Below are positions 1-37,078 of a stretch of DNA of 37,078 nucleotides, piece by piece. Source of the stretch: a virus; IMG/VR virus record IMGVR_UViG_3300042922_000843, positions 1 through 37,078 of that record; one strand, given 5' to 3'. Within the stretch, counting starts at the first letter, position 1. Every line of letters starts with the position of its first letter. Under the pieces are notes generated by a model. The model was not told where the DNA came from, searched no databases, and saw only the letters and a list, made by a program, of their open reading frames with translations. The position numbers were made by a program, and so were the translations under genes.

Positions 1-542
1 ATTTTATCATGGTCTCCCTGCTTTTACGAACAGGAATGCGAAAAGGCGAAATGCTCGCCCTCACATGGGATGACATCGACCTGGTTCACAAGCGAATTAA
101 GATCACGAAATCACGCGATAAGACCGGCTGCCACCCACCTAAGACCGCGTCCAGTATCCGGACGATTGCCATTGACGATACGCTTATCGCTCAATTGAAG
201 CAATATCAGACATGGCAGAAAAAGGAACGTCTCAAACACAAAGTATGCTTTGACTCTGATTATATGCTTACCATTCCAAACGGCCGTGAGATGGGCGAAT
301 ATGGGGTTAATAAGGTCGTTGACTTGATTCTTGCTAAGACAACAAGCCTTCACCACATCACACCGCATGGTCTGCGTCACACACACGCGATCATGCTTCT
401 GGAAAGCGGTGCAGATATTAAGTCCGTGAGCGTACGATTAGGACACAGCAGCGTAGAATTCACCGCCAACGTTTACGTCCATTTTACCCGTAACCTCGAG
501 AAAGAAATGATTTCAAATCTTGATGCTTATCTGGGCAAATAA
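1..542 (+). CDS. Tyrosine recombinase (integrase), C-terminal part, cut by window edge
   Basis: This is the catalytic half of a phage or ICE-type tyrosine recombinase, which cuts and rejoins DNA at attachment sites. The frame is open to the left edge, so the N-terminal arm-binding and core-binding domains lie outside the window. Counting from the Met at position 9, the full catalytic set is visible: Arg11 in TGMRKGE, Lys45, His120 and Arg123 in HGLRH, His146 in LGHSS and nucleophile Tyr156 in NVYVHF. The protein ends normally about 20 residues after the tyrosine, so this half appears intact. Its last codons lie in the first copy of a TGGGCAAA repeat that continues downstream. An integrase that runs into such repeats normally sits at the end of its element. 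It is probably not the integrase of the prophage to the right, because it lies beyond that prophage's lysis end. Confidence 0.93.
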   Translation, partial: FIMVSLLLRTGMRKGEMLALTWDDIDLVHKRIKITKSRDKTGCHPPKTASSIRTIAIDDTLIAQLKQYQTWQKKERLKHKVCFDSDYMLTIPNGREMGEYGVNKVVDLILAKTTSLHHITPHGLRHTHAIMLLESGADIKSVSVRLGHSSVEFTANVYVHFTRNLEKEMISNLDAYLGK

Positions 543-763
543 AATTTACATGGGCAAATTATGGGCAAACGGTTCACAGGGGTGCTGAAAACCCCGTCAC
601 TGCACGCGTTTGAACATCTTTTCCATTTCGTAGGGCGTATAGTCAGAGCCTTTTTAGCAGTTTCATATTTTGTGAAAATCCCTTTGTAGAGCCTTTTTTG
701 AGAAAGGTGTTTTCAAGTAAAATCATAGCATTTCAAATCTACATGGGCAAATTATGGGCAAAT
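532..763. repeat. Five TGGGCAAA repeats, probable integrase arm-type sites / att region
   Basis: TGGGCAAA occurs five times in one orientation, starting at 532, 551, 562, 744 and 755. The second/third and fourth/fifth copies are each exactly 11 bp apart, about one helical turn. Positions 542-570 and 735-763 form a 29-nt direct repeat differing at two positions. Between them lie two AGAGCCTTTTT stretches (near 648 and 690) and no gene. Short phased direct repeats beside an integrase gene are typical of arm-type sites bound by the recombinase N-terminal domain. The core crossover site was not identified. Confidence 0.5.
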
Positions 764-785
764 AAATTATAGGAGGACAAGCATA

Positions 786-959
786 ATGGACACTTGTGAA
801 GTACTCATCACACTCAATAATGAAAAGCTGAACGCTTTAAGAATATATGAAAAAGAGCATCGCGAAAGTCTAATCGATCGACATGTTTATTATGCTGTAG
901 TGCACGAGATTGAGAATCTTGAAAAACAAAATCAATGGTTATTTAATGAAGGTAAATAA
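786..959 (+). CDS. Small hypothetical protein (57 aa)
   Basis: This short gene has a strong ribosome binding site (AGGAGGACAAGCATA) just before its ATG. It starts MDTCEVLITLNNEKLNAL and ends NQWLFNEGK. The predicted product is soluble, charged and mostly helical, with no recognised domain. It is the first gene after the TGGGCAAA repeats and is followed by a hairpin terminator at 979-1012, so it looks like a one-gene unit. Its position beside an attachment region would suit a small accessory or excision-related gene, but no residues support such a role. Confidence 0.6.
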   Translation: MDTCEVLITLNNEKLNALRIYEKEHRESLIDRHVYYAVVHEIENLEKQNQWLFNEGK

Positions 960-978
960 ATTAAGGTAAATAAATTGT

Positions 979-1012
979 GGACCAGGTAAATCATTTTTCC
1001 TGGTCCTTTTCT
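979..1012 (+). terminator. Rho-independent terminator after the 57-aa gene
   Basis: GGACCAGG (979-986) pairs with CCTGGTCC (999-1006) in a perfect 8-bp stem with a 12-nt loop, followed by TTTTCTT. It overlaps the 3' end of the converging repressor gene, so it can only work as a terminator for plus-strand transcripts. Confidence 0.7.
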
Positions 1013-1200
1013 TCGTCTCCCCATAATTCTTCAACAGTCGTCCCTAAGACGCGTGCCAATCTAATGGCCACGCTCAAGGACGGCTCTTTTGTTTCTCCAC
1101 TTAATATTCGTGAGAATGCACTTGATGATATTCCCGCTTTTTTAGCAACGTATCCTTTTCGCAACCCCTTATCTTCGATAGTTTGTGCAATTTTATTCAC
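991..1200 (-). CDS. Xre/Cro-type helix-turn-helix repressor (69 aa)
   Basis: This is a single-domain HTH_3 DNA-binding protein, expected to repress the divergent membrane protein-FtsK operon. The helix-turn-helix fills the protein: KGYVAKKAGISSSAFSRILSG gives the two helices (about residues 15-35), followed by SLSVAIRLARVLGTTVEELW, the usual third and fourth helices. The C-terminus is a short acidic tail. It starts at a GTG preceded by GAGGTGAG. The gene diverges from the operon beginning at 1416, and the 215-bp gap contains inverted repeats that are candidate operators. There is no peptidase or ligand domain, so it resembles immunity repressors of integrative elements. Confidence 0.88.
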   Translation of the reverse strand: MNKIAQTIEDKGLRKGYVAKKAGISSSAFSRILSGETKEPSLSVAIRLARVLGTTVEELWGDEEKDQEK

Positions 1201-1244
1201 TGTCCACTCACCTCTAATTTACCTATTCGCCGCCTTTATGGCTC

Positions 1245-1350
1245 GTCCCTGCATTTTTATTTTGCAGGGACAGGCAACTACCAAGCCCAACTTGCATCTA
1301 TTTCTACTGTAGCAGCTGCTCCAATAACTGCTGGAGTAGACGTACTCCAG
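1245..1350. promoter_or_regulatory. Two inverted repeats in the divergent control region
   Basis: The gap between the repressor gene and the membrane protein-FtsK operon holds two strong inverted repeats. GTCCCTGCA (1245-1253) pairs with TGCAGGGAC (1263-1271). CTGGAGTA (1331-1338) pairs with TACTCCAG (1343-1350) around a 4-nt loop. Neither has a following T-tract, so they are not obvious terminators. They could be repressor operators or, given the downstream FtsK and Replic_Relax genes, part of a transfer or replication origin. Confidence 0.4.
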
Positions 1351-1415
1351 TTTACAGATTGTCCTTAACTGGTCTAAAGCCAAAAAGGAATTTTGTAAAA
1401 AAGGAGAAGCAAAAA

Positions 1416-1748
1416 ATGAATTACTATGAAATTGATACACGAGAAATTTTGGATTGGCGGAAAGCTTTTAATCGGCAACCATGCGGCGCAATCGTAACCG
1501 GAGTGACCGCCAAGAGCTTGCTGACGATGTCCCCACTAATGGCAACGAGTGTTGGGATTATTTTGGGTGTAGGAACGTTTGCAATCTTTATGGCGCGTCT
1601 CGAAAAGCATATGGCTGAACGAGACAATCCGAATGCAGATTACGTTCCAATGATTACGATGGGTGTGCTTATGGTGGGGGCTGCTGTTGGTATTCTTTAT
1701 TTTCTGATTCTAAAAAATCCGTTATTAGGGGTGATCGCATGTTTTTAA
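1416..1748 (+). CDS. Small two-helix membrane protein upstream of FtsK (110 aa)
   Basis: The product has two predicted transmembrane helices, about residues 36-56 (rich in Met, Ala, Ile) and 79-100, joined by a short charged loop containing KHMAERDNPNADY. The N-terminus carries the charged sequence YEIDTREILDWRKAF. The ATG at 1416 follows AAGGAGAAGCAAAA, a good ribosome binding site. The stop overlaps the start of the FtsK-like gene by ten bases, so the two are co-translated. Small membrane proteins often accompany FtsK/TraB-type translocases in mobile elements, where an anchoring role is plausible. This is inferred from position only; the family is not recognised. Confidence 0.75.
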   Translation: MNYYEIDTREILDWRKAFNRQPCGAIVTGVTAKSLLTMSPLMATSVGIILGVGTFAIFMARLEKHMAERDNPNADYVPMITMGVLMVGAAVGILYFLILKNPLLGVIACF

Positions 1749-2875
1749 GCCTTGACCCGTACTACCGGCGAATGAAGCAGTGCTTTCGTGCCGCAGGACT
1801 TAGCCATAACCATAAGATTGGCAAGAACATCTATGAGGTAATCCCCCGCATCCATGCTGTGCAGCACAAGCTAATCGAGGTCATCATCACGTTTACATTG
1901 CCGGCCGGCATAGACCCCAAGTCTGTAAAAAAGTCTGATTACGTGTTTAAACAGGAATTTGGGCGCAATACGGCGGTCGACGGCGATTTAAAAAAGTTTA
2001 CCGTACACGTCTATAAAAAACCGATGCCGAAAAAATTAAGATACTCATGGTCGCTTGTCAACCCGGTGATCCAAGACATGGATTTACCCATCGTCACCGG
2101 TGTCGACTTAACCGGCAAAATGCAAGCTTTTGACCTGCGCAACTTCCCGCATGTGCTAATTGCTGGTCAGACTAATTATGGCAAGTCAAGCGCATTACGC
2201 TCCATTTTAACGACGCTGATGCTTTACAAATCGCCAGACGAACTGCGCTTTGTGATGGGAGATCTGAAATTTTCCGAACTAACCTTATTCCGCGGCTACA
2301 AACATGTCGAGTCTGTCAGCACGTCCGCACCAACGCTTGCTTTTGAACTATCGAAAGTACGCAAGGAACTCGACCGCCGCGCGAAAATGCTTGAAAAAGC
2401 ACGTGTGCTTAAAACAACGGAGATTGGCGGCATCCCGGACATTATCGTCTGCATTGACGAAGTTGCCTTGCTCAAAGATGAAAAGGAAGTGATGAAGTTA
2501 TTGCAGGACATATCGGCAATCGGTCGCGCATTAGGAGTGTACTTGATCCTCTCCATGCAACGTCCTGATGCTGATGTGCTTGATGGCAAGCTAAAGAACA
2601 ATTTAAACGTGCGTATCAGCTTCAAACAATCAAATAAAGTGAATAGCAAAATCGTGCTGGATCAGTCCGGTGCCGAGAAGTTGCCCTGCCCTGGAAGAGC
2701 CATTGTTATGACTAATACTGTTGGAGTTGTGCAGGCGCCATTCCTGGACGCTGATGGAGTAGATAAACTACTTGGACACCTTTATACTCCAACATCTTCA
2801 ATCTTCACTGATGAGGTACTGGAGCAGGAACAGGCACAAGAATTTGGAGTATTGGAGCAGGATGATGATGAATAA
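1739..2875 (+). CDS. FtsK/SpoIIIE-type DNA translocase (378 aa)
   Basis: This is a compact HerA/FtsK-superfamily ATPase that pumps double-stranded or nicked DNA. Walker A is at about residues 143-151 (GQTNYGKSS) and Walker B at about 235-241 (IIVCIDE). The region after Walker B (DISAIGRALGVYLILSMQRP) is the conserved FtsK stretch. At 378 aa it lacks the membrane domain and gamma winged helix of cellular FtsK/SpoIIIE, and matches the small coupling or translocase proteins of integrative elements such as ICEBs1 ConQ or actinobacterial Tra. The N-terminal 110 residues are unassigned. It overlaps the small membrane protein upstream and the Replic_Relax-like gene downstream. Role in element transfer is inferred. 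Confidence 0.9.
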   Translation: MFLSLDPYYRRMKQCFRAAGLSHNHKIGKNIYEVIPRIHAVQHKLIEVIITFTLPAGIDPKSVKKSDYVFKQEFGRNTAVDGDLKKFTVHVYKKPMPKKLRYSWSLVNPVIQDMDLPIVTGVDLTGKMQAFDLRNFPHVLIAGQTNYGKSSALRSILTTLMLYKSPDELRFVMGDLKFSELTLFRGYKHVESVSTSAPTLAFELSKVRKELDRRAKMLEKARVLKTTEIGGIPDIIVCIDEVALLKDEKEVMKLLQDISAIGRALGVYLILSMQRPDADVLDGKLKNNLNVRISFKQSNKVNSKIVLDQSGAEKLPCPGRAIVMTNTVGVVQAPFLDADGVDKLLGHLYTPTSSIFTDEVLEQEQAQEFGVLEQDDDE

Positions 2876-3479
2876 ACGCGACTACTCCATTATCTGTGAC
2901 ATTGAACGGTTCCGCTGCTTGAGCAGAGACGACATCATGACACTATACTTCTCACACACGCGGAACCCAATCCCTGCCGTTAATAAAATCCTACGCCGTC
3001 TTGTCGATCGTGATCTGCTCAAAGTGGATCGAGACGCAACACCATACCTGTACTTTCCAGCAGGCAGTAAGATGGCATTTAATAGTCAAAAGATTAATCA
3101 CTACCGCGCGATCTTTAACGTGTACTTGGGCATATGCAAACTTGGCGGATTACGCCGGTTTGAGGTTGAGCCAAAGCTAGGCGCTAAGGGTACGGTCGAA
3201 CCGGACGTATTCTGCATTTGGCATGGCACGCCATTTTTTATTGAGGTGCAGCTAAGCAATTTTTACAACACCAATTACATGCTCAAGAAGTTAGCCAGGT
3301 ATGAGCAGTACCGATTAAATGGCAACTGGCGTGGATTAGACTGGCAGCGCAAAGATAAAAAGGTGTTCCCACTTGTCTGGATTGTTAGTGAGAAACAATA
3401 CACTGGTTTTCCAAATGTACTGCAAACGAAAAACGCGCAGGAAATGTACGACAAAATGAAAAGAGTAGTTACTCAATGA
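2862..3479 (+). CDS. Replic_Relax-family-like protein, winged helix plus PD-(D/E)XK-like motif (205 aa)
   Basis: The N-terminal 65 residues form a winged helix-turn-helix (RFRCLSRDDIMTLYF, then NKILRRLVDRDLLKV). The C-terminal half has a nuclease-like pattern, VEPDVFCIW then FFIEVQLS, with Glu113, Asp115, Glu128 and Gln130 in PD-(D/E)XK positions. This arrangement is typical of proteins annotated replication-relaxation in Bacillota plasmids and integrative elements; their biochemical role is poorly defined. Three consecutive ATGs at 2862, 2865 and 2868 follow GGAG and any could be used. The start lies inside the end of the FtsK-like gene in another frame, so translation is coupled. A terminator follows about 120 bp downstream. 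Likely partner of the translocase in processing the element's DNA. Confidence 0.75.
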   Translation: MMMNKRDYSIICDIERFRCLSRDDIMTLYFSHTRNPIPAVNKILRRLVDRDLLKVDRDATPYLYFPAGSKMAFNSQKINHYRAIFNVYLGICKLGGLRRFEVEPKLGAKGTVEPDVFCIWHGTPFFIEVQLSNFYNTNYMLKKLARYEQYRLNGNWRGLDWQRKDKKVFPLVWIVSEKQYTGFPNVLQTKNAQEMYDKMKRVVTQ

Positions 3480-3599
3480 GATCAAAACGAATCGTTCACA
3501 AAATCGACTAATCCAATAATTGTCAGAATATAATAACTATAGGATAATTAAGTTATGCATTGATGTGTATCCAATAGGAGGGGTTCACATAAATCATGT

Positions 3600-3632
3600 T
3601 CTCATTCAGATGCGCACTGGATGAGATTTTTT
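3600..3632 (+). terminator. Rho-independent terminator closing the FtsK operon
   Basis: TCTCATTCAG (3600-3609) pairs with CTGGATGAGA (3617-3626) with one mismatch around a 7-nt loop, followed directly by TTTTTT. It separates the FtsK/Replic_Relax operon from the membrane protein gene at 3707. Confidence 0.75.
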
Positions 3633-3673
3633 ATTTGTCGAATAATATTTATCTATCTCTTTGTCTATTTTTG

Positions 3674-3679
3674 TATAAT
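3674..3679 (+). promoter_or_regulatory. Candidate -10 box for the membrane protein/RelA operon
   Basis: A perfect TATAAT lies 27 bp before the ATG at 3707, in very AT-rich DNA and downstream of the terminator. No good -35 hexamer is seen at the normal distance. AGGGGGAA just before the ATG is the ribosome binding site. Confidence 0.4.
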
Positions 3680-3706
3680 TAAGTAAAAAGTAGGGGGAAT
3701 TATTAC

Positions 3707-4705
3707 ATGGTGGATAAAAAAGAAAAGCCAATTGATGTCGTCAAAAAATACATCGCAGATCATGGATTGATCTTGGGTAATTTAATTGGTGGTAATATCG
3801 TTGGTAAATTATCCAATCAATTCTTTTCAATTCATGAAAAAGGATTCGATATTTACACGGTTGATAGTAAGCGAGTCAAGTCAATGGAATCATTTTCATG
3901 GTCAGATTTTAACCACGCTGAAGTAGATAGAATGGCCATCAGCGTAAGAATCAAATTCACAGGAACAAAACCCATTCATATATCCGTTCCTTCCCTCCAC
4001 CACTTCTCAGAGTATCTCAAGTCAAATAACATCGAGATTTCCTTTTTAACAAGAAAATGGTATCAGAAAATACTGGGGTTCAGATCAGGAAAGAAATGGA
4101 AGATGGTTACCGCTTGTATTAGCTATTTTCTTATTCTTATCTTCATTATTGCCCTCTTCACTCCAAGTGATGATGACTCAACCACTAAAGACTCTGGATC
4201 ATCAAAAACCGCTCAAACAGCTACACAACCAGCAAAATCTGAAGCAAAAGAAAAAACCAAAGCAACTGCTAAAGTACCAGTGAAAAAGCTTTCTACTGAA
4301 GATAAAATTAAAGCGGCTCTCCAGGCGAATAACACTTTTGACAAAACTAATGACTTTAACAACAAGAGTTCAATTATCGACTTCAATTACAACAAAGATA
4401 ATGGATTCGTATTTGCTCGCGTATACGGCCATGATGGATTGACGACAAACTTTATAAAAAAAGGAATGTGGATCAATACTACTGATCTATTAAAGCGAAT
4501 CAAACCAATGAAAGAAGTAAAAGAAATTGCCATTAATATTACTTTTCCGATGCAAGACGCTTATGGGAAAAAGTCAAACGATACAATAATGAAATTACGG
4601 TTCAAACGTGAAACGATCAACAAAATTGATTTCAATAATTTTCTGACCACAAATATTCCAGTAGTAGCAGATGAGTATTGGCAACATCCAAGTTTCAATA
4701 AATAA
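3707..4705 (+). CDS. Single-pass membrane protein of unknown function (332 aa)
   Basis: The N-terminal 115 residues look like a cytoplasmic beta-rich domain, possibly PH-like (GFDIYTVDSKRVKSM, then IKFTGTKPIHISVP). One transmembrane helix follows at about 132-151. A low-complexity linker rich in Lys, Ala, Ser and Thr spans about 152-195. A C-terminal domain of about 135 residues (from STEDKIKAAL) would then lie outside the cell by the positive-inside rule. No enzyme motif is visible. The RelA/SpoT-domain gene starts 20 bp downstream on the same strand, so they probably form an operon. The gene is AT-rich with Lys/Asn-heavy codons, unlike the FtsK operon, which suggests separate acquisition. 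A sensor or effector role beside the synthetase is a guess from position. Confidence 0.75.
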   Translation: MVDKKEKPIDVVKKYIADHGLILGNLIGGNIVGKLSNQFFSIHEKGFDIYTVDSKRVKSMESFSWSDFNHAEVDRMAISVRIKFTGTKPIHISVPSLHHFSEYLKSNNIEISFLTRKWYQKILGFRSGKKWKMVTACISYFLILIFIIALFTPSDDDSTTKDSGSSKTAQTATQPAKSEAKEKTKATAKVPVKKLSTEDKIKAALQANNTFDKTNDFNNKSSIIDFNYNKDNGFVFARVYGHDGLTTNFIKKGMWINTTDLLKRIKPMKEVKEIAINITFPMQDAYGKKSNDTIMKLRFKRETINKIDFNNFLTTNIPVVADEYWQHPSFNK

Positions 4706-4725
4706 TAAAATTCGGAGCGATTGTA

Positions 4726-5874
4726 TTGAATCAAAAATTAATTAACCAAGCTAAATTCCTTGAAAAATATCAAATAAGCCAAGAAAAATTTGAAAAAACC
4801 GGTCTGAATTGGAAAGACTTAGAAAAAATTTATTCAGACTATATTAACTTCAGGCCTGAACTTGATCTAGTTCGAATATACGAAAGCAGAATATTTGAGA
4901 AAATTGATCGTGTACATTCGATAAGATCACGCCTAAAAGACCCTGAACACTTAATAGAAAAAATAATTAGAAAGAAGCTTAAATATCCAAAAAGAGAATA
5001 CACCATTGAAAATTATAAAGACAAAATAACTGATCTAATTGGTTTTAGACTACTTCATATATTCAGAGAAGAATGGATAATCATTCATAAAGACCTAAAA
5101 AAAATAAAAAAACAACTCAGAGAAAAAATCGTTGCTAAGCTTCCAATGGGCGATAATGATGAAATGTTCAAGGCAGAAAAAATAAAAGTTGAACATCAAA
5201 AAACAAGGTATCGATCTGTACATTATCCATTGCTAAGTGAACACGATGGAAAGCGCTATTCTATTGAAGTTCAAGTAAGAACTTTATTTGAAGAAGCCTG
5301 GGGTGAAGTTGATCATCAGTTAAGATACCCTTATAAGCAAAACGATCCAAAATTAAATAGAGAACTTGAAATTCTTGGCGATATATCTGGCAGCGCTGAT
5401 AAATTAGCATCTGAAATAAGTAATACAATTAAAGAACTGGAAGAAAAAAACAAACAGCTTGTTCACTTTTTAAAAGAATCAGAAGCACATAATGATGATC
5501 CACACGAAGATGACACAGATAATAATTGCCAAAATCGTCAATTATATTCAGGAAAAAACAATCCTTTTTCTGCGTCAGCTGTTGCTATGTCTAACATTTC
5601 CAATATTAGTGCTGCATATAAAGCCTATAATCCCGCTAGATCAATAATTGACTTTAATAAGTACCATTCAAGCATGCTAGGAGTACAAAAACAACTCCAG
5701 CAACTAAAGCAATCAGGAATTAATGCACAAGATATTCTTAAGAGTGCATCAATAATTAGCGCAGGACTCGGCAGTACAATGCCCCAAATTTTAAAAAATA
5801 ATGGCTTTCCATCAGCATCAAAGTCCACTGCTAGACCAATTAAACCAGACAAAAATAAAAATAATGATAACTAA
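4726..5874 (+). CDS. RelA/SpoT-domain nucleotide synthetase with C-terminal extension (382 aa)
   Basis: The protein contains the (p)ppGpp-synthetase fold, which transfers pyrophosphate from ATP to a nucleotide, or to tRNA in toxic small alarmone synthetases. Visible motifs are SRLKDPEHLIEK (about 68-79), DLIGFRLL (103-110), RYRSVH (161-166) and EVQVRTLFEEAWGEVDH (181-197) with the catalytic Glu181. There is no HD hydrolase domain and no TGS/ACT domain, so it is not the housekeeping Rel. A coiled-coil stretch (about 220-250) leads to a Ser/Asn-rich extension with no recognised domain. The start is a TTG after CGGAGCG. It follows the membrane protein gene by 20 bp and is closed by a terminator. 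Regulatory synthetase, toxin and phage-defence protein are all possible; the sequence does not decide. Confidence 0.85.
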   Translation: MNQKLINQAKFLEKYQISQEKFEKTGLNWKDLEKIYSDYINFRPELDLVRIYESRIFEKIDRVHSIRSRLKDPEHLIEKIIRKKLKYPKREYTIENYKDKITDLIGFRLLHIFREEWIIIHKDLKKIKKQLREKIVAKLPMGDNDEMFKAEKIKVEHQKTRYRSVHYPLLSEHDGKRYSIEVQVRTLFEEAWGEVDHQLRYPYKQNDPKLNRELEILGDISGSADKLASEISNTIKELEEKNKQLVHFLKESEAHNDDPHEDDTDNNCQNRQLYSGKNNPFSASAVAMSNISNISAAYKAYNPARSIIDFNKYHSSMLGVQKQLQQLKQSGINAQDILKSASIISAGLGSTMPQILKNNGFPSASKSTARPIKPDKNKNNDN

Positions 5875-5887
5875 TTATTGTAATTTG

Positions 5888-5909
5888 CCCCTAATGCCTA
5901 GGGGTTTTT
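5888..5909 (+). terminator. Rho-independent terminator after the RelA/SpoT-domain gene
   Basis: CCCCTA (5888-5893) pairs with TAGGGG (5899-5904), followed by TTTTT. A second small inverted repeat, CCCGG-TATAG-CCGGG (5919-5933), lies between it and the converging endolysin gene. It may help stop minus-strand late transcripts, although its T-tract is poor. Confidence 0.7.
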
Positions 5910-5960
5910 ATTATGTATCCCGGTATAGCCGGGTATGTTATATGTTGTGTTGCAGTTATG

Positions 5961-6989
5961 TCAAAATAAAGTATTCCATGTTTCTTTGCCAACAATGCCA
6001 TCTATGCTCAAACTGTGCCGCTTCTGATAAGCCTTAACCGCAGCTTCTGTTTGCTTGCCGAAGATGCCGTCAACATTAATCCCTAGCGCACGCTGGATTC
6101 GCTCGACATCCTTGCCGGTACTACCATTCCGGATCAAGTATCCTGGGTAGGGAACGACTGATGACCCGCTCTTGGTTGGCTCACTCTTTACTGGTGCAGC
6201 CTTTTTCATTTTCAGTTTTTGGCCAGGCAAAATAAAATCGGATTTAAGATCATTCCAAAGCTTGATGTCCTGATAGGCAACGCCGTATCGAGCGCCAATT
6301 TCAGACAATGTATCACCTGATTTCACAATGTACGGATCTGGGACGGTCTGCTTTTTCTTTTTCACACTGGATACTGTCTTTGGCTTGTCCACTTTGCTTG
6401 CAACAACTCCCCACTCACCGGCATCATCTTTAATCTCGTTGTAATCAACAGTCACGCCTGCGATCGCTTGACCATTTTTGTATTGAAATAAATCAGCATA
6501 TTTGCTAACTTTCCCGCCGCTCCATGCATATGTCTGGAAATAGTAATCGGTGTACGTCGTTTCACTCAGCGCTTCGACCACGCCATACGATCCATAGACA
6601 CCGACTTTGTAATCCTTAAGCGTCACAGCCACACCTTTAAAAAATTGTTTGACAGCGTCCAGAGCAGATCCTTTAGCGTCAAAATCAACTGAGAAGTAAA
6701 CAGCCGTGCCATTTGGCTGATTAATGCTGTGTGCCCATGTCTCGGCTTCTTTTGCCTCAGTCACGCCTTTTGCGTAATTAAAAAAAGACGCCACATTATT
6801 GGTCGTCTGTCTGATCGAATAAATTTTTATTCCTGCATCTTTTAATGCTTTTACCTCCGCCAGTTCGAGCGTTTTCCAGCTCGACGGACTGCCAATATAT
6901 CGCCCTATCAATCGAATTCCCGCTGCATAGAGAGCTTTTGCTTTTTCAGCGCTTAACTTTGTTGCACAATCCATAGCTTTTACACTCAT
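5961..6989 (-). CDS. Phage endolysin: DUF1906 glycosidase-like + LysM + peptidoglycan-binding domains (342 aa)
   Basis: This is the lysis enzyme that cleaves host peptidoglycan at the end of infection. Residues 4 to about 195 form a DUF1906 (Rv2525c-like, glycoside hydrolase-type) domain, with the barrel-strand sequences IRLIGRYIG, AVYFSVDFD and VGVYGSYGVV. A basic linker leads to a LysM domain (about 219-261: YIVKSGDTLSEIGARYGV), then a PG_binding_1 domain to the end (about 286-342: GKDVERIQRALGINVDGIFG). Two different wall-binding modules on one lysin suit a Gram-positive host. There is no signal peptide, so export depends on the holin. The ATG overlaps the holin stop by one base. It is the last gene of the late operon. 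Confidence 0.9.
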   Translation of the reverse strand: MSVKAMDCATKLSAEKAKALYAAGIRLIGRYIGSPSSWKTLELAEVKALKDAGIKIYSIRQTTNNVASFFNYAKGVTEAKEAETWAHSINQPNGTAVYFSVDFDAKGSALDAVKQFFKGVAVTLKDYKVGVYGSYGVVEALSETTYTDYYFQTYAWSGGKVSKYADLFQYKNGQAIAGVTVDYNEIKDDAGEWGVVASKVDKPKTVSSVKKKKQTVPDPYIVKSGDTLSEIGARYGVAYQDIKLWNDLKSDFILPGQKLKMKKAAPVKSEPTKSGSSVVPYPGYLIRNGSTGKDVERIQRALGINVDGIFGKQTEAAVKAYQKRHSLSIDGIVGKETWNTLF

Positions 6990-7387
6990 TATTTTTTACC
7001 ACCTTTCAAAATTTCTACGAGCCTGGTAATTTGGTCTGGAACCGGCAGACCAGTCTTGCCGGCATTTTCCAAGATGCTTAGCAATTCATTTGCCAGATAG
7101 AAAAAGATTACAGCATCACGAGCGATGTGTTCGGTACCCATCGCTTGATCGGCGAGATGAGCCGCTGCAACTACGATAATAATCATGACTTTCTTTGCAA
7201 TCCCCTTGAAACCAACACTGGAAGACAGCTTGCCGAGATAGCCAGCAGCAAGAATACCGGAAATATAATCAATGATAATAAAAGTGACAAGAATAGAAAT
7301 CAACGTCGACCAACCTCCAAACAGATAACCAATGATGCCACCGAAAAGTGCAGCGGCGGTGCGATAGATGAACTCGAATTTATTCAC
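6989..7387 (-). CDS. Phage holin (132 aa)
   Basis: This membrane protein forms the lesion that releases the endolysin. It has the layout of the Phage_holin_4 (TcdE/toxin-secretion) family: hydrophobic segments at about residues 9-28 (rich in Ala, Gly, Leu), 29-48 with FIIIDYISGILAAGYLGKLS, a third around KKVMIIIVVAAAHLAD, and a short cytoplasmic tail ending ILKGGKK. The frame is open upstream, but the GTG at 7387 is chosen because it follows AGAGGAGGAATTATC and gives the normal family length. It overlaps the endolysin start by one base, so lysis proteins are co-translated. Two terminator hairpins lie just upstream. Confidence 0.88.
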   Translation of the reverse strand: MNKFEFIYRTAAALFGGIIGYLFGGWSTLISILVTFIIIDYISGILAAGYLGKLSSSVGFKGIAKKVMIIIVVAAAHLADQAMGTEHIARDAVIFFYLANELLSILENAGKTGLPVPDQITRLVEILKGGKK

Positions 7388-7418
7388 GATAATTCCTCCT
7401 CTTATTATTTTTAAGCAT

Positions 7419-7442
7419 AAAAAATAGACCCAAAGCGGGTCT
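7419..7442 (-). terminator. Terminator upstream of the holin gene
   Basis: On the minus strand AGACCC pairs with GGGTCT around a 5-nt loop, followed by ATTTTTT. It lies between the tail-fibre esterase gene and the holin gene and may reduce lysis-gene expression from the tail operon. Confidence 0.65.
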
Positions 7443-7476
7443 GAAATAAAAGCATCAACTCCTTTATTGAGGTATG

Positions 7477-7499
7477 AAAAAAGAGCCTTGGAAGGCTCT
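7477..7499 (-). terminator. Terminator after the tail-fibre esterase gene
   Basis: On the minus strand AGAGCC pairs with GGCTCT around a TTCCAA loop, followed by TTTTTT. It lies about 40 bp after the stop of the BppU/SGNH gene and is the first of two hairpins in the 150-bp gap before the holin. The gap otherwise holds only a 14-codon frame. Confidence 0.7.
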
Positions 7500-7538
7500 C
7501 GATTAATTATTCGGTTGTTGCGCTTTAGTGTCAGTGTC

Positions 7539-9464
7539 CTACAGATCATATGATACCTGTTCTAAAGATAGATAGGCCAAAATTGTATCGTCTGTTAAAT
7601 CAGTAACCAGTGATAAATGCCCTTGTGTTGTCATTTTTACTAACACGTTGTGAACGTTACCTCCTGCATCGAATCCGCACAAATTAAATACACGCTGTTT
7701 TTTCGGTGCTAAAGAACTATCGATTACGCAGATATCACTACCGCCGGTCTTATTGCCAAAATTAAGAGTTCCGGACATCTGTACCCGGCTATTTTTAACC
7801 TCACATGTAGACAATCCGTATTCTTGCCCGACATTGGTATAACCGTTTATTAGTGAAAATGCAGTTTCTGTAGTATTAATACTTGTTCTATTTATTCCCT
7901 TGGCAAGTGATTTTTGGATATGTTCCATCATTAAGTCAGTGCCAAAGCCATTAGGATGCAGCCCATCTTGAAATAGATTATCCGAAAATGATAAATAAGA
8001 GTAATCAATAACTGATAGTCCGTACTTTTGCGCAACTAAGTATAGAGCGATTCTATAACTTCTGTATCCAGTAACAACAGCTGGCCATGTACCCTCATTA
8101 GGTATGATAGGAGCCGTCAGTATAATTCGAACCTTATCTATAGGATTCATCAATTTAGAAATTATTTTGTCCAAGTTTTGCATATATGCGTTAACCGTAT
8201 TTGCTTTCGACGGATTATATATATCATTGGTTCCAAGCGCGATAACATAAATCTTATTCTGGTTTAGCGTAGAAAATCGATTGATATTTTGAAGAGCTTC
8301 CAATCTGGCATCGTCGCTAAAGTCAGACGTTGTCTCCCCGCTGACTGCGCATCGAATGAAGTTAATAGATCCATATAGATTATTCTGCTGTTGAAGCCGT
8401 ATCAGTCCGATCAGTTCGACTGGGCCATCTTGACAGGTAAGCGTATAGGTAGTTTCATCTGAAAATCCGCTGGAAACTGTCGGGAAAGATGTAGCATAGA
8501 GATCCGTTCCACCACCACAATCAATGATCTTATAAACATTTCCATTATGAGCAACGGCAATCTTACCACTTGTAACTGACCTGTTGAATATTAAGTCAAT
8601 GTATTGAACACTACCAGTAAAAGAAATGGACGCTCCGGGCTGCATAACCAGTGATTTTTTACAAGGTCCGCTTGTTCCTATTGAATAAGATCCACTCAGA
8701 GAAACCGTATTATCCTCCGAAAAATTAGTGATCACTTCAAAATCATTAGGATAACCAACGGAATTTTTCAGCAAATTAAATAGTTTCGAAATGTACTGAT
8801 CGGAGTAAGGAAGACCATATCCGGCTGAAATACTATCCCCGATAAAAATAAGGGATCCTGCGTCTTTGATAAAATCCAGCGACTTAAAAAACTGTTCAAA
8901 AAAAGTTGATGTTTTCGCCAACTTCACCGTAACGTCCGCATTATTTTGATTAAACACATCCAGCTTGGTGTACGTATTCGGATCCAACGTTTCGTATTCT
9001 TGCTTTAATATGTTGATCTGCTCAAGCATCGTTTCGATGTCAGAGAAATAGTCCTGAGCTGGGATGTTGCCTGTCATGGCATCTGGATCAACTTGGAATA
9101 CAAAATTTCCGGTTGTCATGCGCTGCACTTTTCCATCAACTGTTTTTTCAAATGCAAAGTAGGCAAGGTCAATGATACCCAGGCTGGCAAATAGTTTATC
9201 AGTTAATGTGTACTCGATCTTACCGTGTACAGCATCCGTAACAGCCATCGTTCCATTTTCTGATCCATCATCACGGATTGCGTTTCGAGCGGGCGTCACG
9301 CATTCAAAAACAGCTGCACATCCAGTCAAATCAACGGGAACGCCGTTTTGCAGAATTTGAGCCGCAAAGACATTTGTGTAGAAATCGTTACGACGAACTG
9401 TAATTCGCGGATTATGTGATTGGCCATTAAGATCAAGTTTCAAATTAATAATTTTCTTTGCCAT
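7539..9464 (-). CDS. Baseplate/tail-tip protein: BppU N-terminal domain + SGNH/GDSL esterase (641 aa)
   Basis: The first about 130 residues match the BppU-type N-terminal domain (start MAKKIINLKLDLNG, later YFAFEKTVDGKVQRMTTGNF), which docks receptor-binding devices on siphovirus baseplates. A helical linker follows. From about residue 205 comes an SGNH hydrolase: GDSIS (nucleophile Ser211), GTND (about 411-414) and DGLHPN (Asp500, His503). This is the standard ester hydrolase or deacetylase set, so the tail tip probably deacetylates a cell-surface glycan during adsorption. A beta-rich insertion lies between the first and later blocks. The C-terminal about 100 residues look like a beta-rich trimerisation or binding domain. 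The ATG at 9464 follows GGAAGGTGAATTGC. It overlaps the preceding tail gene. Confidence 0.85.
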   Translation of the reverse strand: MAKKIINLKLDLNGQSHNPRITVRRNDFYTNVFAAQILQNGVPVDLTGCAAVFECVTPARNAIRDDGSENGTMAVTDAVHGKIEYTLTDKLFASLGIIDLAYFAFEKTVDGKVQRMTTGNFVFQVDPDAMTGNIPAQDYFSDIETMLEQINILKQEYETLDPNTYTKLDVFNQNNADVTVKLAKTSTFFEQFFKSLDFIKDAGSLIFIGDSISAGYGLPYSDQYISKLFNLLKNSVGYPNDFEVITNFSEDNTVSLSGSYSIGTSGPCKKSLVMQPGASISFTGSVQYIDLIFNRSVTSGKIAVAHNGNVYKIIDCGGGTDLYATSFPTVSSGFSDETTYTLTCQDGPVELIGLIRLQQQNNLYGSINFIRCAVSGETTSDFSDDARLEALQNINRFSTLNQNKIYVIALGTNDIYNPSKANTVNAYMQNLDKIISKLMNPIDKVRIILTAPIIPNEGTWPAVVTGYRSYRIALYLVAQKYGLSVIDYSYLSFSDNLFQDGLHPNGFGTDLMMEHIQKSLAKGINRTSINTTETAFSLINGYTNVGQEYGLSTCEVKNSRVQMSGTLNFGNKTGGSDICVIDSSLAPKKQRVFNLCGFDAGGNVHNVLVKMTTQGHLSLVTDLTDDTILAYLSLEQVSYDL

Positions 9465-12036
9465 GCAATTCACCTTCCAACTTGTCTACTTTTGCGGATA
9501 ACTCTTGCACTGCTTTCATGAGCAAATGGATCTCGTTATAATGATCAACGCCAGCCTTATCTTCGGATAAAAATTCTTTTGGAGTTCTTCGATTTTTACC
9601 GATCACAACGCCATATCGATTGAAGTCACGACCTTCTTTAACATCCTTTTTCATTCGGAAGCTGTAGATATCGGCAGCACTGATAATCTCAAGTGCACTC
9701 TGTTGCATGAGCTTTATGTCTTGTTTCAATGATTCTAGAGACCCCGATTGGATATTCGCATTTTTGATTGTCCAGCCATTCATATTTAGGTCTGTCCACA
9801 GCCCTGTTTCCCCCGGCTGTACAACCATCCGATAGGTGCCTGCAGAGGTCACCCGAAAGATACCGTGGTCCATTTCAAAGCCAGAGTCCCCAATGTTCAT
9901 ATGGTATTCTCCGCCACCGAGCGTAATATAATGATTGCTTCCCGCGTAGAGCCCTAAAGTGTTTCTTTCGAATTTTGCAATGAACGGGAAATCCGAGCCG
10001 TCTTTTCGGTTAATGCTAACGAAGTCGCCATCTTGAATTGCGAGTCCAATGCCTTGCTGATCTGCGGTAAAGATGCGTCCCAATGATGCAAGAAAACGTC
10101 CATCTTTGTAAAACTCCAAGCCGTTCGAATGGAGCCGAGCGGCTGTGTTCCCATTATCGTCCTTTGCAAGTACGATACCGCTAAACGTAGCTGACCCGTC
10201 TGGCTTTACAGAAAACACTTCAGTTCCGCCTTTTAATGCTCGAATTCCAGTAGAATCGATCAATATGTCAAAGTCATTTACGTTCATATGAAATCCATTG
10301 CCATCAAGCCAGATATTCATTGCGCCATTCTGCACGTGGAAGCTAGAGCCGTCAATTGATCCACCGTGAAGAGCAGCACCGTAAGTATTTACGCTTCCAT
10401 CTGTCCCAATATGGAAAACTGGGTTGCCGTCTTTTACAAAGTTGAGTCCGTTGCCGTCGAGCCATCCTTGTAGTCCGCTGTTTTGAATATAAAAGCTTGA
10501 ACCCTCGATCGATCCGCCATGAATTGAAGCCCCATAGGTATCCAGGTTCCCATCTGCATCAACCTTGAATTTTGTCTGTCCGTTTTTTAAAATATTAAAT
10601 CCGTCCGAATTAAGCCACGCATCGAACGACTTGTCCGGATTAAGTGCATGAATATTGGTACCTTCGATCAATATTCCACGAAGAACCCCAGCCGTAATAA
10701 AGTTAGCCACAATCTCGCCATCCATCGTCATGGCTAACTCGTAAGGTCCGTTATAGCCGTGCTTGCTGTAGCCGAGTCCGCCAAGATTCCATCGCCAAAC
10801 CTTCGTAGCTGTAGCAATGTCAGGCGTGTTCATGATCAATATTTCCTGCGGGTTTAGCGCAGGATTTAACCGAACATAGCCACCAGATTGTCCAGTAATC
10901 GCTTGGGTTGCTTTGTTGATTGCTTGCTGTAGAAATCCAGTCGGACTGATTACCTTCCGTGTTTCCTTTTGAGAGTCTTGAAAGTCGGTAACAAAGTTAC
11001 TAACCGGATCACCGAGATCTATGCTGATGTACTGTTCTTTGAGCACATCATAATCGACCTCAATGATCTCCGCTTTTTCAAATATGCTATAGCGAGAAAA
11101 ACGCACAATGACATAATCACACAAGCCGCACTGCTCCAAAGCGGCAATATTTTTATAGTCTTCTGTTTTCCTAAGGTCTTGAAATTTAATTGCCCAACTG
11201 ACGGATGGGCGATCAATCTTGTTATTCTGTGCGTACTTCTGGGCGGCGGCTCGCAGCGAATCAGCATCGGTAACCGATTCGTCCTGAGAAAGATCAAGCA
11301 TTAAAGTGCGTTTCACCGGGTACTGACCTTCTGATGCTAAGTGAATGATCTTCTCGGGCAGTATAATCAGTTGCTGACCGCCATCATCAGTCTGCTTGTT
11401 TGCGTATGGATAAACAGATGTAAACACATTCTCAAGTTCTCTGTCCTGGTTGTAATCCGTCAAGTTCTTACCATACTCGATGGTAACGCCGGTATCTAGG
11501 CCACGCTGCTTCCTGTTTTCAACTAGGAAGTTATCGAAGTGATATTCGCCGCCCCAATTATCCAAGATTGATCCTTCAGTACCACCCAGGGCTTCCCGCA
11601 CATGGCATGGTCCGATCTCAGATGTTGATTCTGCCATGTTGTCTGAAAAGACATTAAACGGATGCGGGTTGAGTGCACCTTCGATTACCTGACCCATAAC
11701 ATGCAATGTATTACCCGCCAGCGTTGTTTTTTCAAGCGGATTGTACATCAAATCATAGCTGATATGATGTGCTTTAAAAGTTACCTTGAAATCGATCGGT
11801 TCAGAGTGAGAATAAATGCGGAACAGCTGGTCATCATCAGTATCGTTGGCTTTTGCTTTAACGATCATGTCATCCTTGATCTCATCAAAATGCCTGCCAA
11901 CGGTCGGATAGACAAACTCAAGATCATACTTGCCATTCCGCTGTTCAATGACGTGGGCCGATATGCAATCGACTAGGTCACCAAGTCCATGATGGTCAAA
12001 GTCCATTTCGTCATTTTTATATAAAATCGGTGTCAA
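9445..12036 (-). CDS. Tail endopeptidase-like / tail-spike structural protein (about 863 aa)
   Basis: This is the large tail-tip (Tal-type) protein of a Gram-positive siphovirus. The N-terminal about 370 residues resemble the phage minor structural/Prophage_tail family that caps the tube below Dit (YKNDEMDFDHHGLGDLVDCISAHV near the start, in part). The middle holds repeated beta modules of about 50 residues with GLNFVKDGNPVFHIGTDGS, YGASIHGGSIEGSSF and YGAALHGGSIDGSSF. The C-terminus (IYSFRMKKD, YGVVIGKNRRTPKEFL, AVQELSAKVDKLE) resembles the S74 intramolecular chaperone of endosialidase-type fibres. A TTG at 12036 is preferred: it follows GGGAGGCGCTGGCG and overlaps the Dit stop. An upstream ATG at 12054 has no ribosome binding site. 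Confidence 0.85.
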   Translation of the reverse strand: MTPILYKNDEMDFDHHGLGDLVDCISAHVIEQRNGKYDLEFVYPTVGRHFDEIKDDMIVKAKANDTDDDQLFRIYSHSEPIDFKVTFKAHHISYDLMYNPLEKTTLAGNTLHVMGQVIEGALNPHPFNVFSDNMAESTSEIGPCHVREALGGTEGSILDNWGGEYHFDNFLVENRKQRGLDTGVTIEYGKNLTDYNQDRELENVFTSVYPYANKQTDDGGQQLIILPEKIIHLASEGQYPVKRTLMLDLSQDESVTDADSLRAAAQKYAQNNKIDRPSVSWAIKFQDLRKTEDYKNIAALEQCGLCDYVIVRFSRYSIFEKAEIIEVDYDVLKEQYISIDLGDPVSNFVTDFQDSQKETRKVISPTGFLQQAINKATQAITGQSGGYVRLNPALNPQEILIMNTPDIATATKVWRWNLGGLGYSKHGYNGPYELAMTMDGEIVANFITAGVLRGILIEGTNIHALNPDKSFDAWLNSDGFNILKNGQTKFKVDADGNLDTYGASIHGGSIEGSSFYIQNSGLQGWLDGNGLNFVKDGNPVFHIGTDGSVNTYGAALHGGSIDGSSFHVQNGAMNIWLDGNGFHMNVNDFDILIDSTGIRALKGGTEVFSVKPDGSATFSGIVLAKDDNGNTAARLHSNGLEFYKDGRFLASLGRIFTADQQGIGLAIQDGDFVSINRKDGSDFPFIAKFERNTLGLYAGSNHYITLGGGEYHMNIGDSGFEMDHGIFRVTSAGTYRMVVQPGETGLWTDLNMNGWTIKNANIQSGSLESLKQDIKLMQQSALEIISAADIYSFRMKKDVKEGRDFNRYGVVIGKNRRTPKEFLSEDKAGVDHYNEIHLLMKAVQELSAKVDKLEGELHGKENY

Positions 12037-12755
12037 GACGCCAGCGCCTCCCATCTTGGAATAATTTCAAGATGATCCACAGACCCGGTCCAACTGATGT
12101 TATTTTCACCCGGATCAAAATATGGCCAATCCGACCGCAGCTTGTCGTTCTGACCATTACCAGGTTCTTTGTAAGCTTCTTTCATTTCACAGTCGATCTC
12201 GATAAACTCCGATACATCTTGTAGGACAATCGAGCGATTGTTTATATAAATCGTGATGTTGCCATTGCCAACCAATTTGATATAAGGCAGGGAACCGTAA
12301 GCTTCCGGATTATAGAGCATGCCTGGTTGAGATAATATGACCGGTTCAAGACCGACAAGCGACTTTTTGAATGGCTTGCAGTTAAATACGACAACCGCAT
12401 AGCCTAACTGTTCTATTGCTCGCTGGATGTCAATCTTGCTCGTGCATGTGGCTTCCCGGTAATAATCCGGATCACGCCAATCTCGAAGATAGCCATACGC
12501 CCGAGAGGATTGCAGCCATGATTTTACCAACCGCGCCTGGTCTTCCACATTCGACCTGGTCATTAATCCGCAACTATACGTATCTTCATAATTTTTAAAC
12601 GTCCCATCGTCCAATATTAAAGGTCCGTTCCGACCAGGAATATCCACGAATTCAGCATTACTCTCCGGACTTCCAAGTGAGTGGCCGTCACGCAAGATCA
12701 ATCCATAATCGGTTGATCGCTCACCACGAAACTCGAACCAGTTCTCATCCTTCAT
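12033..12755 (-). CDS. Distal tail protein, Dit (240 aa)
   Basis: Dit forms the hexameric hub joining the tail tube to the tip. The opening residues WFEFRGERSTDYGLIL, then FVDIPGRNGPLILDDG and YEDTYSCGL, are typical of the Sipho_tail N-terminal belt domain. KPFKKSLVG, about half way, marks the switch to the C-terminal galectin-like domain. Length is normal for a Dit without carbohydrate-binding insertions. Its start overlaps the 3' end of the tape measure gene and its stop overlaps the next tail gene, the usual tape measure-Dit-Tal order. Confidence 0.9.
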   Translation of the reverse strand: MKDENWFEFRGERSTDYGLILRDGHSLGSPESNAEFVDIPGRNGPLILDDGTFKNYEDTYSCGLMTRSNVEDQARLVKSWLQSSRAYGYLRDWRDPDYYREATCTSKIDIQRAIEQLGYAVVVFNCKPFKKSLVGLEPVILSQPGMLYNPEAYGSLPYIKLVGNGNITIYINNRSIVLQDVSEFIEIDCEMKEAYKEPGNGQNDKLRSDWPYFDPGENNISWTGSVDHLEIIPRWEALAS

Positions 12756-15195
12756 ACTTCAATCCTCCTGCTTTCTCCGCCCGCATGTATGCCGCGATTT
12801 CCTGTACCAGTTGCTTAATGTCCTGCGCGCGATAATTATTAAAGTTCGTGATATACAAAGCAAAAGAAAAACCGTCGCCCTGAATCACGCCTGCAGGCGT
12901 CTGTTGCGGATCATCCTGCGATTGGCTGGTTGTCGCTCCTGTTGTCTGTTGGTTCGCCGTTTCCGGATTCGGTATCTTTGGAAGAGCAGCTTGAGTCATT
13001 TTCTGTGCAGCTTGTCCAATTCCTTGAAGCGAATCCAACATTCCGACACGCACACCTTCACCAACATTGAATCCAATCTCATCACGCATAACATGCGAAG
13101 GTGAATGGATTTTGAAAAGCTTTTTGAATGCACCGGTAACGCCATCAGCAATTCCTTTGACCGTATTCCAAACCTCACCGGCCATTCCCTTGATACCGTT
13201 TATCAATCCGGAAATGATCTGCTTGCCGATCTCAAAAAGCTTTATGCCTTGCAATGGCTTTGTGATAAAGTCCACAACCGCTCGGAATGCTGAACTTGTC
13301 GCTGATTTAATACCATCCCAAGCAAGCTGTAGAGCTGACAACGCCCCGCGGCCAAAGATTTTAAAGACGCCAAGGATTTTGCCGACAAACCAAAGATTAA
13401 TTAATCCCCATAGCGCCTGAACAGCACCCGAGAGAATACCTTTAATCGCATCCCATACGCCCTGCCAATCGCCGGTGAAAAGGGCCGCAAACAGCTTGAT
13501 CACGTTTAAAATGATCTTCAGCGCACCATTAATTACGTTTTGGATCGCATTCCATGTATCCACGATTAAAGACTTAATCAGCGGCCATACGAGCCACATG
13601 ACGCCTTTGATTATGGTCATGGCTACTTGAATAATCGCACTAATGACTGTCCAGACGTTTTGTGCTGCAGCCAGGATTTGATCACCGTTTTGTTTCCAAA
13701 AGGCTGTGATCTGACTGACGATGCTACTGATAAATGACCACACAGCACTCATGACTGTCGTGACTACGCTCATTACAGTCGCCATGACCGACTGAATGAC
13801 GGCTGAGATGCTTTGCCAAATGGCTTGCACGTTATTGCGGAATGCGGCATTCGTGTTATACAAATTAGTCAGCCATATGATTAGACCACTTATCGCCGCG
13901 ACGATTGCGATAACCAACGCAACTATTGCGCCGGCAGGAGTAAAGATCAATGCGATTCCTGCCGCGATCTGTGGAAGAAATCCTATTAACAACAAAAGAG
14001 GACCCACAATCAACGCGAGCGCGGCTATCAACGCTCCGATCACCGCAATCGTTGTCTGCATGCCAGGAGAAAGATTATTGAAACCGTCTGCTAATTGCTG
14101 CAGGAACGCCGCAATCGGCGTGATGATCGGCATTAGTGCATTACCCATCGCTTGCAGAATTTGTGTGATACTATCCTGCAGGGCTGATAACTGTCCTTGC
14201 AATGTTTTGGACTGCCGATCCATTCCGCCTTTGAAGCGTTCCTCCATAATTGCGAAAAGGGCATCATTTAAACCTTTCATATTAGTTATCTGACCCTTTG
14301 CATTGACGATCTCGTTATTACCCATCGTCTTTGCCTGAGCGATCAGCATGTTTTTTGTGATGCCGAATTCCTTCAAACGTTCCAGTTCACCGGTCTGCGC
14401 ATCGGCAACGGCTTCAATCGCTTGATCCAGCGGCTTACCCATACCCGCCGCCATGTTGCCAATGTCGGTTAGAGTATCCTTCGCGTTGATTCCGTAAGAC
14501 TTTAATTTGATTGTTGCGTCAACGACATCAGATGTTTCAAATGGCGTATTTTTCCCATATGCTTGCGCCCATTTGTAATAGTCCTGTGCAGCCTTCTTGT
14601 TACCATGGAAAGCCGTCTCAAGCGCAGCCATCTGTTGTTGTTGATCAGCCGCGGCTTTTACTCCTAGACCAAACGCCCCGGCCATTACCGCTCCTAATCC
14701 TGTGATAACCGTGCCCGAACGCTTCAATTGATCGAAAGTATTTCCGGCAGACTTTTTTGCCTCATCAAAAGATTTTTTGAAATCTTTTCCCAGTTGGCTT
14801 GCGGATCTTCCAGTGGTTTTTAGCGCTTGGTTAACATCTGATAGCTGACCTTCAAAGTGATCAAGTTTCCCTTCAGTGGCCACAATTTCGCGCTGAAATG
14901 CCTGGTATTGTTTCTCGCTGATCTTGCCTTCTGCAAACTGTTGCTGAACTTGTGATTCGGCTTGTTTCAATTGATTAAGCTTTTGTCTGGTCGCTTCAAT
15001 CTGATCGGTGAGAAGCTTCTGCTTTTGAGCAAGGAGCGTTGTATTGCCAGGATTAAACTTTAAAAGTCGATTGACATCATTCAGCTGTCCCTGAAGATCT
15101 CGAGACTGCTTATTGACGCCCTGCAGCGCCTTATCGAGTCCGGTTGTATCGCCGTCGATCTCAATCGTAATACCTTTAATCCTGCTTCCCGCCAT
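12745..15195 (-). CDS. Tail tape measure protein (816 aa)
   Basis: This sets tail length and is injected with the DNA. The N-terminal 135 residues are coiled coil (LDKALQGVNKQSRDLQGQLN onward). A TP901-type core follows (AVMAGAFGLGVKAAADQQQQM, later KLKSYGINAKDTLTDIGNMA). A long hydrophobic stretch (about 380-445: IAVIGALIAALALIVG and further segments) could span the host membrane. The C-terminal part has Trp-rich amphipathic repeats and ends with SPSHVMRDEIGFNVGEGV, common in this family. By its 816 aa and the usual about 0.15 nm per residue, the tail would be about 120 nm long (inference). The ATG follows AGGAGGTGAGAAGCA. The tail chaperone genes lie immediately upstream. Confidence 0.92.
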   Translation of the reverse strand: MAGSRIKGITIEIDGDTTGLDKALQGVNKQSRDLQGQLNDVNRLLKFNPGNTTLLAQKQKLLTDQIEATRQKLNQLKQAESQVQQQFAEGKISEKQYQAFQREIVATEGKLDHFEGQLSDVNQALKTTGRSASQLGKDFKKSFDEAKKSAGNTFDQLKRSGTVITGLGAVMAGAFGLGVKAAADQQQQMAALETAFHGNKKAAQDYYKWAQAYGKNTPFETSDVVDATIKLKSYGINAKDTLTDIGNMAAGMGKPLDQAIEAVADAQTGELERLKEFGITKNMLIAQAKTMGNNEIVNAKGQITNMKGLNDALFAIMEERFKGGMDRQSKTLQGQLSALQDSITQILQAMGNALMPIITPIAAFLQQLADGFNNLSPGMQTTIAVIGALIAALALIVGPLLLLIGFLPQIAAGIALIFTPAGAIVALVIAIVAAISGLIIWLTNLYNTNAAFRNNVQAIWQSISAVIQSVMATVMSVVTTVMSAVWSFISSIVSQITAFWKQNGDQILAAAQNVWTVISAIIQVAMTIIKGVMWLVWPLIKSLIVDTWNAIQNVINGALKIILNVIKLFAALFTGDWQGVWDAIKGILSGAVQALWGLINLWFVGKILGVFKIFGRGALSALQLAWDGIKSATSSAFRAVVDFITKPLQGIKLFEIGKQIISGLINGIKGMAGEVWNTVKGIADGVTGAFKKLFKIHSPSHVMRDEIGFNVGEGVRVGMLDSLQGIGQAAQKMTQAALPKIPNPETANQQTTGATTSQSQDDPQQTPAGVIQGDGFSFALYITNFNNYRAQDIKQLVQEIAAYMRAEKAGGLKYEG

Positions 15196-15223
15196 TGCTT
15201 CTCACCTCCTGACTAAACAAAAT

Positions 15224-15246
15224 AAAAAGCCCCCAAAATCGGGGCT
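15224..15246 (-). terminator. Hairpin with T-tract between tail chaperones and tape measure
   Basis: On the minus strand AGCCCC pairs with GGGGGCT-like sequence around a short loop, followed by TTTTTATTTT. It begins at the stop codon of the frameshifted chaperone. Because it sits inside the late operon it may act as a partial terminator lowering tape measure expression relative to the tail proteins. Confidence 0.6.
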
Positions 15247-15853
15247 CAGTAGTTATCAAAATCTTTTTGAGTGGCCATCCGGACGTTGTCCTTCTTCTTG
15301 TCCGGATCCATGTTTTTCACATACTCGTCGATGTAGTCTAGGATCTGGCCAATATCCATGTCGTCAACATCGGCGCGTGTCAGCCCTGTTTTATATGCCA
15401 TAAAAAGCAGGGAATCAGTCGTCAGTGGCTCGCCGGCTGAATCCCCGCTCGTGAGTTTTTTTCCGTACTAATCATGGCTACAAGCATATCCTGCATTTGC
15501 GGAATCACTTCGATAATCGGGAATGTCTCAAAGCTGTCAAGCCAGGTCAATGGCTCGGGAATATTCGGGTCCGCGGTCTTGGCCATTGTCCAGACAATCT
15601 GATAAAAAATGTCAAAGTCGACCAAGTCCAGATTGTCGATAAACCCTTGCAGTTCGGCGGCTTCTGAATTTTCCTCTTTTGACTCTTCTCCGTTGGTCTC
15701 CGACTTAGTTTTTTCATTAATTTTCAGAAGCGGCATTAGCCGAAACAGTTCTTTGAAATAGTCTTTATGAAATTGCGCTTTGTAGCGCAAAGGAAAAGCG
15801 CCTGAGGTTTTCAGGCGCACAGATGTACCACTAATTTGAATTGTCTTTTCCAA
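15246..15853 (-). CDS. Tail assembly chaperone gpGT, made by -1 ribosomal frameshift
   Basis: This long product joins gpG to a second frame. The gpG frame reads GAA AAA AAC at 15463-15455, a classic A-AAA-AAC slippery heptamer (15461-15455). Slipping back one base gives codon CTC at 15455 and an open frame of 69 residues (contains LTRADVDDMDIGQILDYI) ending in TGA at 15246-15248. The gpT part has no start codon near the join and no ribosome binding site, so frameshifting explains it best. In lambda-like siphoviruses gpG coats the tape measure and gpGT recruits tube subunits. Neighbours on both sides (major tail protein and tape measure) agree. Confidence 0.85.
15422..15853 (-). CDS. Tail assembly chaperone gpG (143 aa)
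   Basis: The un-shifted product starts at a TTG (15853) after AAGGAGGGG and begins EKTIQISGTSVRLK, typical of the TP901-1/phi13 chaperone family. A Glu/Lys-rich segment near residues 55-72 links two helical parts. It ends SRAGIQPASH shortly after the slippery site. It acts with gpGT to hold the tape measure in extended form during tail assembly. A homologous gene pair is found between the major tail protein and tape measure genes in most siphoviruses. Confidence 0.87.
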   Translation of the reverse strand: MEKTIQISGTSVRLKTSGAFPLRYKAQFHKDYFKELFRLMPLLKINEKTKSETNGEESKEENSEAAELQGFIDNLDLVDFDIFYQIVWTMAKTADPNIPEPLTWLDSFETFPIIEVIPQMQDMLVAMISTEKNSRAGIQPASH

Positions 15854-15866
15854 GAAAAGCCCCTCC

Positions 15867-16685
15867 TTATACCACCGTTACGGTGCAAGTATCAACAGAA
15901 CCGCCGCCAACTGGTGTCGCTGTGATTGTCGCAGTACCCGCAGCTACCGTTGTTACTTTTCCAAGCGCATCGACCGTAGCAATCGCTTCATCACTTGAAC
16001 CATAGGTTGCTGACTTGATCGATGCATTAGCAGGAGCAACAATAGCGCTCAACTGCATGGATTCACCAACGCCCAGTGTAGCTGCTGAAGGTGAAACAGT
16101 AACGCCTGTTGCCGGAACTTCTGCCGGCTTTTCATGGACGTAGTCAAACCAAGAATCATAGGTCTCCTGTGGAGCTGCAGTCGTGCATCGCGCTTTAACC
16201 ATTTTTGTATCCGGACGTTTTTCGGATGTGATCGTAACCGTCGAAGTCTGAGGTTCAATAGAGTCAGAAACTGTTCCTGATTCATCCGTAGGACGACTAA
16301 CCGAGCAGTAATAGTTCACGTGCTTTGTAGCGCGCGCGTCACCTTCAAATTGATAAAATAGCGCAAACTTTTTCAAATGTTCAGGCTTCGGCTCTCCGCT
16401 CTCGAAAGCTACACCATTGATAATTTCTTCGCCTAGGCAGTCCGTGCGGAATTCATCCGGAATCTCTGCCATTTCGAGATCCCCACTGTAGCCGTCATTA
16501 GTCGCATAGCCCCAGTACACGCCGTTGTCGGCGCGAAAACGCACCGGATCACCTTGGGCCTCGAGCGAGATGTTCACAGCCCCTGGCCACGGCTTAACTA
16601 ATCCATAAACAATAGCTGCAGGCGCGTCCTGGATCACCGGTGCCCAATGGACATTAGAAAGACCGTATTTCACTTTATTGCCCAT
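15867..16685 (-). CDS. Major tail protein with C-terminal Ig-like (Big_2) domain (272 aa)
   Basis: This is the tail-tube subunit. The first about 190 residues match the phi13/TP901-1 major tail family (KVKYGLSNVHWAP, then SLEAQGDPVRFRADNG and FALFYQFEGDARATKH). An acidic linker leads to a bacterial Ig-like group 2 domain of about 80 residues (GVTVSPSAATLGVGESMQL, later GTATITATPVGGG). Such domains decorate the tail surface and are thought to help weak adsorption to cells or surfaces. The ATG overlaps the end of the upstream gene. Read-through or frameshift is not needed here because the Ig-like domain is encoded in frame. Confidence 0.9.
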   Translation of the reverse strand: MGNKVKYGLSNVHWAPVIQDAPAAIVYGLVKPWPGAVNISLEAQGDPVRFRADNGVYWGYATNDGYSGDLEMAEIPDEFRTDCLGEEIINGVAFESGEPKPEHLKKFALFYQFEGDARATKHVNYYCSVSRPTDESGTVSDSIEPQTSTVTITSEKRPDTKMVKARCTTAAPQETYDSWFDYVHEKPAEVPATGVTVSPSAATLGVGESMQLSAIVAPANASIKSATYGSSDEAIATVDALGKVTTVAAGTATITATPVGGGSVDTCTVTVV

Positions 16686-16686
16686 T

Positions 16687-17019
16687 TCAGATCATCCCCA
16701 AATCATATATTTTTTCATAAAGCTGTTCATCTTCAATCCACGTTTCATCATCCTGGTAAGGAATGTTGTTATCATCAAGCAGCTGCTCAATTGCCGCCTC
16801 TGCGGATAAATCCTTTTTATCTGTATAAAGCTCAACAGATATGCCCGGTACCTTCTGATAAACTTTATTGTCCGCAATAAGGTGATCAGATTCTATTGAC
16901 AGATAGCAAATAAAAGGCGGTGGCGGACATTCCGGATATTGCGTCGATTTCTTCCAGTGATGATAAAAAACCGGGTACCCGGTTTGTATGAGCATTGCTC
17001 TCAGTTCTGCAAGTGTCAT
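16687..17019 (-). CDS. Tail terminator-like protein (110 aa)
   Basis: This small acidic protein lies between the HK97 gp10-like gene and the major tail gene, the usual place of the tail terminator that caps the tube and joins the head. The motif PPPFICYLSIESDHLIADN resembles the central beta strands of the minor-tail/terminator families, and the C-terminus carries a helix with YEKIYDLGMI. Assignment is mainly by order and size. The start overlaps the previous gene by four bases. Confidence 0.65.
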   Translation of the reverse strand: MTLAELRAMLIQTGYPVFYHHWKKSTQYPECPPPPFICYLSIESDHLIADNKVYQKVPGISVELYTDKKDLSAEAAIEQLLDDNNIPYQDDETWIEDEQLYEKIYDLGMI

Positions 17020-17375
17020 CCCTTCACCGCTTTCTCTGCCGCTTTAGTGAAGTTATCAATTACTTTCTCTTCAACTGGTGCAATATGCACACGCGGTGCC
17101 GTTCGGCTTCCATCTCGGTTCATGTGCCCTCGTTCGAGTAGATGTGTTAATTGATAATCCGTCCGATTGTGGACGATAAAGCCATGTGCCGTTTTCTTTC
17201 GTGCCCACCCCTTCGCGTAATCACCGGTTTGCCTTGGGCTGGTTGCTTTTAACTCGGATACTGCTTCTTTCGATATATCGTCCTTTGCCTTGTCCAGATC
17301 GCCTGTGACATCATCACTGTACTCGGCAAGCGCTTTAGCAATTTCGTTGGTCAGTCCATTAATTTTTATGGGCAC
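17016..17375 (-). CDS. HK97 gp10-like head-tail/tail-completion protein (119 aa)
   Basis: The protein shows the HK97-gp10_like pattern: an N-terminal helix with Ala/Lys repeats (KDDISKEAVSELKATSPRQTG), then DYAKGWARKK, the strand HGFIVHNRTDYQLTHLLERGH and a terminal helix (APVEEKVIDNFTKAAEKAV). Family members work in the neck region during joining of head and tail. It overlaps both neighbours by a few bases, consistent with tight translational coupling in the morphogenesis operon. Confidence 0.88.
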   Translation of the reverse strand: MPIKINGLTNEIAKALAEYSDDVTGDLDKAKDDISKEAVSELKATSPRQTGDYAKGWARKKTAHGFIVHNRTDYQLTHLLERGHMNRDGSRTAPRVHIAPVEEKVIDNFTKAAEKAVKG

Positions 17376-17709
17376 CAGACTTCACCTCGCAGTAGAGTTC
17401 CGTGAACCCATCCGTCCGCATGAAATCGCGGTAAACAGAATATCGCTTTTCGGAGTAATCAATCTTTTCTTCTCCGTCGTACTCGTCAGAATCTACAACA
17501 AGAATCAGTTGCGCTTTCAAACCGATCTGACCCGCAGCGGCGAATTCTGCTCGGGAAATGCTGATTCGAGAACAGAATATTTGCCGCGGCGTTTCAGACT
17601 CGATCGGCTGTCCCAATTCATCTTCAGTTGTGACTAGTCCAATCAATGTGCACGCATCATCAAGCGATATATTTTTGCTGTTACCAACACTAGATTTAAG
17701 ACTCGGCAT
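17359..17709 (-). CDS. Head-tail adaptor / stopper protein (116 aa)
   Basis: This corresponds to the Phage_H_T_join (head closure, SPP1 gp16-like) family by order, size and sequence: DACTLIGLVTTEDELGQPI at the front, the strand RQIFCSRISISRAEFAAAG, then an acidic loop and KRYSVYRDFMRTDGFTELY. It would seal the connector after packaging. The ATG at 17709 is chosen because AAGGCGG lies nine bases upstream; a GTG at 17718 is possible but too close. It overlaps the connector gene. Confidence 0.8.
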   Translation of the reverse strand: MPSLKSSVGNSKNISLDDACTLIGLVTTEDELGQPIESETPRQIFCSRISISRAEFAAAGQIGLKAQLILVVDSDEYDGEEKIDYSEKRYSVYRDFMRTDGFTELYCEVKSGAHKN

Positions 17710-17989
17710 CAGCTGCACCCGCCTTCTGAATCAATCGATTATGGATCCGGAACTGGATACTCCGTGCAAGCGGCACGTTCTCCAGCCGCTTTCGGTAAGA
17801 CCATGCCGCATAATCGACAAGCAGGATCTGATCGTCTGCTTTCGTCAAATCTAGCGAAGCTCCCATCCGAGCAATTTCGCTTTCTGATGTATCAAGTAAG
17901 CCATTAAAATAGACATCTCGCAATGCATGCGTAATGCCTAAATCCAGCTTCAGTAAACTTAATAGAGTTGTCTTTACTCCCGCATCCAT
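17696..17989 (-). CDS. Head-tail connector, HK97 gp6-like (97 aa)
   Basis: This small helical protein begins GVKTTLLSLLKLDLGI and has YAAWSYRKRLENVPLARS near the end, as in the Phage_connect_1/gp6 family that forms a ring under the portal. The stop of the preceding 53-aa gene and its ATG overlap in TGATG. A GTG one codon upstream is also in frame. It lies between capsid and stopper genes, as expected. Confidence 0.85.
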   Translation of the reverse strand: MDAGVKTTLLSLLKLDLGITHALRDVYFNGLLDTSESEIARMGASLDLTKADDQILLVDYAAWSYRKRLENVPLARSIQFRIHNRLIQKAGAADAES

Positions 17990-18150
17990 CACTTATCGCC
18001 AGCTTTCGCGGCGGGAGGCGTACCGGCAAGATAGCCCGCTTTTTGTAATTCATCAGCGCGTTTCTTACTGGTCGTCTCATAAGTGGATCCATGATGATAG
18101 ATTTTCTTGCTCATCTTATCAGCGAATTGACGTGCTACTGCGTACTTCAT
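17989..18150 (-). CDS. Small conserved-position phage protein (53 aa)
   Basis: A short basic protein starting MKYAVARQFADKMSKKIYHH and ending in an Ala/Gly/Pro/Lys-rich tail (GTPPAAKAGDK). Its ATG follows GGAGCTGATGATTG, and its TGA overlaps the connector ATG, so it fits the operon exactly and is very likely translated. Small genes between capsid and connector are common in HK97-like siphoviruses, but no function is recognised. Confidence 0.75.
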   Translation of the reverse strand: MKYAVARQFADKMSKKIYHHGSTYETTSKKRADELQKAGYLAGTPPAAKAGDK

Positions 18151-18164
18151 CAATCATCAGCTCC

Positions 18165-19433
18165 TTAAACCTCAGGCGTAATGGTGATTAACGCAAATGC
18201 TTGCGGCTTAACCGGTTTGCCGTCAAATCGTCCTTTGCCGCGGAATGCTGTCTGGTCCTCGACAAACTTAACTTCTTTCGAGCTGTCAATCGTGATAGAC
18301 TCGCGTTCAACCAAAGTATACTTAGAAAAGTCACCGAACAGGATCGTATCCTCGTCCAAATTGTTATTGAACACGACACGCAGACCAACTAGATCAGGAT
18401 TGCGGAGATTCGGCAGCTTACCGACTACGTTGCCAGAAGAATCCACATTGATGCTGTATTCGACCAAACGGTTATAGTACGTACTGCGCTTCATGACCGA
18501 CACAATTTCGCCAACAGCATCAAGACCTGTATCGATCAGGCCGATTTTCTTCACCAAATTAATCAACAGTTTTTCGTCAGCAACAACATCTACCTTGTTG
18601 CCTGCAGGAATTTGAGAAATGATCCCTACTGGCTGCTTGCCAGCTGCACCGGTGCCTTTAACAATCGCAAGATCGAGTGCCAAAGCAATTGCTCGAGCAA
18701 TCTTCTTCGTGACGTAAGTATCCAGATTAATGATGCTGTCCTGCAGAAGATAATTATCAACAAACGTTACCTTTCCGACTTTCCAGCCGTCGAAGTCAAC
18801 TTCACCGATCGTGCCAACGTCGCCAGTCGGAATCGCACCAGGCATTTCAATCCAAGATGCTGCAGTTGTATCCGTGTCAATTAGAATTCGAGTTGTACCT
18901 TTGACCTGGATCCGATCAACCAACGGGTAGAGCGTTGTGAAATCGCCCATGATATCCATGATTCGATTAACAACGATTTCCGGAATCGTTAGTTCGCCAC
19001 CAGAAACCGCACGCAAATTTTTGAATTTATCATAAAACTCACGAACTTCTTCTCGCTTGTAATATTCACCGGTCTTCAATAGTTCCCTTACCTGAAATCT
19101 GTTCATCTCTTCTGATGCCCCCTCCTGGCTTCTGTGATTCGACCGCGTTTGTTTCGGCGGCTCCTTACTGTTCAGTTCGTCCAATTCAGTCTCAAGCTGA
19201 GTGATCTCGCCCTCAAGTTTGCTTTTCTTCCCATCAAATTCCGCTTTATCAGCGTCTAATTTATTTGCCTCTTCTTCAACCGCAGCGATTTCTTCATCCG
19301 TCTTGGCTTCACCGATCGCTTTTTCAATATCCGAAGATCGAGTTTTCAAGGCTGATTCTTGCTCGGTCAATGCTGCAAGTGCTGTTTTCCGCTGTTCGAT
19401 TTTCTTGGTTAACATAATTTGTTTTAGTGCCAT
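18165..19433 (-). CDS. Major capsid protein, HK97 fold, with scaffolding delta domain (422 aa)
   Basis: Residues 1 to about 95 form a charged coiled coil (for example KIEQRKTALAALTEQES, later EGEITQLETELDEL), typical of the delta domain that acts as internal scaffold and is removed by the prohead protease. The HK97 capsid fold follows: LRAVSGGELTIPEIVVNRI, RILIDTDTTAASWIEMPGA and the conserved end AFRGKGRFDGKPVKPQAFAL. The likely cleavage point lies around residues 100-130, but the exact site cannot be read. Its start overlaps the end of the protease gene. Confidence 0.94.
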   Translation of the reverse strand: MALKQIMLTKKIEQRKTALAALTEQESALKTRSSDIEKAIGEAKTDEEIAAVEEEANKLDADKAEFDGKKSKLEGEITQLETELDELNSKEPPKQTRSNHRSQEGASEEMNRFQVRELLKTGEYYKREEVREFYDKFKNLRAVSGGELTIPEIVVNRIMDIMGDFTTLYPLVDRIQVKGTTRILIDTDTTAASWIEMPGAIPTGDVGTIGEVDFDGWKVGKVTFVDNYLLQDSIINLDTYVTKKIARAIALALDLAIVKGTGAAGKQPVGIISQIPAGNKVDVVADEKLLINLVKKIGLIDTGLDAVGEIVSVMKRSTYYNRLVEYSINVDSSGNVVGKLPNLRNPDLVGLRVVFNNNLDEDTILFGDFSKYTLVERESITIDSSKEVKFVEDQTAFRGKGRFDGKPVKPQAFALITITPEV

Positions 19434-20281
19434 ATCTTTTTCAACCTCTCTTCCAAATTGTGTTTTTTCTGAACCAGCGCACGCTCTTGGTGCTGCTTAA
19501 CTTCAGCTTTGCGCGCCTGTACGCCTGTATCCTCATATTGCGGAAAGGTGCAAATGGAAACCTCATGTAAATCAATCTGACGGAGTGTCCATTTTACGGT
19601 TCCATCATCTCTAAAATCTGCATCTTCCTGCTGAATGTTAAAACCGAACGAACACTGTGATACGTCTCCACGCTTCACACGTTCATAAACATTCACCGCA
19701 TCTGAATCATTTGGATTAATTTTAACGCTGCCCCAAAGCCCGTGAGAGTCCGCTCGAAGTTCAAGGGTACCCGACTTGTTCCGGCCAAGCACCAACGTTG
19801 TATCATGGTTTATCAAAGCCCGAACATCATTGCTTAATGCTTCATCAAAAGCGGCCGGAGCGATTTCCTCAAATGCTCCTGGCCATAATTCGGTTTGCTT
19901 ACCAAATACAGCAAAATAGCCTTCAATTACTGGTGCCTGATCCCCATCTGCATCGCGCGTTTTGAGTTCAAGATTTGCGCTTCTAATCTGACGATCATCC
20001 CTATTCACTTCAGAACGTTTTGAGCGCTTGTCCTTATCTTCATCATCCAATGGTTCCATTTCTTCTTGGATCACCCATTTATGGTTCTTGACTGTTTTTC
20101 CAGTCTCCGTGTCCGTATAGGTCACTTCATAAACAGTTGTTGCGTAAGCATGATCAACTGTTGCAGTTGCGCCCTTCATCCCCGGCATGTGATCAGCCAA
20201 AAGCTTAATTTCGGTACCTTCCGGGTATTTAGGATTTTTAGCTTTCTTTACTCCTTTCGGAGCTCCGCCGCCCATATCCAT
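19424..20281 (-). CDS. Prohead protease (HK97/U35) fused to an N-terminal YdhK/DUF1541 domain (285 aa)
   Basis: The C-terminal about 190 residues are the HK97 prohead maturation protease, which trims the capsid delta domain: IEGYFAVFGKQTELWPGAF, LINHDTTLVLGRN with catalytic His, and DVSQCSFGFN with catalytic Ser. The first about 80 residues are different and match the YdhK/DUF1541 domain of Bacillus surface lipoproteins: NPKYPEGTEIKLLADHMPGM, ATATVDHAYATTVYEVTYT and VKNHKWVIQEE. There is no signal peptide or lipobox. The ATG at 20281 follows AAGGAGGTGGATGGA, so the fused form should be the translated one; no good ribosome binding site is seen at the join (DDEDKDKRSKRSEVN). Portal and capsid genes flank it normally. 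Confidence 0.9.
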   Translation of the reverse strand: MDMGGGAPKGVKKAKNPKYPEGTEIKLLADHMPGMKGATATVDHAYATTVYEVTYTDTETGKTVKNHKWVIQEEMEPLDDEDKDKRSKRSEVNRDDRQIRSANLELKTRDADGDQAPVIEGYFAVFGKQTELWPGAFEEIAPAAFDEALSNDVRALINHDTTLVLGRNKSGTLELRADSHGLWGSVKINPNDSDAVNVYERVKRGDVSQCSFGFNIQQEDADFRDDGTVKWTLRQIDLHEVSICTFPQYEDTGVQARKAEVKQHQERALVQKKHNLEERLKKIWH

Positions 20282-20296
20282 TCCATCCACCTCCTT

Positions 20297-21523
20297 TTAT
20301 TCCGGATCTGCCGGTTGATTGTTCTGATTCAATTTCTTTTGATCACCGATCATGCCGGCCGGGATGTAGTTCTCCAAAATCACGCGCTCATCAAGACCAG
20401 GAAGCGGCGTTTGACCGAGCCAATCCCGAACCTCGTTACCGGTCATAATGCCGCGCACATACATATCACCGCCGACCGTTGCGAGCTGCTGAATGTCGTA
20501 AGCGTATAGTGATCGTGGATTGAACCGGAAATAAAGATCAGGCGAATAGAGCAATTTGCGTGTTAACTCTTGCTCTACACCTTGCGCGATCGGTAGAATA
20601 CGAGAGTTAATAAATGCGTTGTATTCATCCTTCTTGAAATCTCCTACGCCAGCAAAAAAAGCCGGCACCCCTAAGATGCCCGCCACTGTTCGTTTATCAA
20701 GTTGTACAGCGTCATTAATAGCTAAGTCGGTAAGAGAAAGTGGCTTGACCTGGTCCACCTTAATGAGTTCAGAGGGAACAATCCAAGGTTTCCCACCACT
20801 GGTTTCAGTAATATATTTATTAAGAATTTTGTCGCGCCCTTCAGGACTAGACAGCTCGTCGGTCATTGCATCTACAGAGACAATGACCGATGGCTTCCAC
20901 TTGTCTGACATGAAGCCATTCTTTGTTTTACTCGCTTGCTTCAAGTTGTCAACGATATCCTTTAGCACGACTCGAAATCCTTGCCCGATCCACGGTCTTT
21001 CAGGATCCGGGTTGATCACAAAATGCAGCACTTCATCATAATCGTATCGATTGCCACTATAGAGCACCTGATAGCCATCTGGTGTATCCAAAAAACTAAC
21101 TTGAGATGGTGGCAGCGGTTGAAGATCAGTAATGTATCCGTCACTATCAATCTTGGGATAGACTACGCTGTTCCCTTTTCCATCAAGCAATAAATTATAA
21201 ATAATGCTGTACATCCAATTCTTTCGCGTCATTAACCCATATGGATTAATATCAATCTTACGCGATAGTTCGTTTTTAACACGGACATCGCCATCTGCTG
21301 TATTCTGCATTAAGTGGATTGTCATGCTGCTAACCAAATCCGCTATTCTGTTCACGCACATGCGAACCTCAGGATTGTCTGAAAGTCGCGTATAGCCGGT
21401 AACCGCAAGGGAAGATAAGTCCTCTCCATCGATCCAATGGACTAATGCAGTTTGCTGTTCTGTTGGTTCTGATCGAATGCGTTGCCGTCCACGGTTGCGC
21501 CTGCTTCCTCGTTTACTCACCAT
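20297..21523 (-). CDS. Portal protein, HK97 family (408 aa)
   Basis: This forms the dodecameric ring through which DNA enters and leaves the capsid. It opens with a basic segment ([14 protein letters not shown]), then [28 protein letters not shown]-like sequence, the long stem region and LRYS-type C-terminal crown. Characteristic stretches include [17 protein letters not shown] and [17 protein letters not shown]. Length is typical of the HK97 portal family. It lies three bases from the terminase stop and 15 bases from the protease start. Confidence 0.92.
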
Positions 21524-21526
21524 CTA

Positions 21527-23248
21527 TCAACTCCCTTCTAGCCACTTTGAGGCTTCACTTTTTTTCTCCATATTTTCAAGCATTCTAATCGCCGCAAATA
21601 CCGATGCATCGAATAAGTCAATGCGTTGTGTCGGTAATACTTTCTCGTACTGGATCATGTCGTCCGTCTTCTCAACAGCAGCCACATTTTGCACGCAGTA
21701 CTCATATGCCTGCGAGTGAAGATAGTAGAACTTTCCATCCTTCGCTTTTTTCTCGATACGGCGGAACCCTTCAGACTTTTTGTAAAAATACTGCGGTTGA
21801 TCAATGATTTTGAATCCCTTTGATTTCATGGCCAAGAAGAATTCACGACTAAACTTGCGGTCAAAACCAACCTGTTTGATTCGGAAGCCAAGAAGCTTCA
21901 TTTTCACGAACCACTTAACAATGTCCGTATGGTTAACGGTCGGCGTATTGCACATATCGAGCCAACCATCATCTTTCCATCCGAATAACGGAATATTGTC
22001 TTCTTCTGCTTTTTTGCGAGCCGCTACGATCGGAAACCAGGCATGAGAAATAGCAACATCCACGCCCTTGTAAACTCCGTACAGCACGCCGGCTGTTAAG
22101 TCATGCATCTTCGACAAATCCGCGCCGCCATACCACTGAATTGGTGCCTTTGCGAGTTCATTGAGCGTCCAATTATATTCCCGGTCGGATGCTCTAAATT
22201 CGTCAATGTTGAAGTAAGCCCTCATCGCCGACGTGTAGACATTCAGAGACTTTGATAAATAATCTTTCCTCTGCTGCGGATCGTTCTGCGCTTGCAGCGC
22301 GTCATTGATCATGTCTTCCGGACGGATCGTCACGCCATAGTTCGGATTTGCTTTCTCGTGTTGCTCCGGGTTTGTATAATCAACATCGCCGTTTTTTGAT
22401 TCCTCCGCTTTTGTAATAAAAACAAAGTAAGCATCATCGGTAATCGTGCCGGCAAGGATTTTCAAACAATACTGCAGTCGTTGATAGCAGAAGCTTGTCA
22501 TATCGTCGCCGGCGGTCGTTATTCCGATCATCAGCTTATTGCTGTAAGCTTTCATTGCCTCTTTGATAATGTTGTATTGCTTAGGTGTCTTGTAAGCGTG
22601 CATCTCATCGGCGATCCCGATGTTACAGTTCAGCGAGTCCTGCTTGTCCGGATTTGCTGCCAGCGCCTTAATGTAAATGGATCCATCGCCGAGATCACCA
22701 GTGACACTGTGCTCCTGGTTGTTATCTAAAATTCGAAAGTTTTCTTCCTCGCCCATTTGACGGAGATTAAACAAAATGAAATTAAAACTCTGCAACGATT
22801 GATCAAGAACCGCACTGGTAATGTAAATCTTCGAACCGGAGCGCCTGTTCAGCAGCGACAAAGCCCACGATAATGCGGCAACAAAGCGCGTCTTCCCATT
22901 CTTTCGAGGAATATAAATAAACGCTTCTTTGAAACGTCGCAGTTTTGTCCCCGTCTGAAAAAAGCCAAGCAAATTATAGATGATAAACTTCTGCCATGGC
23001 TCCAATAAAAAGGGCTCCCCGCGGAGCGGAGTGCCATCTAATCGTTCGCCTTGATCGTGAACGAATGTTTTCTCGATGATGCCAATAACAAACTCGGCAT
23101 CTTTCGGTTTAAATTCCCATTTCTCATTTCTAATGTCATTCAAAAACCGCCAACAAGCTTGGACAAGTTCTTTACAAGCGATTTTCTTTCCGGTGGCAAC
23201 ACTCTTGGCATATTCGATAACCGCATCATGATTCGGATATTTATTCAT
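21527..23248 (-). CDS. Terminase large subunit (573 aa)
   Basis: This is the DNA-packaging motor and endonuclease. The ATPase part has Walker A at about residues 113-120 (IPRKNGKT) and Walker B in [11 protein letters not shown]. The nuclease part begins around [20 protein letters not shown] with a metal-binding Asp in GGADLS, and continues [12 protein letters not shown]. It belongs to the Terminase_1 family, commonly associated with HK97-type cos phages, which agrees with the nearby HNH gene. Its start overlaps the small subunit stop by four bases. Confidence 0.93.
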
Positions 23249-23595
23249 GAAAGATTCTTAAGCGCTTCAGCTAGCGCGGATTTCTTTCCGGTCTCAGCCG
23301 TCACATTTTCGAAAGCTTTCGGTGAGAGACACAACCGGTCCGAATATGCCAAAATGTCTTTTCTCAGGTTCTCTAGGGTTGCAACTATAGGTGATTTTTT
23401 TGCACCACCTTGATCGGTTTCAACCTGGAACTGATAGCCACCTTCTTCAAACTGAATCGTCAATTCAAGATACTGATGAACGAGTTCCGAATAGATGTCA
23501 ATCAAGCGATTATACTGGGTTTTATGAACGCCTAGCTTTTTCATATCTTCAATCGTTCGCCGCTTGATCGTATCTTTTGTTGCCGCCTTCGTCAT
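23245..23595 (-). CDS. Terminase small subunit, P27 family (116 aa)
   Basis: The small subunit recognises the packaging site and recruits the large subunit. It starts [20 protein letters not shown] and has [19 protein letters not shown] and [12 protein letters not shown], the usual pattern of P27-type subunits (C-terminal LSP motif). The ATG at 23595 follows GGAGGTGAGAGGC; a GTG three codons upstream lies inside this ribosome binding site. It is the first gene of the packaging pair. Confidence 0.87.
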
Positions 23596-23700
23596 GCCTC
23601 TCACCTCCCGAAAAAAAGTTTTTGGAAACCGGCTCTATTGGAAAGAGTTCCACTCACCGGTCTCCACGCCGTCGGCCATCATTGCTCAAGGTGGGGGGGA
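23596..23700. other. Candidate cos/packaging-site region upstream of terminase
   Basis: A gap of about 80 bp between the small terminase gene and the next gene contains G+C-rich repeats unlike nearby DNA: ACCGG...GCCGGT half-sites about 20 bp apart and a run of seven G on the plus strand near 23692-23698. In cos phages with an HNH protein next to terminase, cos commonly lies in this interval. No cleavage position can be read. Confidence 0.3.
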
Positions 23701-23873
23701 TCGTTCTCTGCCAAGAATGTTGTCAATTCATCACGTTCTTCTTTTAGAGATTTCAAACGCGATTCATTGCCTTGTAGTTCTTCAAGTATGCCAAGTCTGA
23801 TCCGCTCTTCATACTCAATATCATTGTTCACTCGATTAAGTTGATTCTGAATTGTTTTGATTACCTTACTCAC
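23679..23873 (-). CDS. Small coiled-coil phage protein (64 aa)
   Basis: A short charged protein predicted to be coiled coil over most of its length (IQNQLNRVNNDIEYEERI, then ELQGNESRLKSLKEERDEL). It starts at a GTG with GAGGAGGAACATGT upstream. Its position between HNH-side genes and terminase suggests a packaging or accessory protein, but the family is not recognised. Confidence 0.65.
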   Translation of the reverse strand: MSKVIKTIQNQLNRVNNDIEYEERIRLGILEELQGNESRLKSLKEERDELTTFLAENDPPHLEQ

Positions 23874-23889
23874 ACATGTTCCTCCTCAC

Positions 23890-24066
23890 TTATCTCGTAC
23901 AAACATATTTGCGAAACTGTTTCTTTCTCCCGATCAGTTGCTCTTTCCGATCAGTCAACGTTGGTTGTCTGATTGCTTCATCAAGTTCCTCTTTGATTCG
24001 TTCATTCATCCGTCCACTTATTCTGGCTGCCATCATACCCAAGGCTGTATCATACACATCCTGCAT
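23890..24066 (-). CDS. Small phage protein (58 aa)
   Basis: A basic helical protein starting MQDVYDTALGMMAARISGRM and ending KKQFRKYVCTR. The ATG at 24066 has GGAGGGAACAGG directly upstream, which decides the start although the frame is open further. It overlaps the HNH gene end by 17 bases and precedes the coiled-coil gene by 16 bases. Function unknown. Confidence 0.65.
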   Translation of the reverse strand: MQDVYDTALGMMAARISGRMNERIKEELDEAIRQPTLTDRKEQLIGRKKQFRKYVCTR

Positions 24067-24355
24067 CCTGTTCCCTCCTCTTTGTCGCACGCTCTTTCCA
24101 ATACTCTCCCAATAGTGTAAGCTTGCCAGTCTTACGGTCGTGCATCGCATCACCATGGCCATTGCACATGCTGATCAGGTTCCAATCATCCAGCTTATAT
24201 TGCGGATAATCTTCATACGGATAACAGTGATGAACCATCTGTGCTTCACGTGACTTACCATACCGCTTGCACTCTTGGCAGAGATAACCGTCACGCCTTA
24301 GCACTCGCTTACGCTTGTGCTTCCAACATGACCTGGTATAGAAGTTAACGGTCAT
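24050..24355 (-). CDS. HNH endonuclease near terminase (101 aa)
   Basis: A compact HNH protein: CxxC at YLCQECKRYG, the His pair in MVHHCYPYED, and WNLISMCNGHGDAMHDR for the final Asn/His part. The usual second CxxC reads CNGH here, with one Cys missing, so zinc binding may be incomplete. Such genes stand next to terminase in many cos siphoviruses and HK97-type phages, where the HNH protein supports specific DNA cleavage during packaging. The ATG at 24355 lies inside the end of the preceding gene; a longer form from 24433 is possible but would overlap it by 89 bases. Confidence 0.85.
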   Translation of the reverse strand: MTVNFYTRSCWKHKRKRVLRRDGYLCQECKRYGKSREAQMVHHCYPYEDYPQYKLDDWNLISMCNGHGDAMHDRKTGKLTLLGEYWKERATKRREQDAGCV

Positions 24356-24653
24356 GGCTATCCAACCATCTTTCAGCTTCTTCACACGTGTTAACATCCG
24401 AAGGAACATTATAGGCCTTTGCGCGTTCCCCAATGCCTTTGATGAAAGTTAATACTAATTTATCAAACTGTGATTCTGCAAAAAGCGCTTGCCATTCAGT
24501 TTCATGTACGACTTCTTTATTCGTGTGCCAATGCATTCGGAAATCAATTAATCCATGTCGACCATCATGTAGTGTCTGTCCACCTATAAGAATATCCGGA
24601 ATGCTAGAAACAGAATCGACACGAATGTCATGCGATTTGCTCTGTTCTGCCAT
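24345..24653 (-). CDS. Hypothetical phage protein (102 aa)
   Basis: This soluble acidic protein is first in the packaging transcript. Visible stretches are DIRVDSVSSIPDILIGGQ, RHGLIDFRMHWHTNKEVV and a C-terminal helix CEEAERWLDSHDR. No known motif is seen. It starts at an ATG and overlaps the HNH gene by 11 bases, so it is part of the same operon. The upstream 170 bp is an AT-rich intergenic region likely to hold promoters for this operon and the divergent gene at 24823. Confidence 0.65.
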   Translation of the reverse strand: MAEQSKSHDIRVDSVSSIPDILIGGQTLHDGRHGLIDFRMHWHTNKEVVHETEWQALFAESQFDKLVLTFIKGIGERAKAYNVPSDVNTCEEAERWLDSHDR

Positions 24654-24822
24654 CTCTGCACTGCCTCCTACGACTTGAAGATAACAAAACTAGACACCGT
24701 TTTGCATAATATTTACCTATCCATAAATAATCTACATATTTTTCAAATAAAAAAGGTTTATAGATAAATATATCGAATTGTTTACAAAGGGTAGAAAGTA
24801 CTGAATAAAAAGGATTGGTTAT

Positions 24823-25479
24823 ATGGCTTATACAAGCTTATGGCAAAAAACATTGATTAACGTCATCCCCACAAAAAGAGAGGGCTTGGATCACGACATT
24901 GTAAAAGTCCAAACGACTTTTAAATTAGATCAGGCACTTCCTGATGGTGAAGTTCTTTTTGTCCCAAGTAAAAAAGAGAAAATTCCTGATGAAGTTCTTA
25001 GTCTGCTAAATCCAGATGGAAAATTCGATTTTGGTCCTAAATTTGCCAAGGATATTACACCTAAGCTGGCTGATTTTGGTGCCGAAGTTGCCGATCCTAC
25101 AAGAACTGCAGAAAGTAGACAAGATGCACTATTAGGCTTGTTTTTAACTTATCAGGAGCAAGTTAAAAATTTAACACCAATTGTTGGGAACGTGTACACT
25201 TTGAGTTACGAGTTTCCCTTGTATCCAAATAGGGCAACGAATGAGTTTGAATTCAATACAACTATTCCCCTCGCAGGTTTAGCCACTGCAGGAAATTTTG
25301 AATTGGAGTTAATAATTGTATTACCGAACAATGTTACCTTTGATCCGAAGGAGACTAAGGGAATAACATTGAATGGGCAAGAGATTGTTGAACAGCCTTT
25401 TCTCACTCAAGGAAGGACTAATATCATTACGTTCTATCAAAAGCAAGACCCTAGCTTCTTCGTTGTATATCATTATTGA
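24823..25479 (+). CDS. Orphan plus-strand cargo gene, beta-rich protein (218 aa)
   Basis: This gene runs against the phage operons. The product has no signal peptide or membrane helix. The central and C-terminal parts are predicted beta-rich (NVYTLSYEFPLYPNRATNEF, later FELELIIVLPNNVTFDP and NIITFYQKQDPSFFVVYHY). No catalytic motif or known family is recognised. AAGGATTGG is a modest ribosome binding site. AT-rich upstream DNA, opposite orientation and the position between the packaging and control modules mark it as a moron expressed from its own promoter. The next two genes are also probable cargo, so this may be one acquired group. Confidence 0.75.
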   Translation: MAYTSLWQKTLINVIPTKREGLDHDIVKVQTTFKLDQALPDGEVLFVPSKKEKIPDEVLSLLNPDGKFDFGPKFAKDITPKLADFGAEVADPTRTAESRQDALLGLFLTYQEQVKNLTPIVGNVYTLSYEFPLYPNRATNEFEFNTTIPLAGLATAGNFELELIIVLPNNVTFDPKETKGITLNGQEIVEQPFLTQGRTNIITFYQKQDPSFFVVYHY

Positions 25480-25520
25480 TAAGTAACACCAAATAATCAG
25501 TAGCTTTCTACCCAATTTAT

Positions 25521-25736
25521 TTAATTGTTTATTTGCCAACGTCCTGAAAGTAACTCTCCAGTAGTTAGTGAAGCATATGAAATTGTTCCGCCGCTTTCAT
25601 CCACCTCTACAATTACTTTATTGTCATCAGCTGTATCACAACTCCCAAAGTTAACTTCTTTTAAGGAATAATTTTTACTATTCAGAGAAATAATTCTCCC
25701 ATCTTTCAAATATTTAAGTGCTTTACTAAAATCCAT
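25521..25736 (-). CDS. DUF2829/Tad2-like small protein (71 aa)
   Basis: The protein begins MDFSKALKYLKDGRIISL and ends ASLTTGELLSGRWQIN. Start and end both follow the pattern of DUF2829, the family that includes the anti-Thoeris protein Tad2 (M-x-F-x-x-AL-x-x-LK-x-G at the start, a DLL-x-x-DW-x-like end). Tad2 proteins bind and sequester cyclic ADP-ribose-type signals of the Thoeris defence system. This copy lacks the usual Trp-rich middle, so a binding role is uncertain. The ATG at 25736 follows GAGGTGAATATTAAT. It is a single minus-strand gene between two plus-strand cargo genes. Confidence 0.5.
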   Translation of the reverse strand: MDFSKALKYLKDGRIISLNSKNYSLKEVNFGSCDTADDNKVIVEVDESGGTISYASLTTGELLSGRWQINN

Positions 25737-25866
25737 ATTAATATTCACCTCGCTTTTTTTGTGCTTCTAGGCACAAAAATAGAGCGCCGGTTAAGCACTC
25801 ATGAAATACCTTTCACATATAAGACAATTCGTATGACAATTTCTTCTTATTTTTCTAAAACTATAT

Positions 25867-25872
25867 TATAAT
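25867..25872 (+). promoter_or_regulatory. -10 box before the YaaC-like gene
   Basis: A perfect TATAAT lies 38 bp before the ATG at 25910 in AT-rich DNA; the -35 region (about 25844) is weak. It supports independent transcription of the gene in the lysogen. Confidence 0.45.
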
Positions 25873-25909
25873 TGCAATAATAAATAAGCTAAAAGTTGGA
25901 ATACGCCAA

Positions 25910-26941
25910 ATGAAATTTGATCAGATTATTTACAATCATAAAAAAGTTACCTTACACAAAACAAAAATGAATCCTCAATTTGATAGAAAAACCGTGCTCG
26001 CAAATGATCCTTGGGATTTTGTTGAACTCTGGTTAAAAAGACATTCGAGTGGAAGTGATGCTCAATTCTATTGGCAACAAGCCAGAGAATTCGATAGGGC
26101 ATCAAGTCTTTTGCCGTCCACTTCTTCTCCTCTAACAACATATTATTCATTTTTAAACGCAGTAAAAACGCTATTGATTGTGAAAAAAGTCCCATTTGCA
26201 AATAGACATGGCGTTTCGGGTAAGAACTTAGGAAGTGCTGTTCTTCTCAACGAAAATATAACTTTTCATAAAAAAGGAATACTTCCGGCTTTATGCGGGT
26301 ATTTAGAAGAGCCTATATTGAATCCAGAAACATATTGTTTAAAAGACATATTGTACAACTTGCCTTATATTCACCGTGCTTATAATATTACTTATACTTC
26401 TGAGCCTGAACTATTTATCCCAATTCATGAACCTAAGTTTATGAAGAAGCATAACACGACAGAAACTTGGTTTACATGCAGAGTAGACGATGTATTTGCA
26501 AATGGTCACTTAAATAGCAAACTTCCCTCTTTGTTTCAGAGAGATTATTATGACACCAAATGTTTTTCAATTAGGACAAAGAAAAGAATTAAGTGGATCA
26601 GTAGTAATCGTACCGAGAAGGCAAGGAGTATAAAAAGATTGTCACATCTACACAAAAGAATTAGACAAAACATTTTTTATATTTCTGGCCTAACAACACA
26701 TTGGTATTTAAAGAGAGCAAATCTGTCGAGAATTATTAATAGATCATCGTTACCATTAATCTTTGCTGGGATGCATAGGTTAAGTGAGCTATCACGTTAT
26801 GAAAATATTCTTTTATACAAACACCTAAACAGTCAGGAGAACTGGTTATTAACTCAATTTATTGAATTATCTAGGAATCAATTCATTGATGAGATCACAT
26901 CAGAAATAACAGGACAACAAATTATGAAACCTGGTATATGA
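25910..26941 (+). CDS. YaaC-like protein, cargo gene (343 aa)
   Basis: The N-terminal part matches the YaaC family layout: DPWDFVELWLKRHSSGSD, FYWQQAREFDRASSL, then PLTTYYSFLNAVKTLLI followed by HGVSG. YaaC members carry a similar YY-x-x-x-NA-x-K-x-L-L...HG arrangement; their function is not established. The remaining 200 residues are rich in Arg, Lys and aromatic residues with no recognised motif, and the C-terminus is predicted helical. It runs opposite to the phage genes with its own -10 box, is AT-rich and lies next to other probable morons. Phage exclusion or host effect is possible but only inferred from location. Confidence 0.6.
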   Translation: MKFDQIIYNHKKVTLHKTKMNPQFDRKTVLANDPWDFVELWLKRHSSGSDAQFYWQQAREFDRASSLLPSTSSPLTTYYSFLNAVKTLLIVKKVPFANRHGVSGKNLGSAVLLNENITFHKKGILPALCGYLEEPILNPETYCLKDILYNLPYIHRAYNITYTSEPELFIPIHEPKFMKKHNTTETWFTCRVDDVFANGHLNSKLPSLFQRDYYDTKCFSIRTKKRIKWISSNRTEKARSIKRLSHLHKRIRQNIFYISGLTTHWYLKRANLSRIINRSSLPLIFAGMHRLSELSRYENILLYKHLNSQENWLLTQFIELSRNQFIDEITSEITGQQIMKPGI

Positions 26942-26962
26942 TGATGCTTTCAAAATAATAAA

Positions 26963-27439
26963 TCAAATTGCCAAAAAAATACTTTCATTCTTTCTTCTGC
27001 TTATCTTTTTTGTCGCTCTATCCATGAATGTTTGTACGCTTGCCTTGCTAATGTCTAATAATGTAGCAATTTCCCCATAAGAGAACAGTTCCACCTTCGC
27101 CAATATGTATACTTCTTTTTCTCGCTTTGTCAGTTCGCAGAACGCATCATCGATCCGTTCTCTATCCGCTTGGCTTATTTCTCCGTTAACTTCTTTATCC
27201 AGGACATCGTACTGAACTGAATCTACGACGACGGGATTAGTAAGATAGATTCTTGTCCGATCAGCATCCATATGGTTCCGACTTGGGTCCCGCCCATTCT
27301 CCATCCACTTCACCGCATACTCCATGTCTCGGATCATCCCGCTAATGATCTTCTGGTCTTCCGGATCTGCAGCTTCGTAGGCTGCTTTCATTTCCCTAAT
27401 TGAATGTTTGTATTCATAAATCAATTTACGCATGTTCAT
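26963..27439 (-). CDS. xpf: Xpf-like sigma factor, late-gene regulator (158 aa)
   Basis: This resembles Xpf, the positive control factor of the B. subtilis prophage PBSX, which directs transcription of late genes. The N-terminal half is helical (KLIYEYKHSIREMKAAYEAA, IRDMEYAVKWMENGRDP). The C-terminal part is a sigma region 4 helix-turn-helix: LTKREKEVYILAKVELFSYG then EIATLLDISKASVQTFMDRA. There is no sigma region 2. The ATG at 27439 follows AAGGAGATGCGGCGGA. It lies downstream of xtrA-like and accessory genes, as in PBSX (xtrA then xpf). Two terminator-like repeats lie between it and the early genes, which may limit its expression. Confidence 0.85.
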   Translation of the reverse strand: MNMRKLIYEYKHSIREMKAAYEAADPEDQKIISGMIRDMEYAVKWMENGRDPSRNHMDADRTRIYLTNPVVVDSVQYDVLDKEVNGEISQADRERIDDAFCELTKREKEVYILAKVELFSYGEIATLLDISKASVQTFMDRATKKISRRKNESIFLAI

Positions 27440-27454
27440 TCCGCCGCATCTCCT

Positions 27455-27583
27455 TTATTTCTGTTTCAGCGCGCCTCCTTTGACGCGGTGATAAATCGGA
27501 TTGTTCACGCCCATAAGCTCTTCAACCTGCCATTGCTCTAAGGGCTTGTCCTTTTTTGATTTCTTGGGTTTGTCCGGTTTCAC
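27455..27583 (-). CDS. Small basic phage protein before xpf (42 aa)
   Basis: A short Lys-rich protein (MKPDKPKKSKKDKPLEQWQV start, then EELMGVNNPIYHRVKGG) with the GTG at 27583 following CCGGAGGGATCGGC. It precedes the xpf-like gene by 15 bases. The pattern of a basic N-terminus and a short helix followed by NPIYHRV suggests a DNA-associated role, but there is no recognised family. It is too short for most gene finders, but the ribosome binding site and spacing support it. Confidence 0.7.
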   Translation of the reverse strand: MKPDKPKKSKKDKPLEQWQVEELMGVNNPIYHRVKGGALKQK

Positions 27584-27601
27584 GCCGATCCCTCCGGATA
27601 A

Positions 27602-27667
27602 ATAAAAAAGGACACTGATCAACGCATTTGCGTTGATCAGTGTCCTCAGGCTTTCCTATCTTGGACA
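27602..27667 (-). terminator. Terminator with duplicated 31-nt leader, copy 1
   Basis: On the minus strand GGACACTGATCAACGC pairs perfectly over 16 bp (27610-27625 with 27630-27645), followed by TTTTTTATTT. The 31 nt entering it (27637-27667, minus strand) are identical to 28608-28638. Within the 31 nt TGTCC can pair with GGACA, the start of the main stem, so two alternative folds exist, as in attenuators. It lies after the membrane protein gene and before the 42-aa gene and xpf. Confidence 0.75.
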
Positions 27668-27674
27668 GTACAAT

Positions 27675-28508
27675 CTATTCCACTAGTAAATCCTTATTGA
27701 TTATCTCACTTCTATAGATAATCTTCCTTATGTTATCCGGACTATAAAGAAACTTTTTGCTAGTTATTAAAAAGTAATTTTTTTGGACTATGCATTGAAT
27801 ATACCATTTATTTCCTTTATCATCTGTAAAGTAGACACAATTATACTTTACAAAATCTAATAATCGTAGTCCTGGCTTTATAATGAAGGAATATAAAAAA
27901 GACACAACAAAAGCCAAAAGGAAAATCGTAATAAACTTTTCCAATTCGTTTTCAATACTTTTGTTGTTGTTTATTGATGCATGAAAATAAACGGAAATAT
28001 AGAATACTGCAATCAGATTTTGAATTACAAAACTAATCATATTAAAAAAGAGTTTCTTATATTTGTGGGTAGGAATTCGAGCTTTTATAAAGTTAGTAAG
28101 GGGAAGTAATCGTTCACTCTTTTCATCGTACCCGAGCTGAAACATTTGCATGGTTAATATCATAAAAATAATCATTAAACAGATAATAGTGACAATAAAA
28201 AAGAACACCATGTTTCGAGAAATATACTTAACAAATTCCCAATCACCGTCTATTATCGTGGCTGAAGTAATGAATATTGTTAAGACTGTAATCTTTAATA
28301 AATAGTTAATTCCCTTTATTATGGCATTCCTTTCTTTGGTATACATTTTTCTTTCAACAATATCAGCTGTAAATGCAGAAATCGGTCCTTGCTTCCAAAT
28401 ATAAAATAGAAAGCATACAAAAAGTAGGACATACACCCATGGACTAGAAAAATAACCTTTTAAACCCGTTATAACGTCAATAATCATTTTTATTTCTTCA
28501 CCATTCAT
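27675..28508 (-). CDS. Multi-pass membrane protein, accessory (277 aa)
   Basis: There are about four to five predicted membrane helices: around residues 24-40 (YVLLFVCFLFYIW), 70-88, 100-123 (MVFFFIVTIICLMIIFMILT), 155-175 and 193-212 (FITIFLLAFVVSFLYSF). The C-terminal 60 residues are soluble (DKGNKWYIQCIVQKNYF). Nothing catalytic is seen. GGAGATAGATTA precedes the ATG. The gene is AT-rich, on the same strand as its neighbours, and bounded on both sides by copies of the same terminator-like repeat, so it looks like an inserted cassette. Membrane proteins in this position of temperate phages often affect superinfection, which is only a suggestion here. Confidence 0.75.
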   Translation of the reverse strand: MNGEEIKMIIDVITGLKGYFSSPWVYVLLFVCFLFYIWKQGPISAFTADIVERKMYTKERNAIIKGINYLLKITVLTIFITSATIIDGDWEFVKYISRNMVFFFIVTIICLMIIFMILTMQMFQLGYDEKSERLLPLTNFIKARIPTHKYKKLFFNMISFVIQNLIAVFYISVYFHASINNNKSIENELEKFITIFLLAFVVSFLYSFIIKPGLRLLDFVKYNCVYFTDDKGNKWYIQCIVQKNYFLITSKKFLYSPDNIRKIIYRSEIINKDLLVE

Positions 28509-28581
28509 TAATCTATCTCCTTAAAATAATTCCTCCTTAATTTTAGCAGCTTTTCCCATTGTTGTCTTTATAAGCCAAAGG

Positions 28582-28638
28582 GGACACTGGCTGAAATAAT
28601 ACATCGCTCAGTGTCCTCAGGCTTTCCTATCTTGGACA
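28582..28638 (-). repeat. Terminator-like repeat, copy 2
   Basis: GGACACTG (28582-28589) pairs with CAGTGTCC (28609-28616), an 8-bp stem with a 19-nt loop. The 31 nt at 28608-28638 are identical to those of copy 1, 971 nt away. The rest of the loop differs and the T-tract is weak (CCCCTTTGG on the minus strand), so this copy may have a leaky or different function. Confidence 0.75.
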
Positions 28639-28649
28639 AATAGTTTTAT

Positions 28650-29171
28650 TTAATTATTTTCAGTTTTTGATCCTAGAATCATATCTGTTAATTCGTCACG
28701 GTCAATCAAACTAATGGCAGTAGATATCGCCAATTTTTGGGCTTGCAAAGTAAAGAAGTTATTTGTTATTACCCATGCACACCGTGCTTCATAATAATCC
28801 CTTGCTGAATTAACTTCTTGTACAGCCCTGACGCCAACCTTTTTTCCGTATCTTTTTGCCTGAACTACAATTCGATCTTCACCATCAAGAATCAGATCTG
28901 CGCCGAAATCATTAGATGCCGGTGTTCGCTTTACTCTATACCCTAATTTCTTGAAAAAAAGCTCTAAGTAATGCTCAAACTCTGATCCCGTCATCAGGTC
29001 AATTTCATACATACCAGCTTGACTCAATCGTTCTTCATATTTACGGTATCGATAATTTGATATCAGTGTTGAAACAATATAAGTAAGAAGAACCGCAGAG
29101 ATCAATATTATTCCGAATGTGATAATAAAATTAATATCAGGGTTAAAATCAATGACATTCAGAATTTCCAC
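28650..29171 (-). CDS. Membrane-anchored Mrr-like restriction endonuclease (173 aa)
   Basis: The N-terminus has one strong transmembrane helix (about 14-36: INFIITFGIILISAVLL). From about residue 58 it matches the Mrr_cat (PF04471-type) PD-(D/E)XK fold: TGSEFEHYLELFFKKLGYRV, DFGADLIL with Asp92, VVQAKRYGK with Gln104 and Lys106, then CAWVITNNFFTLQAQKLA. This is the catalytic set of the D-QxK subclass. Known relatives restrict modified or foreign DNA. There is no separate DNA-recognition domain, so specificity is unclear. The membrane anchor would place the nuclease at the site where DNA enters. It is directly downstream of the xtrA-like gene. Confidence 0.85.
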   Translation of the reverse strand: MEILNVIDFNPDINFIITFGIILISAVLLTYIVSTLISNYRYRKYEERLSQAGMYEIDLMTGSEFEHYLELFFKKLGYRVKRTPASNDFGADLILDGEDRIVVQAKRYGKKVGVRAVQEVNSARDYYEARCAWVITNNFFTLQAQKLAISTAISLIDRDELTDMILGSKTENN

Positions 29172-29179
29172 ATCCCTAT

Positions 29180-29383
29180 TTAGAATAATTCCCCTTCATC
29201 ATATTTTATTTTAGCAACTTTTCCCTTTGCTGTCTCAATAATTGTAAAACCATGTTCAACAGCTTCGGTAACTTTTGCTTTGTTCTGAATGCCGTCAAGT
29301 ACAACCACCAGTACTTTACCAGGCTCAATTTCTTGTGTCACTGATTTACCATCTGAGTTTAGATTAATTTCTTTTGATCGCAT
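29180..29383 (-). CDS. xtrA: XtrA-like phage protein (67 aa)
   Basis: The protein begins MRSKEINLNSDGKSVTQEIE and ends VAKIKYDEGELF, resembling XtrA of PBSX in size and layout, with the central strand KVLVVVLDGIQNKAKV. The function of XtrA is not known. In PBSX it lies directly upstream of xpf; here the same order is kept with two accessory genes inserted between. The annotation rests on this order and a pattern recalled from memory, so it is less sure than that of xpf. Confidence 0.6.
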   Translation of the reverse strand: MRSKEINLNSDGKSVTQEIEPGKVLVVVLDGIQNKAKVTEAVEHGFTIIETAKGKVAKIKYDEGELF

Positions 29384-29448
29384 TTTTTCACCTTCAAATA
29401 TTAATGTTTATTCCGATATTACAAATGAATATATTAACAAAGGACGTG

Positions 29449-29712
29449 ATGATTATGGAACATCAAAGCAAGACAAAAATTTATAAGGATGCTCTGAATA
29501 ATACAGAGATATTCCCACCAGGTGACTATCACATTCACGATATTTACAAAATCATTGAGAAGAATGTTGATATTCCAGACAATCACTTTGAGAACCGTCC
29601 TGACGCAAGTATCGCAAAATGGAAGAATTATATTCATACCGTTTTCCCAACTATAGAGCGGGTTGAGTCGCTTAAGTCCAAAGGAAAGCCACTCTGGCAT
29701 CAATTCTATTAA
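29449..29712 (+). CDS. Plus-strand hypothetical protein inside the control region (87 aa)
   Basis: A small soluble protein of no recognised family (EHQSKTKIYKDALNNTEIFP, then HIHDIYKIIEKNVDIPDNHF, ending SKGKPLWHQFY). The ATG at 29449 (or 29455) follows AAAGGACG. It points against the surrounding minus-strand genes and ends before a strong plus-strand terminator, so it is a complete transcription unit, probably another moron. The N-terminal part is charged and may be helical. Confidence 0.6.
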   Translation: MIMEHQSKTKIYKDALNNTEIFPPGDYHIHDIYKIIEKNVDIPDNHFENRPDASIAKWKNYIHTVFPTIERVESLKSKGKPLWHQFY

Positions 29713-29717
29713 TTTTC

Positions 29718-29739
29718 AGAGCCAATTGGCTCTATTTTT
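29718..29739 (+). terminator. Terminator of the plus-strand 87-aa gene
   Basis: AGAGCCAATTGGCTCT is a perfect 16-bp palindrome (29718-29733), followed by ATTTTT. It starts six bases after the stop codon of the 87-aa gene. Confidence 0.75.
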
Positions 29740-29785
29740 GATGGGATCATCATGTATTAGTTTTTAAAAAGACTCCGAGTATGCA

Positions 29786-29905
29786 TTATTCATCACCTTC
29801 TTGACCGCCTCCATTCTTTACCAAGACAAGCGTTCGAGCCACAACGATCATTTCAAAAACGATAAACGGCACACCGATCACAAGTGCGATCGCATTAATC
29901 ATCAT
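29786..29905 (-). CDS. Small membrane protein (39 aa)
   Basis: A short hydrophobic protein with one transmembrane helix (AIALVIGVPFIVFEMIVV) and a polar C-terminus ending GGQEGDE. Its ATG at 29905 follows AAGGTGAGCC. It overlaps the end of the frameshifted gene upstream. Function unknown. Confidence 0.6.
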   Translation of the reverse strand: MMINAIALVIGVPFIVFEMIVVARTLVLVKNGGGQEGDE

Positions 29906-30046
29906 GGCTCACCTTCTGATATTGCTTGTCCATTCGAGCAATCATTCCATTCAACTCGTTTAGCCTATTCTCAACGCGATCCAGGAAGCGGCTTGCTCTG
30001 TCATGGAGCCACTTAAATTGCTGGTACTCTTCAACTCTTCACTCAC
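29895..30046 (-). pseudogene. Small helical phage gene with probable one-base frameshift
   Basis: A GTG at 30046 follows GGAGGCGGGAAA, giving MSEELK and then a short unrelated frame. The other frame continues from the same point as EYQQFKWLHDRASRFLDRVE and NRLNELNGMIARMDKQY, a convincing coiled-coil protein ending at 29895 and overlapping the next ATG. One inserted base near TTGAA|GAGTAC would join both into about 50 residues. So it is either a broken gene or a sequencing error. The intact protein would be a typical small phage coiled-coil protein of unknown role. Confidence 0.5.
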
Positions 30047-30065
30047 TTTCCCGCCTCCACTCCAT

Positions 30066-30986
30066 TCACGGTTGATATTCAACAAGCCCTGGCTTAAGTT
30101 TCTCAATAACAAATGCCTCGAGCGTGATTAATTGTGCTTTAGCCCGTCTCGCCTCATCGTATTGATCATTAGCAAATCGCTTATTTGATTCATAGTCCCG
30201 CCGAAGATATTCAAGCTGCTGTTTCAGATCATTATTTTCCTGAACAAGTTTGCCGGCATCGATTAAAGCGTCACTTTTTTCTTGGTTCGCTTGCTCGACT
30301 TGCTTATTCAGTTCGGCAATCTCGTTTTCAAGCTTATCGAGATTTTCAATTTCCGGAGTCCAGTCATCTAGTGCTTTCTTCAACTGCTGATTATCATCGC
30401 ACAGATTATCAACCTGTTCCTTTCTGGCATTGACTTCGGCAGTCGCCTTCTCAAGCTGTGCAGTGAGCCCACTAATATTGGCCATCAGCTTGTCATTCAT
30501 TGCCTGATATTCTTCTTTTTCTATAACGAAATCACTTCGTTTGGCTTTTTCAAGTTCCTCATTGAGCCGCGTTATTTCGGCATTTGCGGCTTTCAACTTA
30601 TATGTCATCTTAGTTTGAACTGCTTGATTAGGAGCTTCAGAGGAAGGCTTCGTCACGCTTTTATGACCTTTCAGCTCTACGCCGTGTTCCCTTTTCCACT
30701 TGGACAGTGTTTGTGGTGAAACATCTTTACGTATAGCAATCTTCGTATCGGTTTTCTCAACCGCCTTCAGCCGTCGGTATTCTTCAACCGTCATATCCAA
30801 TTCAATCACCCTCTCTTGATTATCAAGTTGATTGCCCAGGCATCGAAGTTCACTGTATGCTGCGCAGCCTTTGCAGATTTCCTCTGGGCTGACACGATTG
30901 CCTTTGTGAAAAATTTGATTTTTGGGGCAGCCTTTACACTGGTCAAGCAAATTATTTATTTTTAAGAAGACCATTTTTCTGGACAT
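30066..30986 (-). CDS. Zinc-finger, HTH and coiled-coil phage protein (306 aa)
   Basis: The N-terminus has a Cys cluster (Cys17, Cys20, Cys38, Cys41, Cys49 in CKGC and CKGC...RC), likely binding zinc. Residues about 65-105 read like a transposase/phage-type HTH (EYRRLKAVEKTDTKIAIRKD then VSPQTLSKWKREHGV). The remaining about 170 residues are heptad-rich coiled coil. Early phage proteins with this arrangement are common in Bacillota but their function is not defined; DNA binding and scaffolding are plausible. It is just downstream of dnaB in the early operon. The ATG follows GGGTGAGCAAAA. Confidence 0.75.
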   Translation of the reverse strand: MSRKMVFLKINNLLDQCKGCPKNQIFHKGNRVSPEEICKGCAAYSELRCLGNQLDNQERVIELDMTVEEYRRLKAVEKTDTKIAIRKDVSPQTLSKWKREHGVELKGHKSVTKPSSEAPNQAVQTKMTYKLKAANAEITRLNEELEKAKRSDFVIEKEEYQAMNDKLMANISGLTAQLEKATAEVNARKEQVDNLCDDNQQLKKALDDWTPEIENLDKLENEIAELNKQVEQANQEKSDALIDAGKLVQENNDLKQQLEYLRRDYESNKRFANDQYDEARRAKAQLITLEAFVIEKLKPGLVEYQP

Positions 30987-30998
30987 TTTTGCTCACCC

Positions 30999-32300
30999 TC
31001 AGACCGTCGCCGCGTGTTTCCGATCAAGATTAACGAACTTCCCATACTCCTTGATAAAAGCCATGTCCACCGTACCAACTGGACCATTGCGTTGTTTGGC
31101 CACGATGATTTCTACGATGTTCTGCTTCTCGGATTCTTTGTTGTAATAGTCATCGCGGTAGAGAAACAGAATCATATCTGCATCCTGTTCGATCCGTCCT
31201 GAATCCTGTAGATCACTCATCATCGGGCGCTTGTCCTGACGCTGCTCGACCCCACGGGACAGCTGGCACACAAGCAAAACAGGTAAATTAAATTTTCTGG
31301 CCATCCGTTTTAAACCTTTGGTAATCGCACCAATTTTCAAGTCATTCCTCTCAAAGCTTCCCGGTGCATCAATGAAACTCAAGTAATCGAGAATGACTAA
31401 ATGTTTGTGATTTGGGTATTTTTTTAATGACTTGCGAACGTCAGCACGAATGCTCATGATGGTCGGACTTGAGTTTTCGTGAACTGAAATTTTCATACTT
31501 TCATAATAGCCAACGGCGTTTGTTATTTTTTGAACATCCATGTCGTTCATAAATCGCTTTGGATTCTTCCATTTCCCGCCGCTGACGGAGCCAAGTGCCG
31601 ACAAGATACGCTGCAGGACCATTCGCTTTGGCATTTCCATGCTGAATAAGTCAATGACAACATCCTGTTCGCCTGCAGCTATTCCGATGTTTATAGCCAA
31701 CGCTGATTTTCCGACAGACGGCCGCGCTGCTAAGATAATCAGCTCACCGTCCTGCAGTCCGCTCGTCATCTTGTCCAGTTCACTGCTGCCAGTCGTGATG
31801 CCTGACAGTTCTCCTTGCTCTTGACCGAGACTATCCATCAACTCGATAAGAACCTCACGATCAGAAGGTTCTTCTTGTGTTGCTGTTGTCTCGTCGATCA
31901 TCGCATCGATTTCTTGAGAAATTCCAGCAAGCTTGTCCTCGTCCGGATTGTCAACGAATGACGTCATCTTTTTATATGCTCGGCGCAGCAGGTAGCAATG
32001 ATGAACAAGCGCCTGATAATCGTCAAAGTTGGCTGTCGTTGGTATGGAATTGGCTAACTCTGCAAGATAGCTTGTCCCGCCGCACTGCTGGACGGTTTCC
32101 CCAAGTTCGGACACGATTGTCACAACATCGATCGACCGCTCTCTATCTCGCAATTTTTCAACGGCTCCGAAAATGAGCCTATGAGCTTCTCTGCTGAATT
32201 CGTCTGTGGTTAGGATACATTCATCCACTAAACTAGATTCATAGAGAATGGAGCCAAGTACGGCCTGTTCTGCTTCGATATTTTGCAAAGCATTATTCAT
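30999..32300 (-). CDS. dnaB: Replicative DNA helicase DnaB (433 aa)
   Basis: This is the phage copy of the hexameric replicative helicase. The N-terminal domain starts NIEAEQAVLGSILYESSLVD, and the C-terminal RecA domain has Walker A (about 192-200: ARPSVGKSA) and Walker B (VILDYLSFID), with the DnaB stretch VCQLSRGVEQR and DLQDSGRIEQDADMI. Length is normal. It overlaps the helicase-loader gene by eight bases and follows it, so the phage supplies its own helicase and loader to start replication. Confidence 0.95.
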   Translation of the reverse strand: MNNALQNIEAEQAVLGSILYESSLVDECILTTDEFSREAHRLIFGAVEKLRDRERSIDVVTIVSELGETVQQCGGTSYLAELANSIPTTANFDDYQALVHHCYLLRRAYKKMTSFVDNPDEDKLAGISQEIDAMIDETTATQEEPSDREVLIELMDSLGQEQGELSGITTGSSELDKMTSGLQDGELIILAARPSVGKSALAINIGIAAGEQDVVIDLFSMEMPKRMVLQRILSALGSVSGGKWKNPKRFMNDMDVQKITNAVGYYESMKISVHENSSPTIMSIRADVRKSLKKYPNHKHLVILDYLSFIDAPGSFERNDLKIGAITKGLKRMARKFNLPVLLVCQLSRGVEQRQDKRPMMSDLQDSGRIEQDADMILFLYRDDYYNKESEKQNIVEIIVAKQRNGPVGTVDMAFIKEYGKFVNLDRKHAATV

Positions 32301-32631
32301 CGCTAATCACCCCGAGTCTCGCGAACAATTCCTTAGCTTTACTCCAGTCCGGCGGGTTCTCTCTTGCTTCAGATTCCCACTGCTGCATTTTCTCCTGTTC
32401 CTGCTGAAAGCCATCTTTCGGTTTCGGCTTTATGAGAATATCCGCAGGCATCGGAGGTTTCCGCGCATGGGCGGGATCGGCGATATAATCATAGAATCGC
32501 TGAAGCGTCAGCTCATAATCCGCGTCTTTTGCAACATGAATCCAGATATCCATGTACATTTCGTCGCGTTCCACGAAAGAATACATTCGAGCGATCCTCT
32601 TGGTCAGTTCAATCACCTGGTCCGTCGTCAC
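32293..32631 (-). CDS. Replicative helicase loader/inhibitor, SPP1 G39P-like (112 aa)
   Basis: The opening QVIELTKRIARMYSFVERDE, then WIHVAKDADYELTLQRFYDY and PPMPADIL, matches the Loader_and_inhibitor family (SPP1 G39P), which binds the phage helicase and delivers it to the origin. It starts at a GTG (32631) with AGGAGGTATCAGACCG upstream, inside the end of the initiator gene; longer frames upstream have no ribosome binding site. Initiator, loader and helicase are consecutive and overlapping, the standard phage replication order. Confidence 0.85.
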   Translation of the reverse strand: MTTDQVIELTKRIARMYSFVERDEMYMDIWIHVAKDADYELTLQRFYDYIADPAHARKPPMPADILIKPKPKDGFQQEQEKMQQWESEARENPPDWSKAKELFARLGVISDE

Positions 32632-33916
32632 CGGTCTGATACCTCCTCCTAATTTCTTCTTCCGCCTGACGCTCGCGCTCAAGTTTCTTGGCTACAAAAT
32701 CATTTGGGCTACGAATATTTTCATGTTTCGTTTTGTCGGTTTTGATGATTAATTCCAGTTGGTCAACTTGCTTTCTTAATTTAGCTGGAGAAAGAATATT
32801 GGTTCTCCAGAAGCTATCCTGCTGTGACCACCTGATTAGGTATTCCAATTCATCGTAATTGCGATTATCCATTTGCATTGCTAAGCGGAATTCATTAGCC
32901 CACGAATCAAAATTTGGCTTTTTAGCCTTTGGGTTGTTTTCCCTCATGAGTTTAAAAAGCAATTGAGCCAGTTTCATGTGCTGGTCGTCAAACTTGTTTG
33001 CACGACAAGAAGTCTTTTTATCTTTTTGCTTTTCTTTTTCTTTTTCTTTTTCTTTTTGCCCCCGTATCGTATTTATATAGTTACGTAACGTATACGTATC
33101 GTAAATATTGTTAGAAATGCTATCACGATAGGATATTTCGTGCTTCCTACGCAATTCCTCAAACTCTTTAAGTTCATCAATCTTGTTGCAAACATCAATA
33201 ATATTTACTTGTAAATCGACATTGACTTCATTCCAATTAGCAATCACTTTGGCTAAGTCATTTTCTCCGCTTTTAAAATTATTGAACTTTGCATAGCTGA
33301 CAACTAAATTGCCCGGTGTACTATCTCCGCCCGATGATTTTGATTTAATATGATCAATTTGTACATCCTGTTTTTGAAGAACTAAACCGGTATAGAAACA
33401 AGTTTGTTTGTCCCTCCATAAGACATATTTTTCAGTCGTTATTCTTTCTTTGTCCTTAGGTTTGTAGGTCTTGGACGGCTCAAAGTAAGCAGAGCCTTGT
33501 GCGGCTTTGAGAAATATTTTTCTTACATCTTCATTCTCCACATTCTCACCCACACATTTTAGAAGCGACTTGTCTTTTACTTCATTCACTTCTTTTTTCA
33601 CACAATCAATGACTGGCTTGCCACCCTTAATTAGGTTGTACTTGCCCCATTTGATGATTGCCATTTCCCGTGTCTCAGGATTGTATCTGATTAGCTTGTG
33701 ATGATTTTCAAAACGCTCAACCAGACTGTTTATTGATTCTGCGGAATGTCCAATATCAAAAGCCATTTGTTTTTTTGTAATCGAATAAATGCCACATTGC
33801 GTGGTTAATGGATTAGTTAACAGGTACAAGTAAAAGTAACGATCTTCCGGTGTCATTTCTTCCATGACACGCGGATCACGCCAAAACTCGGTGTAAACGT
33901 ATCGATACTTAGCCAT
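32609..33916 (-). CDS. DnaD-like replication initiator with an inserted HNH endonuclease domain (435 aa)
   Basis: Residues 1 to about 133 match phage DnaD-type initiators: YRYVYTEFWRDPRVMEEM, CGIYSITKKQMAFDIGHS and NLIKGGKPVIDCVKKEV. The C-terminal part (about 305-400: NFDSWANEFRLAMQMDNR, LIRWSQQDSFWRTNILSP) is also normal. Between them, about residues 134-272 are foreign: an HNH nuclease domain, TEKYVLWRDKQTCFYTGLVL then VQIDHIKSKSSGGDS, GNLVVSYAKFNNFKSG (Asp188, His189, Asn203, Asn212/213). There are no intein splice motifs, and the frame is kept throughout. A Lys-Glu repeat follows it (QKEKEKEKEK). The protein overlaps the 57-aa gene and the loader gene. Origin binding is assumed for the initiator; HNH activity is unproven. 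Confidence 0.85.
   Translation of the reverse strand: MAKYRYVYTEFWRDPRVMEEMTPEDRYFYLYLLTNPLTTQCGIYSITKKQMAFDIGHSAESINSLVERFENHHKLIRYNPETREMAIIKWGKYNLIKGGKPVIDCVKKEVNEVKDKSLLKCVGENVENEDVRKIFLKAAQGSAYFEPSKTYKPKDKERITTEKYVLWRDKQTCFYTGLVLQKQDVQIDHIKSKSSGGDSTPGNLVVSYAKFNNFKSGENDLAKVIANWNEVNVDLQVNIIDVCNKIDELKEFEELRRKHEISYRDSISNNIYDTYTLRNYINTIRGQKEKEKEKEKQKDKKTSCRANKFDDQHMKLAQLLFKLMRENNPKAKKPNFDSWANEFRLAMQMDNRNYDELEYLIRWSQQDSFWRTNILSPAKLRKQVDQLELIIKTDKTKHENIRSPNDFVAKKLERERQAEEEIRRRYQTGDDGPGD
33034..33057. repeat. Hexanucleotide microsatellite in the initiator gene
   Basis: CTTTTT is repeated four times in a row (plus strand), preceded by one shorter unit. It encodes Lys-Glu repeats in the linker of the initiator. 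Slippage by whole units would only change linker length, not the frame. Confidence 0.85.
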
Positions 33917-34082
33917 GCTTCATCACACCTTTATCTGATAACACAGCATGTATTTGATCTAAGTGATCCTTAAACCTCCGCGATAGATACACAATTTCTT
34001 TATGATCAGCAAGATGCTGCGTGTTATTTAAAGCGATTTCCATCATGTCCATGAAGTCAGCGTTAAGCTTGTCTGTATTCAT
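33909..34082 (-). CDS. Small phage protein before the initiator (57 aa)
   Basis: A helical acidic protein (MNTDKLNADFMDMMEIALNN start, then HKEIVYLSRRFKDHLDQIH) ending KGVMKHG. The ATG follows GGAGGCAGTGAA, a strong ribosome binding site. Its stop overlaps the initiator ATG (ATGGCTAA), so the two are co-translated. Function not recognised. Confidence 0.75.
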   Translation of the reverse strand: MNTDKLNADFMDMMEIALNNTQHLADHKEIVYLSRRFKDHLDQIHAVLSDKGVMKHG

Positions 34083-34160
34083 TTCACTGCCTCCTGTAAA
34101 TTCGCAATCGCTTGCGATTTATAAGATTCCCTCGATTTTGAGGGGATTTATCTTCCGCAA

Positions 34161-34547
34161 TCATTGTGCTATAATGGCGTCAGTTGATTTTTGATAGATT
34201 TTGAACTTTGAGTCGTTCGCCTTGGCAGAGGTTGACGTCTCTTCTTTTAGGCTAAACACATGGTTTCTTAATTTAAGGAACAGCGGAGTAGGCTCTTTGT
34301 GAATAGTGACTCGTTGGTCTTTCCACTTCATATCAGTGGCAAAACCGTTGAGAAATCGATTGTAGTATTTTGCCTGCTGTTTTAATACCCACTTCATGAA
34401 TTGAGGATGTTGACTCTCAGGATGTGAGAGAATCATTTGCTCGAGTTCGCAGAAACTCATGAACAACTCGCAAGCTCTTTGGGTTTTAACCGTCACAGCA
34501 GCATATTTTCCAGGCAACGTTGATTCATCTTTGATCACTAGATTCAT
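34161..34547 (-). CDS. Early phage protein, hypothetical (128 aa)
   Basis: A soluble basic protein beginning MNLVIKDESTLPGKYAAVTV and continuing SFCELEQMILSHPESQHPQF, KWVLKQQAKYYNRFLNGF. No domain recognised. It belongs to the early operon after the antirepressor-like and DUF771-like genes. The ATG at 34547 follows AAGGAGCTGAAAAACT. A weak inverted repeat follows its stop at 34127-34146. Confidence 0.65.
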   Translation of the reverse strand: MNLVIKDESTLPGKYAAVTVKTQRACELFMSFCELEQMILSHPESQHPQFMKWVLKQQAKYYNRFLNGFATDMKWKDQRVTIHKEPTPLFLKLRNHVFSLKEETSTSAKANDSKFKIYQKSTDAIIAQ

Positions 34548-34561
34548 AGTTTTTCAGCTCC

Positions 34562-34837
34562 TTAACCATTTTTTTGTTCTCTTAGCCATTTAAGAATAAA
34601 TGCTCGCGTTTCTTTAGCCGGAAATTTCCATTTGTTTCCCACTTTGAATTTTTCAAAGCGTGGATCGTAAAAAAATTCTTTCAGAATCGTGTTCCAGCTC
34701 ATGCATGTTTGCCGGCACAACTCCTTACGATCCCAAAGCGTCAGTTCCATATCACACTGCCGAATGCGTTCCTCGACCTTCTGAAGTAACAGTTCGCGAG
34801 CCTCTGCTTCGTCAATATCAATGCTGACCATCGCCAT
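34562..34837 (-). CDS. DUF771-like phage DNA-binding protein (91 aa)
   Basis: The C-terminal 60 residues show the DUF771 pattern: ELCRQTCMSWNTILKEFFYD, then RFEKFKVGNKWKFPAKETRA and FILKWLREQ. DUF771 proteins are small phage proteins with a winged-helix or excisionase-like fold, found in early regions of Bacillota phages. The N-terminal part is an acidic helix. The ATG overlaps the stop of the antirepressor-like gene (TAATG). Confidence 0.75.
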   Translation of the reverse strand: MAMVSIDIDEAEARELLLQKVEERIRQCDMELTLWDRKELCRQTCMSWNTILKEFFYDPRFEKFKVGNKWKFPAKETRAFILKWLREQKNG

Positions 34838-35712
34838 TAAACATCCACCACACTTTTGTATGAAACAAAATAGTTCTTTTTCTGCCCCTTAATCTGAGTT
34901 GGGTATCCATGCTCCTCAAGCCATTGTCTTGCCTTCTCAACCACCGTAGGAGCATATTTTTCAACAGAACCTTGCCAACCGTTATGGCTTTCCATGAATG
35001 TCTCAGATTCACCTTCCAGCACCTCGATCTGCGTCTTAATCAGTTGGCTTATCGCCGTGGATGCAGGCTTACCTGATTTCGTATACATTCCTAACTCACG
35101 AGCGATCTGAACGGTGTCTTGGAACTTTTCTGATGATTTGATTTGAAACGGAAGATCTATACCGCCAGCCTTATAAATCGTTCTCACGGTCAATGCCTGT
35201 ACTTCAGGAGAGAGTCCAAGTTTGTCCATAAATGGAGCAACAATTTTCACTGCATTATTCAAGCTGCCCACGGGTATTTTGCTGGTGGCTTTCACTCTCT
35301 CCTTTTTCGGGCTTGCCTCTTCAAGGTTGAGCAAATATGTTCTGACTTGCTTAGCAACTTCACTGTCGCGGAGAAGCATGCCTATACGAAGGACGGCGCG
35401 ACGGGGAATGATGGTAAATTGAGAAGTCTTAGGATTTATCAATGCTACGTCATTAATTGACGAAGCATAGGCTTTGAGATCGTCCCCTTTTAAAACCTTC
35501 AATCCATCACTTTCTAATTCATCACGGTTGTTCTTGATAACACTCAAAATAGTCTCTCTACTGACCTCAAAATAATTGCCTGCCATCTGAACCGTGACAT
35601 GCACGTCATCCGGCAACATTGCCAGTCCTTTCACCTTGTCCAATATTTCCGTGTGCTTGATCACCGACTCACGTAACGACTTGCTTTCGATCAATGCATC
35701 TGATTTGGTCAT
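34837..35712 (-). CDS. Antirepressor-like phage regulatory protein (291 aa)
   Basis: The N-terminal 120 residues (SKSLRESVIKHTEILDKVKG, DDVHVTVQMAGNYFEVSRET, IPRRAVLRIGMLLRDSEVAK) match a family of early phage proteins annotated as antirepressors or DNA-binding proteins, with a helix-turn-helix type stretch around residues 45-65. The C-terminal 110 residues (VQIARELGMYTKSGKPASTA, EKARQWLEEHGYPTQI) form a second domain. It is expected to promote the lytic choice. It is the second gene from the pR-type promoter, after the Cro-like gene, consistent with an early role. Confidence 0.75.
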   Translation of the reverse strand: MTKSDALIESKSLRESVIKHTEILDKVKGLAMLPDDVHVTVQMAGNYFEVSRETILSVIKNNRDELESDGLKVLKGDDLKAYASSINDVALINPKTSQFTIIPRRAVLRIGMLLRDSEVAKQVRTYLLNLEEASPKKERVKATSKIPVGSLNNAVKIVAPFMDKLGLSPEVQALTVRTIYKAGGIDLPFQIKSSEKFQDTVQIARELGMYTKSGKPASTAISQLIKTQIEVLEGESETFMESHNGWQGSVEKYAPTVVEKARQWLEEHGYPTQIKGQKKNYFVSYKSVVDV

Positions 35713-35727
35713 CTGACTGCCTCCTTT

Positions 35728-35940
35728 TTATGCAGAAAATTCGTGTGCTTCTTCAAACAAGTAATCGATGGACAATTTAGGGAAAAAGTATTTTTGAATC
35801 TTAAATATCTCTGCCCTAGTAAACTCGGTTCTTCCGGTCATCTTATTACTGAAAGTCTTTGGCGTACACCCAATTTTTTCAGAAATCATTGTGCCATCAA
35901 TTCTTTGGCGTGCCATCTCAGCTCTTAAGTTCGGGAACAT
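35728..35940 (-). CDS. Cro-like HTH repressor (70 aa)
   Basis: This small DNA-binding protein starts FPNLRAEMARQRIDGTMI and contains SEKIGCTPKTFSNKMTGRTE, an Xre-type helix-turn-helix, then FTRAEIFKIQKYFFPKLS. It is the first gene of the early operon and diverges from the CI-type repressor gene, the position of Cro. The ATG at 35940 follows AAAGGAGTGAAAACA and decides the start. The operator array lies directly upstream. Confidence 0.87.
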   Translation of the reverse strand: MFPNLRAEMARQRIDGTMISEKIGCTPKTFSNKMTGRTEFTRAEIFKIQKYFFPKLSIDYLFEEAHEFSA

Positions 35941-35983
35941 TGTTTTCACTCCTTTCATTACCATACATGGTATTTATGTGATA

Positions 35984-36012
35984 AACATATACTTCGTGTG
36001 GTATTTTGTCAA
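35984..36012 (-). promoter_or_regulatory. pR-type promoter for the early operon
   Basis: On the minus strand TTGACA (36007-36012) is spaced 17 bp from TATGTT (35984-35989), close to the sigma-A consensus. A TACCACAC half-site lies inside the spacer, so bound repressor would block polymerase directly. It reads toward the Cro-like gene. Confidence 0.7.
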
Positions 36013-36050
36013 CAAATATTTACCACACAGAGTAATATTTTTATTTATTT

Positions 36051-36077
36051 TTGGAAAAAATAATTGTATACTATAAT
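36051..36077 (+). promoter_or_regulatory. Promoter for the CI-type repressor gene
   Basis: TTGGAA (36051-36056) and TATAAT (36072-36077) are spaced 15 bp, shorter than ideal, and read toward the repressor gene at 36128. The fourth and fifth operator copies lie just downstream. Confidence 0.5.
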
Positions 36078-36127
36078 TAAATTGCCACACATGGTAAAGA
36101 AATTACCACAGGGAGGATAATGAAAAA

Positions 36128-36454
36128 ATGACTTTTACGGAAAAACTTAATTTACTAATGAAAGAAAAGGGCATTACAAGAGCTGGCCTAGCAAAAGGTT
36201 CCGGAGTGCCATATACAACGATCGTCAATTTTTACGAAAAAGGCAGCGATAATATTAAACTTTCAACACTCAAGAAACTTTCAAAATATTTCAATGTCAG
36301 TCTTGATTATTTAGCCAATGATGAAAACACTGAGATACCCAAAGAGGATATTAAAAGCAGCCTTTTCTATGACTTGAACCATGCCAGCAAGGATGAACTC
36401 GATGAATTGGAAAATTTCTTTAAGTTTCTAAAATCAAAAAGAGATAAAAAATGA
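36128..36454 (+). CDS. CI-type lysogeny repressor, HTH only (108 aa)
   Basis: This is the phage repressor by position and direction. The helix-turn-helix is at about residues 15-40 (ITRAGLAKGSGVPYTTIVNF), followed by KLSTLKKLSKYFNVSLDYLA, the standard HTH_3 layout. The C-terminal 40 residues are helical (SKDELDELENFFKFLKSK). There is no S24/LexA-type self-cleavage domain, so induction should need a separate partner, as with ImmA-cleaved repressors, or an antirepressor. The ATG at 36128 follows GGGAGGATAATGAAAAA; an earlier ATG at 36120 stops after two codons. Confidence 0.87.
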   Translation: MTFTEKLNLLMKEKGITRAGLAKGSGVPYTTIVNFYEKGSDNIKLSTLKKLSKYFNVSLDYLANDENTEIPKEDIKSSLFYDLNHASKDELDELENFFKFLKSKRDKK

Positions 36455-36462
36455 TCAAGATT

Positions 36463-36663
36463 TTATTTTTTTGATTCATCTGCAAGTTCCTCTTTGACTT
36501 TCTCAATAGCTTTAATAACAAGGTTCCTTTTCTCTTCATCTAAGGGTTTACGCAACCACACAGAAAAGGTCCAGCTTGTTTTACCCAGTGCGTCTGCCAC
36601 CTGCCAATATCTAATTCTTAATTTTTTTATAGAATCCCTGATATCCTTATTGGCTTTTTCCAT
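36463..36663 (-). CDS. Small HTH-like phage protein (66 aa)
   Basis: The pattern KLRIRYWQVADALGKTSWTF then SVWLRKPLDEEKRNLVIKAI is that of a common small phage/ICE protein (RYW-QIA-x-x-LG type helix-turn-helix) found in lysogeny regions of Bacillota. It converges on the repressor gene with only eight bases between stops and lacks an intervening terminator. The ATG follows AAGGAGATGCGAC. Role in regulating the switch is likely but unproven. Confidence 0.75.
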   Translation of the reverse strand: MEKANKDIRDSIKKLRIRYWQVADALGKTSWTFSVWLRKPLDEEKRNLVIKAIEKVKEELADESKK

Positions 36664-36795
36664 GTCGCATCTCCTTTATGCACAAATTCAAATATTTAAT
36701 TGATTTATATGTTGTTGCTGTGATACTCTTTAAATAATAATAAAACGATATACTATCTTTGTAAACACACTTAATTAGCACAACGAATTTGTTTT

Positions 36796-36886
36796 ATGTC
36801 GTTAGAATCGATATAAAATGACTTAATGATATTGTATGATGTTCTCTGATATTTAAAATAAGTAGATTTGGAGATATTAACGACAT
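36796..36886. promoter_or_regulatory. Inverted repeat flanking a likely promoter region
   Basis: ATGTCGTTA (36796-36804) and TAACGACAT (36878-36886) are inverted copies 73 nt apart in AT-rich DNA upstream of the last gene. The second copy overlaps the start codon at 36885. They could be operators. The rest of the 220-bp gap shows no gene. Confidence 0.35.
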
Positions 36887-37078
36887 GGAAAAAAATATTT
36901 TGAACGGAATTAAGATTGATCAAGGAATTAGAGTCGCCCACGATTATCGCGTCTACTCACTTTCTGAATACGCCTTGGAATTTTTAAAAGAAAGAAATTT
37001 TGAAAAGATAAAACAGAAGGAACAAGCAGAGCAGTTTATTGATAGGATAGTCAAAAATTTTAATTACGATTGGGAAAA
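36885..37078 (+). CDS. Hypothetical protein, cut by right edge (at least 64 aa)
   Basis: The ATG at 36885 follows GGAGATATTAACGAC. The visible part (GIKIDQGIRVAHDYRVYSLS, then EYALEFLKERNFEKIKQK, ending NFNYDWEK) is soluble and rich in Lys and Glu with no recognised motif. It lies beyond the repressor on the side where a phage integrase or accessory lysogeny gene is expected, but neither the catalytic motif of an integrase nor the HExxH of an ImmA peptidase is present in this part. It continues past the window. Confidence 0.65.
   Translation, partial: MEKNILNGIKIDQGIRVAHDYRVYSLSEYALEFLKERNFEKIKQKEQAEQFIDRIVKNFNYDWE

Follow-up and report, generated by a model that had tools for sequence, protein, structure and literature searches.

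HK97-family prohead proteases (S78, TIGR01543) are the closest described relatives of the protein reported here. In Geobacillus phage GBSV1 and Ruminococcus gnavus phages, they are encoded in the order terminase-portal-protease-capsid and have catalytic domains 64-67% identical to the one described below. Auto-cleavage of the prohead protease and removal of long head-protein propeptides have been reported for phage SPN3US (PMC10052503), and the capsid protein of HK97 is cut at K103/S104 (PMC10275583). A second related system is provided by the YdhK/CopL lipoproteins (structures 4MDW, 4FIB and 2KY9), which carry the domain of unknown function DUF1541.

We analyzed a 37,078-nucleotide stretch of viral DNA (IMG/VR record IMGVR_UViG_3300042922_000843, hereafter the window) in which the two systems meet in one gene. 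Gene order is the same as in GBSV1 and the R. gnavus phages, but their proteases lack DUF1541 and are homologous to the window protein only from about residue 92-100. The window protein shares with YdhK/CopL the domain and the stretch preceding repeat 1, and is about 60% identical to the nearest copies in bacteria; it differs in having one copy rather than two, in lacking a signal peptide or lipobox and in being fused to a protease. The features of the locus are as follows.

18165-19433, minus strand: HK97-type major capsid protein gene, with a coiled coil of the delta type bordered by TRS/HRS motifs (PF05065, TIGR01554; sequence)
19424-20281, minus strand: DUF1541-Peptidase_S78 fusion, prohead (head maturation) protease of 285 residues (open reading frame; Pfam, NCBIfam and PHROGs matches)
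19487-19969, minus strand: Peptidase_S78 catalytic domain (Pfam; alignment)
19979-20056, minus strand: linker (EPLDDEDKDKRSKRSEVNRDDRQIRS) with KRS, KRS and a conserved QxRS, the proposed cleavage region (sequence; R-S enrichment in relatives)
20006-20008, minus strand: GTG codon of Val92, the ancestral protease start (aligned with the starts of relatives)
20066-20218, minus strand: DUF1541 core, PF07563 positions 2-52 (Pfam; YdhK structures)
20219-20281, minus strand: YdhK-like stretch preceding the core (MDMGGGAPKGVKKAKNPKYPE; phmmer against 4MDW; alignment)
20288-20296, minus strand: Shine-Dalgarno sequence AAGGAGGTG, immediately adjoining the stop codon of the portal gene (scan of every in-frame start)
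20297-21523, minus strand: portal protein gene, upstream (PF04860, 1.4e-60)
21527-23248, minus strand: terminase large subunit gene (Pfam)

A DUF1541 domain on an intact prohead protease

The protease gene occupies its usual place between the portal and major capsid genes and, as the original prediction had stated, is intact, encoding 285 amino acids with no internal stop. Pfam matched DUF1541 over profile positions 2-52 of 52 (E = 2e-24; 85.6 bits against a gathering cut-off of 25) and Peptidase_S78 (PF04586; E = 5.9e-50), both well over the curated cut-offs, and NCBIfam assigned the protein to proheadase_HK97 (TIGR01543; 2e-46). The N-terminal part matched the solved Bacillus subtilis YdhK structure 4MDW with an E value of 1.3e-34 in phmmer, the alignment beginning at residue 4 of a 288-residue reading, and the stretch before the core is homologous to the region preceding YdhK repeat 1. 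An N-domain model built from an alignment of 52 DUF1541 sequences had a mean pLDDT of 76 and 4MDW as its top PDB match (E 2.4e-5, TM 0.68). A single-sequence AlphaFold model reached a pLDDT of 42, with a C-terminal helix as its sole usable feature. With the model as query, Foldseek found nothing significant among viral models, its top row being a 451-residue protein of the same length as the protease of Lactobacillus phage ATCCB. A chance or low-complexity match was ruled out by the Pfam, phmmer and model matches.

The profile search and structure prediction that the original prediction had proposed therefore uphold its N-terminal DUF1541/YdhK match. Its description as the DUF1541 repeat needs one correction: the fusion holds a single copy, the only DUF1541 in the whole IMG/VR record, whereas the bacterial YdhK proteins examined hold two in tandem. 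We looked for a signal peptide with a lipobox cysteine and found none; the protein begins MDMGGGAPKG and has no cysteine ahead of the protease part. The Pfam and 4MDW matches likewise support the oddity first pointed out, that of a YdhK-type domain within a cytoplasmic virion-assembly enzyme. On the protease side, the predicted His and Ser motifs are retained, the columns of His159, Ser211 and Glu240 being invariant in the alignment with relatives. These three are the presumed catalytic residues. The original prediction named Peptidase_U35; the family is S78, MEROPS U35 being an older name.

Elsewhere in the window, 7539-9473 encodes a BppU N-terminal domain with a GDSL lipase/acylhydrolase, likely a baseplate or tail-tip protein, and 15867-16685 a tail protein with a C-terminal Big_2 Ig-like domain. 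A RelA/SpoT-type domain protein (4726-5874; 1.9e-16) lies a few genes past an FtsK/SpoIIIE-like gene (1739-2875), and 28650-29171 encodes an Mrr-type restriction endonuclease domain protein with a probable N-terminal membrane anchor, judging from its sequence.

Start codon and insertion scar

The scan of in-frame starts bore out the ribosome-binding site predicted ahead of the fused start, with a perfect 9-base Shine-Dalgarno match 6 nt upstream of the ATG at 20281. No such match precedes the old in-frame GTG at codon 92, and a translation start after the domain, which the original prediction had named as one of two findings that would refute it, was rejected on this ground. Unfused relatives begin at the codon aligned with Val92 (GTGAGCAGGGAC in L002 and ATGAATAGGGAT in L190, against GTGAATAGGGAT in the window), and the portal gene extends over the protease start in both L002 and GBSV1. 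Because the ancestral start survives as an in-frame GTG without a ribosome site, the scar shows that a YdhK-type segment was inserted between the ribosome-binding site and the ordinary S78 start codon. An assembly chimera is unlikely, as the join lies within one reading frame, is served by an apt ribosome-binding site and has a GC3 like that of the protease (0.41 versus 0.39), though this judgment rests on a single record.

The inserted segment includes MDMGG..PKG..KAKNPKYPEG plus one DUF1541, and resembles the YdhK first repeat together with the stretch preceding it. When scored between repeats 1 and 2, it gave +13.9 bits, against +69 and -69 for a true repeat pair, and this intermediate value indicates that the segment is not a very recent copy.

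The placement exactly between ribosome-binding site and start codon, the relatives without the domain and the rarity of fusions would all suit a near-neutral hitchhiker, an in-frame insertion tolerated as the N-terminus is discarded. We consider this rather unlikely, since the same domain is present on several phage head proteases, where key DUF1541 residues are conserved, and since both sequence and model indicate an intact fold.

DUF1541 and other extra domains on head proteases

In searches that were pattern-limited or sampled, covering one genome for each of some 85,000 species and roughly 800 additional genomes from the orders to which a Bacillus and a Paenibacillus belong, this exact fusion was not found and the two halves occurred apart. 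Among S78 relatives in viral contigs (80 relatives), none of the 78 N-termini inspected had such a domain, and nearly all relatives are without DUF1541. As a second copy was not found, the exact fusion is known from one record. In 395 genomes of the order Lactobacillales, only YdhK-type proteins, mostly tandem, were recognized among the DUF1541 matches listed. Two unannotated "phage" records (MT835720 and OR847008) proved to hold tandem YdhK-like proteins on contigs rather than fusions, and open frames of 608 and 626 residues in two genomes (G430 and G1044) were ordinary unfused proteases. Among the papers searched, none that mentions DUF1541 concerned phage proteases by title, and the ATCCB isolation paper does not mention the domain.

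A viral sequence search did identify DUF1541 on other head proteases. In Lactobacillus phage ATCCB, to whose contig another (L189) is near-identical, it occupies residues 333-383 of the S78 protease. In the ClpP-type head proteases L090 and L154, it lies between a coil segment and a C-terminal tail that is also present in unfused relatives. In all three, the domain is placed between the catalytic core and the terminal tail, or in a linker. The expectation of other phages with the same fusion thus holds in part: DUF1541 is found on head proteases of two folds, and none of these has the exact N-terminal S78 arrangement. Judged from the sequences, DUF1541 is joined to two unrelated protease folds, S78 and ClpP.

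Phage DUF1541 genes are also found outside proteases. Standalone proteins of 130 residues (154 in L158 and L159) ending in DUF1541 are encoded in another phage group (L091 and L157-L161), in L158 and L159 close to terminase genes. On a further IMG/VR contig (L006:5803-6408), a tandem-DUF1541 YdhK-like lipoprotein gene, possibly a moron, has an HNH-type gene on one side and a terminase small subunit-like gene on the other.

A tree built from 82 domain sequences rests on only 71 columns, with unsettled bootstrap, and places ATCCB on a long branch; in it, the L090, L154 and ATCCB domains formed one group (100/94) and the window domain grouped with YdhK first repeats (99/92). A single clade for all four protease-linked domains was not rejected (p 0.22). 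The window, L090 and L154 share an HAY motif that none of 118 first or 118 second repeats from bacteria contains, and this sharing would fit one origin of all four. Head proteases thus acquired DUF1541 at least once, and probably two or more times.

The grouping of ClpP and S78 copies in one clade argues that the module crossed between unrelated proteases. Together with its N-terminal, internal or C-terminal position on two folds, as if it served the protease rather than a particular position, this would favor a permanent docking or regulatory module that sets protease amount or activation timing by binding to the portal, or to the capsid or scaffold domain. This explanation is possible but less likely than not: nearly all close relatives function without DUF1541, the C-terminal helix or tail is a likelier docking element and is present in fused and unfused forms, and in other phages the slot is taken by an unrelated, HAD-like domain. 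Control of protease self-packaging or a role at the capsid interior, both put forward in the original prediction, would be possible.

The HAD-like example comes from the following prophage, in a genome belonging to the same order as a Bacillus.

G584 contig C1, about 140 kb (L272/L280): S78 protease with N-terminal HAD-like domain

This protease is 72% identical to that of the window. Its extra domain of about 119 residues, containing YAIDFDGTLC, matched phrog_24386 (5e-41) and phrog_1238 (3e-29), with Pfam Hydrolase_3 at only 0.02, and stops directly before ERQTRS. The head maturation protease of Lactobacillus phage LJ has a related N-terminal domain (L281:2492-3448). With the HAD-like and DUF1541 cases, domains of at least two kinds have been taken up at the S78 N-terminus. 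The C-terminal region of the Lactobacillus phage Maenad protease (L284, from 1477) contains three copies of KLPANEVIVKPKKR.

Proposed release during maturation and comparison with known systems

The window protein is an S78 prohead protease with an acquired domain that is probably removable. Our preferred reading, to which we give a probability of roughly 0.4, takes DUF1541 as a removable pro-domain or passenger at the N-terminus: it would reach the prohead together with the protease and be released by cleavage as the particle matures. In the window, DUF1541 lies upstream of the conserved Q-x-R-S. Across relatives, Q[TIMLV]RS precedes the IEGYF anchor, mostly by 15-21 residues, in 44 of 68 distinct sequences against 0.4 expected from shuffles, and R-S occurs within residues 76-125 of the adjoining capsid proteins, at the coiled-coil delta boundary, in 38 of 66 against 10.7 expected; in both cases the sequences are related and so not independent. 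Enrichment at the protease N-terminus and the capsid delta boundary makes R-S a probable cleavage site. We infer that QIRS, and perhaps both preceding KRS motifs, are self-cleavage sites, and the shared motifs make it plausible that the window protease would cleave both the capsid protein and itself. The ClpP-type fusions need not have the same R-S specificity.

By analogy with its protease family, the fused protein would enter the assembling prohead with the capsid protein. The shared motifs suggest that the protease would then cut itself at the basic R-S sites between the domains (KRS, KRS and QIRS) and would cut the capsid delta domain at similar sites. Inside the head, the freed DUF1541 of about 10 kDa would most likely mediate a transient interaction, help assembly or remain as a small DNA-associated cargo. 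The cargo variant would be weakened by the general expectation that propeptides exit the head (PMC10052503). In ATCCB, DUF1541 is flanked by EHRS and EYRS. The ATCCB prohead protease (ORF87) was among four proteins detected by mass spectrometry in purified virions, with 2 peptides (PMC6563214); if these were fully tryptic and 6-40 residues long, only pairs outside DUF1541 fit.

Recurrence on the shell-maturing enzymes of unrelated phages suggests that these enzymes are carriers for a removable extra domain into the growing particle. A wider version, in which a slot outside the catalytic core takes interchangeable domains (DUF1541, HAD-like and others) that are self-freed, kept in the virion and delivered to the next host, is in our judgment unlikely.

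Copper buffering or sensing in the prohead or infected cell by a CopL-like domain is very unlikely. The tandem DUF1541 lipoprotein CopL is required for copper resistance, with conserved His/Met copper binding modelled on 4MDW (PMC5947656), and the window, L090 and L154 copies keep H-M-x2-M and the His of HxW. With these putative ligands, metal binding is possible in the window. However, the domain would be cytoplasmic, none of the window genes read is a copper gene, and the ATCCB copy is down to one His and one Met; having lost most ligands, that copy, if counted, rules out metal binding as the common function. DNA binding within the head is more improbable still: purified CopL shifts DNA, but its binding is electrostatic, with a pI of 9.0 and none at pH 8.0 (PMC6593408), and is disfavored here because the copies linked to phage proteases are acidic (pI 4.1-5.4, charge -3 to -8). 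A role in protein interaction during assembly, or as cargo, would fit without DNA or copper binding.

DUF1541 gains a place outside copper-resistance lipoproteins: in several phages it is joined to the protease that matures the capsid, an enzyme of either of two unrelated folds. A second domain type in the same N-terminal slot makes it testable whether the maturation protease imports extra domains to the head, and the window protein, with one possibly removable domain, offers a small defined system for protease packaging and timing.

Among known systems, the ATCCB prohead protease (ATCCB_0087) also joins S78 and DUF1541 in one protein; its domain differs in being C-terminal, after an acidic linker, and divergent (5e-7). 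The proteases of IMG/VR 2667527752 (L090) and 2876160631 (L154) likewise lie between portal and capsid genes and carry one DUF1541, but have the unrelated ClpP-type fold, with the domain inserted ahead of the C-terminal tail. The phage LJ protease (LJ_39) and the L272 prophage have, as in the window, an extra N-terminal domain on an S78 protease, but a HAD-like one. Effector domains on phage head proteins are also described for MuF/portal fusions and for polyvalent proteins with a C-terminal assemblin-like peptidase (PMC5512222), an account not known to include DUF1541. As in the window, extra domains are placed on or before head-assembly proteins; delivery or proteolytic release has been proposed for them, whereas for the window protein delivery would be putative.
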